Part shown: positions 1 to 64,000 of the stretch, piece after piece
Position numbering within the stretch: the first letter of the stretch is position 1
Layout of the letters: each line of letters starts with the position of its first letter
Origin: Flavobacteriales bacterium
Lineage (GTDB): Bacteria > Bacteroidota > Bacteroidia > CAIKAF01
Length of the DNA: 64,000 nt
Reading direction: 5' to 3'
NCBI GenBank assembly: GCA_025451235.1
Contig: JANWKT010000032.1
Coordinates: 1-64,000 of the forward strand
The notes under the pieces: model-generated
What the model was told of the DNA's origin: nothing
Databases searched by the model: none
Seen by the model: the letters and a program-made list of their open reading frames with translations, nothing else
Position numbers and translations under genes: made by a program

Positions 1-676
1 CGATTTCTAGCGGCTGACATTCTCCGATCAGATAACCATATCCATAGTGACCACCAAGAGCACAGTCACCGGTTCTAACCTCCACAGTTACCGGTTGGCC
101 AATATAGCCAGTGAGATCAATACCAAGGGTGGTCCAATCCCTCCATCTTACTTGTCCAAAATTTTGGAATCCAGGTATAGAGCCTGCTGCCGAAATCAAA
201 TACTCAGTACAAGGTATAATATTGTTAAATTGATCTTTTACTTGGATCTCAAATCGAGGCTGATCAGCAACACTATGACTGGGGTCTTGCATAACCACAG
301 CAAATTTGAGAATGAAAAGAGCATTGGTATTATCTACCACCATAGGATATGTAAGTCCTTCAGCTTGGGCTCCTGTTCCACTGTTTCCCAAACGGGCTGA
401 AACCAAATATCCCGGAGGGATATATTGTAAGCCACCCCCTGTAAGAGGATCTGCACCAGGTACAGTCATAATGGTATGTTGTACTCCGAGGTTAATCCCT
501 GGGGTTGGGATGTTAATTGGGCAACAACTTCCAGTGTATCCTATCCAATTGGTAAAATCTCCCATGGAGAAATTGGCGTTCGGACAATTTTGAGCTGATA
601 GATTTGCGGTGGCAAAGCCCAAGATAAAAACACCACCTACCATTTTTTTAATAGAATTATACATATTCATTTTCAT
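1..676 (-). CDS. Secreted protein, N-terminal part (gene runs off the left edge)
   Basis: An open minus-strand frame runs from an ATG at 676 to the window edge, giving about 225 residues with no stop; in-frame ATGs at 670 and 664 are alternative starts. The product begins with a short basic stretch and a hydrophobic signal peptide ending near NLSAQ, followed by a Cys- and Gly-rich domain with the pieces NFSMGDFTNWIGYTG, YLVSARLGN, EIQVKDQ and GIDLTGYIGQPVTVEV. From memory this resembles an N-terminal carbohydrate-binding or jelly-roll-like domain of large PKD and gliding-motility-type secreted proteins of Bacteroidetes. The missing C-terminus probably carries repeats and a T9SS sorting domain (inference). 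It diverges from the potassium channel gene across 270 bp. Confidence 0.75.
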   Translation of the reverse strand, partial: MKMNMYNSIKKMVGGVFILGFATANLSAQNCPNANFSMGDFTNWIGYTGSCCPINIPTPGINLGVQHTIMTVPGADPLTGGGLQYIPPGYLVSARLGNSGTGAQAEGLTYPMVVDNTNALFILKFAVVMQDPSHSVADQPRFEIQVKDQFNNIIPCTEYLISAAGSIPGFQNFGQVRWRDWTTLGIDLTGYIGQPVTVEVRTGDCALGGHYGYGYLIGECQPLEI

Positions 677-946
677 ATAATATTGGGTACTAAGCAGCAA
701 TTTACGTAAAATTATTGTATTGACTGAATAGGAAGGGAAAAATTTAATCCAAAACCCCATTTATTAACAACTTATGCCCATAGGTTCCCCCCTAAAATAT
801 TGCTAACTATTTATTTTAGAGATTTTTACATATATTGTGGTGGGTGTCAAATGGCTGATGCTAACCCTATAGTTGTTAGAAACAGACCCCAAAAAACAGG
901 TGGAAATTGAGATGGAAATGAATACTTTTAAGAGGTACTATTTTTT

Positions 947-1927
947 ATGAGGGCTAAAAAATCATTGTTTCAAAAATACGGAAAACAGAACGTTGAAATT
1001 GGTTTCGGTCAAAGTTATGCAGAGGGAAATAAGCGTCTGCTAAATAAGGATGGATCATTCAATATTCGGCGCATAAATACGATTCGAAGTATTTATGTGG
1101 ATATGGTTCAAATGAGTTGGAAGAAATTTTTTCTTTATGTGAGTTTATTTTACGGGGCAGTAAATGTTTTTTTTGGAAGTATTTATTTCTTTATAGGACC
1201 AGATAAAATCCATATAAAACCCGACCATAGTTTGCTATACCAATATGCAGAATGTATTAGTTTTAGTGTACAAACTCTTGCCACGGTCGGTTATGGTGTT
1301 TTGCATCCCGATTCATTTTGGGCGAACTTTATTACTTCGGTAGAAGCTTTATTTGGTGTTTTGATCTTTGCGATCATGACAGGGTTATGCTATACCCGTT
1401 TTTCCAGGCCTGTTGCCGGTTATAAGTTTTCAGCAAATGCGATCATAGCGCCTTACCAGCAGATCAATAGCTTGCAGGTAAGGGTTGCCAATCAGCGCAA
1501 AAGTAATTTAGTGGAGATCGAAGCTACTTTGATGTTTGCTATGGACGTGGATGACAATGGAAATAATAAACGAATATTTCTTAATTTAGAATTGGAAAGA
1601 AACAAAATTTATTATTTACCGTTAAGCTGGACCATTGTGCATCCGATTACCCCAGAAAGTCCCCTCTATAACAAAACATACGATGACTTGAAAGTTGGAA
1701 ATGCCGAGTTAATGTTAATGGTCAAGGCGCATGATGATGCCTATGCTCAAACTATTCATGGCAATACCTCTTATATTGTGGATGAAATTGTATGGGGGGC
1801 CAAATTTATTCCCAGTTATTATACCGGAAAGAATGGTATGGCCATTTTTGAGATCGACAAATTGGGGGATTATACCCAGGCAGAATTAAATAAAATTGAA
1901 AATATTACTGAAACATCTTCTCATTAA
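947..1927 (+). CDS. Inward-rectifier-type potassium channel (KirBac family)
   Basis: A 326-residue inner-membrane potassium channel. The order of parts fits the Kir/KirBac family: an N-terminal amphipathic slide-helix region (about 40-58), a first membrane helix (about 59-83), a pore loop with the selectivity filter TVGYG at 113-117, a second helix (about 126-150) ending in the Kir hallmark RFSRP (151-155), and a cytoplasmic Ig-like C-terminal domain of about 170 residues. Established knowledge: KirBac channels are tetramers passing K+ and gated by the cytoplasmic domain, lipids or pH. It stands 11 bp upstream of a TPM-domain gene in the same direction, so the four genes from here to 4238 are probably one transcript. 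Family assignment is firm; gating ligand is unknown. Confidence 0.93.
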   Translation: MRAKKSLFQKYGKQNVEIGFGQSYAEGNKRLLNKDGSFNIRRINTIRSIYVDMVQMSWKKFFLYVSLFYGAVNVFFGSIYFFIGPDKIHIKPDHSLLYQYAECISFSVQTLATVGYGVLHPDSFWANFITSVEALFGVLIFAIMTGLCYTRFSRPVAGYKFSANAIIAPYQQINSLQVRVANQRKSNLVEIEATLMFAMDVDDNGNNKRIFLNLELERNKIYYLPLSWTIVHPITPESPLYNKTYDDLKVGNAELMLMVKAHDDAYAQTIHGNTSYIVDEIVWGAKFIPSYYTGKNGMAIFEIDKLGDYTQAELNKIENITETSSH

Positions 1928-1938
1928 ACTAAGTAAAT

Positions 1939-2601
1939 ATGAAGGTAGAAAATTATTTGCCCAAATCAATCCAGGAAAAAATCTCTATTGCGGTTACGGA
2001 GGCGGAGAAAAAAGTAAATGCCGAAATCGTTCCGGTATTCATGACTAGCAGTGATGCTTATACGGAGGCCAAGCTTCGTGGAGCATTGCTGGGAGCAGCG
2101 GCTACAAGCATAGGGATCTTGTTATACGATCATCTAATGGGCTGGTACCAATTGTTCCTTTTGCAGAATGATTGGCTATTTGTTTCAGCCATCGCCTTAG
2201 GAGGTTTAATAGGATATTTATTATTTGGAATGATCGGTCCGCTAAAAAAATTACTGGTAAGTAAGCAGAAAATGCAGCAGACTTCCTCCGCTATGGCCGA
2301 AAGAGTTTTTGGGGAATATAAATTGCATGAAACCAAGGATCGTACAGGAATACTTGTATTCATTAGTTTGTTTGAGCACAAGGTTCAAATTATACCGGAT
2401 AAAGGGTTAAAGGAAAAAATAGCAGATGATGAATGGCAAAAGGTAATTGAACAGATGAAACCTGCTTTAAGGAGTAAAGCATTTGGTGATGCATTTCTTC
2501 AATCCATTTCGAAGATCACGGAGATTCTACTCACTTATAAAATGAATAGAAACGGAGATGCTCCTAACGAACTACCTGACCATTTACGCGAAAATATTTA
2601 A
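1939..2601 (+). CDS. TPM-domain membrane protein, domain split by two membrane helices
   Basis: A 220-residue protein that begins like a TPM domain (IAVTEAEKKVNAEIVPVF, about 17-34), then has two hydrophobic segments (about 46-66 and 82-101), and resumes TPM-like sequence (HKVQIIPDKGLKEKIADDEW, about 147-166). This is the architecture of the soluble-face TPM proteins that accompany LemA and YgcG-like proteins in Bacteroidetes. No signal peptide is seen. It starts 11 bp after the channel gene and ends 3 bp before the next TPM gene, so it is almost certainly translated from the same mRNA. A LemA gene, the usual partner, is not present here. Molecular function is not established; TPM domains have been linked to phosphatase activity and to photosystem II repair in plants. 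Confidence 0.85.
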   Translation: MKVENYLPKSIQEKISIAVTEAEKKVNAEIVPVFMTSSDAYTEAKLRGALLGAAATSIGILLYDHLMGWYQLFLLQNDWLFVSAIALGGLIGYLLFGMIGPLKKLLVSKQKMQQTSSAMAERVFGEYKLHETKDRTGILVFISLFEHKVQIIPDKGLKEKIADDEWQKVIEQMKPALRSKAFGDAFLQSISKITEILLTYKMNRNGDAPNELPDHLRENI

Positions 2602-2604
2602 TCT

Positions 2605-3483
2605 ATGAAGAAGCTATTTTTATTTTTTATATCAGCTTTTTTATTGTTGGGGGGATTGATGGCTCAGCCACCTATTCCTGATCCGGATAAAAGATGGGTG
2701 ATAGACGATGCTAATATCATAGATGCCGGAACTGAAAGTACTATTTCTTCTTTGGTCCAGACACATTTTGATTCTACTTCCAATCAGGTGGTGGTATACA
2801 CTTTTAATTCTTTGGAGGGGAGTACCATCGAGGCTTATGCCAATGAGGTGTATAACAAATGGAATTTAGGGACCAAGGAAAACAACAATGGTGTATTATT
2901 GATCATCGCTTTTAAGGATCATAAAATGCGAATTGAAGTTGGGTATGGTTTGGAACCCTATTTAACCGACCTTGAAACGCAAGACATTATACAAAACGAA
3001 TTGGTACCCCAATTTAAGGGAGGCAATTATAATGAAGGAGTGTTGAAAGGTGTGCAAGCAATTTTGGCAGGGATCGGAGGCACCTATAAAAGCTCCGGAA
3101 CAACTGCTCAGCCCATTAAAATGACCTGGTGGACCATCATCCTCGTTCTTGTTTTTTGTTTCATCGGAGCTGCTACAAAAGGTTGTTTATCCTATCTTAT
3201 ATTGGTGATTATTGATGTCTTTGCCTTTTTTATTGGCAGTGGATTTGGTGGACCGGTTATTGGAATTGGGGCCGTTGTAGGCGTCACCATTTTGTTTATC
3301 ATATTAAAGGTGATGTTCGGAGGGAAAAATAAAGGCGGAGGAAACTATCGAAGTGGTAGCAGAAGCTATTGGTTCGGTGGAGGTGGATTTGGTGGTGGCA
3401 GCAGTTTTGGTGGTGGTGGTTTTGGAGGATTTAGTGGTGGAGGAGGTTTTAGTGGTGGTGGTGGCTCTTCGGGGAGCTGGTAA
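2605..3483 (+). CDS. YgcG-like TPM-domain protein with Gly-rich tail (paralog 1)
   Basis: A 292-residue secreted or membrane-anchored protein: signal peptide (1-20, ending LMAQ), an extracytoplasmic TPM domain (about 31-150; landmarks RWVIDDANIID, NKWNLGTKENNNGVLL, RIEVGYGLEPYLTD), two or three membrane segments (about 173-240), and a low-complexity Gly/Ser/Phe tail ending GGSSGSW. The tail and SGSW end are typical of this family. It is a close paralog of the next gene, with TPM domains nearly alignable residue for residue, so the pair arose by tandem duplication. Spacing of 3 bp to the previous gene and 8 bp to the next indicates an operon with the potassium channel. Confidence 0.88.
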   Translation: MKKLFLFFISAFLLLGGLMAQPPIPDPDKRWVIDDANIIDAGTESTISSLVQTHFDSTSNQVVVYTFNSLEGSTIEAYANEVYNKWNLGTKENNNGVLLIIAFKDHKMRIEVGYGLEPYLTDLETQDIIQNELVPQFKGGNYNEGVLKGVQAILAGIGGTYKSSGTTAQPIKMTWWTIILVLVFCFIGAATKGCLSYLILVIIDVFAFFIGSGFGGPVIGIGAVVGVTILFIILKVMFGGKNKGGGNYRSGSRSYWFGGGGFGGGSSFGGGGFGGFSGGGGFSGGGGSSGSW

Positions 3484-3491
3484 TTATAAAT

Positions 3492-4238
3492 ATGAAGCGC
3501 ATGATGAGAAACGTAAAATTAATTTTTTCCTTCATTCTGTTTGTTGGTTGGCTGGCTTCAACCTATGCACAACCCCCTATTCCTGACCCCAATAAAAGAT
3601 GGGTGGTGGATGATGCCAATATTATTGATGACCAAACGGAACAAACCATTACCACTTTGGTAGAGGATCATTTTAATAAAACTTCGAACCAGGTATTGGT
3701 TTACACTTTTAATTCGTTGGAAGGTTCAACTATTGAATCATACTCCAATGAGGTATACAATGCATGGAAAATAGGGTCAAAAGAAAATAACAATGGGGTA
3801 TTGTTAGCCGTTGCTTATACGGATAGAAAGGTACGTATTGAAGTGGGGTATGGCCTTGAGCCCTATCTCACTGATTTGGAATCCAACGATATTATTGAGA
3901 ATGAAATTGTCCCCCGATTCAAACAAGGAGATTTCAATACGGGAATTTTAAAGGGGGTGGAATCTACCCTCAAAGCCATTGATGGTTCATATAATATCCA
4001 GGGACCCAGGCAAAGCAAGAAGGCAGGTTCTGACAACATATCGGCCTTTATTGTTATTTTTATGATCATTTCTTTTGTTGTACTGTCGGCCATTTTTGGG
4101 AAGGGTGGAGGTAGAGGTGGTAGTTGGTCAGGCGGTTCCAGTTGGAGCAGTGGCAGTAGCTGGAGCAGCGGTGGTGGCGGCGGATTTTCTGGCGGTGGAG
4201 GATCCAGTGGTGGTGGTGGCTCTTCTGGTAGCTGGTAG
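3492..4238 (+). CDS. YgcG-like TPM-domain protein with Gly/Ser-rich tail (paralog 2)
   Basis: A 248-residue tandem paralog of the preceding gene. It has a signal peptide ending near TYAQ (about residue 27), a TPM domain (about 34-160; RWVVDDANIIDDQ, GSKENNNGVLLAV, RIEVGYGLEPYLTD), a single membrane helix (about 188-205) instead of the two or three in paralog 1, and a tail of GGGSWSGGSSWSSG-type repeats ending SGSW. The mature N-termini of both paralogs begin QPPIPDP. It is the last gene of the channel-TPM operon and is convergent with bshA across 23 bp. Role inferred only: envelope protein maintenance or a membrane-associated phosphatase-like role. Confidence 0.88.
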   Translation: MKRMMRNVKLIFSFILFVGWLASTYAQPPIPDPNKRWVVDDANIIDDQTEQTITTLVEDHFNKTSNQVLVYTFNSLEGSTIESYSNEVYNAWKIGSKENNNGVLLAVAYTDRKVRIEVGYGLEPYLTDLESNDIIENEIVPRFKQGDFNTGILKGVESTLKAIDGSYNIQGPRQSKKAGSDNISAFIVIFMIISFVVLSAIFGKGGGRGGSWSGGSSWSSGSSWSSGGGGGFSGGGGSSGGGGSSGSW

Positions 4239-4261
4239 CATTGAATTCAATATTGAATATA

Positions 4262-5395
4262 CTATTTCGATGCCAGTCGATGATACAATTCCTCGTATTG
4301 CGGAAGTATATTAGTTATATCGAATTTTAAGGCTTGTTCTCTGGCTGCTTTTTTGAATTCCTCAAACCTTTTTTCATCCTCAAGGATATAAATGGCGTTT
4401 TTGGCCATGTCTTCAAAATCACCTACCTCACTTAAAAACCCTGTCTTACCATGCACCATTACTTCGGGTACACCACCTGCATTGGTACTGATCACCGGTA
4501 CTCCGGATGCCATCGCCTCCAAAGAAGATAAACCAAAACTTTCCGAGTCCGAAGGGAGCATGAACAGATCAGCACAGGGTAACACCAGCTCTGCCGACTT
4601 TATCTTTCCTATGAAGCTCACGTGGTCTTGAATACCCAGCTGCTGCACCAGATCTTCGGCGGCCTGTCTTTCCGGACCATCACCAATCATGGTTAATTTT
4701 GATGGAATTGTTTTTCGGATAATATGAAATGCTTTGATGATATCCGGAATTCTTTTTACCGGCCTGAAATTCGACATGTGCATGATGAGCTTTTCACCAC
4801 CCGGAGCAATTCTCTTTTTAATACACTCATCAGGATTGTATTTGTATTTAGAATTATCTATAAAGTTGTAAATCACCTGGATCTCTTTCTTTATTTCAAA
4901 ATGACGAAGGGTATCATTTTTCAAACTCTCCGATACTGCCGTAACAGCATCCGAATGATTAATAGCAAAGGTGATTACAGGTTTATACGAGCTATCTCTG
5001 CCCACCAGCGTAATATCCGTGCCATGCAGTGTACATACAATAGGAACATTGATCCCGTGAGTTAAAAGAATCTGTTTGGCCATATAAGCTGCTGATGCAT
5101 GCGGGATCGCATAGTGTGCATGGATGATATCCAATCCTTCATTCAGGGTAACATTTACCAATTTACTGGTAAGTGCCACTTCATACGGAGCAAATTCGAA
5201 AAGTGGATAGGCCGGTATCAATACCTCGTGATAAAAAACATTCTCAATATAATTATCCAACCTGGCAGGCTGGTTGTAGGAAATAAAGTGGATCTGATGA
5301 CCTTTTTTAGCAAGCGACAATCCCAGTTCAGTGGCTAAAACTCCGCTACCTCCGAAAGTTGGATATAATACAATACCTATTTTAAGTTTTTTCAT
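4262..5395 (-). CDS. bshA: N-acetyl-alpha-D-glucosaminyl L-malate synthase (bacillithiol step 1)
   Basis: A 377-residue GT-B glycosyltransferase (family GT4) that joins UDP-GlcNAc to L-malate, the first step of bacillithiol synthesis in the cytoplasm. BshA signatures are clear: the N-terminal glycine loop GGSGVLATEL (15-24), the malate/sugar region HAHYAIPHASA (92-102), HGTDITLVG (124-132), the nucleotide-sugar segment SNFRPVKR (208-215), and the E-x7-E motif with E285 and E293. Length is normal. bshB and bshC are not in the window. It is divergent from a DtxR/MntR-type regulator with 88 bp between start codons, so the two may share control (inference). Confidence 0.95.
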   Translation of the reverse strand: MKKLKIGIVLYPTFGGSGVLATELGLSLAKKGHQIHFISYNQPARLDNYIENVFYHEVLIPAYPLFEFAPYEVALTSKLVNVTLNEGLDIIHAHYAIPHASAAYMAKQILLTHGINVPIVCTLHGTDITLVGRDSSYKPVITFAINHSDAVTAVSESLKNDTLRHFEIKKEIQVIYNFIDNSKYKYNPDECIKKRIAPGGEKLIMHMSNFRPVKRIPDIIKAFHIIRKTIPSKLTMIGDGPERQAAEDLVQQLGIQDHVSFIGKIKSAELVLPCADLFMLPSDSESFGLSSLEAMASGVPVISTNAGGVPEVMVHGKTGFLSEVGDFEDMAKNAIYILEDEKRFEEFKKAAREQALKFDITNILPQYEELYHRLASK

Positions 5396-5430
5396 TATAA
5401 ATTATATGGATCAAATTTTGTGTTTTTCTC

Positions 5431-5460
5431 TTGATAAAGTAAATAAATGTACTATTTTTA
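5431..5460 (+). promoter_or_regulatory. Bacteroidetes-type promoter of the DtxR-family gene
   Basis: TTG at 5431-5433, a 19-nt spacer, then TATTTTTA at 5453-5460, close to the TAnnTTTG -7 element of the Bacteroidetes primary sigma factor. It gives a leader of about 20 nt to the ATG at 5484 and supports that start over an upstream in-frame ATG inside bshA. Confidence 0.45.
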
Positions 5461-5483
5461 ACTTTTGTTTGAAGGATTGTTAT

Positions 5484-6143
5484 ATGCCAACACATTCGGA
5501 AGAAAACTATTTAAAGTCTATTTTTCATTTAACAGGTAAGAATAATGTTCCTGTTTCTACCAACGCTATTGCTGATGTGCTGAGGACCAAGGCGTCTTCT
5601 GTAACGGATATGATACAGAAGATGGCCAAGAAAAAATGGATCCATTACGAAAAATACCAGGGAGTAACCCTTACAAAAAAAGGGAGGCAGTTAGCCGCCC
5701 TGATTGTTCGTAAGCATCGGTTATGGGAAGTTTTCCTAGTAGATAAGCTAGGTTTTAAATGGGACGAGATCCATGAGATCGCTGAACAACTGGAGCATAT
5801 ACATGACGAAAAGCTCATCGACAAACTGGATATATTTTTGGGACAGCCTAAGCTTGACCCTCATGGAGACCCAATTCCTGACAAACAAGGGAACATGCTG
5901 TTTCATAAGGATCTTACCTTAGACGATCTGAAACCCCAGGAGAACGGAACCATCATTGCTGTGAAAGAACATACTCCGGATTTTTTACAATACCTCGAAA
6001 GTGTAAGATTGATGCCAGGGGCTACGGTAAAACTCATCAAGGTCTATGATTATGACAATAGTTTGCTTATTGAAAATGATGGGGTGGAGCTGCATGTTTC
6101 GGATAAAGTGAGCCAGAAAATCCTTATCCAGAAGGAAAAGTAA
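5484..6143 (+). CDS. DtxR/MntR-family metal-dependent transcriptional regulator
   Basis: A 219-residue cytoplasmic regulator. Order: N-terminal winged helix (about 1-70; SEENYLKSIFHL, TKASSVTDMIQKMAKK), a metal-binding dimerisation domain (about 70-140; RKHRLWEVFLVDKLG and EIHEIAEQLEHIHDEKLIDKLD with the His/Glu ligands typical of the family), and a C-terminal FeoA/SH3-like domain (about 145-219). Family members repress metal uptake when Mn2+ or Fe2+ is bound. The frame is open upstream to an ATG at 5331, but that would add 51 unrelated residues overlapping bshA, so I chose 5484. No transporter target lies next door; its divergent partner is bshA. Which metal it senses is not decidable from sequence alone. 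Confidence 0.9.
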   Translation: MPTHSEENYLKSIFHLTGKNNVPVSTNAIADVLRTKASSVTDMIQKMAKKKWIHYEKYQGVTLTKKGRQLAALIVRKHRLWEVFLVDKLGFKWDEIHEIAEQLEHIHDEKLIDKLDIFLGQPKLDPHGDPIPDKQGNMLFHKDLTLDDLKPQENGTIIAVKEHTPDFLQYLESVRLMPGATVKLIKVYDYDNSLLIENDGVELHVSDKVSQKILIQKEK

Positions 6144-6183
6144 TTTTTTATTAGGGTGCCTTCCCGTCGCTTTTATCGGAACG

Positions 6184-7113
6184 CTATTTATCCCTAAATG
6201 GGTCCTCAATCCCTAACTTATCATAGGTTTGTTTTTTCTTTTTATGGCTAAAGAAATCGAATTTCAGGCCGGCATTTAAATTGATATTCAATATGCTTCC
6301 ATATATTTGCGCAGTTTGATTAGTTGATCCGGGAGTAGTATAGTTCAACGCATATTCTGAACCCTTCATTGGACTACCTATCATAGTAGCCACCAAAGTA
6401 AGTGTTAGGTTTTTAAAAATCTTGATATCCATCCTTCCACTAAGGCCCAGCAGTAACTGGAAATCGTGACTCTGAAGGGTAGAGCTGTTGACTGTATAAC
6501 TGGTGTCATTTATTGTAAAATGAGGCTGCGATTGAAAAAATTTCGGATGGTAGCCGCCTCCGATCTCTCCACCGATCATCATTTTCATTCTGGGGATCTT
6601 AATGGGCAGACGATAGAAGTAACGTACCGTTAAAGTGGCATAGGTTTTACTTCGGTTATAATCAATGGCCCGTCCACCCAAACTATCCATGATGGAGACA
6701 TTGATCCGTTCGCGAACCATGCCGATGGCTCCTTCGAAATGATGATTTTTAAAGGCATAACCTATATATAATTTCCCGGGGGTAATGAATGAAAAATCAT
6801 ACCTGCTGAATGGGGCTGCATTGGTTTCTACATTGGGTCCGGCAAGTAACGTAGCCGTTGGACCTATATTAAACCCCAAACCCATTTCTCCTCCCAGATA
6901 AAAGTGATCCGTATTCATTAATACGGTATCCCTGGTTTTTTTAAGATAGGTATATGAGCTGGTGAACTGGGTATGACCCCAGGCAGGGAACAATAAAATC
7001 AAAAAAGCGAGCAGAGTTTTTAAGCACTTGATGCTGATAACATACGGCACAAGGCCCTGTATCCGAGGAATAGGTGATGTATACATTTGCCAAATGTATA
7101 AAAAAACATGCAT
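6184..7113 (-). CDS. Outer-membrane-type beta-barrel protein (paralog of the upstream gene)
   Basis: A protein of up to 309 residues with signal-like hydrophobic stretch CLKTLLAFLILLFPAWG followed by a mature part rich in alternating aromatic/polar strands (HFYLGGEMGLGFNIGPTATL, KLYIGYAFKNHHFEGAIG, TLTVRYFYRLPIKIPRMKMM, NINLNAGLKFDFFSHKKKK), which looks like an outer-membrane beta barrel. It aligns along its length with the next gene upstream, whose signal peptide starts much closer to the hydrophobic core; the true start here is therefore probably downstream of 7113 (ATG at 7086 or a GTG near 7044). Both end DPFRDK. No named family recognised; function unknown. It shares a probable operon with its paralog (58 bp gap) and is convergent with the DtxR gene. 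Confidence 0.75.
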   Translation of the reverse strand: MHVFLYIWQMYTSPIPRIQGLVPYVISIKCLKTLLAFLILLFPAWGHTQFTSSYTYLKKTRDTVLMNTDHFYLGGEMGLGFNIGPTATLLAGPNVETNAAPFSRYDFSFITPGKLYIGYAFKNHHFEGAIGMVRERINVSIMDSLGGRAIDYNRSKTYATLTVRYFYRLPIKIPRMKMMIGGEIGGGYHPKFFQSQPHFTINDTSYTVNSSTLQSHDFQLLLGLSGRMDIKIFKNLTLTLVATMIGSPMKGSEYALNYTTPGSTNQTAQIYGSILNINLNAGLKFDFFSHKKKKQTYDKLGIEDPFRDK

Positions 7114-7171
7114 GAAATAGGTGGAGTTAAGGGCTTTATTCCTTTAACCTCCAAGTACGGTTCACTATACT

Positions 7172-8056
7172 TTATTTATCCCTGAATGGATCTTGCATTC
7201 CATACTTATCATACGTCTCCCTTTTCTTTTTGTGGGAAAAGAAGTCCAGCTTAAGTCCAGCGTTCAGGTTTAAATTCAGCAAACTGGAATATACTTGCGT
7301 TGTTTGATTAGTTGATCCTGGATATGAATAGTTGAAAATATATTCGGTTCCCCTGAGTGGACTTCCAATGATGGTAGCTAAAAGTGTTAACGTAAGATTT
7401 TTGCAAAGCTTAATATCCATTCGGGTGCTTATACCCAACGCCAATTGGAAATTATGATCTATTCGTTGAATGGAATTGATCGTATAACCGGTATCCCGGT
7501 AAATGGTATATGATTTTTCCTGCATCATATAATCCGGTCTGTAGGCCCCGCCAATCTCTGCTCCCATCATCATTTTAAGGCGTGGGATACGCATCGGGAA
7601 ACGATAAAAATAACGGAAGGTGAGAGAAACATAGGTTTGGTTCCGATGATAATCCACTACCCGGTTACCCGACCCATCGAGTAGAGAAATGTTCAACCTT
7701 TCTCTCATCAAGCCATAGGATCCTTCAAAATGGTGGCTTTTGCATGCATAACCCACATTCAACTTGGTGGGTGTGATCATAGAGAAGTCGTAGGAATCGA
7801 ATGGAGCGGCATTGGTTTCAAACCTGGCTCCAGGTTGTATAGTGGCTGTAGGACCTAAGTTCAATCCAAATCCAGTTTCTACCACTATATAAAAATGATC
7901 GGTATTCATCAGTACTGTATCTCTTACTTGCTTGGGAGGCCGGATATAAGTTGTATTGTTATCTCCGGTATATTGGGCATGCACCATTTGAGTGAATATC
8001 CATAACACCAAGAAAAAGGCGAAGTGTTTCTGAATCGTATATATATTGATTTTCAT
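7172..8056 (-). CDS. Outer-membrane-type beta-barrel protein (first of a tandem pair)
   Basis: A 294-residue protein with a signal peptide (1-27, ending MVHAQ) and a mature part that aligns with the product of the downstream gene: RDTVLMNTDHFYIVVETGFG, NAAPFDSYDFSMITP, KSHHFEGSYGLMRERLN, TFRYFYRFPMRIPRLKMMMG, and a C-terminal LNAGLKLDFFSHKKKRETYD. The repeated amphipathic strands ending in aromatic residues suggest a barrel of about 10-12 strands in the outer membrane (inference). The pair is a tandem duplication. No known substrate. The 295 bp upstream contain a structured repeat and the promoter of the desulfurase gene on the other strand. Confidence 0.78.
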   Translation of the reverse strand: MKINIYTIQKHFAFFLVLWIFTQMVHAQYTGDNNTTYIRPPKQVRDTVLMNTDHFYIVVETGFGLNLGPTATIQPGARFETNAAPFDSYDFSMITPTKLNVGYACKSHHFEGSYGLMRERLNISLLDGSGNRVVDYHRNQTYVSLTFRYFYRFPMRIPRLKMMMGAEIGGAYRPDYMMQEKSYTIYRDTGYTINSIQRIDHNFQLALGISTRMDIKLCKNLTLTLLATIIGSPLRGTEYIFNYSYPGSTNQTTQVYSSLLNLNLNAGLKLDFFSHKKKRETYDKYGMQDPFRDK

Positions 8057-8167
8057 ATTGTTATAATGAATGTATTTACCTATTTCACAAATGTATGAAA
8101 CGGCTATACCGGCATGTTACATGATACATAGAAATAGTTGTTCTTTAGAATTCTTATGAATTTTTTG

Positions 8168-8247
8168 CGGGCCAGGGATGCAGCGATACCCCGCAGCTCA
8201 GGGTTTTAATCCTGGGGAGGGGTAAAGCGTCCCGATAGCTCTCGGGA
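8168..8247. repeat. Structured dispersed repeat (GCGATACCCCGCAGCTC type), copy 1
   Basis: Holds AGCGATACCCCGCAGCTC (from 8182), a loop with arms CAGG/CCTG, then GAGGGGTAAAGCG (from 8217), and finally the near-palindrome TCCCGATAGCTCTCGGGA (8230-8247). The same core with compensating arm changes is at 18288-18368. It is non-coding and more GC-rich than its surroundings. Confidence 0.65.
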
Positions 8248-8351
8248 AGCCTGATGTCTCGTGGGAAAGGGCATGGAATCTGGGGAGAAGCAGGCCCCCT
8301 CATAATTATAAAGAAATTCCGTATTTTTGTAAGGCTAAAGCAGATGAAGGA

Positions 8352-9494
8352 ATGAGTAAAATTTATATGGACAATGCTGCTACCACTCCCATGGATGAAG
8401 AAGTGGTAAATGAAATGGCCAACCTAATGCGAAATAGTTTTGGGAATCCGAGCAGCATTCATGCCTTAGGCCGGGAGGCGAGAACCCATATCGAAAAATC
8501 ACGCAAAAAAATCGCAGAATATTTAAGTTGTTCCCCGGCCGAAATATTTTTTACCAGTGGCGGTACGGAAGCGGATAACATGGCTATTCGGTGTGCTGTA
8601 GAAGATATGGGAGTAAAAAGAATTATTACTACCACCATCGAACATCATGCGGTTTCACATACAGTGGAAGATCTTTGGCATAAGAACAGGATCAGAATAC
8701 AATTCGTAAATGTAAATGTTCAGGGCCATGTTGATGTTCACCATTTAGAAACTTTGTTGCAGGAAGATGATGGACCCACTCTGGTAAGTTTGATGCATGC
8801 CAACAACGAAATCGCTACCATGATCGATCTGTTGACTGTGGGAACCTTGTGCAGAAAATACAATGCTTATTTCCATAGCGATACGGTACAAACCATGGGA
8901 CATTATACAATCAATCTAAAAGAAATTCCCATTGACTTTGTTACCTGCTCAGCTCATAAATTTCATGGGCCTAAAGGGATCGGATTTTTATACATCAACA
9001 GCCATGTAAAGATCAAACCGCTGATTACCGGTGGGTCACAGGAAAGGAATATGAGGGCCGGTACAGAAAATATTTATGGCATTGTGGGATTGGCTAAAGC
9101 GATGGAGGTAGCCTACAGAGATCTGCCAGCACACCAGCAACATATAACTGAGGTAAAAAACTATATGATCAAAAAACTCAGGGAAGAGATCCCAGGTGTT
9201 GACTTTAATGGCGATATTTCTGATAAAAGCTTGTACACCGTGTTGAATGTAAAATTCCCCACCACTCCTGATTCGGAAATGTTTTTGATGAAACTGGATA
9301 TTTTGGGGATTTGCGCTTCCGGAGGTTCAGCCTGCAGTAGCGGAAGCAATGTAGGTTCGCATGTACTGGCGGGGATTAAATGTGCAGGTGATCGACCCAG
9401 CATTCGTTTTTCATTTAGCAAATACAATACAAAGGAGGAAGTGGATAAGGTGGTAAATGTATTGAAGGGGATGTTCGAACCACAAGTAGTTTAA
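8352..9494 (+). CDS. Cysteine desulfurase, IscS/NifS type
   Basis: A 380-residue PLP enzyme that takes sulfur from L-cysteine, leaving alanine and an enzyme persulfide for Fe-S cluster or tRNA thiolation. Seen: N-terminal YMDNAATTPMDEEV, the cofactor-contacting TSGGTEADN (68-76), the PLP lysine K203 in SAHKFHGPKG, and the catalytic cysteine C328 in ASGGSACSSGS, which is the long mobile loop of group I (IscS/NifS) enzymes. A TATTTTTG -7 element at 8322-8329 lies 22 nt before the ATG. It is followed after 6 bp by a YggS-family PLP-handling protein, so the two are likely co-transcribed. No iscU or iscA is adjacent, so I do not give an iscS symbol. Confidence 0.93.
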   Translation: MSKIYMDNAATTPMDEEVVNEMANLMRNSFGNPSSIHALGREARTHIEKSRKKIAEYLSCSPAEIFFTSGGTEADNMAIRCAVEDMGVKRIITTTIEHHAVSHTVEDLWHKNRIRIQFVNVNVQGHVDVHHLETLLQEDDGPTLVSLMHANNEIATMIDLLTVGTLCRKYNAYFHSDTVQTMGHYTINLKEIPIDFVTCSAHKFHGPKGIGFLYINSHVKIKPLITGGSQERNMRAGTENIYGIVGLAKAMEVAYRDLPAHQQHITEVKNYMIKKLREEIPGVDFNGDISDKSLYTVLNVKFPTTPDSEMFLMKLDILGICASGGSACSSGSNVGSHVLAGIKCAGDRPSIRFSFSKYNTKEEVDKVVNVLKGMFEPQVV

Positions 9495-9500
9495 ATTTCC

Positions 9501-10181
9501 ATGGGCATTATTTCTGAAAATCTACTGGAGGTAAAAAAAACATTACCTCCCCATGTTAGTTTGGTGGCTATTAGCAAAACCAAACCGATAGAAGATATTT
9601 TAGAAGCTTATAGTACCGGCCATAAGATCTTTGGTGAAAATAAGGTCCAGGAATTGATAGAAAAGTACAACGAACTGCCTAAGGACATTCAATGGCATTT
9701 GGTAGGTCATTTACAAACCAATAAGATCAAATACATTATTCCCTTTGTTTCGCTTATCCACAGTGTAGATAGCTGGAAATTAGCCTTGGAAATAGAAAAA
9801 CAAGCCACCCGAATAGGTAAACAGGTCCCCATTTTGCTACAAGTATATATTGCCAAAGAGGAAACCAAGTTTGGGTTGGATGAGGAAGAGTTGGTGGAAC
9901 TTTGTGAAGCCACAGAGCATTTTCCACATTTGAATTTTTGTGGGCTCATGGGGATGGCCACGAATACTACCGATGAACAGATCGTGAGGAATGAATTTAA
10001 GTATTTGAAAAATTTATTTGATCAAACGAAAATCAGATATTTTTCTGATCAACCCGGCTTCAAGGAAATTTCCATGGGCATGAGCAATGATTATTTAATG
10101 GCCGTGGAAGAAGGAAGTACCATGGTGAGGGTGGGAAGCAGTATATTTGGAGAGAGGGATTTGAACCACATGTCTCTGTGA
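9501..10181 (+). CDS. yggS: YggS/PLPBP-family pyridoxal-phosphate homeostasis protein
   Basis: A 226-residue single-domain PLP-binding protein of the YggS/PROSC family, which keeps free pyridoxal phosphate balanced and has no known catalytic activity. PLP lysine is K26 in LVAISKTKP; other landmarks are GENKVQELIEKY, WHLVGHLQTNKIKY, GLMGMATNT, and the phosphate-binding end MGMSNDYLMAVEEGSTMVRVGSSIFG. The last residues (NHMSL and stop) are encoded by sequence that looks like an intergenic repeat (TCTCTGTGACCTCTGTGGTG, 10174-10193), so the original C-terminus may have been replaced. It follows the desulfurase after 6 bp. Confidence 0.93.
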   Translation: MGIISENLLEVKKTLPPHVSLVAISKTKPIEDILEAYSTGHKIFGENKVQELIEKYNELPKDIQWHLVGHLQTNKIKYIIPFVSLIHSVDSWKLALEIEKQATRIGKQVPILLQVYIAKEETKFGLDEEELVELCEATEHFPHLNFCGLMGMATNTTDEQIVRNEFKYLKNLFDQTKIRYFSDQPGFKEISMGMSNDYLMAVEEGSTMVRVGSSIFGERDLNHMSL

Positions 10182-10200
10182 CCTCTGTGGTGAAATTTTT

Positions 10201-11454
10201 TCACAAGTCCTCCTTTAACGAATACACCACCAGCCCACTTAGTAGTTTAGGTTCGAAGTAGGTACTCTTAGGTGGCATATACCAACCATTATCAGCAAAT
10301 TTTTTAAACAGAGGAATGGAAATTTTATTCACCACAAAGGCTGCGGCAAATTCGCCTGAATTCACTTTTCTCTCGAGCAGTTCATGATTCGTTCTTCCAC
10401 CGATAAAAGCGATCCGTTTGTCTTTTCTCAGGTCGTGGATCTCTAATATGGGACTTAAGATCAGATCTGTTAATACTTGGGTAGGTAATTGATGGTCCTC
10501 CGGTAATTTCTCTACTACTCCATCCTTAGGAATCAAATGGTACCAATCTTTATCCACATACATGGCAAAAGAAAACAACCAGTCGGCGGTTTCCGGGAAA
10601 TTATTCCCGGTATGCAACACTTCGAAATCTTTTTCAAGAGCTTTTATCAATTGTTCGATGGTATATCCATGCAGGTCTTTTACCAGCCGGTTGAATTCTC
10701 TTAGCCTGATCTGGTGATGCGGGAACATCAGGGCCATAAAATAATTATATGCTTCTTTACCGGTTGAGCCAGGATTTGTAACCCTCATTTCTTCTCCATA
10801 CAATACGGAAGATGCAGTGCGATGATGTCCATCGGCGATATACAATTCATTGAATGTGGAAAATCTTTCCTGGATGATCAAGATGCTTTTTTCATCCGCA
10901 ATTTCCCATAATTCATGATGACCAAAGCCCGGATGATCAAATTGGGCATACGGTGGTTGCTGGGTTAACTCTTCCACCAGGTCGTTAAGTATATGATCTG
11001 CTTTATATGAAATCACTACAGGCTCAGCGTTGATGTCAATGATCTTCAGGTATTCCTTCAGCTTTTCTTCTTTATGCTCTAGGGTTTGTTCATGTGGTTT
11101 TACTACTTTATCTACACAATCATCAATGCTAATGGCTCCTATAATGCCGGTGTATTGATCCTCCTCCTGGGTTTGGCGATATAAATAGTAACAAGATTTT
11201 TCAGAAGCTTTGAAAATATGTTGCTGGAATAATTTATCAAAAGTGAGCTTACCCAGTTTTAATTTTTTCTCATAGGGAATTTTATCATGCTCGTTTGGAA
11301 TACTAGGTACAATAACATTTAAAAAACTTGCAGGATTATTTTTCAGGATTTCTTTTATTTCTGCTTTTGTATAATTATCAAAGGGACGTGAAACTACCTT
11401 GGAAGCCATTTCCTTGTTGGGTAAAATTCCTTTGAAGGGGAGAAAACGAGCCAT
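10201..11454 (-). CDS. DUF1015-family protein of the serine gene cluster
   Basis: A 417-residue cytoplasmic protein of the DUF1015 family, whose activity I do not know to be established. The N-terminus (MARFLPFKGILPN) and the central motif ADGHHRTASS (207-216) are family hallmarks. The DGHHR signature recalls the nucleotide-binding motif of ParB/sulfiredoxin-fold proteins, which include free-serine kinases (inference, not tested). It is the third gene of serC-serA-DUF1015 on the minus strand, 114 bp after serA. A serB phosphatase is not in the window. A role in serine or phosphoserine metabolism is suggested by the neighbourhood only. Confidence 0.9.
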   Translation of the reverse strand: MARFLPFKGILPNKEMASKVVSRPFDNYTKAEIKEILKNNPASFLNVIVPSIPNEHDKIPYEKKLKLGKLTFDKLFQQHIFKASEKSCYYLYRQTQEEDQYTGIIGAISIDDCVDKVVKPHEQTLEHKEEKLKEYLKIIDINAEPVVISYKADHILNDLVEELTQQPPYAQFDHPGFGHHELWEIADEKSILIIQERFSTFNELYIADGHHRTASSVLYGEEMRVTNPGSTGKEAYNYFMALMFPHHQIRLREFNRLVKDLHGYTIEQLIKALEKDFEVLHTGNNFPETADWLFSFAMYVDKDWYHLIPKDGVVEKLPEDHQLPTQVLTDLILSPILEIHDLRKDKRIAFIGGRTNHELLERKVNSGEFAAAFVVNKISIPLFKKFADNGWYMPPKSTYFEPKLLSGLVVYSLKEDL

Positions 11455-11568
11455 TAAATGCGAATTTAAGCCGAATGTATAGATTTATTTTATATTTCGG
11501 TGCTCTGCACTTTTATTTGTATAATTCCTATTTTCTACAAATATATGGGCTGCTCTGCAGCTAAAAAA

Positions 11569-12531
11569 CTAATTATTGAAATAGCTGATCACTTTTTCTG
11601 CAATTTCGGCACCTACCCTTTCCTGGGCTTCGGCGGTGGATCCACCTATATGTGGAGAGGAAGAAACTTTTGGATGAACCAATAACTCGGCCATGGGGGT
11701 GGGTTCGTTTTCGAAAACATCCAGACCTGCAAAACCAATTTGGCCACTGTTGAGATGTTTCAACAATGCTTTTTCATCAATGATCCCTCCCCGGGCCGTG
11801 TTGATCACAATGGCGCCTTTTTTCATTTTCCCCAGTTGTGCATCACCTAAAACTGGTTTTCCATCTGAAGGCATCGGAATATGTAGGGTAAAGATATCGG
11901 CTGTCGAAAGCACTTCTTCGAAGGAGGACGTTTTCACTTCTACTGAAATATTTTTTCCTCCAATGCTAAGGTTAATGGTTGCGTTGGATACAAAAGGATC
12001 ATATGCCACAATGTTCATTCCATTGCCCAACCCAATTTTTGCTGCGGTTTGTCCTATCCTTCCAAAGCCGATCAGTCCCAATGTTTTTCCTTCCAATTCA
12101 AATCCTTTGGAATAATTTTTTTTCAGGTCATTGAATTCATTCACTCCTTTGAGGGGCATCTGCCGATTGCTTTCATGCAGCATCCTGGCGATGGTGTAAA
12201 TATGGGAAAATACCAACTCAGCTACGGATCGTGTTGAAGCGGCCGGAGTATTTTCAACGGCGAGCCCTTTACTTTTGGCATACTCAACATCGATGTTGTC
12301 CATTCCCACTCCTCCGCGTCCAATAAATTTCAATCCCGGGCAGGCATCTATCATGTCTTTCCGCACTTTGGTGGCGGAGCGGACAAGGATCCCATTAATA
12401 TTGTTGGTATTGATATAATCGATCAGGCTTTCCTGAGCCACCTTATCGGTGATCACTTCAAAACCTGCTTGCTTTAATAATTCTATACCTGATTTTTCGA
12501 GGCCGTCGTTGGCGAGGATCTTTTTACTCAT
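11569..12531 (-). CDS. serA: D-3-phosphoglycerate dehydrogenase, short form without ACT domain
   Basis: A 320-residue NAD-dependent enzyme that oxidises 3-phosphoglycerate to 3-phosphohydroxypyruvate, the entry to serine synthesis. Seen: GRGGVGMDNID (71-81), the Rossmann motif GFGRIG (155-160), catalytic R247 in NTARGG, E276 in DVFENEP, and H304 in HIGGST. The protein stops directly after the catalytic domain, so it lacks the regulatory ACT domain of long forms and may not be feedback inhibited by serine (inference). It lies 68 bp after serC and before DUF1015, which makes the reaction order assignment secure despite the broad 2-hydroxyacid dehydrogenase family. Confidence 0.94.
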   Translation of the reverse strand: MSKKILANDGLEKSGIELLKQAGFEVITDKVAQESLIDYINTNNINGILVRSATKVRKDMIDACPGLKFIGRGGVGMDNIDVEYAKSKGLAVENTPAASTRSVAELVFSHIYTIARMLHESNRQMPLKGVNEFNDLKKNYSKGFELEGKTLGLIGFGRIGQTAAKIGLGNGMNIVAYDPFVSNATINLSIGGKNISVEVKTSSFEEVLSTADIFTLHIPMPSDGKPVLGDAQLGKMKKGAIVINTARGGIIDEKALLKHLNSGQIGFAGLDVFENEPTPMAELLVHPKVSSSPHIGGSTAEAQERVGAEIAEKVISYFNN

Positions 12532-12599
12532 GATTTATATTTTTTCAACGGATTCTTAAGCTCACTGTCAATGCGAAACAAAAGACGTGTAAACCTTGA

Positions 12600-13664
12600 T
12601 TACGCAAATTTATTAGCCATTTCCCTCATTACACTGGTAAGTACGTTTACACTTTCTAATGGAAGTGCATTGTACATGCTGGCCCTGTATCCACCTACGC
12701 TTCTATGTCCTTTTAATCCGCTAATCCCGGCTTCTTTCAGCATTTTTTCAAATTCGGGTTCCAGGGCTTCATTCTTTAACAAGAAGGTAGCATTCATCTG
12801 GCTACGGTATTCCTTTTCTACCGTACCTACAAATAATGGATTATGATCTAGTGCTGTATAGAAAGTATTCGATTTCATTTCATTCAACTTTTCAATCCAC
12901 TCCAAGCCCCCATTATTTTTTAACCATTCCAGGGTGAGCATGCTAACATATACAGCAAATACCGGAGGTGTATTGAGCATGGAATCTTTTTTGGCATTGG
13001 CCACATAGTCTAACATTTTGGGAAGGTCACGGCCCGTTTTTCCTACTACATCTTTTTTATATAAGACCATAGTGGTTCCGGCAGGACCCATATTTTTTTG
13101 CGCACCGGCATAGATCAAAGAGAATTTCTTTGCATCAATTCTTTTGCTAAAAATATCCGAGCTCATATCGCAAACCAATGGAATATCGGTTTTCGGAAAT
13201 TCTTTCCATTGTGATCCATAGATGGTATTGTTGCTGGTAAAGTGAAGATAGTCCGCATCTTTGGGGACCGTATACTTTTTAGGGATGTAAGAGAATTTTT
13301 TGTCTTCGCTGCTGGCGATCACTTCAATGTTCCCTACCTTTTTGGCATCTGCAATGGCTTCGGTTGCCCAGGTGCCCGTATTGATATAGGCCGCCTTTGT
13401 TTTTAGCAGATTCATGGGTACCATATAAAATTGCAGGCTAGCACCTCCTTGTAAAAAAAGCACCTCGTAATCATCCCCTAGTCCGAATAATTCTTTTACT
13501 AAGCCTCGGGCTTTTTCCATTACTTCTTCAAAATCTTTGCTGCGATGCGAGATCTCGAGTAAGGATAGTTTTAAGTGGTTAAAGTTGATCACAGCCTCTG
13601 CTGCTTTTCTTAGTACTTCTTCAGGTAAAATGCCGGGACCGGCACTAAAGTTGTGAACTTTCAT
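12600..13664 (-). CDS. serC: Phosphoserine aminotransferase
   Basis: A 354-residue PLP aminotransferase that converts 3-phosphohydroxypyruvate plus glutamate to O-phosphoserine; the family also acts in vitamin B6 synthesis. Seen: the N-terminus VHNFSAGPGILP, the phosphate-binding FLQGGASLQF (70-79), the PLP lysine K190 in YAGAQKNMGPAG, and the C-terminal GLKGHRSVGGYRASMYNA with the substrate arginines. Length is normal. First gene of serC-serA-DUF1015. The upstream 345 bp include a GC-rich palindromic repeat. Confidence 0.96.
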   Translation of the reverse strand: MKVHNFSAGPGILPEEVLRKAAEAVINFNHLKLSLLEISHRSKDFEEVMEKARGLVKELFGLGDDYEVLFLQGGASLQFYMVPMNLLKTKAAYINTGTWATEAIADAKKVGNIEVIASSEDKKFSYIPKKYTVPKDADYLHFTSNNTIYGSQWKEFPKTDIPLVCDMSSDIFSKRIDAKKFSLIYAGAQKNMGPAGTTMVLYKKDVVGKTGRDLPKMLDYVANAKKDSMLNTPPVFAVYVSMLTLEWLKNNGGLEWIEKLNEMKSNTFYTALDHNPLFVGTVEKEYRSQMNATFLLKNEALEPEFEKMLKEAGISGLKGHRSVGGYRASMYNALPLESVNVLTSVMREMANKFA

Positions 13665-13812
13665 GTTGAACGGGTAAATTTCACTGCAAAGTAAGTAATA
13701 AATAAGGGATTTTTTGGGTTAAAAAAACGGAAAGTTTTATGTAATATATGGGCACCTGTGCCTCCCTTAAGGCCTGCCTTTCAGTCCACGGCCCACCGTG
13801 TCCTTCACTATA

Positions 13813-13946
13813 GTCCCTGGCCGAGGCCGGCAGCCATACAAGGTTTGCCTGGTAAGTCTGCTGTTTACTTGGCAAACCCAACATGGCTAAAGCCTGGCCC
13901 GGCCAGGGAGCTGCCGCTTCGGTCGCTGGTGCAGTCCTGCAACAGG
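13813..13946. repeat. GC-rich palindromic intergenic element, copy 1
   Basis: Sits in the 345-bp gap between the divergent serC and the choice-of-anchor B gene; the rest of the gap shows no gene. Outer arms CCCTGGCCG (13815-13823) and CGGCCAGGG (13900-13908) enclose inner arms GGTTTGCC (13842-13849) and GGCAAACC (13871-13878), so it can form a long nested hairpin. It ends GAGCTGCCGCTTCGGTCGC. The loop CTGTTTACT and this end recur at 43629-43746 and, inverted, at 55489-55655. It creates a false upstream extension of the next gene. Confidence 0.6.
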
Positions 13947-14009
13947 TCCACCGATAAACCCACCTATTTGTACCACCTGACCAACCAAAACAATTTATAT
14001 CTTTATCTT

Positions 14010-15380
14010 ATGAAGAAACTCTTTACCTTATTCGTAACCGGGCTTGCATTACCACTTATATTTTCACAGAGTTCATATAATATGAACCTGATCTATAGCT
14101 GGACAGATACCAATATTACCGAGATCAATGCCCCGCCATCTTTAGATCATTTTCGATACAATGAGGTTTGGGGATACGAACAAAATGGAAGAGAATATGC
14201 CATACTTGGCTCCACTATGGGGGTGCATTTTTTTGATATTACCGACACTACCATTATAGACTATATTGATTTTGTCGCAGGAAATAATTCTCCCAATGTA
14301 CATAGAGAGTTTAATAGTTACCGTAATTATTTATATATCGTAGGTGATCAGGGTAACTCAGGACTTCAAGTAGTAGACATGCAGTATTTACCGGATAGTG
14401 TGCATGTGGTGTATAACGATGATTCGTTAACGATCAGGGCGCATGAGCTTCATATTGATTCGGCTATGCAGAAATTATATTTATTCGGGGTGAACTCCGA
14501 ACTTCTGTCACCAGGAACCTCGGTTGGATATCCGGCTATGATACTGGATATTTCTAATCCATCTAATCCTCAATACTTGTCCATGTTCACTCATAACATC
14601 ATCACCTATGTGCATGATGGTTATGTAAAAAATGATACTGCATTTTTTCATTCGGGATATGATGGTTTATATTATGGTTATATGGGAGATCCGCAAAACC
14701 CGGTTGAACTGGATGTGATGCCATTTTATCTGGACCAGGGATACAATCATAGCGGATGGCTTACTCCCGATGGTAAATACTATGTTATGATAGATGAAAC
14801 ACAGGGAATGAGAATAAAAACGATCGATATGCAGCCTGGGCTCAACTTTTTTTCAGTATGCGGATTGTATGAAGCAGGGGTCGGGCCTTTTAATATGGCG
14901 CATAACCCACATATCAAAGGAAATTATTTATATACCTCCTATTATCAGGATGGCATTCGGGTATTTGATATTACCAATGCTTGCAGCCCGACAGAGGTTG
15001 CCTGGTATGATACCTGGCCTGCTGATGCATTGGAGGATGAGTATAGAGGAGCATGGGGAGTATATGCTTTTTTACCAAGCGGCAAAATTTTGGTAGCCGA
15101 TATGCAAACCGGTTTATACGTATTAAGATTACACGACGAGAGTTTTGGGGTGGAGGATCAATCCGATTTTTCTTTCGAGGTATTTCCGAATCCCGCAACA
15201 GAAATCATTCAACTCAACGAAGTTTTTGAAACCGTTAAGTTGATCGATGTAAATGGGAAAGTGGTAAAAATTCAATACAATAGCCAAACCATTTCAGTTC
15301 AAGAATTATCCAACGGATTGTATATGCTTGCCGTGCAGAAGGAAGGGAAATGGGGTTATAAGAAATTAATGAAGGAATAA
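14010..15380 (+). CDS. Choice-of-anchor B family secreted protein with T9SS type A sorting domain
   Basis: A 456-residue secreted protein: signal peptide (1-20, ending LIFSQ), a beta-propeller-like region of LVIVD-type repeats (YAILGSTMGVHFFDITD, LYIVGDQGNSGLQVVDM, YYVMIDETQGM, YTSYYQDGIRVFDITN), and a C-terminal T9SS type A sorting domain of about 75 residues starting FEVFPNPATE and ending GWYKK-like (here GYKKLMKE). The choice-of-anchor B domain is found on surface proteins with varied anchors; here the anchor is the type IX system, which would cleave the tail and attach the protein to the outer surface. The frame is open back to 13758, but those 84 residues come from a GC-rich repeat and precede the signal peptide, so I start at 14010. 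Confidence 0.9.
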   Translation: MKKLFTLFVTGLALPLIFSQSSYNMNLIYSWTDTNITEINAPPSLDHFRYNEVWGYEQNGREYAILGSTMGVHFFDITDTTIIDYIDFVAGNNSPNVHREFNSYRNYLYIVGDQGNSGLQVVDMQYLPDSVHVVYNDDSLTIRAHELHIDSAMQKLYLFGVNSELLSPGTSVGYPAMILDISNPSNPQYLSMFTHNIITYVHDGYVKNDTAFFHSGYDGLYYGYMGDPQNPVELDVMPFYLDQGYNHSGWLTPDGKYYVMIDETQGMRIKTIDMQPGLNFFSVCGLYEAGVGPFNMAHNPHIKGNYLYTSYYQDGIRVFDITNACSPTEVAWYDTWPADALEDEYRGAWGVYAFLPSGKILVADMQTGLYVLRLHDESFGVEDQSDFSFEVFPNPATEIIQLNEVFETVKLIDVNGKVVKIQYNSQTISVQELSNGLYMLAVQKEGKWGYKKLMKE

Positions 15381-15484
15381 GTCCCGGGCCGTTTTGTGCT
15401 ATTCAAATCTTGTGTCAAAAGTATCCACGATAAAGGTGTAAATTTGTTAATACATACTGGCCAATCAGATAGTATATTTGTAGT

Positions 15485-17269
15485 ATGAGATTCTTTGTAT
15501 TATTCCTACTTCCATTTTTGCTATTTTCTATCCATACTTGGGGACAAAAACCATCGAAAAAATTAAGATTGGTCCGGAATGAATATGGCGGCTATGTATA
15601 TAAAAATGCCAACAACAAAGTTGTTATTAATAATGGATATTACCATGCACATGATTTTCCGTCGGATGCTGAAAACTATCATAAGTCGCTAGCTGCAGTT
15701 CGAAAAGATACCAAGGGTCGAAATTACACGTACGATTTTAAATGGGCCTTTATCAATACAAAGGGAGAGGAAGTGATCGACTTTATTTATGATGATGTTA
15801 CTTTGGTAAAAGGTGGCTACCTGGTGTATCGCCATGACAGTATTGCACTCATGGATTACTATGGAGTTTTACACTCTGGATTTGAATACGCATGGGCGGG
15901 TTATAATACTTACTCCGCATTCTATAGTGGGACTATTCCCCTCAAACGATCAGGTAAAGTGGGAGGAGTGGATATCAATGGCAATACTGTTATTCCTTTT
16001 GTGTACGATTCAATTGTATTGACGGTCCCCAATTTTCAACTTTACCTGAAGCAGGATACTTTTTACTTATTTAATAAAGCTGGGAAATTTCTTACCTGGT
16101 CAGAATACGGATATGATTTGGAGGATGGCAGGAGTCTTGTTTGGCAGAATGACCATGCTGGGATTATTGATACCAATGGGGTATGGGTGCTGTCTCCTCA
16201 ATTTAAACAGCTAGCGCTTATAGAAGGAGATGAATATATCCTTGCTTCCAATGGTTATCATGAACCTAACCAAAAGGTGTTTGACAGCCGGGGACAATTG
16301 TTTTTTGAGACTGAGTATTCCTTAAGTTCGCCTTATATCTTCAACTCCAATAAATTTTGGATTGAGGTAAAGGACAGTAATTCCTACTCTTATCGTAAGG
16401 GGCTCGTGGATAAAAACGGGAATATAATTATTCCACCTGTTTATTGGGAAATTGATGAAATGTATGGCCTCCCTGGCCAATTAGCCGTGCAGGACCTTTC
16501 TGGGAAGTGGGGGATCATTGATACCTTAACCAACACTATTGTTCCGTGTAAGTTTGAGAAGAACTTCAGTGTAGCATCAACCATTCCTTTTTATGCTTCA
16601 ACAACTCTCAATTACCAAAACGTTGTTATCAATGGTGTTGGAGATGTTGTATTTGAAGTTCCAAGAGGAATGGCGGGATGGATGTATTATGAAAACAGGG
16701 TCTTTGTATTTGGTGGTTCTATAGACCATCACCATTATACTGAATCAACTACCTGGGCCTATTCTTATTCGGGCAAAGAACTGATTAAAAAAGAAAATCG
16801 CCATCATGAAATCAACGTCTCATCAAGAGGTTTGTTGCATTATGATTACGATCCACGTAACAAAGGTTTTACCATGAGTATCATGGATACCTTAGGGAAT
16901 AAACGGGAGCCAGCCGGTTGGGATGGAATAAGTTTTACCAACAACATCAACTTAGGCGAAATTATTATTTGTATAGATTGCGTAGAAGAGTCAGGTACGG
17001 AGGATTTTGCAGCGACCGTTTTTTATAAAGGAGGCAAAGCGGCTATTGTAGTGGGTCTTGATTCAGTTATAGTGCCAACCGCCACCCAAGGGAACTTTAA
17101 TAGAATTTTACTTCTTCTCATGCAACATGTTAAGTATGATTATCATCGTATGATGATTAGAACCCCCATTAATTTTATCTTTAACCAAACCTGGCTGAAT
17201 AGACAACTGAAAAGAATGAAGCGAATGGGTATGGAAGATTTTCTGGCTAAGAAAAAAAGGAGGTTATAA
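15485..17269 (+). CDS. WG-repeat secreted protein
   Basis: A 594-residue protein with a signal peptide (1-20, ending HTWGQ) and many WG-type repeats of about 50 residues in the form 'G..G.ID..G..VIP..YD' (VDINGNTVIPFVYDSIV, IIDTNGVWVLSPQFKQL, LVDKNGNIIIPPVYWEID, GIIDTLTNTIVPCKFE). WG repeats are predicted beta-propeller or solenoid units common in Bacteroidetes surface proteins; their ligand is generally unknown. No T9SS tail is visible: the C-terminus is basic (RMKRMGMEDFLAKKKRRL). TATATTTG at 15473-15480 lies only 4 nt before the ATG, which suggests a leaderless transcript. Its stop overlaps the purC stop region by 6 bp on the opposite strand. Confidence 0.85.
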   Translation: MRFFVLFLLPFLLFSIHTWGQKPSKKLRLVRNEYGGYVYKNANNKVVINNGYYHAHDFPSDAENYHKSLAAVRKDTKGRNYTYDFKWAFINTKGEEVIDFIYDDVTLVKGGYLVYRHDSIALMDYYGVLHSGFEYAWAGYNTYSAFYSGTIPLKRSGKVGGVDINGNTVIPFVYDSIVLTVPNFQLYLKQDTFYLFNKAGKFLTWSEYGYDLEDGRSLVWQNDHAGIIDTNGVWVLSPQFKQLALIEGDEYILASNGYHEPNQKVFDSRGQLFFETEYSLSSPYIFNSNKFWIEVKDSNSYSYRKGLVDKNGNIIIPPVYWEIDEMYGLPGQLAVQDLSGKWGIIDTLTNTIVPCKFEKNFSVASTIPFYASTTLNYQNVVINGVGDVVFEVPRGMAGWMYYENRVFVFGGSIDHHHYTESTTWAYSYSGKELIKKENRHHEINVSSRGLLHYDYDPRNKGFTMSIMDTLGNKREPAGWDGISFTNNINLGEIIICIDCVEESGTEDFAATVFYKGGKAAIVVGLDSVIVPTATQGNFNRILLLLMQHVKYDYHRMMIRTPINFIFNQTWLNRQLKRMKRMGMEDFLAKKKRRL

Positions 17270-18196
17270 ATTAGTTAAGGCCTTCACAATCTTTCTTTCA
17301 ATATCCTCGGTACTTTCCTTCACGAATGTTTTACCGGTTACTTTTTCGTAAAGGTGGATATATCGGTTGGAAACGCTTTCCACAAACTCATCATTCATGA
17401 TAGGCGGCTGCTGACCTTCTTTGCCCATAAAATTATTTTCTATCAACCATTCCCGAACAAATTCTTTGCTTAAATGTTGCTGTGGTTCTCCTTTTTCCTG
17501 GTTATGGGCATAGGTATCCAAATAAAAATACCGGCTGCTATCGGGAGTATGGATCTCGTCGATCAATAGGATCTTTCCATTCAGGTTACCAAATTCATAT
17601 TTAGTATCTACTAATATCAATCCTTGTTTTTCGGCATGGAGTGTTCCAAACTTGTACAGGGCTCTGGTATATTTTTCCAATTGAATATATTCTGCTTCCG
17701 GAATTATTCCCTGAGCAATAATTTCTTCCCGGCTAATGTCCATATCATGTCCTTCTTCGGCTTTGGTAGCAGGTGTAATAATAGGTTCGGGGAACGGGTC
17801 ATTTTCATTCAATCCATCAGGCATGGTTACTCCGCATAAGATCCTTTTGCCACTTTTATATTCTCTCCATGCATGGCCGGTAAGGTATCCACGGATCACC
17901 ATTTCCACTCTATACGGATCACATTTATATCCGATGGCAACATTGGGAGCTGGGGCTGATATGAACCAATTTGGACAAATATGTTGGGTTAGTTTTAAAA
18001 ATTCGGTGGCTGTTTTGTTCAATACCTGGCCTTTATAGGGAATAGGCCTGGGCAAAATTACATCAAAGGCTGAGATCCGGTCGCTGGCAATCATTACCAT
18101 ATGCTGATCATTGATGGTATATACATCTCTTACTTTTCCATAGTATACATTGGTCTGTCCGGGAAAGTTATATTGCGTTTTTGTGATAGTTTTCAT
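17264..18196 (-). CDS. purC: Phosphoribosylaminoimidazole-succinocarboxamide synthase (SAICAR synthetase)
   Basis: A 310-residue cytosolic enzyme of purine synthesis that joins CAIR and aspartate with ATP. Landmarks: NVYYGKVRDVYTIND (ATP loop region), MIASDRISAFDVILP, RPIPYKGQVLN, the signature EMVIRGYLTGHAWREYKSG, and GLILVDTKYEFG with LLIDEIHTPDSSRYF. It is of the longer type (about 300 residues) rather than the 235-residue enterobacterial form. It is convergent with the WG-repeat gene (3' ends overlap by 6 bp). A 245-bp repeat-containing gap separates it from phoH upstream. Confidence 0.96.
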   Translation of the reverse strand: MKTITKTQYNFPGQTNVYYGKVRDVYTINDQHMVMIASDRISAFDVILPRPIPYKGQVLNKTATEFLKLTQHICPNWFISAPAPNVAIGYKCDPYRVEMVIRGYLTGHAWREYKSGKRILCGVTMPDGLNENDPFPEPIITPATKAEEGHDMDISREEIIAQGIIPEAEYIQLEKYTRALYKFGTLHAEKQGLILVDTKYEFGNLNGKILLIDEIHTPDSSRYFYLDTYAHNQEKGEPQQHLSKEFVREWLIENNFMGKEGQQPPIMNDEFVESVSNRYIHLYEKVTGKTFVKESTEDIERKIVKALTNL

Positions 18197-18235
18197 ATTA
18201 CATAATAATAAATGGTCATTCGAAGATGTTGGTAG

Positions 18236-18255
18236 CGACGTGCAATTGCATGTCG
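18236..18255. repeat. GACGGACAATTGTCCGTC-family palindrome, diverged copy
   Basis: CGACGTGCAATTGCATGTCG, a 20-nt palindrome with one mismatch and the same TAGCGAC context as the copy at 29501-29520. Confidence 0.5.
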
Positions 18256-18287
18256 TTATTGGTTGAAAAAATTATCAACCTCCTATT

Positions 18288-18368
18288 GCGGCCCGGATAG
18301 AAGCGATACCCCGCAGCTCGGCTGTAAGCCGGGCGAGGAGTAAAGCGGATAGACGGAAATGCCGCCCG
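18288..18368. repeat. Structured dispersed repeat (GCGATACCCCGCAGCTC type), copy 2
   Basis: AGCGATACCCCGCAGCTCGG begins at 18302, followed by a CTCGGC/GCCGGGCGAG hairpin, then GAGTAAAGCG and closing arms GCGGC/GCCGC. Compared with 8168-8247 the core is identical while the hairpin arms differ but still pair, which is a sign of selection on RNA or DNA structure. It lies between phoH and purC. Confidence 0.65.
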
Positions 18369-18441
18369 AAAAAAAAGATATATGACACTACTTAAGCCAG
18401 TAGTCCTATGTTCTATGCCCCGTCTCCTAAGTCCTCTTAAA

Positions 18442-19392
18442 TTATGCTTCATACTTATTATATGAATTCAATATCTTTTTTACCAGCTCATGCCTTACCA
18501 CATCCTTTTCGGTAAAATGAACAAAGCCAATTCCCTTTACTTTGTCAAGGATTTTCATAGCATCCTGTAATCCTGATCCCTGGTTGCGGGGTAGATCTAT
18601 TTGTGTAATATCACCGGTTACGATAAACTTAGCTGATTTTCCCATCCTGGTCAGAAACATTTTCATTTGCATCTTGGTAGTATTCTGGGCCTCATCCAAA
18701 ATAACAAAAGCATTGTCAAGGGTCCGTCCACGCATATATGCCAGCGGTGCCACTTGTATGGTTCCATTTTCGGTATATTGACGAAGTTTCTCCGCCGGGA
18801 TCATATCTCGCAATGCATCATATAAGGGTTGAAGATAGGGAGCTAGTTTTTCATTCAGGTCACCCGGTAAAAATCCCAGGTTCTCACCGGCTTCTACAGC
18901 TGGACGTGTTAGAATGATCTTACGCACCTTTTTATCTTTCAAAGCTCTTACCGCCATGGCCACAGCTACATAGGTTTTACCCGTTCCGGCTGGACCGATG
19001 GCAAATACCAGGTCGTCATGACCGCAGGCCTCTACCAGCTTAACCTGGGTATGTGTCCTGGGTTTTACTACCAGTCCATCGTTCCCATATACAATCACAT
19101 CGCTGCTTTCAGGGTTTTTTAGCTTAACAAAATCATGGTTGTTGTTTCCACAGATCTCCACAATGGCATCTTCGTCCAACTGGTTATACTTTTCATAATA
19201 GTTCAACAGAAGCAGGAATTTTTCCTGGAAATCATCAATCACATCTTCGGTGCCTATTACCTTTATTTCGCTTCCCCTGCTTACGATCTGGAGTTTTGGG
19301 AAGAATTTTTTAATGGTCTTGAGGTGTTGATTGTTTACCCCGAAAAATCGAAGTGGATCCAGAGAATCAACGATAATTATCTTTTCGCTCAA
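18442..19392 (-). CDS. PhoH-family ATPase
   Basis: A 316-residue cytosolic P-loop ATPase of the PhoH (YbeZ) family, linked to RNA metabolism and ribosome maturation in bacteria. Seen: an N-terminal KH-like region (about 20-95), Walker A GPAGTGKT (133-140), the family stretch LTRPAVEAGENLGFLPGDL, and Walker B ILDEAQNTT (231-239) followed by GDITQIDLPR. YbeY, a frequent partner, is not adjacent. It is the first gene before a repeat-filled gap and purC on the minus strand and is divergent from the SAM hydrolase-type gene (95 bp). Confidence 0.93.
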   Translation of the reverse strand: MSEKIIIVDSLDPLRFFGVNNQHLKTIKKFFPKLQIVSRGSEIKVIGTEDVIDDFQEKFLLLLNYYEKYNQLDEDAIVEICGNNNHDFVKLKNPESSDVIVYGNDGLVVKPRTHTQVKLVEACGHDDLVFAIGPAGTGKTYVAVAMAVRALKDKKVRKIILTRPAVEAGENLGFLPGDLNEKLAPYLQPLYDALRDMIPAEKLRQYTENGTIQVAPLAYMRGRTLDNAFVILDEAQNTTKMQMKMFLTRMGKSAKFIVTGDITQIDLPRNQGSGLQDAMKILDKVKGIGFVHFTEKDVVRHELVKKILNSYNKYEA

Positions 19393-19487
19393 TAGTTTTC
19401 AAAATTATATTGCTCAAAAATAGGTGATTGAAACAAAACTAACCCGGTTTTTTTCAATTATTTTTACCAGATAATCCGGCAACATAC

Positions 19488-20273
19488 ATGTCTATAGTTA
19501 CACTGCTTACTGATTTGGGATATAGGGATCCCTACCTGGCCATGGCTAAGGGTAAGCTGATTAGTGGCATTAAAGGCTTGCAGGTGGTCGATATTTCTCA
19601 CGATCCCATTGTTACCGCTGATGAAATGGTGGGGAGTTATATGCTCCGGAATGTGGTTCCCCAGTTTCCCAAAGGTACGGTGCATATAGTTTCGGTGAAC
19701 ACCACCCTGGATTTTGGGTCGCGTTTTGTAGCATTTGAACATAAAGGCCATTTTTTTATTGGGGCCGACAGGGGAATATTCTATATGTTCCTGGCCGAAC
19801 ACCCTGAGAAGGTTTATGATATTACCAGCTATTCCAAGGCATTCACCACTTTTCCACTGATGGATATTTTTATTCCTGTGGCTATTGATCTCAGCCATGG
19901 GAAAAAAATGGAAGAGATTGGTGCAGCAGAAATTAAACTGGTGGAAAAGACCATGTTCCACCCAACGGTAGAGCCTAACCGAATTGTGGGAAGTATATTG
20001 TATGTGGATGTATATGGCAACCTGATCACCAACATCAGTAAGAACTTATTTGAGAAGGTGAGGAATGGCAGGAGGTTCAGCATTTATGTACGAAGTGCCA
20101 ACTATAATATCACCAAAATCTCTAATAATTACAATGAGGCCATTGAAGGAGAAATGGTAGGTGTAATCAACTATGCTGGTTTAATAGAGATTGCCATGCA
20201 CAATGCCAATTGTGCCAAAATGCTCGGAGTAGAAGTAAGAAGTTCAATCGTAGCCCAATTTATGGATGGATGA
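19488..20273 (+). CDS. SAM hydrolase / SAM-dependent halogenase-fold protein (DUF62)
   Basis: A 261-residue protein of the S-adenosyl-L-methionine hydroxide adenosyltransferase (DUF62) family, related to fluorinase and chlorinase. Seen: N-terminal TLLTDLGYRDPYLAMAKG with the SAM-contacting Asp residues, HIVSVNTTL, GADRGIFYMF, and the C-terminal-domain VDVYGNLITNISK. Family members hydrolyse SAM to adenosine and methionine using water; the halogenases carry an insert that I do not see here. Its 3' end overlaps the next gene by 8 nt in another frame, indicating translational coupling. Confidence 0.9.
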   Translation: MSIVTLLTDLGYRDPYLAMAKGKLISGIKGLQVVDISHDPIVTADEMVGSYMLRNVVPQFPKGTVHIVSVNTTLDFGSRFVAFEHKGHFFIGADRGIFYMFLAEHPEKVYDITSYSKAFTTFPLMDIFIPVAIDLSHGKKMEEIGAAEIKLVEKTMFHPTVEPNRIVGSILYVDVYGNLITNISKNLFEKVRNGRRFSIYVRSANYNITKISNNYNEAIEGEMVGVINYAGLIEIAMHNANCAKMLGVEVRSSIVAQFMDG

Positions 20274-20586
20274 AGCTATGCTGGTAAGGATCGTAAGAAT
20301 GCATTTTAAACAGGAAAAAATAGAAGATTTTAAAAAAATGTTCGAAGAAACCTATTCTCGTATAAGAAATTTCGATGGATGCCGTTTTCTAGAATTGTAC
20401 CAGGATGAAGAGGATGCAACTGTTTTTTATACCATCAGCAAGTGGGATCATCCTGACAGGTTGGAAACCTATAGAAATTCCGATCTTTTCAGGGATACTT
20501 GGGCCATTACGAAGACCTATTTTTCGAGCCCCCCACTAGCTTATAGTTTGAATAAGCAGGTGAATGATTCGACAAACCCGTTTTAA
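20266..20586 (+). CDS. Small antibiotic-biosynthesis-monooxygenase-like (ABM) domain protein
   Basis: A 106-residue protein with a ferredoxin-like dimeric alpha-beta barrel pattern: VRIVRMHFKQEKIEDFKKMF, RNFDGCRFLELYQDEED, FYTISKWDHPDRLETYRNSD. This is the ABM/YgiN-like family, which covers quinol monooxygenases, haem-degrading enzymes and non-enzymatic binders. The start at 20266 overlaps the previous stop (ATGGATGGATGA region); M5 at 20278 is an equally likely start. Substrate cannot be read from the sequence. Likely co-translated with the SAM hydrolase-type gene. Confidence 0.8.
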   Translation: MDEAMLVRIVRMHFKQEKIEDFKKMFEETYSRIRNFDGCRFLELYQDEEDATVFYTISKWDHPDRLETYRNSDLFRDTWAITKTYFSSPPLAYSLNKQVNDSTNPF

Positions 20587-20642
20587 TGTAAGAGGCCGAA
20601 ACCCGATAAAAACATTAATTTTGAACCGATTAAACAAATGAA

Positions 20643-21371
20643 GTGATAGCATTATTCAGAAAAGAGATCAATAGTTTTTTCAGCTCCATTATAGGATATA
20701 TAGTTATTATATTGTTCTTATTGGTGAATGCCATTTTTTTCTGGCTGGTAGCAGACGACAATATTCTCTACTACGGATATGCCAACATGGACCTTTTCTT
20801 CGACAGGGCCCCTTATATTTTTCTTTTGCTCATCCCGGCAGTTACCATGCGCTCCTTTGCCGAAGAAAAAAGCATCGGGACGATCGAAAGTTTGATCACC
20901 AAACCCATCAGCGAGACCAAGATCATTTTAGCTAAATACTTTGCCTCCGTAGTATTGGTGATTTTTGCCATTCTACCCACCTTTACTTATTATATAAGTC
21001 TTTATTATGTGGGGAACCCAGTTGGGAATATTGATACCGGTGCGGTGATGGGTTCTTATCTCGGATTGCTTTTATTGGCCTCGATCTATGTATCTATTGG
21101 TATGTTGGCCTCTTCACTTACGGATAACCAGATTGTTTCATTATTGGTATCCATTGCCATATGTTTGCTCATGACCTGGGGCTTTAACTTTCTGGGAAGC
21201 CTTAAATCTTTTAAATCTCTGAACTTATTTATATTCGAATTGGGAGTATTACCTCATTATGTATCCATTAGCCGGGGTGTGATCGATACTCGGGATGTGA
21301 TCTATTTTTTAAGTGCCAACGCTTTTTTCCTTTTATGCACCAAAACAGTATTGCAAAAACGTAAGTGGTAA
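20643..21371 (+). CDS. gldF: Gliding motility ABC transporter permease GldF
   Basis: A 242-residue inner-membrane ABC permease with about six membrane helices (about 12-36, 53-68, 98-122, 136-158, 166-190, 220-237) and the conserved loop MRSFAEEKSIGTIESLITKPIS that contacts the ATPase. It uses a GTG start (an ATG five bases upstream is followed at once by TGA). GldF works with GldG and the ATPase GldA in gliding of Flavobacterium; GldA is not in the window. A TAATTTTG element at 20616-20623 is a plausible -7 box. gldG follows after 3 bp. Confidence 0.92.
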   Translation: MIALFRKEINSFFSSIIGYIVIILFLLVNAIFFWLVADDNILYYGYANMDLFFDRAPYIFLLLIPAVTMRSFAEEKSIGTIESLITKPISETKIILAKYFASVVLVIFAILPTFTYYISLYYVGNPVGNIDTGAVMGSYLGLLLLASIYVSIGMLASSLTDNQIVSLLVSIAICLLMTWGFNFLGSLKSFKSLNLFIFELGVLPHYVSISRGVIDTRDVIYFLSANAFFLLCTKTVLQKRKW

Positions 21372-21374
21372 AGT

Positions 21375-23114
21375 ATGAAAGACCTTTTTGCTAAAAGATT
21401 CGTAAAAGATATATTCCAGCTGGTAGTTGGCCTGGTCATTATTATTTTACTGAATTTTCTTTCAAATGTCCAATTCAGAAGATTTGACCTGACGGCCGAA
21501 AAAAGATATTCTTTAAGTGATAGTACTAAAAAGATCCTTCGCGGGCTTAATGACAATATGCTGGTAACCGTTTACCTGGAAGGAAACGAGAACGACATGC
21601 CGGTGGAATTCAAAAGACTCAAAAAGGCCACACAAGAAATTTTAAGAGAATTCCGTTATTATTCCAAAGGGAATTTTCAATACCGTTTTGAGGACCCGTT
21701 TGCCAATGCGGTTTCGGATCCTGAAGAGCAGCAGAAAATCTATTTTCAGCTTACTGAGCAAGGATTGATCCCAACAGATATCATGCAGAATACCCCAAGC
21801 GGTAAAAAAGTGATCCAGATATTTCCAGGGGCCATCGTTTCTTATAACGGGACACAAGTGCCTGTTCAGTTATTGGAAAACCAATTCAATCAAGATCCTG
21901 AGTTTGTTCTCAATCAATCCATCGAAAGGCTGGAGTATAATTTTAGCAAAGCGTTTTTTAAGGTGATCAATTACCAGAAAAAAAAGCAGGTTTTGTTTAC
22001 CCGCGGACATGGAGAAATGTTTGAATTGAATTTGGCCGATATGGTAAAAGACCTCCGGGAGTTTTACGAAGTAAATGCGGTGAACATCGACAGTAATATC
22101 AATATTCTGGACAGGGACGATATAGGTTGCATTATTGTTGCCAAGCCCGATACTGCTTTTGATGATGCTTCAAAATTCATTCTGGACCAGTATATCATGA
22201 AAGGTGGTCGTGTATTATGGCTGTTAGACAATGTATTTACAAGCCTGGATAGCATAGGTGATAAAAACTATACAGTAGCATTTCCGTATGACCTGGGCCT
22301 ATACGACCAGTTGTTTAAATATGGAGTTCGTATCAATCCTACCGTTATCCAGGACAATGAATGTGCAAAGATCAGGGTGGATTATGGGAATTATGGGATC
22401 CAAAAAAATGAAGATCTATTCCCCTGGTATTATTATCCGGTGATTACACCTGACGGAAAACATCCGATTGTAAAAAACATCAATTCACTCAAGCTGGAGT
22501 TTGCCAATAGTATGGATACGATCAAAACTCCTGGGGTAAAGAAAACGGTTTTATTACATACCAGTAATATGACCAAGGTGCAATACGCTCCGGTAAGGAT
22601 CTCGTTGAATGTGATTGAACAAAAGCCCAATAAAGAAACTTTCAGTAAAGACTCAATCCCTGTAGCCATACTCCTGGAAGGTGAATTCAGTTCTGTTTTT
22701 TCGAACAGGATCATTGAACTGGGATCGGAAAAAGCATTGACAAAAAGCAAGCCTACGAAGATGATTGTGGTAAGCGACGGAGATATTATCAAAAATGCAT
22801 ATAGCCGTAAAGATTATAGCACTTTACCCCTTGGATTGGATCCAATGACAGGTACCTATTACGCCGGCAACAAAACATTTTTAATGAATGCGGTGAACTA
22901 CCTCACAGATGATACCTGGTTCATTCCGCTAAGATCGAAGGATTTCAGGATCCGATTGCTGGATAAAACCAAGTTGAACTCCAAACTTCGGATCGGAACA
23001 CGAAAAGTGATCATGAGTGATTTTGTAAGAGGGATCAATGTAGTAGTGCCTATTTTATTAATAGCCATATTCGGATTTGTATATAACCTAATACGAAAAA
23101 GGAGATTCGCATGA
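21375..23114 (+). CDS. gldG: Gliding motility-associated ABC transporter component GldG
   Basis: A 579-residue membrane protein: one N-terminal helix (about 15-32), a long extracytoplasmic part of the GldG/IFT52-like type (LTAEKRYSLSDSTKKILRGL, FRRLK-like KEFRYYSKG region, LFTRGHGE, MKGGRVLWLLDNV, VVSDGDIIKN), and a C-terminal membrane helix (about 551-570) followed by RKRR. Established knowledge: GldG is needed with GldF and GldA for gliding in Flavobacterium johnsoniae, although some gliding bacteria lack them. It starts 3 bp after gldF and overlaps the next gene by 4 nt. Confidence 0.92.
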   Translation: MKDLFAKRFVKDIFQLVVGLVIIILLNFLSNVQFRRFDLTAEKRYSLSDSTKKILRGLNDNMLVTVYLEGNENDMPVEFKRLKKATQEILREFRYYSKGNFQYRFEDPFANAVSDPEEQQKIYFQLTEQGLIPTDIMQNTPSGKKVIQIFPGAIVSYNGTQVPVQLLENQFNQDPEFVLNQSIERLEYNFSKAFFKVINYQKKKQVLFTRGHGEMFELNLADMVKDLREFYEVNAVNIDSNINILDRDDIGCIIVAKPDTAFDDASKFILDQYIMKGGRVLWLLDNVFTSLDSIGDKNYTVAFPYDLGLYDQLFKYGVRINPTVIQDNECAKIRVDYGNYGIQKNEDLFPWYYYPVITPDGKHPIVKNINSLKLEFANSMDTIKTPGVKKTVLLHTSNMTKVQYAPVRISLNVIEQKPNKETFSKDSIPVAILLEGEFSSVFSNRIIELGSEKALTKSKPTKMIVVSDGDIIKNAYSRKDYSTLPLGLDPMTGTYYAGNKTFLMNAVNYLTDDTWFIPLRSKDFRIRLLDKTKLNSKLRIGTRKVIMSDFVRGINVVVPILLIAIFGFVYNLIRKRRFA

Positions 23115-24121
23115 AAAGAATAATTTTATTTTGCGCTTTAGGATTAGCTATTTTTGCCTGTGGTAGCAAAAAGGATACTTTAACCAACAAGGACAACGAG
23201 TTTAAGGTAAAGGATACTGCGAGCATTGATAAAATATTCCTGGCCAATAAAGGCAACCAAAGCGTTACCCTCACCAAACAAGGCAAGGTATGGATGGTGA
23301 ACAATGAGTTTGAAGCCCGGGGTGATATGATGGACAATATTCTTTTTGCCATTCGGAATGTAGAGGTAAAACAATTTGTGCCTAAAGCTGCGGTAGATAA
23401 TACGATGAAGCTCCTGGCAGTAGCGGCTACTAAAGTGGAAATCTATGTAAAAGGGAAATTAGCCAGGGTATATTATGTGGGTGGACCCACCCAAGATCAT
23501 TTTGGCACCTATATGGTGATGCAGGATGCTGAAACACCTTATATCTGTTACGTTCCCGGACACAGAGGTTATATCAGTAATTTCTTTACTCCCATGGCGG
23601 ATGAATGGAGATCCAGGCAGATCTTTCATTATTCTTTAGATGAGATCGGTTCGGTAAAAACGGAGTTTTACAGGGCTCCGGATTATTCCTGGGAGATCAT
23701 CAATCTCGACAATAAAAATTTTAAGCTTAAAAGCCTGGCAACCAATAAATTTGTAGAGTCCTTTGATACAGGGGCGGTAAAAATGGTGTTAAAAGAGTTC
23801 AAGGCGTTGGGCTTCGAGTCATTTGTTACCATCAATCCGCTCAGGCTCGATTCGGTAAAAGCCAAGTATCCTCTTTATAAGATCACGGTTACCGATAGAA
23901 CCGGCAAGGCCAGGAGCCTCGATCTATACGAGATCCCCATGCAGCCGGGAGTTTATACCATGGATGGAAAAGAAGCCAAAGTAGATGTTGACCGGATGTA
24001 TGGAATTGTGGATGGAACCACTACCACCATCTGCCAGTATTTTACGTATGACCCCGTGGCTGTTCCCATTACCTTTTTTATGGGCCAAAGCCCTACAAAT
24101 AGCGGTTACCCCGGTCGTTAA
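23111..24121 (+). CDS. DUF4340-family lipoprotein coupled to gldFG
   Basis: A 336-residue protein with a lipoprotein signal (LALGLAIFACGS-type lipobox, Cys at about 17) and a DUF4340-like body (KDTASIDKIFLANKGNQSVTL, VWMVNNEFEARGDMMDNIL, LARVYYVGGPTQDHFGTYM). The ATGA overlap with gldG shows translational coupling. In several phyla DUF4340 genes follow GldG-like ABC genes, so it is likely an extracytoplasmic partner of the transporter (established co-occurrence; inferred role). dnaN follows after 66 bp with its own -7 element. Confidence 0.88.
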   Translation: MKRIILFCALGLAIFACGSKKDTLTNKDNEFKVKDTASIDKIFLANKGNQSVTLTKQGKVWMVNNEFEARGDMMDNILFAIRNVEVKQFVPKAAVDNTMKLLAVAATKVEIYVKGKLARVYYVGGPTQDHFGTYMVMQDAETPYICYVPGHRGYISNFFTPMADEWRSRQIFHYSLDEIGSVKTEFYRAPDYSWEIINLDNKNFKLKSLATNKFVESFDTGAVKMVLKEFKALGFESFVTINPLRLDSVKAKYPLYKITVTDRTGKARSLDLYEIPMQPGVYTMDGKEAKVDVDRMYGIVDGTTTTICQYFTYDPVAVPITFFMGQSPTNSGYPGR

Positions 24122-24187
24122 TAAATGTTCTGCAATTTTCGGTTCAACCTAGCTTGATTCGATTATATTTGTGAAAAATTGTAGAAT

Positions 24188-25312
24188 ATGAATTTTGTAG
24201 TTTCCAGTAAAACTTTGTTACAGCAATTACAGGTAGTTAACGGGACCATTGCCTCCAATTCCAATGTTCCTATCCTGAATGATTTTCTTTTTGAAGCGGA
24301 CGATAACGGACTCACCGTTTATGGTTCCGACCTGGAAACAACTATATCTGCCCGAATAACCGATATCACTGTAAAATCAGCAGGCAGGATCTGTATTCCG
24401 GCTAAAATACTGATGGAAACCCTGAAAAGCTTTACGGATATACCACTTACCTTTACTGTTGACAGCAAAACCAACGGAGTCGTGGTTTCTTCAGAAACTG
24501 GCAAATACAAGCAAGCCGGCCATAATGCAGATGAATATCCTAAAATGCCAGAGTTGGCTAAATTTAATACCGTTACTGTTGAGTCGATGACATTGGCACA
24601 CGCCGTGAACAAAACCATTTTCGCTACAGGTAATGACGATCTTCGTCCTGTAATGAGTGGAGTATTGATGGAGATGGGCTCTGATGGTTCAAACTTTGTA
24701 GCTACCGATGCACATAAACTGGTAAAATATCATAGAAAGGACATCAAGGCAGCTACCATTGCCAGCATCATCCTGCCTAAAAAACCACTCAACTTATTAA
24801 AGAATATTCTTTCAACCATTGATGTTCCGGTTACTGTAGAATATTCGGATGCCAATATTCGTTTTAAATTTGAGAACATAACAGTAGTAAGCCGTTTGGT
24901 GGAAGGTAAATATCCCAATTACGAAGCCGTGATCCCTAAAACCAATCCGAATAAATTAACGGTTGAAAAAGCTCAACTCATGGGCTCACTTAGAAGGGTA
25001 AGTAATTTCTCGAATAAAACTACTTACCAGGTACGTTTAAAATTATCAGGCAATGAGATGCAGCTTTCGGCTGAAGATCTTGATTTTGCCAATGAAGCAT
25101 ATGAGAAGATCCCATGTTCTTACGAAGGTGACGATATGGAGATAGGTTTCAATTCAAAATTCCTGATGGAAATGATCGGGAATATAGATGGAGAAACGGT
25201 TACTTTCCAATTATCAGAACCCAACAGAGCTGGCATCATTCGCCCATCCGAAATGGATACCGAAGTAGAAGATGTTACCATGTTGGTTATGCCGATCATG
25301 TTAGGAAATTAA
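24188..25312 (+). CDS. dnaN: DNA polymerase III beta subunit (sliding clamp)
   Basis: A 374-residue ring-forming clamp that tethers DNA polymerase III to DNA. Three similar domains of about 120 residues are visible, opening with MNFVVSSKTLLQQLQVVNGT, with landmarks GSDLETTI, FATGNDDLRPVMSGVL, FVATDAHKLVKY, and the ligand-binding cleft end EDVTMLVMPIML. It is of normal length. TATATTTG at 24164-24171 gives a leader of about 10 nt, so it has its own promoter within the gldFG cluster. It is not beside dnaA or recF here. A rho-independent terminator follows. Confidence 0.97.
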   Translation: MNFVVSSKTLLQQLQVVNGTIASNSNVPILNDFLFEADDNGLTVYGSDLETTISARITDITVKSAGRICIPAKILMETLKSFTDIPLTFTVDSKTNGVVVSSETGKYKQAGHNADEYPKMPELAKFNTVTVESMTLAHAVNKTIFATGNDDLRPVMSGVLMEMGSDGSNFVATDAHKLVKYHRKDIKAATIASIILPKKPLNLLKNILSTIDVPVTVEYSDANIRFKFENITVVSRLVEGKYPNYEAVIPKTNPNKLTVEKAQLMGSLRRVSNFSNKTTYQVRLKLSGNEMQLSAEDLDFANEAYEKIPCSYEGDDMEIGFNSKFLMEMIGNIDGETVTFQLSEPNRAGIIRPSEMDTEVEDVTMLVMPIMLGN

Positions 25313-25340
25313 TTTTCGATCATATACTTATGAAAACTGC

Positions 25341-25366
25341 TCCCGGCTTTCGCCGGGATTTTTTTT
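25341..25366 (+). terminator. Rho-independent terminator of dnaN
   Basis: Stem TCCCGGC (25341-25347), loop TTTC, stem GCCGGGA (25352-25358), then eight T (25359-25366). Confidence 0.9.
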
Positions 25367-25413
25367 GTTCCTGCACAAGTGAACGTCATTCGGACGGGCG
25401 CCTGTACCTGGCT

Positions 25414-25431
25414 TCCCGATAGCTATCGGGA
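25414..25431. repeat. CCCGATAGCTATCGGG palindrome
   Basis: TCCCGATAGCTATCGGGA, a perfect 18-nt palindrome. Related copies are at 8230-8247 (one mismatch) and 39260-39277. Confidence 0.7.
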
Positions 25432-25449
25432 CACTATATCTGTTTATTT

Positions 25450-25526
25450 ACACCGAAGTACGAAGTACGAACTACGAATCTTGCCAGTAGCGGTTCGTAG
25501 GTTCGTAACAGTTCGTACTTCGGTGT
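25450..25526. repeat. TTCGTACTTCGGTGT inverted-repeat element, copy 1
   Basis: Perfect 15-bp arms ACACCGAAGTACGAA (25450-25464) and TTCGTACTTCGGTGT (25512-25526) enclose further CGAACTACGAA-type repeats. The right arm recurs at the end of 40833-40920. The 288-bp gap between dnaN and the next gene holds only this, the palindrome above and the terminator. Confidence 0.75.
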
Positions 25527-25600
25527 CATAAAAAGGATGCCGCTTCCATCCCTGACGCATTCTTAACTGAATAAAATAAATAGAATTAACTGAATTACCA

Positions 25601-27487
25601 TTACCGGATCACCGTAATGCTTCCCGTTCGGACATAGGGATCCCCATAAATGTCACGAACAAACAATCTATAGACGTAGACGTCCTGCGCATTGGTATTA
25701 GTGCTTTGCTTGGGCCTTCCATCCCATCCCTTTAAAATATCATTGCTGGTAAAGATCTCCCTTCCAAAACTATCGAATATCGTGAGCTCAAATGTACTGG
25801 TATCCATTCCAATCCCTTTGACATAAAATACCTCGTTCAATGCATCACCATTTACTGTTATGGCATTGGGAATAAATAGGGAGAGGATCACTTTTACAGT
25901 GATCATCATGGTAAAGGTATCCCGGCAACCGTTCTGATCAATGGCCACAATACTCACCGGAAAATCTCCATAAGTGCCAAACTGGTATTGGAACGAATTA
26001 CCGAACATAGTATTCCCATCAATCAACCATTCCACCGTATTTTCATTTTGTGATTGGTTATAAAAAGTAGCATAGGGCCATAAGAAATCAATTTCCGTAT
26101 CACTTACAGAGTAAAACGCTTCCAATGAATCATTCAGGATATTTGTTACAGTAATTGTGTCGGGCCACCAGCAGTTTTGGTTATCAGTAACAATTACGAT
26201 ATAGGTAGAGTCACCAACGGCATTTGGAAAAACATTGCTTGGGCCGTTTTGTACGCCAACAAAATTATAGAGATAGGGAGCGGTAGTCCCCACCACATTT
26301 ACCGTAAGCACTCCATTACCCTCACTACAAGTATCCGGGATCTGGTTAATGGTAAAAGTAAAACTGGTTGGATCAGATACGCTAAAGCCTACCACGATCA
26401 AACAACCCAGGCTATCGATGATGGTTACAGAATAGCTTCCCCTGGCCAGGTTAACAGCATTTGGACCTGTTTGCCCATCACTCCATAAATAGTTGAAGGG
26501 TGGATGCCCTCCGATTACATTGGCAATGGCCGATCCATCGTTATTTCCGCAGGTAGCATCGGTTACCGCTACATTGGCAGTAAGGGAATTATAGTTGATA
26601 TTGATGGAAGCCGGACCGTTGAGGGTATTTCCGCAAACATCTGTGATACTTCCACTCATGGTTAAGGTATAGGTACCAGCCAGGGTCATACCAGGACTAA
26701 TGTTTACATTAAAGACCTGGCCATATTGTCCACCGCATCCGGTAATAGAGGTAATAGGTATATTTCCTCCGGGTCCGGTAAAGGTAAAATCTCCTGGAGC
26801 AATACTGTTGCAGGCAATATTCTCGCTAAATGTAACAATCAGGGTGGTGGCCCCGCATGAATCGGTGGGTACTGCTGATATCATGGCAGGAATGCTATTA
26901 TCCGGTATGGTAGCCGTTGAATTGCTGAAGTCAAGGTTATAGCCTGATGTACTGGCAGAATAGTTACTAATAAATAGAACGAAGGTCTGGCCGGCAACTA
27001 CAGGCACTTCGGCCTCATCCTGGTTATTAGGGCCGCCGTTGGCACCCGTAATCCCTCCATTGGTCACCGAATTACTATAATTACAGCTTACTTCGAGGGT
27101 TGGATCAGAATAAATATCGGCACAATCTGCATTCGTAAGGTCGAATAGGGCCCAATCGTAATCATCTGTAGAGGTAAATGGGACAATGTTAAAGTTCAGG
27201 TTTCCCGGAGTTTGAACTGTAAAGGTGTACCAAACCCCGTTGATCTCTCCACCCGAAAGGCAGGAGAAACTAGGATTGATCTCATTGGGGAAATTATCCG
27301 GCGGATAATTGATCACAGGAACACTATACAGAGTGGTGCATACAGGGGTTGCATTGATACAATCTGCTGAAAGCTGGCCAAAAGCCGACCCGGCTATATA
27401 AATTACAGCCAGCGTGCAGAAGATATGTTTAAACAGTCTCAAAACCCTGTTTTTAATAAGATGAGATAATGCACCAAATAGATGCAT
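25601..27487 (-). CDS. Secreted protein with SprB-type repeats and T9SS type B (CHU_C) sorting domain
   Basis: A 628-residue surface protein. Order: signal peptide (about 1-38, ending GSAFGQ); an N-terminal domain (about 40-185; FSCLSGGEINGVWYTF, DDYDWALFDLTNADC, CNYSNSVTNGGITG, NNQDEAEVPVVAGQTF) shared with the next gene; an Ig-like domain (about 190-300); SprB-like repeats (ATCGNNDGSAIANVIGGHPP, GSYSVTIIDSLGCL); a PKD-like domain; and a C-terminal gliding-motility type domain (FIPNAITVNGDALNEVFYV, FDSFGREIF, GSITVIR) that directs secretion by the type IX system and surface attachment. Adhesin-like (inference). Confidence 0.9.
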   Translation of the reverse strand: MHLFGALSHLIKNRVLRLFKHIFCTLAVIYIAGSAFGQLSADCINATPVCTTLYSVPVINYPPDNFPNEINPSFSCLSGGEINGVWYTFTVQTPGNLNFNIVPFTSTDDYDWALFDLTNADCADIYSDPTLEVSCNYSNSVTNGGITGANGGPNNQDEAEVPVVAGQTFVLFISNYSASTSGYNLDFSNSTATIPDNSIPAMISAVPTDSCGATTLIVTFSENIACNSIAPGDFTFTGPGGNIPITSITGCGGQYGQVFNVNISPGMTLAGTYTLTMSGSITDVCGNTLNGPASININYNSLTANVAVTDATCGNNDGSAIANVIGGHPPFNYLWSDGQTGPNAVNLARGSYSVTIIDSLGCLIVVGFSVSDPTSFTFTINQIPDTCSEGNGVLTVNVVGTTAPYLYNFVGVQNGPSNVFPNAVGDSTYIVIVTDNQNCWWPDTITVTNILNDSLEAFYSVSDTEIDFLWPYATFYNQSQNENTVEWLIDGNTMFGNSFQYQFGTYGDFPVSIVAIDQNGCRDTFTMMITVKVILSLFIPNAITVNGDALNEVFYVKGIGMDTSTFELTIFDSFGREIFTSNDILKGWDGRPKQSTNTNAQDVYVYRLFVRDIYGDPYVRTGSITVIR

Positions 27488-27567
27488 CTAACAAAAATAC
27501 AAAGAAAACGGGCTCGTTCATGCACTAAACGCTCCGGGTCCATTATTTACCAACGTATAGAGGTTGA

Positions 27568-28383
27568 TTATCGTACGATCAACTTACAACTATGTTGTTG
27601 ATTTGAGGTTAAAATTTGTAAGAAGTAAAGCCCTGCTTGCAAATGAGAAGTGTTGATCTTATAAGGGTTTGAAAAAGGAGGGCTATAGGACATCATTTTT
27701 TGACCATGTACATTGAGAAGTTCAACGGATTTTATCTTCTCTATAATGCTGGCATCAAAGCTGATAGCCGTATAATCGTTCGAAGGGTTCGGGCCGATTT
27801 TCACCTTCCCCACTATCTCATTTTTTTCAATCCCAATAGATTGATCAAAAGTGAAGGTAGAGGAACTAAAATCAAGCTGAAAACCATAAGGTCCAGCCGA
27901 GTAGCTACTAACGAATAACTTGAACAATTGGCCAGGGAAGACTTGAACTGTTGGCTCATCCTGATTATTCACTCCGCCATTAGCACCGGTAATTCCATAA
28001 TTTGTTACAGAGTTGCTGTAGTTGCAGCGTAATTCTAAGGAGTCTACATAATAGATATCAAAACAAGAAGCATAGGTAATATCAAATAAAGCCCAATCAT
28101 AATCATCCGTAAAATTATAGGGCATAACATTAAAGGAGAGTGTTCCTGAATCCAACACCAGGAATTCAAACCAGAATCCATTCATTTCTCCACCCGAGAG
28201 GCAGCTCAGATCAGCGCTAATTTCGTCAGGAATATTATTTACTGGGATTGCAAAACCTGGCATGTCATAATAGCCATTGGTAATATGAATGGCGTCATTA
28301 CAGTCACCCGGAGCAGTTGTCTGTGCACCTAGCATTTTGCAAAAAAACAAACCGGCAATAGTAATTGCGGAACATGCTTTCAT
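27568..28383 (-). CDS. Secreted protein with shared N-terminal domain and T9SS type A sorting domain
   Basis: A 271-residue protein: signal peptide (1-20, ending LGAQ), the same N-terminal domain as the gene downstream of it (LSCLSGGEMNGFWFEFLV, DDYDWALFDITYASC, CNYSNSVTNYGITGANGG, NNQDEPTVQVFPGQLFKLFV), then directly a T9SS type A tail (VKIGPNPSNDYTAISFDA, VELLNVHGQKM, LQAGLYFLQILTSN). So the domain seen here once is combined with a type A tail and next door with SprB/PKD repeats and a type B tail. It lies 80 bp upstream of that gene on the same strand. Function of the shared domain is unknown; it resembles prepeptidase-C-like beta sandwich domains. Confidence 0.88.
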   Translation of the reverse strand: MKACSAITIAGLFFCKMLGAQTTAPGDCNDAIHITNGYYDMPGFAIPVNNIPDEISADLSCLSGGEMNGFWFEFLVLDSGTLSFNVMPYNFTDDYDWALFDITYASCFDIYYVDSLELRCNYSNSVTNYGITGANGGVNNQDEPTVQVFPGQLFKLFVSSYSAGPYGFQLDFSSSTFTFDQSIGIEKNEIVGKVKIGPNPSNDYTAISFDASIIEKIKSVELLNVHGQKMMSYSPPFSNPYKINTSHLQAGLYFLQILTSNQQHSCKLIVR

Positions 28384-28461
28384 TATTGAGCTTTAAGAAA
28401 TAAATATACAAATTAACCGGCTTTGTTATTAAAAACATACAAAATAGCCTGGTTCCCCATT

Positions 28462-28490
28462 TTGAAATCATAACCCCTTTTCTAACTTCG
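28462..28490 (+). promoter_or_regulatory. Promoter of mdh
   Basis: TTG (28462-28464), 18-nt spacer, TAACTTCG (28483-28490). One base off the TAnnTTTG consensus; leader of about 40 nt. Confidence 0.5.
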
Positions 28491-28533
28491 CATCCGTTAA
28501 TCAAGCTTTAATCATTTATAAATATCCAACAAT

Positions 28534-29469
28534 ATGAAAGTTACAGTAATCGGTGCCGGAAACGTGGGTGCAACCTGTGCAGACGTGATAGCACATAGAG
28601 AATTGGCAGAAGAAGTAGTCCTGATCGATATCAAGGAGAATTTTGCCGAAGGAAAAGCCCTCGATATGTGGCAAACTGCTCCGGTTAATTATTACGATAG
28701 CCGGATCAAAGGCTATACCAACGATTACGAACCTACCAAGGATTCGGAAGTGGTAGTGATCACCTCCGGACTTCCGCGTAAACCAGGGATGACCCGCGAT
28801 GATTTGATCGCAACCAATGCAGGTATCGTAAAATCTGTAACTGAAAATGTGGTGAAATATTCACCGAATGCCAAAATTGTGGTGGTGTCTAATCCTTTGG
28901 ACGTAATGACCTATTGTGCCTATTTAACCGCCAAGGTGGATTCTAAAAAAGTGATGGGAATGGCCGGAATCCTGGATACCGCCCGTTACCGTGCATTTTT
29001 AGCTACCGAATTGGATGTATCTCCTAAGGAGATCCAGGCCATGTTATTGGGAGGTCATGGGGATACCATGGTTCCATTGCCACGTTATACAACCGTAAGC
29101 GGAATTCCAGTAACTGAATTGATTGCTGAAGATAGACTCAACGCCATTATAGATCGCACCAAAAAAGGAGGAGGAGAGATCGTGAATCTGCTGGGCACAT
29201 CTGCCTGGTATGCTCCAGGTGCGGCGGCTGCTCAAATGGTAGAAGCCATTGTTAGGAACCAGAGAAGGGTTTTACCGGTTTGTGCATGGTTACAAGGTGA
29301 ATATGGATTGAAAAATATTTATTTGGGGGTTCCTGCCATCTTAGGAAAAGCAGGGATCGAAAAAATCATTGAATTAAAACTCAATGCCGAAGAAATGAAA
29401 CTTGTAAATGCATCCGCTGCTGCCGTAAAAGAAGTAATGGAGGTTCTCGATAATATGAAATTGTTTTAA
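28534..29469 (+). CDS. mdh: Malate dehydrogenase (LDH-like type)
   Basis: A 311-residue NAD-dependent enzyme interconverting malate and oxaloacetate in the TCA cycle. Seen: Rossmann motif GAGNVG (7-12), the mobile loop arginines R82 and R88 in PRKPGMTRDD, D148 and R151 in LDTARYR, and catalytic H175 in GGHGDTMV. R82 at the substrate-specificity position marks malate rather than lactate dehydrogenase. It is followed by a perfect palindrome plus T run that can terminate the transcript before the protease-like gene. Confidence 0.96.
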   Translation: MKVTVIGAGNVGATCADVIAHRELAEEVVLIDIKENFAEGKALDMWQTAPVNYYDSRIKGYTNDYEPTKDSEVVVITSGLPRKPGMTRDDLIATNAGIVKSVTENVVKYSPNAKIVVVSNPLDVMTYCAYLTAKVDSKKVMGMAGILDTARYRAFLATELDVSPKEIQAMLLGGHGDTMVPLPRYTTVSGIPVTELIAEDRLNAIIDRTKKGGGEIVNLLGTSAWYAPGAAAAQMVEAIVRNQRRVLPVCAWLQGEYGLKNIYLGVPAILGKAGIEKIIELKLNAEEMKLVNASAAAVKEVMEVLDNMKLF

Positions 29470-29500
29470 CTCGAAAGTGCATTCTAGGAACATATTGTAG

Positions 29501-29525
29501 CGACGGACAATTGTCCGTCGTTTTT
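29501..29525 (+). terminator. Terminator-like palindrome after mdh
   Basis: CGACGGACAATTGTCCGTCG (29501-29520) is a perfect 20-nt palindrome followed by TTTTT. It is a member of a dispersed family with copies at 18236, 35525 and 39159. Confidence 0.6.
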
Positions 29526-29543
29526 CGTTAAACATAAATATTT

Positions 29544-29966
29544 ATGGCAACCAGGATCAAGTTAGATGTTTTTTCCTTAGATAAAGACGGTTATCATATC
29601 CGCCTCAAGATGCTATTGAATGGCAAAGAAGCCCATTTTATTTTGGATACGGGAGCTTCCAGAACAGTGCTGGATAAGAACGTAGTACTCGAATTTCTTC
29701 CCGGAGTTGACTTAATGGAACATGATGCCACTACCTCGGGGGTGGGAAGCAATGATTTGGAAAGTTTTTCTGCCGTTATTAAGAAAATTGAAATAGGAAG
29801 CCTGGTTATTCGTAAATACCATTGCGCTATTTTGGACCTTACCCATGTAAACATGGCCTATCAAATGGTAGGTCGCCCTAAAGTGCATGGAGTATTGGGA
29901 GGTGATATCCTAAAAAAATACAAGGCCAAGATCAATTATGAAACGAAGACCCTTACTTTGGGATAA
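29544..29966 (+). CDS. Retropepsin-like aspartyl protease (clan AA)
   Basis: A 140-residue protein with one aspartyl protease half-domain: the catalytic motif LDTGASRTVLD (34-44, Asp35) and a second conserved glycine-rich strand near the C-terminus (VHGVLGGDILKKYKAKINYE, about 112-131). Such proteins act as homodimers like retroviral proteases. There is no signal peptide, so it is probably cytosolic. Substrate is unknown. It starts 75 bp after mdh, across a terminator-like palindrome, and is convergent with the DUF1573 gene. Confidence 0.85.
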   Translation: MATRIKLDVFSLDKDGYHIRLKMLLNGKEAHFILDTGASRTVLDKNVVLEFLPGVDLMEHDATTSGVGSNDLESFSAVIKKIEIGSLVIRKYHCAILDLTHVNMAYQMVGRPKVHGVLGGDILKKYKAKINYETKTLTLG

Positions 29967-29983
29967 TTTCGTATTTATATTAG

Positions 29984-30379
29984 TTATTCTTTGAATTCTC
30001 CCACCACTTTAAACTCATAGATCATGTATCCTGAATCAGGTGCTGGTTTGGGGATGTTGGTGTGCAGGTAAACACTTTTTTTGATCATGCCCTTCTGGTA
30101 ATAAAAAGAAACGCTGATACTCCCTGTATCGCCAGGTCTAATTACCTCTTTTGGATAATGACTGATCACATAACAACCACATGGGCATTGGCAACGGGTA
30201 AAAACAACGGGTAAACTGCCGGTATTTTTAAAAGAAATGGTATAGTTCCGTGAATAATCTCCCTTTTCCATATCGTTCGGATCGATTACATGGGTAGCAA
30301 AAGTAATTTCGCCACCTGCCTGGGAATAACCCATGATGGGGACCAATACATAAAATAAAATGATGAGAAACCTTTTCAT
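29984..30379 (-). CDS. DUF1573-family secreted protein
   Basis: A 131-residue protein with a signal peptide (1-20, ending MGYSQ) and an Ig-like fold domain of the DUF1573 type (ITFATHVIDPNDMEKGD, RNYTISFKNTGSLPVVFTRC, VIRPGDTGSISVSFY, KSVYLHTNIPKP). Three cysteines cluster in RCQCPCGC, more than the single Cys usual at this place, which could bind metal or form disulfides (inference). Function not established for the family. First gene downstream of the NUDIX gene on the minus strand, 64 bp away. Confidence 0.85.
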   Translation of the reverse strand: MKRFLIILFYVLVPIMGYSQAGGEITFATHVIDPNDMEKGDYSRNYTISFKNTGSLPVVFTRCQCPCGCYVISHYPKEVIRPGDTGSISVSFYYQKGMIKKSVYLHTNIPKPAPDSGYMIYEFKVVGEFKE

Positions 30380-30443
30380 TTTATAAAGATAATTAGTTTA
30401 AAAATGAGAGGGCAAAGCTTAACGCCTGTTTAACAGGGATTGG

Positions 30444-30995
30444 CTATTTATTAACGATCAATGCCAGTTTAAATATTCCGATCAAACTCAACGAGTCGGT
30501 GATCTTATTTTCCATGGCCATTTGTATCAATTCTTTTACTGGAATTTTTTTAAGCTGCAATTGCTCCGTATCTTCAGGAATGGCTTCTGTAAAACTCAGT
30601 TTTTTTGCGATATAGATCAAGCCCAATTCATCCGTTACCGAATTGGAAGTATGTAATTGGGTGAGCAACTCCCATTCTTCCGCAACTATTCCCGCTTCTT
30701 CCAGCAATTCCCTTTTGGCCGAATCGAGGGGATCTACTCCGATCTTTCCTCCTCCTTCAATGATCTCCCAGCTATACGCTTTCAACGGATACCGGTATTG
30801 ACCAACAATCCAGGTATTATTTTCTTCGTCCATCGGAATTATGCCAATCGCAATATTCTTAAAATGCACCTTACCGTAAATACCAGGATTACCTGAAGGA
30901 TTCAATACTTGATGTTCTTCTACTTTTATCCAGGGATTTTCATACTTCACCTCTTCAGATAAGGTGGTCCATGGATTTTTTTTTTCATCAATCAT
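30444..30995 (-). CDS. NUDIX hydrolase, ADP-ribose pyrophosphatase-like
   Basis: A 183-residue cytosolic NUDIX enzyme. The fold landmarks of ADP-ribose pyrophosphatases are present: NPWIKVEEHQVLNPSG, VGQYRYPLKAYSWEIIEGGG, and the Nudix box core RELLEEAGI. The first glutamate of the box (G-x5-E) is replaced by valine in GGKIGVDPLDSAKREL, while the metal-binding REUxEE part is intact, so activity is likely retained. Substrate (ADP-ribose or a nucleotide sugar) is inferred from family only. Confidence 0.9.
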   Translation of the reverse strand: MIDEKKNPWTTLSEEVKYENPWIKVEEHQVLNPSGNPGIYGKVHFKNIAIGIIPMDEENNTWIVGQYRYPLKAYSWEIIEGGGKIGVDPLDSAKRELLEEAGIVAEEWELLTQLHTSNSVTDELGLIYIAKKLSFTEAIPEDTEQLQLKKIPVKELIQMAMENKITDSLSLIGIFKLALIVNK

Positions 30996-31010
30996 AAAGC
31001 TTCGCTTTAT

Positions 31011-31091
31011 TGTTCAATGGGTTCAAGAAGTTCAAAAGGTTCAAAGTAAGAGATACCTTGAACCTTTTGAACCATTGAACTTCTTGAATTT
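31011..31091. repeat. GTTCAAGAAGTTCAAAAGGTTCAA inverted-repeat element between NUDIX and floA
   Basis: Left half has TTCAAGAAGTTCAAAAGGTT, right half CCTTGAACCTTTTGAACCAT and CTTCTTGAA, so the halves pair although the blocks are in a shuffled order. It fills almost the whole gap between the NUDIX gene and floA and ends next to the floA stop. Confidence 0.6.
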
Positions 31092-32090
31092 TTATTTTGT
31101 TTCGTCTTTACCGCCGCCTTTTGTAGTGGATTTTGAAATTGAATCCCTCATGGTGGTATCGGCTTGTACATTCTGCATTTTATAATAATCCATTATACCC
31201 AGATTTCCACTTAAGAATGCCTGTGCAATGGCTTTAGGAATTTCAGCTTCCGCTTCAATTACTTTTGCACGAGCTTCCTGGGCTCTGGCTTTCATCTCTT
31301 GTTCAACAGCAATCGCCATTGCTCTTCTTTCTTCCGCTTTGGCCTGTGCAATATTTTTATCCGCTTGTGCTTGGTCCATTTGTAGCTGGGCACCAATATT
31401 TTTACCTACATCAACGTCGGCAATATCAATAGAAAGGATTTCAAAAGCAGTACCTGCATCAAGTCCTTTGGCCAATACTGTTTTGGAGATCATATCTGGA
31501 TTTTCCAATACTTCTTTATGGTTCAATGATGAACCAATGGATGATACCACCCCTTCACCAATCCTGGCGATAATGGTTTCTTCCCCGGCACCACCCACTA
31601 ATCTGCGGATGTTGGCCCGAACGGTTACCCTTGCTTTGGCGATCAGCTGGATACCATCTTTGGCTACAGCAGCGATCGGTGGAGTATGAATTACTTTAGG
31701 ATTTACTGAAAGTTGTACCGCTTCAAACACATCTCTACCTGCCAGGTCAATAGCAGTAGCAGTTCTAAAATCAAGATCAATATTTGCTTTATCGGCTGAG
31801 ATCAATGCATTAATTACTTGAACGATCCTTCCCCCAGCCAGGTAATGCGCTTCCAGGTCATCACGTTTTACTTGTAAGCCTGCTTTTGTTGCGGTTACCA
31901 AGGCTTTTACAATAACTCCGGGTGGAACTTTACGAATTCTCATAAAGGCCAGTTGGAAAAGGTTTACCCTAACACCGGCAAATTGGGCTGAGATCCAAAG
32001 TCCGAAAGGAAGGAAATAAAAGAAGATGAGGAAGAAAAAAATGACGCCAACAATAATGGCCACTATTAATAGTACTGATCCCTGCTCCAT
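31092..32090 (-). CDS. floA: Flotillin-like protein FloA
   Basis: A 332-residue membrane-microdomain scaffold of the SPFH/flotillin family (YqfA/FloA type). Seen: an N-terminal membrane hairpin or helix (about 6-30), [30 protein letters not shown]-type family start (split here: [37 protein letters not shown]), [20 protein letters not shown], and an Ala/Glu-rich coiled coil (about 235-290). Lies 14 bp downstream of an NfeD-family gene, the usual partner. The C-terminus ends in a short charged tail. Confidence 0.95.
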
Positions 32091-32104
32091 AGCTTGATGT
32101 GGTT

Positions 32105-32572
32105 TTAAGATTTGATTACTTCAACAAATATCTTATTTTCTTTGATATGAAGTATCTCGATTTGAGTATTTGCCTCAATAAATTCACTTACTGAATATAC
32201 TTCTTCTACAATATCACCAAACTGGGCTTTGCCAATAGGAGTGCAGCGGGTAAGGGTAACTCCCTTCATACCAGTCTGCAGGGAGTGTACAGCATCAACA
32301 ATTTTCCCATCTATATGCGATTTTACCGCAAAACGCTGAAAGGTATTCCCTCTGAATCCAAAATATCCAAGAATTACACAAATGGCAAGGGTAGAGCTGA
32401 ACACGAGCCATCCTTGGGCAGGTTCCAGCATCATAAATCCGCAAACAATGCCAGTAACCACAAGGGCACCTCCTATAAATCCAACAACAGTGGTTCCGGG
32501 TACTACAAAGATCTCGGCTACAATTAATATAAGCCCGATAAGAATTAATAAGATAATGGTTGTAATGGTCAT
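32105..32572 (-). CDS. NfeD-family membrane protein, partner of FloA
   Basis: A 155-residue short NfeD: three hydrophobic segments (about 3-22, 28-48, 53-72) and a C-terminal OB-fold domain (about 95-152; [20 protein letters not shown]). The short form lacks the N-terminal ClpP-like protease domain of long NfeD proteins. Established knowledge: NfeD and flotillins occur in operons and localise together in membrane microdomains. It is the upstream gene of nfeD-floA. Confidence 0.92.
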
Positions 32573-32688
32573 ATATGGTGGTCTAAGGTAATATTTTTTT
32601 GTTAGGACGCCTGCCCAGGTGCACTTTAAGTAAAGTTAAAGCAAACATCCCTGGCGCAATACCTATCTAAACTTGACCCCATCTAACG

Positions 32689-32709
32689 AAAAAAGCCACA
32701 TCAGTGGCT
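32689..32709 (-). terminator. Rho-independent terminator of clpS
   Basis: On the minus strand: GAGCCAC, loop TGAT, GTGGC and a T run (poly-A on the plus strand at 32689-32694; arms GCCAC 32695-32699 and GTGGC 32704-32708). Confidence 0.8.
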
Positions 32710-32734
32710 CATTCATTATCATTTTTTAATAATA

Positions 32735-33037
32735 TTAATTTTCTACCGTAGCGGTTAACCCTCTTTGTACTAAGGCCGCATGCAAACGGTTCATCTGATC
32801 TTCAGAACCATGCTTTACCTGGCATTTTCCATTGTAATGTACAATATAGGCACATTGTTCGGCTTGCTCTGTATTATGCTTACATATTTCTACCAAAGCT
32901 TCAATTACCCAATCAAAAGTATTGTAATCGTCATTATGCAATACCAGTTTTCTTACTTCATCTTCGATGGTAAGAAGCTCAATATCTTGTTCTGTTTCAA
33001 TTTGGGTATTATTCCAGGAATCAAAAAACTTCATCAT
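32735..33037 (-). CDS. clpS: ATP-dependent Clp protease adaptor ClpS
   Basis: A 100-residue N-end-rule adaptor that delivers substrates to ClpA/ClpC. The ClpS core is clear: RKLVLHNDDYNTFDWVIEAL (the HNDD substrate-binding stretch), EICKHNTEQAEQCAYIVHYN and GKCQVKHG with the ClpA-contacting residues. The frame is open to an upstream ATG at 33088, but those 17 residues (MYSILIYEICIQYRDTY) are unlike the family; the double ATG at 33037/33034 fits the usual length. Followed by a terminator. Confidence 0.93.
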   Translation of the reverse strand: MMKFFDSWNNTQIETEQDIELLTIEDEVRKLVLHNDDYNTFDWVIEALVEICKHNTEQAEQCAYIVHYNGKCQVKHGSEDQMNRLHAALVQRGLTATVEN

Positions 33038-33193
33038 ATAGGTATCTCTGTATTGAATACAAATTTCGTAAATCAGAATCGAATACACAAGGTTTTTTTT
33101 ATAAATCTTGTGGGGCCAGGGATTAAAATACTAAGGTATTGGGTATTGCCCCTCCTTTCTATTTGAATGTTGGTCACCTGAATACCTCAGCAC

Positions 33194-33224
33194 TTAGCCC
33201 TTATCCCCTAAAATCCTATATTTG
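33194..33224 (+). promoter_or_regulatory. Promoter of the saccharopine/alanine dehydrogenase-like gene
   Basis: TTA (33194-33196), 20-nt spacer, perfect -7 box TATATTTG (33217-33224). Transcription would begin about 10 nt before the ATG at 33241. Confidence 0.55.
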
Positions 33225-33240
33225 TGTCCATAAATCTACT

Positions 33241-34443
33241 ATGAAGCTGGGAATTATTAAAGAAAGAAAAACACCTCCCGATACCAGGGTTCCCCTCATC
33301 CCATGGCAATGTGCATCATTAGTGGATGAATACAGGAGGTTGGAGATCATCATAGAAGATTATCCCGAGCGTTGTTACAAAGGCTCCGAATACCAAAAAA
33401 AAGACATCCCCGTGGTGGATGATTTAAGCAATTGTGATGTAATCTTGGGAATTAAAGAAATCCCCGTTGAACATTTATTGCCGGGCAAAACATATTTTTT
33501 CTTTTCGCATACCATAAAAAAACAAGCCCATAACAGAAAATTACTGCAAGCCATCCTTCAAAAAAATATTCGCTTGATCGATTACGAATGTTTGCGTTAT
33601 CCGGACGATGGAAGAATTTTAGGTTTTGGAAGATTTGCAGGTATTGTTGGAGCATATAATGGCCTCATGGCTTTCGGGAAAAGATATCAGCTCTTCAACT
33701 TAAAACCGGCTTATCTTTGTTTTGACCTGAAGGAACTTGAATATGAACTTAAAAAAGTAAAACTGGGCCCTGAAAAAATATTGGTAACCGGAGCAGGCAG
33801 GGTAGGCCATGGAGTGCTGGAAGTAATGAAACTGGCAAAAATAACCCAGGTAACGGCCTCCGATTTTATTCATAAGAATTTTAAAGAACCCGTGTTTGCA
33901 CAGGTTGAATTTCCCGAATACAATAAACACAAGGGCGGAAAACCGTTTGATGAAAAGGAATTTTATACATATCCGGAAAATTTCGAATCCGACTTTCTAA
34001 AATTTTTACCAGAAACTGATATTTTAATTGCCGGTCATTTTTGGGCACCTAAAGCTCCCAGGTTTTTTACCAGGGAAGACATGATGGAGGATAGCTTTAA
34101 CATTAAAGTGATTGCAGATATTAGCTGTGACCTCGACGGGCCTATTCCTGCCACGATTCGTTCGAGCAAGATCACCGATCCTTTATTCGGGTATGATCCT
34201 GTAACAGGAAAGGAAACCGATCCATTCAACAAGGATGCGGTTACGGTAATGGCGGTGGATAATCTTCCTTGTGAATTACCCCGGGATGCCTCTGAAGACT
34301 TTGGGAATCACCTCATGAAAGATATTATTCCCTTATTGATGGAAGGCGATGGTGAAGGTATTTTGAAAAATGCGACCATTGCAGAAAATGGAAAACTAAC
34401 AGAAAAATATACCTATCTGCAGGATTATGTAGATGAAAAATAA
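33241..34443 (+). CDS. Saccharopine dehydrogenase (lysine-forming)/alanine dehydrogenase-like NAD enzyme
   Basis: A 400-residue protein of the AlaDH/PNT-fold family. N-terminal domain: KLGIIKERKTPPDTRVPLIP, LGIKEIPVEHLLPGKTYFFF, FSHTIKKQ; Rossmann domain with GAGRVG (174-179). K72 and H90 stand where lysine-forming saccharopine dehydrogenase has its catalytic Lys and His (inference from spacing). Family annotation in Bacteroidetes varies between saccharopine and alanine dehydrogenase, and I cannot choose from sequence alone. The frame extends upstream to 33139, but the promoter at 33194-33224 lies inside that extension, so ATG 33241 is the start. fbp follows after 18 bp. Confidence 0.85.
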   Translation: MKLGIIKERKTPPDTRVPLIPWQCASLVDEYRRLEIIIEDYPERCYKGSEYQKKDIPVVDDLSNCDVILGIKEIPVEHLLPGKTYFFFSHTIKKQAHNRKLLQAILQKNIRLIDYECLRYPDDGRILGFGRFAGIVGAYNGLMAFGKRYQLFNLKPAYLCFDLKELEYELKKVKLGPEKILVTGAGRVGHGVLEVMKLAKITQVTASDFIHKNFKEPVFAQVEFPEYNKHKGGKPFDEKEFYTYPENFESDFLKFLPETDILIAGHFWAPKAPRFFTREDMMEDSFNIKVIADISCDLDGPIPATIRSSKITDPLFGYDPVTGKETDPFNKDAVTVMAVDNLPCELPRDASEDFGNHLMKDIIPLLMEGDGEGILKNATIAENGKLTEKYTYLQDYVDEK

Positions 34444-34461
34444 TTCAAAGAAATTTAAAAA

Positions 34462-35490
34462 ATGGAAACAGAGAATTTTAACAGAGACATTATTACCCTT
34501 ACCGAATTTGTTATCCGAAACCAAAAGGATTTCCCTTATGCAAAGGGCGATCTTACCCGGTTGCTGGGGGATATTGCAGTAGCTGCGAAAATAGTTACAC
34601 GCGAAGTTCGCAAGGCAGGACTTGTAAATATCCTGGGCGAATTCGGTACAACCAATATCCAGGGTGAATCACAGAAAAAACTGGATGTATATGCCAATGA
34701 ACAATTTATTGCTGCCATGAAGCATGGAGGAGTAGTGGCTGGAGTAGCCAGTGAAGAAAACGACAATGTGGTAGTATTTGAGGATAGAGACTGCGCAGAA
34801 AGTAATTATGTGGTTTGTATCGATCCATTGGATGGAAGCAGCAATATTGACGTAAATGTTTCAATTGGAACGATCTTTTCAGTATATCGCACCATTACCA
34901 ACAAGGGAAATTGTACCTTGCAGGATTTTATGCAACCTGGAACAGCGCAGGTGGCTGCCGGTTATATCATTTATGGATCATCCACGATGTTGGTGTATAC
35001 TACCGGTCATGGGGTAAATGGTTTTACGCTGGATCCTTCTATAGGGGTTTTCTGTTTATCTCATCCAGATCTTAAAACTCCTGAGAAAGGGCAGATCTAT
35101 TCGGTGAATGAAGGGAATTATAATTATTTTTCGAAGGACATCCAGGATTATATAAAATATTGTCAGGGAACAGCCAATGATTTTGGTAAATCTTATTCAT
35201 GCAGGTATATAGGATCATTGGTGGCTGATTTTCATCGAAATCTTATTAAGGGGGGCATTTATATGTATCCATCTACGGTAGCCGATCCGAATGGTAAATT
35301 GCGGTTGTTATATGAATGTAATCCATTGGCATTTATTGTGGAACAGGCTGGCGGAAAAGCTTCTACAGGTTACGACCGGATCATGGAAATTCAACCCCAG
35401 AAATTGCACCAACGTGTTCCCTATTTTGTTGGAAGCAAAAAAATGGTTGAAAAAGCCGAAGAATTATTGAAACATTCGTCCAGCAAATAA
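34462..35490 (+). CDS. fbp: Fructose-1,6-bisphosphatase class I
   Basis: A 342-residue gluconeogenic phosphatase of the class I (FBPase) type. Metal-binding and catalytic pieces: GVASEEND (91-98 region), [17 protein letters not shown] (the DPLDGSS metal site), and [19 protein letters not shown] with [20 protein letters not shown] that binds the sugar phosphate. Length is normal. It likely shares the transcript of the preceding dehydrogenase-like gene (18 bp gap). An 8-bp perfect hairpin follows the stop. Confidence 0.96.
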
Positions 35491-35524
35491 CAAAGTACAA
35501 AACCAATTTATGTGATCATAGTTG

Positions 35525-35544
35525 GGACGGACTATTGTCCGTCC
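35525..35544. repeat. GGACGGAC hairpin after fbp
   Basis: GGACGGAC (35525-35532), loop TATT, GTCCGTCC (35537-35544). Same family as 29501-29520; it could serve as terminator for fbp. Confidence 0.6.
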
Positions 35545-35580
35545 AAAATTATCCGTTCATTTGTAAATTATTCATTCTTT

Positions 35581-36555
35581 TTAAAACATCAGCCAATGAA
35601 AAAACACAGGCTGATCCGGATTGGTGCTGAACTCAATAGTAGGAGCAGGAATTTTAATGATCTGGATAAGCTTGAACAAAGTTTTCAGGAAGGTGGATTT
35701 TGTTTTGATCTTGGAGAAATCGAAATCGATCGATAAATAAAATTGTTGGTAGCGGGGGATATGCGCAAACTCAGGAGGATTATCAAAACCACCCAACATT
35801 CCATTGGCTCCATATCCAACGGCTATGTTGAGCCATCGCGGAAATTTTGATGCTTCCCTATTCGGTAAAAAGCTCCAAACATTACAACTGATCCAAAAAG
35901 TATGGGCATTATAATCTTTCAATAAACGTTCCGGGAAATTGCTCCCTAATAAGTTGGGGCGCTTGTCTGCATATTCGCTGGGCCAATAACTCAACTTGGG
36001 TTGGAACCTTTGTTCTTTCCATATCAACTCCTGGGAAACAAATAAAGCTGATCCGCCTAGATTAGCCACCATATCCCCCCAACTGGCTCCCCATTCTGCC
36101 GAAAACCCATCTAATATTTCGATCGTACTTTGATACGCAAATCCAAGCCCACCTGCTGTCCATACGGAGGCTTTATAGCTCAATCCGCTCCACCTGAAAA
36201 CCGGTTGGGTATAATAACCTATATAATAGGCGGTGGCGGCATGTCCCATTTTATCCAACCCATACCATTCGGCATTGTCGTTGATAAAATGAAAATCACT
36301 TTTAGGATAATCGGCATACCAAACTTCATTCAAACCAATAAAGGAACCGGCATATAACCCGGCAGTAACCCCAAAGACCAAGGGCATTCTCCATTTTCGC
36401 TTCGAAACAGGAACGAATTTATAAGGCCAGCCATTATCCGGTAGAGGAGTTTCGTAAATGCCGGGACCTTCCATGCTTACTTTAGCAGTATCATAGGTGC
36501 CGGTGGTATCAACGGAAATTTGAGCAAAGATCTTTACGGGCAAGAATGCCGCCAA
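35581..36555 (-). CDS. DUF2279-family envelope protein, start codon unclear
   Basis: About 324 residues. The DUF2279 core is visible: GLYAGSFIGLNEVWYADY, FHFINDNAEWYGLDKMGHA, AYYIGYYTQPVFRWSGL, LDGFSAEWGASWGDMVANLG; several hydrophobic segments suggest an outer- or inner-membrane protein. No ATG exists between the upstream in-frame stop (TAA near 36594) and the core: the candidate starts are TTG at 36555 or a CTG near 36576, the latter giving a fuller signal peptide (LILIFLLAAFLPVKIFAQ). Either a rare start codon is used or the 5' end is damaged. Function unknown. Confidence 0.75.
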   Translation of the reverse strand: MAAFLPVKIFAQISVDTTGTYDTAKVSMEGPGIYETPLPDNGWPYKFVPVSKRKWRMPLVFGVTAGLYAGSFIGLNEVWYADYPKSDFHFINDNAEWYGLDKMGHAATAYYIGYYTQPVFRWSGLSYKASVWTAGGLGFAYQSTIEILDGFSAEWGASWGDMVANLGGSALFVSQELIWKEQRFQPKLSYWPSEYADKRPNLLGSNFPERLLKDYNAHTFWISCNVWSFLPNREASKFPRWLNIAVGYGANGMLGGFDNPPEFAHIPRYQQFYLSIDFDFSKIKTKSTFLKTLFKLIQIIKIPAPTIEFSTNPDQPVFFHWLMF

Positions 36556-36718
36556 TAGGAATATAAGGATCAGTGGTCTCAGTTGTTAGCTTTTTTTTTA
36601 AAGGTCTAAGTTAAGTATAATCGGTTAATTTAATGGATTCCCTATTTTTGTCGCTTAACTGCTGGTATATGTTGGAAGTTTTCCTGATTACTGTTTACCA
36701 GTTACCAATTACTAAAGC

Positions 36719-38080
36719 ATGTGGAAAAATAATATACTCGAGACCATTGGTAATACGCCCCTGGTAAAACTCAACCAACTGGTAGAAAATATACCGGCCA
36801 CCATTTTGGCCAAGATCGAAACCTTTAATCCTGGTAATTCAATTAAAGACAGGATGGCGGTGAAAATGATAGAGGACGCTGAAAAGGATGGAAGGCTTAA
36901 ACCCGGAGGGACGATTATTGAAGGCACCAGTGGAAATACCGGAATGGGTTTGGCCATTGCTGCCGTAGTAAAAGGATATAAATGCATATTCACCACTACC
37001 GATAAACAATCCAAAGAAAAAGTGGATGCTTTAAAAGCGTTGGGTGCCGAAGTGGTGGTATGTCCAACGGATGTGGATCCTGAAGATCCCCGTTCATATT
37101 ATTCGGTTTCATCCCGGCTTGAAAAGGAAGTTCCCAATTCATGGAAACCCAATCAATACGACAATCCATCCAACTCACAAGCACATTATGAAACCACAGG
37201 ACCTGAGATCTGGGAACAGACCGAGGGAAAGATCACACATTTAGTAGTAGGTGTGGGAACGGGGGGAACGATTTGTGGAACCGGAAAATTTCTGAAAGAA
37301 AAAAATCCCAACATAAAAATATGGGGGATCGATACCTATGGTTCGGTTTTTAAAAAGTATAAGGAGACCGGCGTTTTTGATAAAAACGAGATCTATCCTT
37401 ATGTAACCGAAGGAATAGGTGAAGATTTTTTACCGGCCAATGTTGATTTTAGTATCATCGATCATTTCGAAAAAGTAACGGATAAGGATGCAGCCCTGAT
37501 GACCCGTGAAATTTCCCGCAAAGAAGGGATCTTTGTAGGGAATTCAGCCGGTGCTGCCATGGCCGGACTCATGCAAATGGCCGATAAACTTACCAAGGAT
37601 GATGTGGTGGTAGTGATCTTTCATGACCATGGCACCCGCTACCTGGGAAAAATGTTCAATGATGAATGGATGAAAATGAAGGGCTACCTGGATATTAAAG
37701 GATTAACTGCCAAGGAACTGGTAGGTGAATTCGCAGGGCTCGACCTCATTACCCTGGATGCGAACGAAACCATTGGTAAAGCAGCCCACTTAATGAGCCA
37801 ATATGATTATTCACAACTACCGGTAACCAAGAATGGAAGGATTGTTGGCTCCATCAATGATTCCTATTTATATAATATGCTGATCAAGGATCCGGAGATC
37901 AAGGAGCAATCCCTCGAAAGTGTAATGCAACCTGCCTTCCCGTTTATTGATATCTCTACTTCAGTTGAATCTTTATCAAGTATGCTTACCAACGATAACC
38001 CAGCTGTATTGGTCAAGGATTTTAAAACGGACAAGACCTTTATCATTACAAGGCATGACGTGCTAAAAGCATTGTGCTAA
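36719..38080 (+). CDS. Cystathionine beta-synthase with C-terminal CBS domain pair
   Basis: A 453-residue PLP enzyme of the fold II (cysteine synthase/CBS) family. PLP lysine K43 lies in NPGNSIKDR; the substrate loop is EGTSGNTGMGLA; the phosphate-binding GVGTGGTICGTGKFL is present. Residues about 335-453 form two CBS motifs (Bateman module), as in eukaryotic-type cystathionine beta-synthases. No N-terminal haem domain. It makes cystathionine from serine and homocysteine, or could act as a cysteine synthase; the CBS pair favours the former. Followed by a strong terminator. Confidence 0.9.
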   Translation: MWKNNILETIGNTPLVKLNQLVENIPATILAKIETFNPGNSIKDRMAVKMIEDAEKDGRLKPGGTIIEGTSGNTGMGLAIAAVVKGYKCIFTTTDKQSKEKVDALKALGAEVVVCPTDVDPEDPRSYYSVSSRLEKEVPNSWKPNQYDNPSNSQAHYETTGPEIWEQTEGKITHLVVGVGTGGTICGTGKFLKEKNPNIKIWGIDTYGSVFKKYKETGVFDKNEIYPYVTEGIGEDFLPANVDFSIIDHFEKVTDKDAALMTREISRKEGIFVGNSAGAAMAGLMQMADKLTKDDVVVVIFHDHGTRYLGKMFNDEWMKMKGYLDIKGLTAKELVGEFAGLDLITLDANETIGKAAHLMSQYDYSQLPVTKNGRIVGSINDSYLYNMLIKDPEIKEQSLESVMQPAFPFIDISTSVESLSSMLTNDNPAVLVKDFKTDKTFIITRHDVLKALC

Positions 38081-38094
38081 TTTGATTTTCCCTC

Positions 38095-38120
38095 AGTGCG
38101 CCTGACGGCGCACTATTTTT
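38095..38120 (+). terminator. Rho-independent terminator after cystathionine beta-synthase
   Basis: AGTGCGCC (38095-38102), loop TGAC, GGCGCACT (38107-38114), then ATTTTT. Confidence 0.8.
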
Positions 38121-38335
38121 ATTTCCCGCAGAATTCGCAGATCGGAGGCGCCATAGCGCCTCATCTGCGAGTTCGAGCACCCGGATGGTAAAGCGGAGAA
38201 AAAGTTTCTGCGAAAATCTGCGAGATCTGCGGGAACCTCAACTGCTAAGCGCAGCGCAGCAGTTGTAAAGTTCTGTGGAAACCAGAACCCGCTAAGCATT
38301 GCGCAGCAGAAACCAAGGTGTGCTTCTTCATCCCA
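38121..38335. repeat. Cluster of nested palindromes
   Basis: TTCCCGCAGA (38122 on) pairs with TCTGCGGGAA near 38225-38235; inside are ATCTGCG arms around GGAGGCGCCATAGCGCCTC, and after it AACTGCTAAGCGCAGCGCAGCAGTT-type arms (split: AACTGCTAAGCGC, GCGCAGCAGTT). No gene fits. It lies between convergent genes. Confidence 0.6.
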
Positions 38336-39040
38336 TCACTTCTTTTCCATTTTCTTCAAAATATCATTCAGCAGCTCCGTTTGAATTTCCTGGATGTCGA
38401 TCAACCGTTGATTTTGATGAAGGATGAGATGATCCACTTTTTCGTGAAGCATTCTAATTTCCAGCTCAGCTTTTAAGTTGATCTTATAATCATTTTCTGC
38501 CCGTTGACGGTCGCGGGTCTCTTTCCTGTTCTGGCTCATGAGAATAATGGGTGCCTGAATAGAGGCGAGGGTGGAAAGAAGGAGGTTCAATAATATAAAA
38601 GGATAGGGATCGAAGGGTTGGGTGCCTGTAGCCAAGATCAGCATATTTATACCCATCCAGATCCCCAGGAAAATAAAAAAACAGATGATAAATCCCCAGC
38701 TTCCCCCAAAGGCCGCTACTTTATCCGCTATTTTCTGCCCATAACTCAGGGGAGGCAATTGCTCTTTACCGATTTTATGGGACAAGACCTCATTGTCGTT
38801 GATGCTTTGGATCACCTCTTTTTCCAGCTTGCTGGCCTCTCTTTTCTCGATCTTGAGCAACTGTGACAGGTATTTTTTCCGGTATTGGTTAAGTTCATCG
38901 GTTGAGAGGAGGGAATTCTTTTTAAAATCAGGGAACTCCTTTTGTATCAGTGAAAATACCTGGTGATTCACATCGCTGCCCTTGTGGAGCTCATTTTCTG
39001 GGAATTCTTGCTGGCTGATATCGCTCTTGCCTGTTTTCAT
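38336..39040 (-). CDS. DUF1003-family inner-membrane protein
   Basis: A 234-residue protein with a charged N-terminal half (1-105), two membrane helices (about 111-136 and 144-169) joined by the conserved FDPYPFILLNLLLS stretch of DUF1003, and a C-terminal coiled coil (about 175-234) with IILMSQNRKETRDRQRAEND. This is the standard architecture; the function is unknown, and some members are called CorA-like or cyclic-nucleotide-associated. It stands alone between a palindrome cluster and a 720-bp gene-free stretch. Confidence 0.88.
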   Translation of the reverse strand: MKTGKSDISQQEFPENELHKGSDVNHQVFSLIQKEFPDFKKNSLLSTDELNQYRKKYLSQLLKIEKREASKLEKEVIQSINDNEVLSHKIGKEQLPPLSYGQKIADKVAAFGGSWGFIICFFIFLGIWMGINMLILATGTQPFDPYPFILLNLLLSTLASIQAPIILMSQNRKETRDRQRAENDYKINLKAELEIRMLHEKVDHLILHQNQRLIDIQEIQTELLNDILKKMEKK

Positions 39041-39760
39041 ATCATATATATATGTATAAAGTTAGGGAATGGGTGATTAGCGTTTGGGGTGATTATGGTT
39101 TTTTAACCATGGAAGACGCAATAGTTCGCTCGGATGATTTTTTTGAAACCGCTTGTAGGGACGAATGATTGTCTGTCCATGGGTCATCAGATAACATTAA
39201 TCGTAGATGCTCAATGTGCCTGCGACGCGAGGGGCTTGGTCCTAAAAAGACCTTAGCCCCCCCGATAGCTATCGGGGCGGTCTAACGTCTAATGTCTCAA
39301 ATCTAATGTCTGGGCCCCTGAATTTATTTCGGAAAAGTATTAGCAAATCCACCTGTAAAAGGTTTTCAAAACCAGAACCAAAATTATAATTTACTCCAAC
39401 TGCTTTTCAACAGGGATTGTCAATAACCCGTGGAACGTCCATAAACATTGAGAAAAATAATTTGATCATGCTAATTTAACCCTAAGGGAACATGAAGGCA
39501 GTGTTAATAAAAGGGGGTGGTTTGTTGAATTCTTACCCTTTCATTTTTGAAAAGAAAAACCAATTTTTGTTGTGTCAGTTTCGGAACCCATCAAATCAGA
39601 TGGTCAACTCCAAAAACAGCAAAGAAATACTAGGGTTGTCAACGTTTTGGACATCTAAATTAGAAAAAATAATTTCAGATGCATGGCTTTGCCGCCCTTA
39701 AAATAACCACCCTTCGACGAAAAACTCAGGGTGACAAAGAAAAAAGAAGAAAATTAACCT
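39041..39760. other. 720-bp gene-free stretch with repeat fragments upstream of nrdB
   Basis: Contains GGACGAATGATTGTCTGTCC (39159-39178, diverged palindrome family member), a hairpin GGGGCTTGGTC/GACCTTAGCCCC (39231-39260), the palindrome CCCCGATAGCTATCGGGG (39260-39277), two copies of TCTAATGTCT (39282-39312), and a repeat-like CCCTTCGACGAAAAACTCAG (39710-39730). The nrd promoter must lie here, but I could not choose one. A 69-codon frame at 39492-39701 has no recognisable features. Confidence 0.6.
39260..39277. repeat. CCCGATAGCTATCGGG palindrome
   Basis: CCCCGATAGCTATCGGGG, perfect 18-nt palindrome; core GATAGCTATC shared with 25414-25431. Confidence 0.7.
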
Positions 39761-40792
39761 ATGGCAGAGAATATTATAGCAGAAGAAAAAGAAAGCAAAA
39801 TGGGGCTGGATTCCGTATTACCAGCGAATACAACCGTGGTAGATGAGCCCATTTTAAAGGAAAATCCCAACAGGTTCGTATTGTTCCCTATCGAACACCA
39901 GGATATATGGCAACATTATAAGAAGCAACAGGAAAGCTTTTGGAGGGTGGAAGAAGTGGATCTGGCCAACGATGCTACCGATTGGCAGAAACTCAACGAC
40001 AATGAAAAACATTTCATTAAGCATGTATTGGCCTTCTTTGCAGCCTCTGATGGTATTGTGAACGAAAACCTGGCAGAGAACTTTGTAAGAGAAGTGCAAT
40101 ATACCGAAGCCAAAATGTTCTACGGCTTCCAGATCATGATGGAGAACATCCATAGTGAAATGTATTCTCTATTAATTGATACCTATATACAGGATACCAA
40201 CGAAAAGAATAATTTATTCAAAGCCATTGATACCATTGATTGTGTAAAGAAAAAAGCAAAATGGGCCTTACGTTGGATAGACTCTAACAATTTTGCGGAA
40301 AGACTGATCGCTTTTGCAGCAGTAGAAGGAATTTTCTTTAGTGGTTCTTTCTGTTCTATTTTCTGGTTAAAGAAAAGAGGATTGATGCCAGGCTTATGTA
40401 CTTCGAACGAATTTATTAGCCGTGACGAAGGAATGCATTGTGAATTTGCCTGTCATCTATATAAGTACCATATCAAAAATAAACTGAGTGAAGAAAGAAT
40501 TCAGAATATTATTTGTGATGCAGTAGAAATTGAAAAAGAATTTGTAACCGATGCATTGCCTGTTGAGTTGATTGGTATGAATGCAGGTATGATGCAACAA
40601 TATATTGAGTTTGTGGCCGACCACTGGTTAAGTGTATTGGGTTGCAGCAAAGTATATAATGTAGAGAACCCTTTTGGTTTTATGGATTTTATATCCTTAC
40701 AAGGTAAAACCAATTTCTTCGAGAAGAGAGTAAGTGAATACAAGAAAGCAGAAGTAAAGCATTCTGATTTCAGTATGGACGAAGACTTTTAA
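39761..40792 (+). CDS. nrdB: Ribonucleotide reductase class I, beta subunit
   Basis: A 343-residue diiron-tyrosyl radical subunit. The metal ligands can be read: D67 (EEVDLA), E128 and H131 (MENIHSE), E189 ([10 protein letters not shown]), E223 and H226 (RDEGMHCEF); the radical tyrosine is Y135 (HSEMYSLL), with the seven-residue spacing from E128 expected from E. coli (E115/Y122). The C-terminus ends FSMDEDF, the peptide that docks to the alpha subunit. nrdA follows after 184 bp, most of it an inverted-repeat element. Confidence 0.96.
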
Positions 40793-40832
40793 TTTGCAGA
40801 ATTGATAATACTATTTAACATGACCTTTTCAA

Positions 40833-40920
40833 CGAACTACGAACTTTATACGAACTTACGAACTACGAACGGAAACGTTTTTGTAGTTCGTAAGTTCGTA
40901 CCTTGTTCGTACTTCGGTGT
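40833..40920. repeat. TTCGTACTTCGGTGT inverted-repeat element, copy 2, between nrdB and nrdA
   Basis: TACGAACTTACGAACTAC (40849-40866) and GTAGTTCGTAAGTTCGTA (40883-40900) are perfect 18-bp arms around a 16-nt loop; the right end TTCGTACTTCGGTGT equals the arm of copy 1 (25512-25526). It splits an otherwise natural nrdBA operon. Confidence 0.75.
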
Positions 40921-40976
40921 AGTCAATAATTACCAGCAGAGAATATTAATAACAACCCCCAGATAATACCGGCACT

Positions 40977-43421
40977 ATGTCTGAAATGTATGTTCTAAAA
41001 AGAGACGGAAGAAAAGAATCCGTCAAATTCGATAAGATCACAGCCCGCATCAACAAGCTGAGCTATGGATTGCATCCTCAATATGTAGATGTAGTTCGTG
41101 TAGCACAGCGAGTAATTCAAGGATTGTATAAGGGTGTAAATACCGTGGAGCTGGATAACCTGGCTGCTGAAGAAGCGGCGACCTTATCAGTGATCCACCC
41201 TGATTATGCCATCCTGGCTAGCAGGATAGCCGTATCCAATTTGCATAAAAATACCGAGAAATCTTTTTCAAAAGTGATCGGCGCATTATACGATTATCTC
41301 GATCCGGTTACCGGTGACAAAGCAGGACTCATTGCAGAAGATGTATATGAGATCATCATGAAAAATGCAGAGTATTTAGACTCTACCATTATATATGACC
41401 GCGATTATAGTTTCGACTATTTCGGTTTTAAAACATTGGAGAAATCCTATTTATTGAAGCTACATGGCAAAGTAGCGGAGCGTCCCCAGCATATGTATAT
41501 GCGTGTGGCTATTGGTATCCATAAAGACGATATTGAAGCTGCTGTAAAAACATATCACCTTCTCAGCGAAGGCTGGTTCACCCATGCAACGCCTACTTTG
41601 TTCAATGCCGGAACGCCTAAGCCGCAGATGTCATCCTGCTTCTTATTAACCATGAAGCAAGATAGCATCGATGGTATTTATGACACCTTGAAGCAGTGTG
41701 CAAAAATATCACAGTCGGCCGGAGGCATAGGATTAGCCATCCATGATATCAGAGCGAAGGGGTCATACATCAAAGGAACCAACGGAACCTCCAATGGCAT
41801 TGTACCTATGTTGCGTGTATTTAACGATACAGCTCGCTACGTAGATCAAGGCGGTGGAAAACGTAAAGGATCTTTTGCTGTATACCTTGAGCCCTGGCAT
41901 GCAGACATCATCGATTTCCTCGATCTTAAAAAGAATACCGGTTCCGAAGAAATGCGTGCCCGTGATCTTTTCTTGGCCATCTGGACACCCGATCTCTTCA
42001 TGAAACGTGTGGAAGAAGATGGAGAATGGAGCTTGTTCTGCCCTAACGAAGCACCCGGTTTACCCGATTGTCATAGCGAAGCATTCGATGCCTTGTATAC
42101 CAAATACGAAGCCGAAGGACGTGCCCGTAAAGTAATGAAGGCACGTGATCTTTGGGCAAGGATCATTGAATCGCAAATCGAAACCGGAGTACCTTATATG
42201 CTCTATAAGGATGCAGCCAACAAAAAATCGAACCAGCAGAATTTAGGGACCATTCGTTCCTCTAACTTATGTACCGAAATTATTGAATATACTTCGCCTG
42301 ATGAAGTGGCGGTTTGTAACCTCGCCTCATTGGCCCTTCCAAAATTTGTGATCGATGGAAAATACGATCACCAGAAATTGTTTGAAGTAACGTATCAGGC
42401 TACCCTCAACCTCAACAAAATTATCGACCGGAATTATTATCCGGTACCAGAGGCACGCAATTCTAATATGCGTCACCGCCCCATTGGATTGGGCGTACAA
42501 GGATTGGCCGATACCTTTGTAAAATTGCGCATGCCGTTCGATAGCGATGAGGCCAAAGCATTGAACAAAGAAATTTTCGAGACCATTTATTATGCAGCCA
42601 TGACGGCTTCAAAAGACCTGGCCAAAGTAGATGGAGCTTACGAATCATTCCCGGGCTCACCGTTGAGCAAAGGGCAATTCCAGTTCGATCTTTGGAATGT
42701 ATCACCTACTCCACGTTGGGAATGGGATATATTAAGAGAAGAAGTAAAGAAATACGGAGTTCGCAATTCATTGTTGCTGGCACCTATGCCAACAGCATCT
42801 ACTGCCCAAATTTTAGGTAACAACGAATGTTTCGAGCCATTCACTTCCAATATGTATATGCGTCGTGTACTCAGCGGAGAATTCCCAGTGGTCAATAAAT
42901 ATTTATTGAAGGACCTGGTGGACCTTGGATTATGGAGTAATGATATGAAGCAAAGAGTGATGTCGCATAATGGATCTATCCAGAACATTCCTGAAATCCC
43001 TGATAACTTAAAAGCGTTGTACAAAACCATTTGGGAGATCAAGCAAAGAGATATCATTGATATGGCGGCCGATCGTGGAGCTTATATATGTCAGAGCCAA
43101 TCGCTCAATATATTTATGGAGACCCCGAACTTTGCCAAAATGAGTTCAATGCATTTTTATGCCTGGAAGAAAGGATTAAAAACAGGCATGTATTATCTCC
43201 GCACTAAATCTGCAGTAGATGCCATTAAATTTACGGTAGACAATAGTATCATGAACGATACCAATACTGAAAATGCATCTGCATTGGAAGTAGCAGCCAA
43301 AAAAGAATTGGCAGCCTACAATGTGGCGAACAATATTGATCAGTTCATGGAAGACGATATCACTTCACAGATCTCATGCTCCTTAGACAACCCTGAAGGT
43401 TGTGAGGCTTGCGGATCGTAG
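40977..43421 (+). CDS. nrdA: Ribonucleotide reductase class I, alpha subunit
   Basis: An 814-residue catalytic subunit that reduces ribonucleoside diphosphates. N-terminal ATP-cone (about 3-90; [20 protein letters not shown]) for allosteric activity control; catalytic site pieces [15 protein letters not shown] (active Cys and Glu), [12 protein letters not shown], and [19 protein letters not shown]-terminal redox pair in GCEACGS. The size and ATP-cone match the eukaryote-like class I enzymes common in Bacteroidetes. Subunit order beta-alpha is inverted compared with enterobacteria. Terminator follows at 43451. Confidence 0.96.
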
Positions 43422-43450
43422 TTTAAAATAGTGTTCTCAACTTTTGCCAA

Positions 43451-43481
43451 AAAGCCGGATCGTGATGGGTCCGGCTTTTTA
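43451..43481 (+). terminator. Rho-independent terminator of nrdA
   Basis: Arms AAAGCCGGA (43451-43459) and TCCGGCTTT (43470-43478), then more T. Confidence 0.85.
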
Positions 43482-43628
43482 CACGAAACCAGAAAATAAA
43501 AACGAAATATAAATTCCATTGTCATGTCGACCCGGCCCAAGGTGATACGGCCTGCAGGGAGTGGAGACATCTAAAAGGAATTAATTATATGTAAAATAAT
43601 TTGGCTGCCCTTCGCGCCTTTTGCTTTA

Positions 43629-43746
43629 GTCCCTGCAAGCAGGGCCAAGCAACTCTAAGTTACCGCTGGTATTCCTCTGTTTACTCGCAGCAACCAAGGC
43701 TTGCTAAGCCCTGCTTGCAGGGAGCTATCGCTGCAGTCGCGGGCAG
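43629..43746. repeat. GC-rich palindromic intergenic element, copy 2
   Basis: CCCTGCAAGCAGGG (43631-43644) and CCCTGCTTGCAGGG (43709-43722) are 14-nt inverted copies of each other, each also self-pairing; between them lies CTCTGTTTACTCGCAGCAAC. Ends GGAGCTATCGCTGCAGTCGC, like 13813-13946. The 537-bp gap between nrdA and the first lipoprotein gene holds this, the terminator and the next element. Confidence 0.65.
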
Positions 43747-43768
43747 AATTATAATGAAGTAGAATTTC

Positions 43769-43914
43769 ATTCCTTCGCACCACCGGGTCCCAGCCGAAGC
43801 TGGGAAGACAGCTTAATTTATACAGGGAGCTTCGGCCAAACATTTTGGCCGAAGCTCCCTGCGCCTCAAGAAATGTCATCCCGGCTCCGGCCGGCACCCA
43901 GAGCAACGAAGCAC
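43769..43914. repeat. CCTTCG...CGAAG palindromic element, copy 1
   Basis: Starts TTCCTTCGCACCACCGGGTC, ends CACCCAGAGCAACGAAGCAC. Inside, CAGGGAGCTTCGGCCAAA (43823-43840) and its exact complement (43844-43861) form an 18-bp stem with a 3-nt loop. Same ends as 44332-44482. Confidence 0.75.
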
Positions 43915-43919
43915 AGCAT

Positions 43920-43950
43920 TAGGAAATATGATTCGTAGGGTTTAACTTTG
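43920..43950 (+). promoter_or_regulatory. Lipoprotein-island start module A
   Basis: CATTAGGAAAT with TAG in place of TTG (43920-43922), 20-nt spacer, TAACTTTG (43943-43950); ATG only 8 nt later at 43959. Confidence 0.6.
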
Positions 43951-43958
43951 AAAGAAGG

Positions 43959-44312
43959 ATGAATAAAATACTTTCGATATTAACGGTTGGCCTGGTTACC
44001 TTTCTGGCTTCATGTTCGGATGCAGATATTGTTTCAGGTACCTACCATGGGAAAATATATACGACCGATACCATGGATGCTACCGTAAAAATTTCACCCC
44101 TTACCAATACAACTATAAGGATTGATATTACCAATTCACTCAATCAGTCGTATATGGACATTGCAGAATTAACTAAGAATAATACCGAAGCCTATAATTT
44201 ATTTCATGGAGACCCAATTGGAATGGAGCATGTAACGGGCTTTTATTATGAGGGATTTATTTTTATTAATTCGTACACCCACGGTTATTCCTTTGAAGGA
44301 GAAAGAAATTAG
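43959..44312 (+). CDS. Small lipoprotein, paralog of the gene at 52360
   Basis: A 117-residue protein with a lipoprotein signal (LVTFLASCSD, Cys at residue 19) and a short beta-rich mature part: DADIVSGTYHGKIYTTDTMD, ATVKISPLTN, GFYYEGFIFINSYTHGYSFE. The gene at 52360 encodes a 118-residue homolog with the same layout (VSGSYHGKIYRTDTLDATV, GYYYDGFLHIES). No known family recognised; the pattern is that of a small lipocalin-like or META-like beta sheet (guess). Flanked on both sides by copies of a palindromic element and preceded by a short-leader promoter. Confidence 0.8.
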   Translation: MNKILSILTVGLVTFLASCSDADIVSGTYHGKIYTTDTMDATVKISPLTNTTIRIDITNSLNQSYMDIAELTKNNTEAYNLFHGDPIGMEHVTGFYYEGFIFINSYTHGYSFEGERN

Positions 44313-44331
44313 TTTCTACCCTCATCATTTC

Positions 44332-44482
44332 ACTCCTTCGCGCCTCCGGGTCCCAGCTGAAGCTGGGAATCAGCCAAATTAATATAGCAGTTCTTCGTCC
44401 CGGCTCAGCCGGGACGAAGAACTGCTATATCCCAAAAACGGTTTCCCAGCTACAGCTGGGATCCCGAGCAACGAAGCACGGC
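44332..44482. repeat. CCTTCG...CGAAG palindromic element, copy 2
   Basis: Starts ACTCCTTCGCGCCTCCGGGT, ends TCCCGAGCAACGAAGCAC. Inside, 44382-44405 and 44407-44430 are exact complements: 24-bp arms around a single C, a 49-nt palindrome. Also TCCCAGCTGAAGCTGGGA and TCCCAGCTACAGCTGGGA hairpins. Confidence 0.8.
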
Positions 44483-44487
44483 AGCAT

Positions 44488-44518
44488 TTGGAAATCTAAA
44501 GCCTACCCGTTAACTTTA
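44488..44518 (+). promoter_or_regulatory. Lipoprotein-island start module B
   Basis: TTG (44488-44490) in TTTGGAAAT, 20-nt spacer, TAACTTTA (44511-44518); ATG 14 nt later. Confidence 0.65.
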
Positions 44519-44532
44519 TTAAAAATCCACTT

Positions 44533-45339
44533 ATGAAAAATAGGTATTTGATCTCTTTCATTCTCCTGGTTTTATTTTCTTGTGGAAACAAGAACCTCAA
44601 AAGAGATAAAGAAAACAATGAGTTAAAAGACAGGGTTGAAAAAAACCAGGATACCTCCTTATCCAGAAACGAAAAGATCTTATACGAAAATGTTGCCCTT
44701 CGGTATGGTGAGTTCATCCAATTAAAAAATGGCTATCGCATCCTTCCTGTGGTATTAAAAGAGATCTATGGAGATAAAGGCGAGGAAGGGGAGCGATTAT
44801 CTTCCAATCTGCTGATCATAGATAAAAATAACAACGTAACCACCTTGGATTCCCTGGGCAACTGGTATATTAAAGATATAAAACTGATCAAGTATTGGCC
44901 CAAAGATTCTGATTTTACCGAAGAATCCAATTCTTCATTTGATTATGAATTGGTTCACGATAAATATGTATTCGAGGGATATGTATTGCTTACCTTAGAG
45001 ACCTCTAAAACCAGTGTTTCCAAGGATAATTTGAAAAAAGAATACAATATCAAGCAACAAGCTATAGGAATATTGAATGAAACGGGAGGAAATTTTACCG
45101 TGATGACCCCCAACAATTCCCAGGTAGAGAATATAGTATTGGATGCAAACTCAAATTCCATTTATATCAGTGTGATCACTAATATAAATGCTGATGAGTA
45201 TTATAACGACAAAGATCCCCTCACTTACTATGCGGTTAGCCTCGAAAATGGTAAGATCGTTTCCCGGCCTTTGATATCAAATGAACTGGAAGTAAAGCTA
45301 AAAAAAGAGTACTTGGATAAATTGGATTTTAATCAATAG
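44533..45339 (+). CDS. Lipoprotein of unknown function
   Basis: A 268-residue protein: lipoprotein signal (LISFILLVLFSCGN, Cys at 17), a Lys/Glu-rich linker (20-50), then a folded part with RILPVVLKEIYGDKGEEGER, SLGNWYIKDIKLIKYWPKDS, YVFEGYVLLTLE, AIGILNETGGNFTVMTPNN and NVSIYISVIT-type strands. I recognise no family. It has its own start module and is not obviously in an operon with the genes on either side (74 bp to the next). Codon use looks like the neighbourhood. Confidence 0.75.
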   Translation: MKNRYLISFILLVLFSCGNKNLKRDKENNELKDRVEKNQDTSLSRNEKILYENVALRYGEFIQLKNGYRILPVVLKEIYGDKGEEGERLSSNLLIIDKNNNVTTLDSLGNWYIKDIKLIKYWPKDSDFTEESNSSFDYELVHDKYVFEGYVLLTLETSKTSVSKDNLKKEYNIKQQAIGILNETGGNFTVMTPNNSQVENIVLDANSNSIYISVITNINADEYYNDKDPLTYYAVSLENGKIVSRPLISNELEVKLKKEYLDKLDFNQ

Positions 45340-45374
45340 GGTATTTTTTGCGCTGCATGGAAGGAACCCAGTAT

Positions 45375-45405
45375 TTGGAAATCCACTTCCCAACCCTTAA
45401 CTTTG
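45375..45405 (+). promoter_or_regulatory. Lipoprotein-island start module C
   Basis: TTG (45375-45377) in TTTGGAAAT, 20-nt spacer, perfect TAACTTTG (45398-45405); ATG 7 nt later at 45413. Confidence 0.75.
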
Positions 45406-45412
45406 AAAGAAG

Positions 45413-45883
45413 ATGAAAAAATGGCTTTTTATTATATATCTTCTTTTTTCCAGCCACCTATTTGCCCAGCAAACGAAAACATTGAATGGACGAACGTATC
45501 CCATATCCGACCAGGTCATAGGCCAATTCTATTCGAAACTTGTTACTATGGATGGATCTATAGGAGTCCTTAAAACCTATGCGAAGATTAAGGAAGATTC
45601 TTTGTTCATCACCAACGAATTCTACCAGGCATCCACGCTTTGGAAAGTAGAGTATGCCCGCATAAAAATAGATTCTTTGGTAGGTGAAAGGGAGCCCTGG
45701 TTGGCCGATACCATATTAGCCGAAAATAAAGGGGTCTATGGTCTCATCCTCTATGGGAACGATGGAGCCGGTGTCTACCACCGTTTCTCCGCATTCGAGT
45801 CTTTTGATTATTTATTCCGATCGATCTTGATCTTTTTTGAAAGTAAAAGGTCAGCAAATGATTTTATGAAGAAACTACGTTGA
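45413..45883 (+). CDS. Small secreted protein of unknown function
   Basis: A 156-residue protein with a signal peptide (1-18, ending HLFAQ) and a mature part starting QTKTLNGRTYPISDQVIGQF. It has WKVEYARIKIDSL, YGLILYGNDGAGVYHRFSAF and a basic C-terminal helix (FESKRSANDFMKKLR). No lipobox, so periplasmic or surface. No family recognised. It is preceded by module C and followed after 65 bp by the DUF695 gene, which has its own promoter. Confidence 0.72.
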   Translation: MKKWLFIIYLLFSSHLFAQQTKTLNGRTYPISDQVIGQFYSKLVTMDGSIGVLKTYAKIKEDSLFITNEFYQASTLWKVEYARIKIDSLVGEREPWLADTILAENKGVYGLILYGNDGAGVYHRFSAFESFDYLFRSILIFFESKRSANDFMKKLR

Positions 45884-45898
45884 TGCAGAGCAAACCGT

Positions 45899-45928
45899 TT
45901 GCAAATAAATATCATTTATTTACATTTG
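45899..45928 (+). promoter_or_regulatory. Promoter of the DUF695/RraB gene
   Basis: TTG (45899-45901), 19-nt spacer, perfect TACATTTG (45921-45928). An 11-codon frame starts at once (45930-45965, MNQFKSYGSIK) and overlaps the start of the real gene at 45949. Confidence 0.65.
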
Positions 45929-45948
45929 AATGAACCAATTCAAATCCT

Positions 45949-46689
45949 ATGGCTCTATCAAGTGATCAATGGAATATCTACCATTATGCCTTTGGCGAGA
46001 ACGAAGAATTTATGGCCCTCGTTAGTTTCGACGAAACTGCGGTGGGGAAAGAAAACCAACAAGGTTACCAGCGTTGTATCCGCCTGGTATTCCAGGTGAG
46101 TGATGACCTGGTCTATGAGAACGGATTGATACATGGAAAGGCCAATGAAGCACTCATGTTAGTAGAGAACCAACTCATCCAATTGCTGGAACAAAAACAA
46201 GTGAATTGCCGCTTTGTAGGAAGGCAAACGTATTATGCCCGCAAGGAGTTCGTATTCCAGGTGGAAGATGAACATGCTTTCAGCCATGCGATCAGAGATT
46301 ATATCAGCTCGCTAAAGGAATATCGATTTGAAACGGTTGTTTCGAACGGATGGGATTTCTTTAACCAAAAAATTTCTCCCAACCTTATTGCACGCCAACA
46401 AATCTCCGACAGGACCTTGATCGAAACCCTGAAAGAGAATTCGAATGCCGATAAACCCCATTATTTTGAACACCATTTCAGAGGACCGAAAACCGGATTG
46501 CAATCCATTCAAAAAGAACTGGAAGAGGAAAAATTTGACCTGCTCTCTTTAACCGATGATTCGCTGACCATGGCCAAAAGATATGACCTGGATGAAGATG
46601 TGATCAACCAGACTTCCGAGTTCATGATCCTCATGTCGACGCATTTTAAATGCAGTTATGATGGCTGGGGAGCCGGCACGGAGAATTAG
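45949..46689 (+). CDS. DUF695-RraB two-domain cytosolic protein
   Basis: A 246-residue cytosolic protein. The N-terminal half (about 1-135; WNIYHYAFGENEEFMALVSF, VFQVSDDLVYENGLI, RKEFVFQVEDEHAF) matches the DUF695 family; the C-terminal half (about 160-246; HYFEHHFRGPKTGLQSIQKE, FDLLSLTDDSLTMAKRYDLD, SYDGWGAGTE) matches the RraB fold (regulator of RNase E activity B). This fusion is common in Bacteroidetes. Whether it touches RNA turnover here is unknown. It is the only clearly cytosolic soluble protein of the island. Confidence 0.85.
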   Translation: MALSSDQWNIYHYAFGENEEFMALVSFDETAVGKENQQGYQRCIRLVFQVSDDLVYENGLIHGKANEALMLVENQLIQLLEQKQVNCRFVGRQTYYARKEFVFQVEDEHAFSHAIRDYISSLKEYRFETVVSNGWDFFNQKISPNLIARQQISDRTLIETLKENSNADKPHYFEHHFRGPKTGLQSIQKELEEEKFDLLSLTDDSLTMAKRYDLDEDVINQTSEFMILMSTHFKCSYDGWGAGTEN

Positions 46690-46738
46690 GCCAATAAGAT
46701 ATGTAAAATAATTTTCGGATTTCTTCGTTTCTGTCCGC

Positions 46739-47242
46739 ATGCAGAACAAACAAGTTTCAACCACCGTAGGCTTTATATGTCTCCTATTGATCTTGCTTCC
46801 ATTGGAATATTTTTGTGCCGGCCTGGCTTTTGAAACCCTTGGTGAGCTCTCCTCCGGATTTTACTACTTACTGTTGATCGTTTTGAATATGGTTCCTGTT
46901 GTTTTGTTCATTTTCAAGAAAAGAACGGCTGGATTTGTTCTGGTATTTCTGATTGGATTATTGATCATTCCCTGGCAGCTAAAACTGGGCTATCGTCTTC
47001 TGCTGTTAAAAGAAGAATCCGCCAATATGGTGAATTTCGCGTATGAATATCAATTAGAACATGGGAGTTTCCCTAAAGATGTATCGGAATATACTTTCAA
47101 GTACGAAGGGCTAAAAAAACATCTGCATTATTACTACAGTGAACATGACAGAAGTTTCCAGGTGACCTATTGGGTGGGAACAAGAACTACTTCTCATTTT
47201 TATAGACCAGAGATCGACAAATGGTGTTATTACCCGGACTAA
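46739..47242 (+). CDS. Membrane protein with pilin-like extracytoplasmic tail
   Basis: A 167-residue protein with three hydrophobic helices (about 9-30, 40-60, 65-90) and an outside C-terminal part: AYEYQLEHGSFPKDVSEYTF, KHLHYYYSEHDRSFQVTYWV, FYRPEIDKWCYYPD. The 'EHGSFPKDVSEY' stretch and the end resemble the variable part of type II pseudopilin-like proteins, where an elderly 'NGKYP..L..L' turn follows a long helix (weak analogy). No family named. No clear promoter. It is convergent with the next gene (5 bp between stops). Confidence 0.7.
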   Translation: MQNKQVSTTVGFICLLLILLPLEYFCAGLAFETLGELSSGFYYLLLIVLNMVPVVLFIFKKRTAGFVLVFLIGLLIIPWQLKLGYRLLLLKEESANMVNFAYEYQLEHGSFPKDVSEYTFKYEGLKKHLHYYYSEHDRSFQVTYWVGTRTTSHFYRPEIDKWCYYPD

Positions 47243-47247
47243 GCATA

Positions 47248-48048
47248 TTAACGAGAATACCATTTAAACGCATCTACCCTCCAGTAAATACCTTCAGTGA
47301 GAGGGGTAATGGTAACCACTTCCTGCAATAATCCATTGGATCCATCTCCTTTACCCTTTGCATAATGGTAGCTGGCGATAGAGGATAACCGATTCGATCC
47401 CTGTTTTCCTTCATGATCATTGTACACGCTATAGGTAAGTTTTTGCTTCAACTTACCATTATAATCGTCATATATATATACTTTCAATTCGTCACTGTAA
47501 AAACTTCCCGGGGAAGTACGGATAGAATCCAGTTGAGTTCCGGTATAATAAAAAAGGCTTTCTTTGTTTCCTCTGCCGGGGAAATAGGATGCTTGGTATA
47601 ACAATTGGCCCTGAAGGTTATATTTTTTTGCTAACCGGATACGCTTATCCTCAAAGAAACGATGGTATAAACGTATTTCGGATGAGTCAATCACCATACT
47701 GTCATCCGTTGCTATCCATGTGGAAGGATTTTGGGCAAGGGGTTGGTAAACTGAAAAGATCATTGAGTCTTTTTTGGGTCCATTTTGTTCTGCATATACA
47801 AATCCTGAATCATTCACCAGGTAGGTGATCAAGATCCGCATATTACTTAACTCCTTGTTTTTTTCCCGCTTTTCATCATGTGAACCAATGGAATAATAAG
47901 AGGAGGTAACTTCAAAGGCTTTTACTTTGTATTCCTTCATCAATGCAGGATCCATTTCTATATATCCTATAGGAAAAATGTTATAAAGTTGAGCATTCAG
48001 GGCTAAAGAATAAAAAAACAGTAAAAAAAGGAGGAGGTGTCTTTTCAC
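47248..48048 (-). CDS. Secreted protein of unknown function
   Basis: A 266-residue protein with a signal peptide (1-19, ending LALNAQ) and a mature part with Tyr-rich strands: LYNIFPIGYIEMDPALMKEY, RLAKKYNLQGQLLYQASYFP, GRGNKESLFYYTGTQLDSIR, KVYIYDDYNGKLKQKLTYSV. The 'Y..G.L....Y' periodicity is reminiscent of MORN or RHS-like hairpin repeats but too few copies are present to be sure. No T9SS tail. It is one of the minus-strand genes in an otherwise mostly plus-strand island. Confidence 0.72.
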   Translation of the reverse strand: MKRHLLLFLLFFYSLALNAQLYNIFPIGYIEMDPALMKEYKVKAFEVTSSYYSIGSHDEKREKNKELSNMRILITYLVNDSGFVYAEQNGPKKDSMIFSVYQPLAQNPSTWIATDDSMVIDSSEIRLYHRFFEDKRIRLAKKYNLQGQLLYQASYFPGRGNKESLFYYTGTQLDSIRTSPGSFYSDELKVYIYDDYNGKLKQKLTYSVYNDHEGKQGSNRLSSIASYHYAKGKGDGSNGLLQEVVTITPLTEGIYWRVDAFKWYSR

Positions 48049-48114
48049 GGATAGAGTTTAGATAAATATAACGGAGAAATTGCCTAAATTGTATATGTCC
48101 TTATCAGGAATATT

Positions 48115-48144
48115 TTGGAAGTGTCATGGGCAACCTTAACTTTG
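48115..48144 (+). promoter_or_regulatory. Lipoprotein-island start module D
   Basis: TTG (48115-48117) in TTTTGGAAGT, 19-nt spacer, TAACTTTG (48137-48144); ATG 6 nt later at 48151. Confidence 0.7.
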
Positions 48145-48150
48145 AGGTAG

Positions 48151-48783
48151 ATGAAAAAATACATATGTATATTCATGCTGGGTATTACCTGGTCATGCGG
48201 TGGTGGAAACCGTACGGAAGTGTTGAATACTGAAAATCCCCAGGAAAAGTTAGAGCCGGTTTTTAGGCTTGAAAAATTCAAATCAAAGTTTAAGCAAGGG
48301 CATGTTCGCCAGTTAGGATTAGAGGAATTAGAGAAGTATGGAGATGTTCATTTTCCTGACCTATTCGATACGCTTACGGCTGCCGAAAGATTTCAGGTAT
48401 TTCAAGACTCCTTTTACTTAGAAAACCAGATTTCAGAATACACTTTCTTTTCTATTCAAAGGTCTATGGATCCGGTAACTATTCTGATGACCAGAAAAGA
48501 TGAATTATGTGGTGGTAACGAAATTTTTGTTGTTACTTATGTAAAGGGAAAACTCATCGATCAGGCCACTATCTTCCAATCAGGAGGGCTTGGATGCAAA
48601 TTTATTTACCAGATGACCTCCACTTTTCTGAATGATTCGCTTATAGAATGCCATGCAGAAAAAACATATAATGATTTCTCAGGGGAAATGCAATTCTCGG
48701 TAGAAGATACCGATACAAAGCTTTTGATAAAACACAATGGTGTGATAGAAACATTGTTCTCAGAGACTGATTATGCTCCCTGA
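48151..48783 (+). CDS. Lipoprotein of unknown function
   Basis: A 210-residue protein with a short lipoprotein signal (ICIFMLGITWSCGG, Cys at 16). The mature part has a charged helix (EKFKSKFKQGHVRQLGLEEL-like region, about 43-62) and a beta-rich half: TFFSIQRSMDPVTILMTRKD, IFVVTYVKGKLIDQATIFQS, GLGCKFIYQMTSTFLNDSL, MQFSVEDTDTKLLIKHNG. No family recognised. Expressed from its own short-leader promoter; divergent from the secreted protein gene on the minus strand (102 bp). Confidence 0.75.
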   Translation: MKKYICIFMLGITWSCGGGNRTEVLNTENPQEKLEPVFRLEKFKSKFKQGHVRQLGLEELEKYGDVHFPDLFDTLTAAERFQVFQDSFYLENQISEYTFFSIQRSMDPVTILMTRKDELCGGNEIFVVTYVKGKLIDQATIFQSGGLGCKFIYQMTSTFLNDSLIECHAEKTYNDFSGEMQFSVEDTDTKLLIKHNGVIETLFSETDYAP

Positions 48784-48838
48784 TCAAAAGAGTTATAGAT
48801 TATCTTTATTTCTTACAAGTACTTTAGCCGCAATAGGA

Positions 48839-49210
48839 TCATCCTGCAATCAATCCAGGTGTTTTATAATAATAACCGGCACTGATGGCTGCAATGAGTA
48901 GGACCACAATGATCCAGAAAAAGACTCCCATAATGAGGAAAGTACTGCTCCCTTCTTCTCTTTTTTTGAAAGGAATTAAAGCAAATACAAAGGATGAAAA
49001 GAAGACAGCCACCAATACCAATGGGACCCAAGCAATACCCCATGCTGTTGGCCCAAAAGGGTTGATCCATAGCTGACCTGCCCAGGTAGCCAGGAAAACG
49101 ATCAGGAAAAATAACCACAATCCTTTCAGGGGTCTTTTAGACAAAGCTGCAAGTGCCCAGGTAATGACCATGGTGACCAATAAAGCAGCAAATATGATAT
49201 AATAATTCAT
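48839..49210 (-). CDS. Small four-helix membrane protein
   Basis: A 123-residue protein with four hydrophobic helices (about 2-22, 30-48, 59-80, 93-113) and short loops; no cytoplasmic or periplasmic domain of note. Landmarks are MNYYIIFAALLVTMVITWAL, PLKGLWLFFLIVFLATWAGQ and NPFGPTAWGIAWVPLVLVAV. An upstream in-frame ATG at 49279 would add 23 residues of non-helical, Cys-containing sequence, so I prefer 49210. Family not recognised; the pattern is that of small conserved membrane proteins of unknown function in Bacteroidetes. Confidence 0.72.
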   Translation of the reverse strand: MNYYIIFAALLVTMVITWALAALSKRPLKGLWLFFLIVFLATWAGQLWINPFGPTAWGIAWVPLVLVAVFFSSFVFALIPFKKREEGSSTFLIMGVFFWIIVVLLIAAISAGYYYKTPGLIAG

Positions 49211-49427
49211 TGGATGAATTTTACATGTATTCATACTAAATCCTTGCCATTCAACGACACAGAATAAGGGGAGAAACACACAAAAGTGGAACGGATGGGT
49301 TTACAGAGGTAAATGACGGTGATTAAAATCCATGGAAGTTGGTGGGATGGATGTGGGCAAAAGAACTATTCTCATTTTGTGAGCTTTTCTCTCAAATAGC
49401 AAAAAAATCACTCCCGAAAAGTTTATT

Positions 49428-50666
49428 TTATTTCTTGATCTTATTTTTTAATTTCCTTTCGAACAAAGTATGTAAGGGGAAGACAAGAATGGCCAACAAG
49501 GTATTCATTCCGAGTTTATAAACTGGAATTCCATGGGTAAATCCATCCACATACGGATCGGTAAGTACCAGTAAAAATTCGAAAAGGATCAATACGGAAA
49601 CGAATATAAATCCCTCAGCCAGGTAATGTGACACTTTCACAAAACCCAACAAGGCAGTAATGCCAAAAGCCAGCAATATGGCTATAAATATCATGGAATG
49701 TTGAAGTCCATTTCTCCTTTCGATCCTTTGCTTTTCCAATCTTGTTTTGTTGGCTTCTTCTTGTTCTTTAAAGATCCTGTCTTTTTCGAAATCAAATTGA
49801 ACCTCTCTTCGGATCACTGTTTTTCGGTTCTCATCGTTTTCTATGCTGTCTTTCATAAATGCATAGCGTTTGTACAATTTTACCGAAAGCAAGCCGTCCC
49901 CCTTTCTTTCGTAAGCCAATGAAAGAAGGTGTGAAGAATGTTTGATCAATTCAGGATATCCAAGTTGTTCGGATATACGATAAGATTCCTCCAGATAGGT
50001 AACCGCTTCCCGGTTATTATTTTGTTGTATATAGTATTCTCCCAGGTTGCAAGTTGCTTCGGCAATCCCTTTGGGTTGCTTGGCCTCCCTTAATTTCTTT
50101 AATCCATCCTGGTAATAGGTCAATGCTTTTGGAAATTGCTGGAGTTGAAAGTATACATGTCCGATAGCCACCGAAATATTGCCCAACCTATTGATGTCCT
50201 TTATTTCGCGACTTAGCTGCCGGCTTTGCAAATAATAGTTCAATGCCTTCTCATATTTTTTTTGTACTTCCATGATCCTTCCTATGCTTTGAAGTGTTTG
50301 AGCCATGGCAGTTTTATCGTTCAGCTGCTTGTAGATGTTCAACGCCTTTACGAAGTATCCCAGGGATTTATCATAATTCTTTTGCTCAAAATAGATCTCA
50401 GCAATATGGGCCATTGACCATGACATGGCTTCCAGGTTCCCTATATTTTCTGATATATGCTGGCTGGTATATAGCAACGTATAGGCTTCCTTGGGGTCAT
50501 ACTTGTATATTTCCTTCATCAAAGAGTGTGGAATAGCCATTTTTAAAGTGCTACCTTCCCCTTTATTAGACACAAAAAGCATCGAATCTTTTTTACCAGA
50601 ATTTTGAGAAAAGGTGAACAGGGGTAAGGCCATCAGAAACAGCAGCAGGTAATTTTTTTTCATCAC
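49428..50666 (-). CDS. TPR-repeat membrane protein without an output domain
   Basis: A 412-residue protein: signal peptide (1-20, ending LFTFSQ); about five tetratricopeptide repeats (about 55-265; AHIAEIYFEQKNYDKSLGYF, LQSIGRIMEVQKKYEKALNY, VAIGHVYFQLQQFPKALTYY, CNLGEYYIQQNNNREAVTYL); a charged coiled coil (about 275-318); and three membrane helices (about 322-342, 350-368, 380-398) before a basic end. In many Bacteroidetes such periplasmic TPR sensors continue into a histidine kinase or a LuxR/LytTR DNA-binding domain; here the chain ends after the helices, so no output domain is present. Confidence 0.82.
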   Translation of the reverse strand: MMKKNYLLLFLMALPLFTFSQNSGKKDSMLFVSNKGEGSTLKMAIPHSLMKEIYKYDPKEAYTLLYTSQHISENIGNLEAMSWSMAHIAEIYFEQKNYDKSLGYFVKALNIYKQLNDKTAMAQTLQSIGRIMEVQKKYEKALNYYLQSRQLSREIKDINRLGNISVAIGHVYFQLQQFPKALTYYQDGLKKLREAKQPKGIAEATCNLGEYYIQQNNNREAVTYLEESYRISEQLGYPELIKHSSHLLSLAYERKGDGLLSVKLYKRYAFMKDSIENDENRKTVIRREVQFDFEKDRIFKEQEEANKTRLEKQRIERRNGLQHSMIFIAILLAFGITALLGFVKVSHYLAEGFIFVSVLILFEFLLVLTDPYVDGFTHGIPVYKLGMNTLLAILVFPLHTLFERKLKNKIKK

Positions 50667-50767
50667 AGTTGTTAAGTACCACTAAAATAAGAAAATAAAT
50701 GGAACCTGCATCGATACTGGAGCGGTAATTGCTAGGAACATACAAGAATCTTAAAGTAGATCATCTT

Positions 50768-51373
50768 ATGAATTATATTTTTCACTTCAGGCTAAGGATG
50801 ATCCTACTGGTATTGTTCGGGTTGATTTTTATAACAGCATGTAAGAAAGAGAAACCCCAAACACCGTTAAAAACGGAACCCGATCTTTCAACACTGATCG
50901 ACTCTACTGCTTTCGGGGATATTAAATTCGGAATTTGCAGAAACGATTTTTTGAAGAAAATGGGAGAAGAACCTGTACAAAATCAAATGAGCGAACCGGT
51001 TTTTGATGGTACCATTACCGAGGTGGAAAATACAGTTGATATCGGTTCATACCAGTTCAAGGGATACTATTATTTTGATCAGGATGATAGCCTATATAAA
51101 GTGCATTTAAGCAAATACTTCAAGAATAAATACCCAAGGGATGATTATCATTCGGCTTATGATAGTATTTATAATCCAATGAAGATCAAATATGGATATG
51201 GAGTGAAGGAGAAAACCATAGAGACGCAAAAAATTATTTCCTGGAGTTTAAAGAATAAACGTATCAGACTGGAGAATCTCTGCTATCAGCAGGATTGTAT
51301 TATAGAATGTTCTATTATCGAAACCCGGCTTTATGAAAAGAATAAAATAAGAGCGCAGGCGGTATCCCAATAG
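50768..51373 (+). CDS. Lipoprotein of unknown function
   Basis: A 201-residue protein with a lipoprotein signal (MILLVLFGLIFITACKK) preceded by ten residues (MNYIFHFRLR); M11 at 50798 may be the true start. The mature part contains DSTAFGDIKFGICRNDFLKK, a pattern typical of small proteins where 'FGDIKFG' opens a beta hairpin, then YQFKGYYYFDQDDSLYKVHL and KIISWSLKNKRIRLENLCYQ. Four Cys lie near the end. No family named. An 8-bp hairpin CTCATTTT/AAAATGAG follows at 51406-51425. Confidence 0.74.
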   Translation: MNYIFHFRLRMILLVLFGLIFITACKKEKPQTPLKTEPDLSTLIDSTAFGDIKFGICRNDFLKKMGEEPVQNQMSEPVFDGTITEVENTVDIGSYQFKGYYYFDQDDSLYKVHLSKYFKNKYPRDDYHSAYDSIYNPMKIKYGYGVKEKTIETQKIISWSLKNKRIRLENLCYQQDCIIECSIIETRLYEKNKIRAQAVSQ

Positions 51374-51548
51374 TGGTCGAATCCTCTCATTTTTTCTTCT
51401 TTTTTCTCATTTTGAAAAAAATGAGCAGGATGTTTCTCTGAGCCTGGTTTTACCGAAACAGCTGTATATACGAGCATAACCAACGGATTTGTCTTTGGGG
51501 CATATTCTTTGGGACTGCTTTTAGCAGAAAATGATATAAATACTGGTT

Positions 51549-52310
51549 ATGAAAAGATTAGCTGTTTTATATATAGGAATAATCCTCGTTTATTTAACCG
51601 GATGTTCTCCTGTGTACTATATCCCAAACACACAAAATGTTCCATTGCTAAGTCATGAAGGGGAGTACAATATTGGAGTATCAGGTAATCCGGCGATGAT
51701 GGAGTTGCAAGGGTCTGTTTCACCTGTTAATCACCTAGGTTTTCAGTTGAATGGGACTTGGTATATACCTCAATTTATGGATAATGGAGATAGGGCAAGA
51801 GGCTATTTGATTGATGGAGGTGCCGGATACTATAAAGCTTTTGGGTTTGACAATAAATTTGTTTTCGAAACCTATGCGATAGGTGGGATAGGTCATGTAT
51901 TCAATGGTTTTATGTACAGGGATAGTTTGACCACTGGAGGAACGATTTCTTCAGGTGTGGGTAGATATGGCGTGCAGCCGGTGATAGGTTTTAAATCGAA
52001 GTATATCGATGTGGCCATTTCCTCGAGGTTTGTGGGTCTTTCTTATTTCAACAGTTCTGGAGATCTGGTTTTTGATGGTGTTAGACAGGTGGATTATTTG
52101 AACGACCATCAACATCATTTTTTGATCGAGCCGGCTTTTACTTTTAGGGTGGGATCAGATTTCTTTAAATTTCAATTTCAAGCGAGGGGAAGTTTTAATA
52201 CCACTTTCCCCCAGTTCTATCAAAACAATTCGATGTTTAGCGTAGGTATTGTGTTGAGCCCGAACAGGTACGAGAACATTTTTAAAAAACAAGTACCTCA
52301 GGTAGAGTGA
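51549..52310 (+). CDS. Outer-membrane beta-barrel lipoprotein
   Basis: A 253-residue protein with a lipoprotein signal (IILVYLTGCSP, Cys at 19) followed by YYIPNTQNVPLLSHEGEYNI and regularly spaced amphipathic strands (NHLGFQLNGTWYI, GYLIDGGAGYYKAFG, FVFETYAIGGIGHVFNGF, GVQPVIGFKSKYIDVAISSR, FLIEPAFTFRVGSDFFKFQF, MFSVGIVLSPNRYENIF). This looks like an eight-stranded outer-membrane barrel with a lipidated N-terminus, a known Bacteroidetes arrangement of unknown role. No clear promoter box of the island type was found upstream. Confidence 0.78.
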   Translation: MKRLAVLYIGIILVYLTGCSPVYYIPNTQNVPLLSHEGEYNIGVSGNPAMMELQGSVSPVNHLGFQLNGTWYIPQFMDNGDRARGYLIDGGAGYYKAFGFDNKFVFETYAIGGIGHVFNGFMYRDSLTTGGTISSGVGRYGVQPVIGFKSKYIDVAISSRFVGLSYFNSSGDLVFDGVRQVDYLNDHQHHFLIEPAFTFRVGSDFFKFQFQARGSFNTTFPQFYQNNSMFSVGIVLSPNRYENIFKKQVPQVE

Positions 52311-52322
52311 TGAGGACGTGAT

Positions 52323-52353
52323 TTGGAAATAAAATGGAGTTAACTTACATTTG
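52323..52353 (+). promoter_or_regulatory. Lipoprotein-island start module E
   Basis: TTG (52323-52325) in TTTGGAAAT, 20-nt spacer, perfect TACATTTG (52346-52353); the ATG at 52360 is 6 nt away, so the mRNA is likely leaderless. Confidence 0.7.
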
Positions 52354-52359
52354 TACTCC

Positions 52360-52716
52360 ATGAAATTACATCCTATCCTAGCCGTTTTATTCCTGGCCAT
52401 GCTTTTTTTATTCTCGTGTACAGATGCTGAAATTGTATCAGGATCATACCATGGAAAAATATACCGAACGGATACATTGGATGCAACGGTGAATGTGGTG
52501 GAGTTGGGGGATTATTATATAAGCATAGAAGTGAGGTATGCTCCTAATGCCGCTTTTATTGAACATGCCAAGTTGGTTAAAAACAATGCCAATGCTTATA
52601 ACCTCGTCCTCTCGAATTCAACAGGTGGATATATTTTAACCGGGTATTATTACGACGGATTTCTACACATAGAATCCTGGAACAATAACTATATTTTTGA
52701 AGGACAACAAGACTAG
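52360..52716 (+). CDS. Small lipoprotein, paralog of the gene at 43959
   Basis: A 118-residue lipoprotein (signal AMLFLFSCTD, Cys about 21). The mature part DAEIVSGSYHGKIYRTDTLD, ATVNVVELGDYYISIEV, LTGYYYDGFLHIES and NNYIFEG repeats the layout of the product of 43959-44312, 8.4 kb upstream, including the start of the mature chain, the KIYxTDTxDATV segment and the GYYYDGF turn. A TTG at 52351 would give three extra residues but lies inside the -7 box, so ATG 52360 is the start. It is convergent with the LamG protein gene (7 bp). Confidence 0.8.
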   Translation: MKLHPILAVLFLAMLFLFSCTDAEIVSGSYHGKIYRTDTLDATVNVVELGDYYISIEVRYAPNAAFIEHAKLVKNNANAYNLVLSNSTGGYILTGYYYDGFLHIESWNNNYIFEGQQD

Positions 52717-52723
52717 GTCATGT

Positions 52724-54556
52724 TTATTTTTTCAAGATTCTTTTAACCGACCTTGAACCATTTACAGTTGCATAAACGAAGTAAATACCCGCCGGATAAG
52801 TATATAAGGAAATGGTGGCCAGTTGATCTTTTTCCAGGTTGAAAGATAGAAGTATCTCACCATATATATTTACCAACCGAATATTTTCTATGCTTTCGGA
52901 ATAGTTGGTTTGGATATGAATAATATCATCTGTTGGATTCGGATAAATATTCCATACCATTTCACCTGAAGCATCCATGCCAAAAGTATTCACATTATAA
53001 CATGCAGAAGTATCTGTACATCCATTTTGGGTCACTTGCACAGCATAATCTCCATTCATGGTAGTATTAAAAACGGCATTGGTTTCGCCAGGGATGATAG
53101 CAAAATTATTATTGCAATCAAGCCATTGATAAGTAGCTCCTGATGCACTTGATGTAAGCACATTCCCCGTTTGAATAACAGCTGTATTTGCATTGTTGAT
53201 GGTTAAGTTAAGTGTGATGATACTGTCACAACCATTGATCGTGCCCAGTGTATCATAATAGGTGCCTGAAGTGGTAAGTAAAACACTGTTGAATAAATAT
53301 TCATTACAGGCTGTTGGAGAAATAACTGTTGATGCTGATTGATGAATGGTGAGATTTAAAGTAATCAAGCTGTCGCAACCATTGATGGTGTTGAGTGTAT
53401 CATAATAGGTGCCTGATGAGGTAAGTAAAACACTATTGAATAGATATTGATCGCAGGCTGTTTGAGGGATAACGGTGGATTGCGTATTATGGATAGTTAG
53501 ATTTAAGGTGACGATACTATCACATCCGGATGCACTGCTTAAAGTATCCTCATAGATTCCCGAGGAGGTGAGCAATGTGCTGTTGAACATGTACTGGTCG
53601 CAAGCCGTAACACTGAAGTTGGTACCTGAGCTGTTATTAACGGTAAGGTTTAAGGTAACAACACTGTCGCATCCACCCATAGAAAGAAGGGTGTCGGAAT
53701 GGATGCCAGTAATGGTATAAGGTTGGCTTCCAATAAATGCAGTATCCCCCTGACAAATGGTACTGGAACTGGATGAACTGAACGTAGTATTGGGACCTAC
53801 TTGGTTGATCACTGCCCCTGAAGCGATCCAGTTAGAAGTCCCACCTGAAAGTGCAAAATTGTTGAGGGTTCCATTGTAGGTTGCATTGATATCAGGTAAG
53901 GTGGTAACGCCTGGGTTTGATCCTGAAGCGATCCCTTGGTTGAAGTTATAGTATGCTACCAGGTTTGGAACCGGAGCGGTAAATTCGGCATTCATATTCG
54001 ACATGATCTGGCATTGGGTCCTTGCCTCACTCCAAACCCTCACTTCATCTAATGAGCCAGTAAAGTATTGGAAACCACCGGGGCGGGTTCCTATGGTCAT
54101 CAACCCACTGGTTCCGGAGGATGAACCTCCTCCGGCGGCACTGGCTTGTAATACTCCATTGAAAAACACTTGCGGGGTTAATGTGGAGGATGTCCAGCGA
54201 GCTGCCACATGGGTCCATTGGTTAGTAGGGATTGAAGCGCTGGTGACAACACTATAGGTGGTACCACCTGCGATTACATAAAAGTATATGACATTACCGA
54301 TACCCGTGCCCATCGTGGCGAAGTTGGCGGTACTCGGCTGGGCAAAAATAATTCTTTGAAAGGCACTAGCACTTGGATATACCCATGCTTCAAAAGTAAA
54401 ATCGTTTGCCGCGAGGGTATTAAATAATGGGGGGACGGTAGCGGAGACGACCATATCGTTGGCCCCATCAAAGTTCAAAGCATTCCCTGGAGATTGTAAA
54501 TGAGCCTGAAATATGAAGGTGAGCATGATAGCAATAAAAGCGATTGTTTTTTGCAT
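52724..54556 (-). CDS. LamG-domain secreted protein with internal repeats and T9SS type A tail
   Basis: A 610-residue surface protein: signal peptide (1-20, ending IFQAHL), a LamG/concanavalin-like domain (about 22-205; ALNFDGANDMVV, WTHVAARWTSS, GSLDEVRVWSEARTQCQI, LVAYYNFNQG), then four repeats of about 48 residues of the form 'C..Y.FNS.LLTSSG.Y.DTL....GCDS..TLNLT' (about 260-465), a Cys-containing spacer, and a T9SS type A tail (WNIYPNPTDDIIHIQTN, VNIYGEILLSFNLEK, YPAGIYFVYATVNGSRSVKR). LamG domains often bind carbohydrates or proteins. The DNA of the repeats (about 53180-53760) is partly conserved, so they arose by recent duplication. Confidence 0.9.
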   Translation of the reverse strand: MQKTIAFIAIMLTFIFQAHLQSPGNALNFDGANDMVVSATVPPLFNTLAANDFTFEAWVYPSASAFQRIIFAQPSTANFATMGTGIGNVIYFYVIAGGTTYSVVTSASIPTNQWTHVAARWTSSTLTPQVFFNGVLQASAAGGGSSSGTSGLMTIGTRPGGFQYFTGSLDEVRVWSEARTQCQIMSNMNAEFTAPVPNLVAYYNFNQGIASGSNPGVTTLPDINATYNGTLNNFALSGGTSNWIASGAVINQVGPNTTFSSSSSSTICQGDTAFIGSQPYTITGIHSDTLLSMGGCDSVVTLNLTVNNSSGTNFSVTACDQYMFNSTLLTSSGIYEDTLSSASGCDSIVTLNLTIHNTQSTVIPQTACDQYLFNSVLLTSSGTYYDTLNTINGCDSLITLNLTIHQSASTVISPTACNEYLFNSVLLTTSGTYYDTLGTINGCDSIITLNLTINNANTAVIQTGNVLTSSASGATYQWLDCNNNFAIIPGETNAVFNTTMNGDYAVQVTQNGCTDTSACYNVNTFGMDASGEMVWNIYPNPTDDIIHIQTNYSESIENIRLVNIYGEILLSFNLEKDQLATISLYTYPAGIYFVYATVNGSRSVKRILKK

Positions 54557-54637
54557 GGGGCATATTTATAGCTACTAAGATATAAAACTAAATTTAATAT
54601 GCAGGCCCCGACTAAAATATTTACAAAAGGGAATTGT

Positions 54638-54668
54638 TTGGAAATCAAATAAGGTTAGATTAACTTTA
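54638..54668 (+). promoter_or_regulatory. Lipoprotein-island start module F
   Basis: TTG (54638-54640) in TTTGGAAAT, 20-nt spacer, TAACTTTA (54661-54668); ATG 7 nt later at 54676. Confidence 0.7.
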
Positions 54669-54675
54669 TCAGAAG

Positions 54676-55149
54676 ATGAAAAAGTATGCCGTTTTTATAA
54701 TTCTTCTTTTCTTTTCATGTGGAACTTCGGATAAAAAGAAACCCTATCCGACCATTACTCAATCAACGGAGGTAAATGAGTTAGGGAAGTTTTTAGATTT
54801 TACCCAATTCAAACCCACAGATGTTTCGTTTAGGTACACGTATTATGATAACTCGGGGCAGAATGACCGATCTGTTCCAGGACCTTCGGATCATTATATG
54901 CAGGCATTGATGTTTTTTGATTCTTTGACTTTTAAAAACATCTTGCTGAACGCCCAGGTGGAATCATCCAACCATCCTATTCCCAATTACCAAAAAGAAG
55001 AATTTAATTTCGACTGGCTGGATAGGGAGATCAAAAATGAATTGATGAGAAGTGATACAAGTTACCACGGACATCATGATTTGTATTTTGGTAGCGGAGG
55101 GCAGTTATGGCTAATGGATAAAAAGATATTGTTATACGATGGATCGTAG
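54676..55149 (+). CDS. Lipoprotein of unknown function
   Basis: A 157-residue protein with a lipoprotein signal (VFIILLFFSCGTS, Cys at 14). The mature part includes NELGKFLDFTQFKPTDVSFR, YTYYDNSGQNDRSVPGPSDH and the C-terminal HHDLYFGSGGQLWLMDKKIL, with no recognised domain. Short-leader promoter as in five other genes of the island. It is the last small gene before the giant secreted protein. Confidence 0.75.
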   Translation: MKKYAVFIILLFFSCGTSDKKKPYPTITQSTEVNELGKFLDFTQFKPTDVSFRYTYYDNSGQNDRSVPGPSDHYMQALMFFDSLTFKNILLNAQVESSNHPIPNYQKEEFNFDWLDREIKNELMRSDTSYHGHHDLYFGSGGQLWLMDKKILLYDGS

Positions 55150-56037
55150 CTTTTTTTTGAACAGTAAATTTCCCATATTATTTCAACCTTTATCATATTG
55201 GAATATTCGATCCAATATAAGATCTCTATAGAGGATGGGTGTATCCGATCTTATCACTTCCCTGCTTGAGAATGCTTATTTGATTTTTTATCACCCACTC
55301 CCTTTAAACCACGCGGAATTTTGCAACAGTAATGATGGTATTTTAAAGAGATGTTTCGTGAGAAAAGATTTTCGCGTGTATGGTGTAAGGAAGATGCCTA
55401 CTTGATTGAATTTAGTTTTCGTGAAGATGGGTATTGATCTGTAAAACCAATTGATCGATTATTTACGTAAATAAAGAGGATAAGCTGCGCAAACAGTCCC
55501 GACTGCAGTGGTAGCTGGTAATTGCTGGCTACACATACTGCTTGATGCAGCCGAGTAAACCTGCCTGCCAAGGTGCATGGCCCGAGCTTCGTCAGGCAGG
55601 CAGCAGGAATACCAGGCTGCATATTTAGCAGTATGGCAGCCAGCAGGTTACCACTAAAACGAAAGGCGGATAGAGGCTGCCAAAAAGGGGATGCAAAAAG
55701 CAACTGTAAAAGAGATAGTTACAGCGATTAAAGAAAGATTAACTACTTAAAATGCGTAATTTTAATATTTTTTTAATAATTATCTAAACCCCTTTAGATT
55801 AGGCCTTTGAATAGGATTTAAGGATAATTTAATGATAGTCCAATAGTTAGACTGCTAAAAACTTGTTAATAAGTCTGAAAAAACCCCTACTTTAGAACCC
55901 AAGTTAACTTGAATGAGTCCTACCTACCTGCTGTGTGAAATTGATTTATTGATGGCCCTATTTTTATGCCATATCGGGACCGTTTTGCTTACCATTACCA
56001 CAACAAAATTTTATTCAATCATTGATATTCGAAGTTT
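55150..56037. other. 888-bp gene-free leader region before the giant protein
   Basis: Includes an 8-bp hairpin ATATTGGA/TCCAATAT (55195-55218), the inverted copy of the GC-rich element (55489-55655), and a strongly AT-rich stretch (about 55730-55860). A weak promoter candidate is TTG at about 55863 with TACTTTAG some 22 nt later. I see no RNA gene or real ORF. Confidence 0.55.
55489..55655. repeat. GC-rich palindromic intergenic element, copy 3 (inverted)
   Basis: Read on the minus strand it contains GTTTACTCGGCTGC and, near its end, CAGCTACCACTGCAGTCGGG, matching the CTGTTTACTCGCAGC and GAGCTATCGCTGCAGTCGC pieces of 43629-43746. A strong inner stem CCTGCCTG (55560 on)/CAGGCAGG (about 55594) is present. 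Confidence 0.55.
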
Positions 56038-59000
56038 ATGAGAAAACTTTTACTAGTCTTCATCCTTTTAACCGGCGCCTTTTCACTGAACCTTCAAGCA
56101 CAGAACGTGAACGTTTCTGGAGCTGCGGTGGGCAACGGAACCTATGCAACGCTTACGGCTGCTTTTACGGCGATTAATGGTGGAGTGCAAACAGGAACCA
56201 ATATTGTAATTGATATTGTAGGCAATACCAACGAAGGTGCAGGCTCTGCCATTTTGAATGCAGGAACCTGGAACAGTGTGAGTATTCAGCCTAACGGCGG
56301 AGCAGCACGAACCATTACGGGTGCTACGACCGGAGGAAACGCGCTGATTGATCTCAATGGTGCTGATTTGGTAACCATAGATGGATTGAATGCCGGCGGA
56401 AACTCACTGACCATTTCGAATACAACTGTTTCAACAACCGCTGGGACTTCGACCATACGGTTTAACGGAGATGCTGCCAATAATAATATCACCAGATGTG
56501 ATATACAAGGTTCGGCCAGTATGACGGCCAGTTTGCAAGGTGGTACCATTTATTTTGCCGCTGGTACATTGGCGGGAAATGATAACAATACCATTTCTAA
56601 TTGTAACATAGGACCTGCAGGAGGGAACCTACCATCAAAAGCTGTTTACAGTTTTGGATCGGTTGGAATGGAAAATGACATGAACACTATTATTAACTGC
56701 AATATTTTCGATTATTTTAATTCGGGTTTAGAAAGTTCTGGTATACATATTTTAGATGGGGTATTGTGGACCATCCAGAACAATAGATTTTTCCAAAGTG
56801 CTACTAGGACACAGATTTCTCCGGTTCAACATACAGCCATTAAATTTAATTCAGCGATATCGGTAGCCAACATTGTTACCGGTAATATCATCGGTTTCAA
56901 TAATTCAGGCGGTACAGGCACTTATACTTTGGTTGGAGCTGGCCCCGGAAGTGCTTTTTATCCAATTCATGTACCTGCAGGATCCGTAGATGTTTCTACC
57001 AACATTATCCGTAATATTAATTTTTCAGGTCCAGTTTCAGGATCTGGCGCCACCGCCCCCTTTGCTGCTATCCAGGTAATGGATGGTGTGGGTACGATTA
57101 GTGGAAATATTATAGGTAGTGTTAGTGCATTGGGTGTGATTAGTTTTGCCAGCACATTACCTGGAAGTACATCTCATGTTTATGCTATCAACTATACCGG
57201 GACCAATTCCACTTCCATTTTGGATAACCAGATCGGAGGCTTGTCGATGAATCCAGGATCAGGTGGATCAACCATTTTCAGGGGGATCAACGCAGTTACA
57301 GCTCCTGGGGTTATTACCAATATTCAGAATAATATCGTAGGTACAGAGGCAGGAGGTATTAGTAACACTGCAGTAGGTGCTTCCTCAAGAATGATCGGAA
57401 TTAATTTAAGTTCAGGTGCAGGAATTATTACAGGCAATACTGTAAGTGGGCTTGTGATGATCGCGAACAATTTTGGAACCGGTGTTAACTCTTCTTTGAT
57501 AGGAATTCTTACCGATAATACAACCGCTTCTTCGAGCAATGATGTTTCTGACAATACTATTTTTACGCTTGGGCAAAATGCTGGTGGAGCAGCCTGGGTA
57601 AATGGAATTGTTTATAACGGAAATACCGGAGGAACGCATACCATTTCAAAAAACAGTATCCATACCTTAGCTGCAGCCAATGCCACCTCAGTGGTCAATG
57701 GGATTTGCATCATAGGTGGAAACAGCAGCTATTCGAACAATTTTATCAGACTCGGATTAGACCTTACCGGTGCATCAGTAACAGTGGGTCTTAATTTTAA
57801 TGGGATCAATGAAACGGCAGCAGGTAGTAATAGCTTTTACTTTAACAGCGTATATATTGGTGGAACTGGTGTAGGTGGAGCAGCTAATACATTTGCGATG
57901 AACAGTACTATAACTGGTTCTACCAGAGATTATAGAGATAATATTTTTTACAACGCCCGAAGTAATGGTGCAGGAACTGGAAAACACTATGCCATTAGAA
58001 TGGGTGGCGCTACTCCAAATCCTGCTGGTTTGACTACAGATTTTAATGATCTTTTTGTGAGTGGAACCGGAGGTTTTGTTGGGTTGTACAATGCTGTTGA
58101 CCAAACAACATTGGCCAACTGGCAGGCAGCTACCGGACAAGATGCAAACAGTATGAATGCGGATCCCCAATTCATGACCCCAAATGGATCTTCAGTAACC
58201 GGTGATTTACATATCAATCCTGCCATCCCAACGGTGGTAGAAGGAACAGGCGTGGCCATCGGATCTATTACCGACGATATTGATTTCCAAGTGAGGGCAG
58301 GTTTAACTCCTGTTGATATGGGTGCAGATGGTGGAAACTTTTTAGGCGGTGGTCCGGAGATTGATATACAAGGAAATGCCACATCAATAGCAGATGGAGA
58401 TATAACTCCGAGCTTGGCAGATCATACTGATTTTGGAAGTGTGTCAGCATGTTCCGGAACATTTAGCAGAACCTATACCATATTTAATACAGGCATCACC
58501 GTACTGAATATTTCCAGTGTAAATATTACGGGAGCACATGCGGGTGATTTTACCATTACTACTCCGCCTGCTGCAACCGTTCCGGTTTCAGGTTCTACTA
58601 CCATGGTGATAGAGTTTGATCCATCCGCTACCGGATTAAGGACTGCCACCGTTACTGTAAATAACGATGACCTGAACGAAGGGGTGTATGATTTTGCCAT
58701 ACAAGGGACCGGTGCAGTAGATAACGCACCACCTAGTATTGCACCCGGACCCTTTACATTTACCGGACCTTCACCTCTGGTTCCGGCACAAAATTTTTAT
58801 TTTCTTCCTGTTTCAGGTTTATCCAGCCCAATGACAACTGGTATGGTTACTTCGATTTGCATGGATATTACTTATCCAACAGTAGAAGACCTGGATATAT
58901 TTTGTGCAGAGCCTTCATTCTCTGCTGCAGCATTGATCACTATTAATAATACTGGAGCTGCAGGAAATAACTTTACCAATACTTGTTTAGACCTGGTTTC

Positions 59001-62000
59001 AGGAACACCGCTTACCTCTGGAGCCGCCCCTTATACTGGCTCTTTTGATGATGCGTCAGTTTTTGATCCGAATGGATTTAATAGCTTGAATGGTTTTGAC
59101 CCTAATGGGGCCTGGTTATTTTTTATTGATAATACCAACCCAGTAACCAGTGGTACCCTCAATTCATTTAGCATATCATTTAACCAATTTGCAGATATTA
59201 ATGAAGCCTGTAGCTATACAAATTTAGCTGCCCCCACTTTAATAGATGTTTGTGATGGACCTATTACCGGTACAGCAACCATAGGTGGAGTTCCGCAGGT
59301 GATCCCATTTACGGTAAATAGTCCAGGAACAACCGTGATTGCCTGGACATTTACGGATTTAAGTGGTAATGATACCACGATTAATCAAAACGTGATCATT
59401 AATGACATAACCCCACCTGTAATTGTATGTCCAAGCGATATTGCCGTAGCTACTGACCCTGGTGTATGTACTAACAGTACCGCTTCTCTGGGTACCCCGT
59501 TTACTTCTGATAATTGTGGAATAGCTTCGGTTACTAATAATGCACCAGGTACCTTTCCATTAGGAGGCACTACTGTAACCTGGACTGCAACCGATTTGAA
59601 TGGAAATACCAGCACATGTACTCAATTGGTGCTTGTGGTGGATGTAGAAAACCCAACCATTACTTGTCCTTCTGATATTAGTTTACCTGCAGATGTGGGT
59701 CAGTGTACCAGCTCAGCTGCTATTGGCACACCTGTTACCGGTGATAACTGTTCGGTAGCCAGCGTAACACCAATACCAGCCGGTCCTTATCCTGTGGGAA
59801 CTACCATTGTAACCTGGGTGGTGGCTGATGGTGCTGGAAATACGGCCAGTTGTACACATTTGGTAACGGTTACCGACACTCAGCCCCCAACGATTACTTG
59901 TCCTTCGGATGTATTAATTACAGCGGATGCAGGGTTATGCTCCAGCAGTGCGGTTGCTTTAGGTTCACCTGTTACTGCAGATAATTGTGGAGTGGCTTCA
60001 GTAGTGAATGACGGGGTATCTCCATACCCGGTTGGAAATACAACCGTAACGTGGACCGTAACAGATGTAAACGGATTGACCGCTACTTGTACTCAACTAG
60101 TAACTGTAACAGACAATGAAAACCCAACTATTACATGTCCATCTGATGTAACATTCTCTGCCGACCCAGGTTTCTGTTCAAGCAGTTCAGTAGTATTAGG
60201 TTCACCAGTAACTGGTGACAACTGCGGTGTGGCTTCAGTAGTCAACAATGGATCATCCCCTTATCCAGTTGGAACAACGATGGTAACCTGGACGGTCACC
60301 GATGTAAATGGTCTTACCGCCACTTGTACACAAAACGTAGTCATTACCGATGATGAAAATCCAACGATCACGTGTGTTGGTGATCAGACAACCAATACAT
60401 CTCCCGGTGTTTGTAACGTAATTGTAGGTGCAATAGGGCCTATTTCAAGCGGAGATAATTGCCCGGGATCATTGGTTACTTATGTAATCAGCGGAGCTAC
60501 CACTGCCAGCGGAAACAATGATGCCAGTGGAACCACCTTTAATGGTGGAGTTTCAACCGTAACTTATACGATTACAGATGCGTCGAGCAATACGAGCACT
60601 TGTTCATTTACAGTAACAGTGAACGATACAGAAAATCCAACAATTACCTGCGTAGGTAACCAATCAGTGAATACAGGTGCAGGGGTATGTACAGCAGTAG
60701 TAAACGGAATAGCACCTACCTCAAGTGGAGACAATTGCGTAGGATTGACAATTACTTATACGATCACCGGAGCAACCACCGGTAGCGGATCTAACGATGC
60801 CAGCGGAACCACTTTTAACGAAGGAATTTCAACCGTAACCTATACCATAACAGATGCTTCCAGCAATACCAGTACTTGTTCTTTTACAGTTATAGTGAAT
60901 GATAATCAAAACCCAGTAGTCAACTGTCAGAATATAATAGTGAATCCTACCCCAGGTAATCCAGTAACCGTTACCCCATCCATGGTAGTAACCAGTGCAA
61001 CGGATAACTGTGGTATTTTGGATACGATCGTCAATCCGAATGTATTCAGTTGTGCTGATGATGGAGATACGATAGCCATCACCATTACAGTGAATGATAT
61101 TAATGGCAATTCAACTAATTGTTTTGCGCAGGTGTTTGTTGTGGGCACAGGCTGTTCCAGTAATGCGCCTCCTAATGCCGTATGCCAGAATATTACAGTG
61201 GATGCAAATGCTTCTTGCCAAGGAACAGCGGTTGCCAGCCAATTTGATGGAGGTAGTACTGATCCGGATTTCGATCCTCTTAGCTTCTTTGTAATTCCTG
61301 CAGGACCTTATGCATTGGGAGTAACCAACGTAACTTTATTTGTAACAGATGGTATTGATACCAGTTCATGTCCAGCTACCATCACCGTAGTAGATAATAC
61401 TCCTCCTAGTATTGCACCAGGACCGTTTACCTTTACCGGACCTTCGCCTCTTAATCCAGCACAAAATTTTTATTTTCTTCCTGTTTCTGGTTTATCCAGT
61501 CCAATGACATCAGGAATGCTTACTTCGATTTGCATGGATATTACTTATCCAACTGTTGAGGACCTGGATATATTTTGTGCGGAGCCCTCCTTCTCAGCGG
61601 CAGCATTGATCACCCTTAATAATACGGGGGTTGCAGGCAATAACTTTACCAACACTTGTCTGGACCTGGTTTCAGGCACCCCTCTTTTATCAGGGGCAGC
61701 ACCTTATACCGGCTCTTTTGATGATGCTTCTATTTTTGATCCGAATGGATTTAATGGCTTGAATGGTTTTGACCCTAATGGGGTCTGGTTATTTTTTATA
61801 GATAATACAGGCTCTAGTAGTGGTACCCTCAATTCATTTACCCTCACATTTAATCAATTTGCAGATATTAATGAAGCCTGTAGTTATACCAATACGGCTG
61901 CCCCTACCATGACTGATAATTGTGCAGGTGTGATTACCGGTACTGCTACGATTGGAGGCGTACCTCAAACCATTCCATTTACCGTTAGTACTTCTACAGT

Positions 62001-64000
62001 AATTGCATGGACCTTTTCGGATGGAAATGGGAATGATACGACCATTAACCAAAATGTGATCATCAATGATACAGTTCCACCTGTGATCGTATGTCCAAGT
62101 GACATTGCGGTTGCAACTGATCCAGGCATATGTACCAATAGTACCGCTTCTCTTGGCACCCCATTTACCTCAGATAATTGTGGAATCGCTTCGGTTACGA
62201 ATGATGCACCAGGTACCTTCCCATTAGGAAGCACTACTGTAACCTGGACTGCAACCGATGTAAATGGAAATACCAGTACATGCACCCAATTGGTGCTTGT
62301 GGTAGATGTAGAAAACCCAACGATCACATGTGTAGGCGATCAATCAATGAATGCTGACCCCGGTGTATGTACAGTTGTGGTAAATGGAATAGCACCCACT
62401 TCAAGTGGAGATAACTGTATAGGATCGGTGATTACTTATACTATTACAGGAGCAACTACTGGAAGTGGAAACAATGATGCAAGCGGAACAGCTTTTACAG
62501 CAGGAGTTTCAACGGTAACATATACCATTACAGACGGCTCAAGCAATACGGCTACTTGTTCTTTTACAGTAACTGTTATTGATACTCAAAATCCAACCAT
62601 TACTTGTCCTTTAGATGTAACGTTCTCTGCCGATCCAGGATTCTGTTCAAGCAGCTCAGTAGTATTAGGTTCACCGGTAACCGGTGACAACTGCGGTATA
62701 GCTTCAGTAGTCAACGATGGATCATCCCCTTATCCGATTGGAACAACTATAGTAACCTGGACAGTAACAGATGTAAATGGTCTTACCGCCACTTGTACAC
62801 AAAACGTAGTCATTACTGATGATGAAAATCCAACGATCACGTGTCCTGGTAATCAAACGGTGAGCACCAGCCCTGGTGTTTGTAATGCAGTAGTAAACGG
62901 AATAGCACCTACTTCAAGCGGAGATAATTGCCCAGGGTCATTGGTTACTTATGTGATTAGCGGGGCAACTACTGCTAGTGGAAACAATGATGCCAGTGGA
63001 ACTACCTTTAATGGTGGGGTTTCAACCGTAACTTATACGATTACAGATGCGTCGAGCAATACGAGCACTTGTTCATTTACAGTAACAGTAAACGATACAG
63101 AAAATCCAACAATTACCTGCGTAGGTAACCAATCAGTGAATACTGATCCAGGTATATGTACAGCAGTAGTAAACGGAATAGGACCTACCTCAAGCGGAGA
63201 CAACTGCGTAGGATTGACTATTACATATACGATCACCGGGGCAACCACCGGCAGCGGATCAAATGATGCTAGCGGAACTATTTTTAATGAAGGAATTTCA
63301 ACCGTAACTTATACGATAACGGATGCTTCCAGCAATACAGCCACTTGTTCATTTACTGTTACAGTAAACGATACAGAAAATCCAACGATCACCTGTCCTA
63401 GTGATGTAACCGTGCCAACAGATCTTGGTTTATGCACTGCCAGCGGAGTGGCCTTAGGTTCTCCAGTAACAGGTGATAATTGCGGAGTAGCTTCAGTAGT
63501 TAATAATGCTCCAGGTGTCTATCCAACAGGAACAACCACTGTAACCTGGACTGTAACTGATATTAATGGAAATACCGCTACCTGTACTCAATTAGTAAAC
63601 GTAACAGAAACGGAAGATCCAACAATCACATGTCCAAGCGACGTGAGTGTAAATACGGATGCAGGATTATGCACAGCCAGTGGAGTAGCTTTAGGTTCTC
63701 CAATCACAGCCGATAACTGCGGAGTAGCTTCGGTAACGAATAATGCTCCAGGTGTGTTCGGAACAGGAACCACTACAGTAACCTGGACGGTGACTGACTT
63801 TGCGGGAAACACAGCTACCTGTACACAATTGGTAACCGTAACAGATGCAGAAAATCCAACGATCACATGTCCAAGTAACGTGAGTGTAAATACGGATGCA
63901 GGACTATGCACAGCAAGTGGAGTAGGTTTAGGTATTCCAGCACCAGCGGATAATTGTGGTGTAGCCTCTGTAGTTAATAATGCACCGGGAACATATCCGG
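56038..64000 (+). CDS. Giant secreted HYR/P-domain-like adhesin (open at the right edge)
   Basis: The frame is open from ATG 56038 to the window end: at least 2654 residues, incomplete. Order by residue: signal peptide 1-21 (ending LNLQAQ); a beta-helix-like region about 22-765 rich in N/G/T with 'ITGN.I.G' turns; a choice-of-anchor D (ASPM-SPD-2-Hydin-like) domain about 774-895 ([20 protein letters not shown]); a P-domain-like module about 900-1058 ([32 protein letters not shown]); an HYR array about 1060-1785; a second, nearly identical P-like module about 1788-1941; and a second HYR array to the edge. HYR units read '[10 protein letters not shown]......[10 protein letters not shown]....[20 protein letters not shown]'. 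Expected to be exported by the T9SS through a C-terminal tail beyond the edge (inference). Likely a cell-surface adhesin. Confidence 0.92.
58726..59640 (+). repeat. Duplicated P-like + HYR segment, copy 1
   Basis: Matches 61399-62313 at high DNA identity by eye. The offset is 2673 bp at the start (GCACC-GGACC at 58741/61414) and 2664 bp later (GTATGTCCAAG at 59425/62089), so a net 9-bp (three-codon) indel lies within the pair. Confidence 0.75.
59420..61150 (+). repeat. HYR module array, first block
   Basis: About seven coding repeats. Short type of about 77-80 codons starts near 59420, 59660, 59890 and 60125; a longer type of about 90 codons (with [16 protein letters not shown]) starts near 60365 and 60635; a divergent one near 60915. 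The unit at 60125-60360 is almost identical in DNA to 62595-62830. Confidence 0.8.
61399..62313 (+). repeat. Duplicated P-like + HYR segment, copy 2
   Basis: Second copy of the segment at 58726-59640. Differences are mostly silent or conservative ([41 protein letters not shown]). Confidence 0.75.
62085..64000 (+). repeat. HYR module array, second block (continues past the edge)
   Basis: Eight or more units: short type near 62085, 62595, 63385, 63620 and 63855 (cut), long type near 62325, 62835 and 63115. Short and long types alternate differently from the first block. Confidence 0.8.

Follow-up and report, generated by a model that had tools for sequence, protein, structure and literature searches.

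The sigma-ABfr promoter of Bacteroidota consists of a TTTG box at -33 and a TAnnTTTG box at -7. In F. johnsoniae the -7 box reads TAHHTTTG, transcription starts 4–5 nt downstream of it and the DNA near -28 is AT-rich (PMC6847099). Gene sets under ECF sigma factors (SM6, F. psychrophilum) share a promoter with a GGAA-type upstream box ahead of secreted-protein genes (PMC9723704). A literature search for a lipoprotein set with a shared promoter returned no papers. The six genes described here, A–F, resemble both systems in part. As in the ECF-sigma sets, a GGAA-type box belongs to a promoter shared by genes for secreted proteins, but the -7 box matches the primary-sigma type, with no CGT box (PMC9723704). 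The match to the sigma-ABfr promoter extends to both boxes and their spacing, although the -7 boxes of B and F end in A; in contrast to that promoter the modules add a fixed GAAAT after TTTG and favor TAAC, and this sub-type is limited to one locus.

The analysed window comprises positions 1–64000 of the 65119-nt contig C32, part of a genome of 4.28 Mb in 46 contigs. Modules A–F all lie on the plus strand and follow a common plan: TTTGGAAAT, 14 nt (13 in D), TTAACTTTG or TTACATTTG, and 6–14 nt to the ATG. Module A (43919..43950, TTAGGAAAT-N14-TTAACTTTG) ends 8 nt ahead of the ATG of gene A (43959..44312, plus strand as all six genes), which encodes a 117-aa lipoprotein paralogous to E. Module B (44487..44518, TTTGGAAAT-N14-TTAACTTTA) is followed after 14 nt by gene B (44533..45339) for a 268-aa lipoprotein without a Pfam family, and module C (45374..45405, TTTGGAAAT-N14-TTAACTTTG) after 7 nt by gene C (45413..45883) for a 156-aa protein. 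The distance is 6 nt both for module D (48114..48144, TTTGGAAGT-N13-TTAACTTTG), which precedes the gene of a 210-aa lipoprotein missing in the sister genome (48151..48783), and for module E (52322..52353, TTTGGAAAT-N14-TTACATTTG), which precedes that of a 118-aa lipoprotein predicted as a small beta barrel (52360..52716). Module F (54637..54668, TTTGGAAAT-N14-TTAACTTTA) lies 7 nt ahead of gene F (54676..55149) for a 157-aa lipoprotein whose homologues elsewhere lack the module. A seventh, looser copy (45898..45928, plus strand, TTTGCAAAT-N13-TTACATTTG) is located 20 nt before the ATG at 45949, a normal start distance; a single protein with both a DUF695 and an RraB domain is encoded in the stretch 45898-46689. 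The initial annotation had placed the six modules at 43920, 44488, 45375, 48115, 52323 and 54638, and all were recovered with numbering one base lower. Its spacer of about 16 nt is corrected to 14 nt, or 13 in D, and the -7 box of module E at the common spacing is TTACATTTG, not the TTAACTTA directly before it. The -7 boxes of A–F read TAACTTTG, TAACTTTA or TACATTTG and correspond to TAHHTTTG, with A instead of G as last base in B and F. TTTG and TA are 23–24 nt apart in B–F; module A has TTAG instead of TTTG. All boxes contain TAACTTT or TACATTT, and a CGT-type -10 box is absent from A–F.

Five of the six proteins, A, B, D, E and F, read as lipoproteins, whereas C has a signal peptide and no evident lipobox, a correction to the initial annotation. 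None of the six proteins gave a Pfam family above the cut-off, and a PADLOC search returned no matches. A and E, with 44% protein identity, are the sole homologous pair. The beta barrel of E is predicted with good confidence and its lipocalin-like matches are weak; the model of F is of low confidence (pLDDT 60) and was left out of the argument. Between E and F a Laminin-G/ConA-like protein (PF13385) with a type IX secretion sorting tail (PF18962) is encoded on the minus strand at 52724-54556, without a module. From ~55190 an open frame of great length continues past the end of the window; its product, which has a signal peptide and is repetitive in composition, is probably a large secreted protein.

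We compared the module with other promoters of the same genome, using 2.5 Mb as background for promoter statistics and the whole genome for pattern searches. TAnnTTTG occurs within 60 nt of the start in 126 of 637 genes, versus 34 in the next 60 nt. Averaged across genes the -33 box is hardly visible, likewise in F. johnsoniae (PMC6847099). The tRNA promoters do show -33 boxes (TTTGTATTT, TTTGGAATT, TTTGGGATT, TTTGTAAGT, TTTGCAAAA and TTTGCAGGA), which are TTTGnAAnT-like and located 22–24 nt ahead of TAnnTTTG, as in the modules. Since box and spacing are similar, the module approaches the complete promoter of genes for which strong expression is expected; judged by sequence, it is the ordinary primary-sigma promoter of Bacteroidota in near-consensus form. 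The strength we predict for A–F draws on this likeness to about six tRNA promoters. The tRNA promoters differ from the modules in the base after TTTG, which is T, G or C, and in the TAAC form of the -7 box, found in one of six; TAAC is present in five of the six island modules versus 5% of other promoters. The initial annotation had regarded the extra bases as going beyond the general promoter. This applies to the G at the fifth position, the A at the eighth and TAAC, but not to the TTTGnAAnT-like box as such, which tRNA promoters also have. Because these three features exceed the general promoter, co-regulation is plausible.

The motif is concentrated at this locus. TTTGGAAAT-N13..18-TTAACTTT matches the 4.28-Mb genome at three places, each of them within the island, and TTTGGAART-N10..22-TTAACTT at five, four of them in the island. 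The looser TTTGNAART-N13-15-TAHHTTTR matches 11 sites genome-wide, six of which fall in the ~10–11 kb of the island, or 0.24% of the genome (Poisson P ~4e-15). Reversed-pattern controls for the first and the third search gave no match. The five looser matches elsewhere comprise the promoter of a tRNA-Arg, an operon that includes an HTH_34 regulator, a gene for a MarR-like regulator (a label we read from the sequence), a site in a coding frame and one more. Twelve shuffled motif pairs never scored above 16/18 in 2.5 Mb, compared with 17–18 for five island sites and 16 for one. As the search patterns were derived from the window itself, we added an all-against-all comparison independent of the motif, covering 677 promoters with a -7 box in 2.5 Mb at 18 positions. 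All 15 pairs among A–F scored at least 15/18, versus 0.48% of 228,811 other pairs. Other neighboring promoters reached this score in 9 of 1547 pairs, of which two include the seventh site of the island, at 45898, and a second comparable clique was not present among the 677. Pattern searches and promoter comparison thus agree that the six promoters are a real group restricted to one locus. Frequent occurrence ahead of household genes had been named as an observation that would speak against such a group; in the genome-wide search the motif was not common there. Among 197 relatives, five contain the exact site, once each, which is comparable to the reversed-pattern control and gives no sign of wider conservation.

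The initial annotation had judged the leaders of the six genes too short for a normal ribosome site. We found a bimodal distribution of TAnnTTTG-to-ATG distances: 89 of the 384 within 40 nt (23%, an approximate share since starts are the first in-frame ATGs of a simple ORF caller) lie at 3–9 nt, followed by a dip at 10–15 nt and a broad hump at 16–30 nt. The short leader therefore represents a general class in this genome, in which the island is enriched with five of six modules. With start sites 4–5 nt past the box, as in F. johnsoniae, mRNAs of the 3–9 nt class would have no leader or almost none. This near-leaderless class would include modules A, C, D, E and F, with the -7 box 3–9 nt before the ATG as in leaderless or very-short-leader mRNAs of Bacteroidota, and B would have a leader of ~10 nt. 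The bimodality is sharp across the 2.5 Mb examined, and the near-leaderless share exceeds the RNA-seq values of mapped Bacteroidota, although the methods differ: in B. thetaiotaomicron leaders shorter than 10 nt were measured at about 3.7% (PMC7366714), in F. psychrophilum leaderless mRNAs at 5.5% (PMC9723704) and in F. johnsoniae leaders of at most 10 nt at ~13% (PMC6847099), whereas our 23% is predicted.

To assess gene turnover we used contig C169 (L181) of the only other listed genome of the genus, which is 77% complete. It keeps nrdA (94% identical) and the backbone genes at 46739..47242 (plus strand, 68% identity), 48839..49279 (minus strand, 69%) and, in its first part, 51549..52310 (plus strand, 59% over the 37 aa available before the contig ends); in the window these three have no module. 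A, B, C, the gene at 45949, D and the genes at 47248, 49428 and 50768 are missing; the contig stops before E and F. In place of the missing genes C169 has a putAbiC-domain gene, its companion and two other genes. The interval 43422-51549 downstream of nrdA is a hotspot of gene turnover, in which the backbone is kept and accessory genes are swapped. Not all accessory genes of our locus have the module: it is absent from those at 47248, 49428, 50768 and 52724. In the sister genome TTTGGA-N15..19-TTAACTTT has two matches, one of which lies in the same interval before an accessory secreted-protein gene (P ~0.002). As this promoter agrees with the full module at only 14/18 positions, it is supportive and not a proof.

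We then considered how six genes could come to share this promoter. It is probable, in our view, that A–F are unusually complete primary-sigma promoters which are held by selection and co-express accessory secreted proteins. That strong promoters of the general type happen to cluster here by chance is hardly credible: the module is indeed built from general promoter parts, but six of 11 genome-wide sites within 0.24% of the genome and the lack of another such clique among 677 promoters argue against it. Copying of one promoter-gene cassette within the island, with genes diverging or being replaced afterwards, was suggested by the initial annotation and fits with the paralogy of A and E and with ~170 nt of upstream sequence common to A and B that extend up to the -33 box. 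We regard it as very doubtful. Mean identity among A–F is 93% in the -33 and 87% in the -7 elements, but 34% in the spacers and 27% in the 30 nt upstream, with random pairs at 26%; recent copying, which would have brought the spacers with it, is therefore unlikely. B, C, D and F are unrelated in sequence, and the start-region DNA encoding the signal peptides is no more alike than among 668 other signal-peptide-like genes, and a cassette of shared promoter and signal peptide was rejected on this ground. Inheritance of the promoter with a gene family was rejected as well, since the module is missing in F homologues of Thermonema, Ohtaekwangia and one MAG, and an A/E relative on contig C7 also lacks it. 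Longer upstream similarity is confined to the A/B pair (43764..43927 and 44327..44495, both plus strand, 71% over 171 nt) and mostly consists of a dispersed palindromic repeat; other copies of this repeat are without TTTGGAAAT, so that it is not the carrier of the module. The repeat has a CCCAGC..GCTGGG core and was observed at 43764-43914 and 44327-44479, in L036 at ~8938-9082 and, in the sister genome, at the same locus (L181, ~2700-2800).

A dedicated transcription factor that binds the ATTTGGAAAT box, an imperfect ATTT-GG-AAAT dyad over the -33 region, and switches A–F on and off together would account for a uniformity that exceeds the general promoter, is limited to one locus and is not seen in tRNA promoters, as well as for the constant spacing. 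We nevertheless consider such a factor rather unlikely. Neither sigma, anti-sigma nor other regulator domains were found by Pfam among the island proteins scanned. That an alternative sigma factor reads the motif was dismissed, since the -7 box belongs to the primary-sigma type and no sigma gene was found in the island. The closest match outside the island lies ahead of the operon with the HTH_34 regulator on contig C8, which led to the idea of an autoregulated regulator sharing its own operator. The sister copy of this promoter, TTTGCACGT...TTTAACTTTG...CAAAGTA, keeps spacer and -7 box but not GGAA, which weakens the case for this operon as regulator of A–F. Both species have a CTTTG-N-CAAAG dyad over the -7 box of the HTH_34 promoter (L067 948-898, minus strand; G001:C70:18743-18701), a possible autoregulatory operator. 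The initial proposal of a co-regulated set of surface proteins is borne out in its shared, set-specific cis-element; for a dedicated regulator, no gene was found among the island proteins scanned and the HTH_34 candidate is not supported by the sister genome.

If A–F are unusually complete primary-sigma promoters, each module would have TTTG from about -36 to -33, then a G and, from about -31 to -28, AAAT; 14 nt of spacer would separate these from the -7 box, TAACTTTG or TACATTTG. Transcription would start 4–5 nt past the -7 box and yield leaders of ~1–4 nt, or ~10 nt for B. The six genes, located in a rapidly changing stretch past nrdA, would be strongly transcribed and co-expressed as a set encoding accessory proteins of the surface or the periplasm. 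The sub-type would owe its persistence to selection, either on one promoter of old common origin or repeatedly for this same form, and not to spread by recent copying. Strength alone fails to explain why the sub-type is limited to one locus, and other strong promoters vary; either common ancestry or a common regulator has to contribute as well. The two live answers to this puzzle are an old common origin maintained by constraint and a regulator not found so far.

The bimodal distances suggest that this lineage may use near-leaderless mRNAs more often than the few Bacteroidota mapped so far. The locus could also possess a promoter sub-type peculiar to it, which a specific factor reads and unrelated incoming genes come to carry. 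This is an unlikely scenario in our estimation; if true, a turnover hotspot would place successive genes for small secreted proteins under one resident code that is kept across species. The finding prompts the question how newly acquired genes obtain matching promoters. Genomes of Bacteroidota are rich in orphan lipoproteins, and a locus-specific promoter sub-type could group such accessory genes into expression sets.
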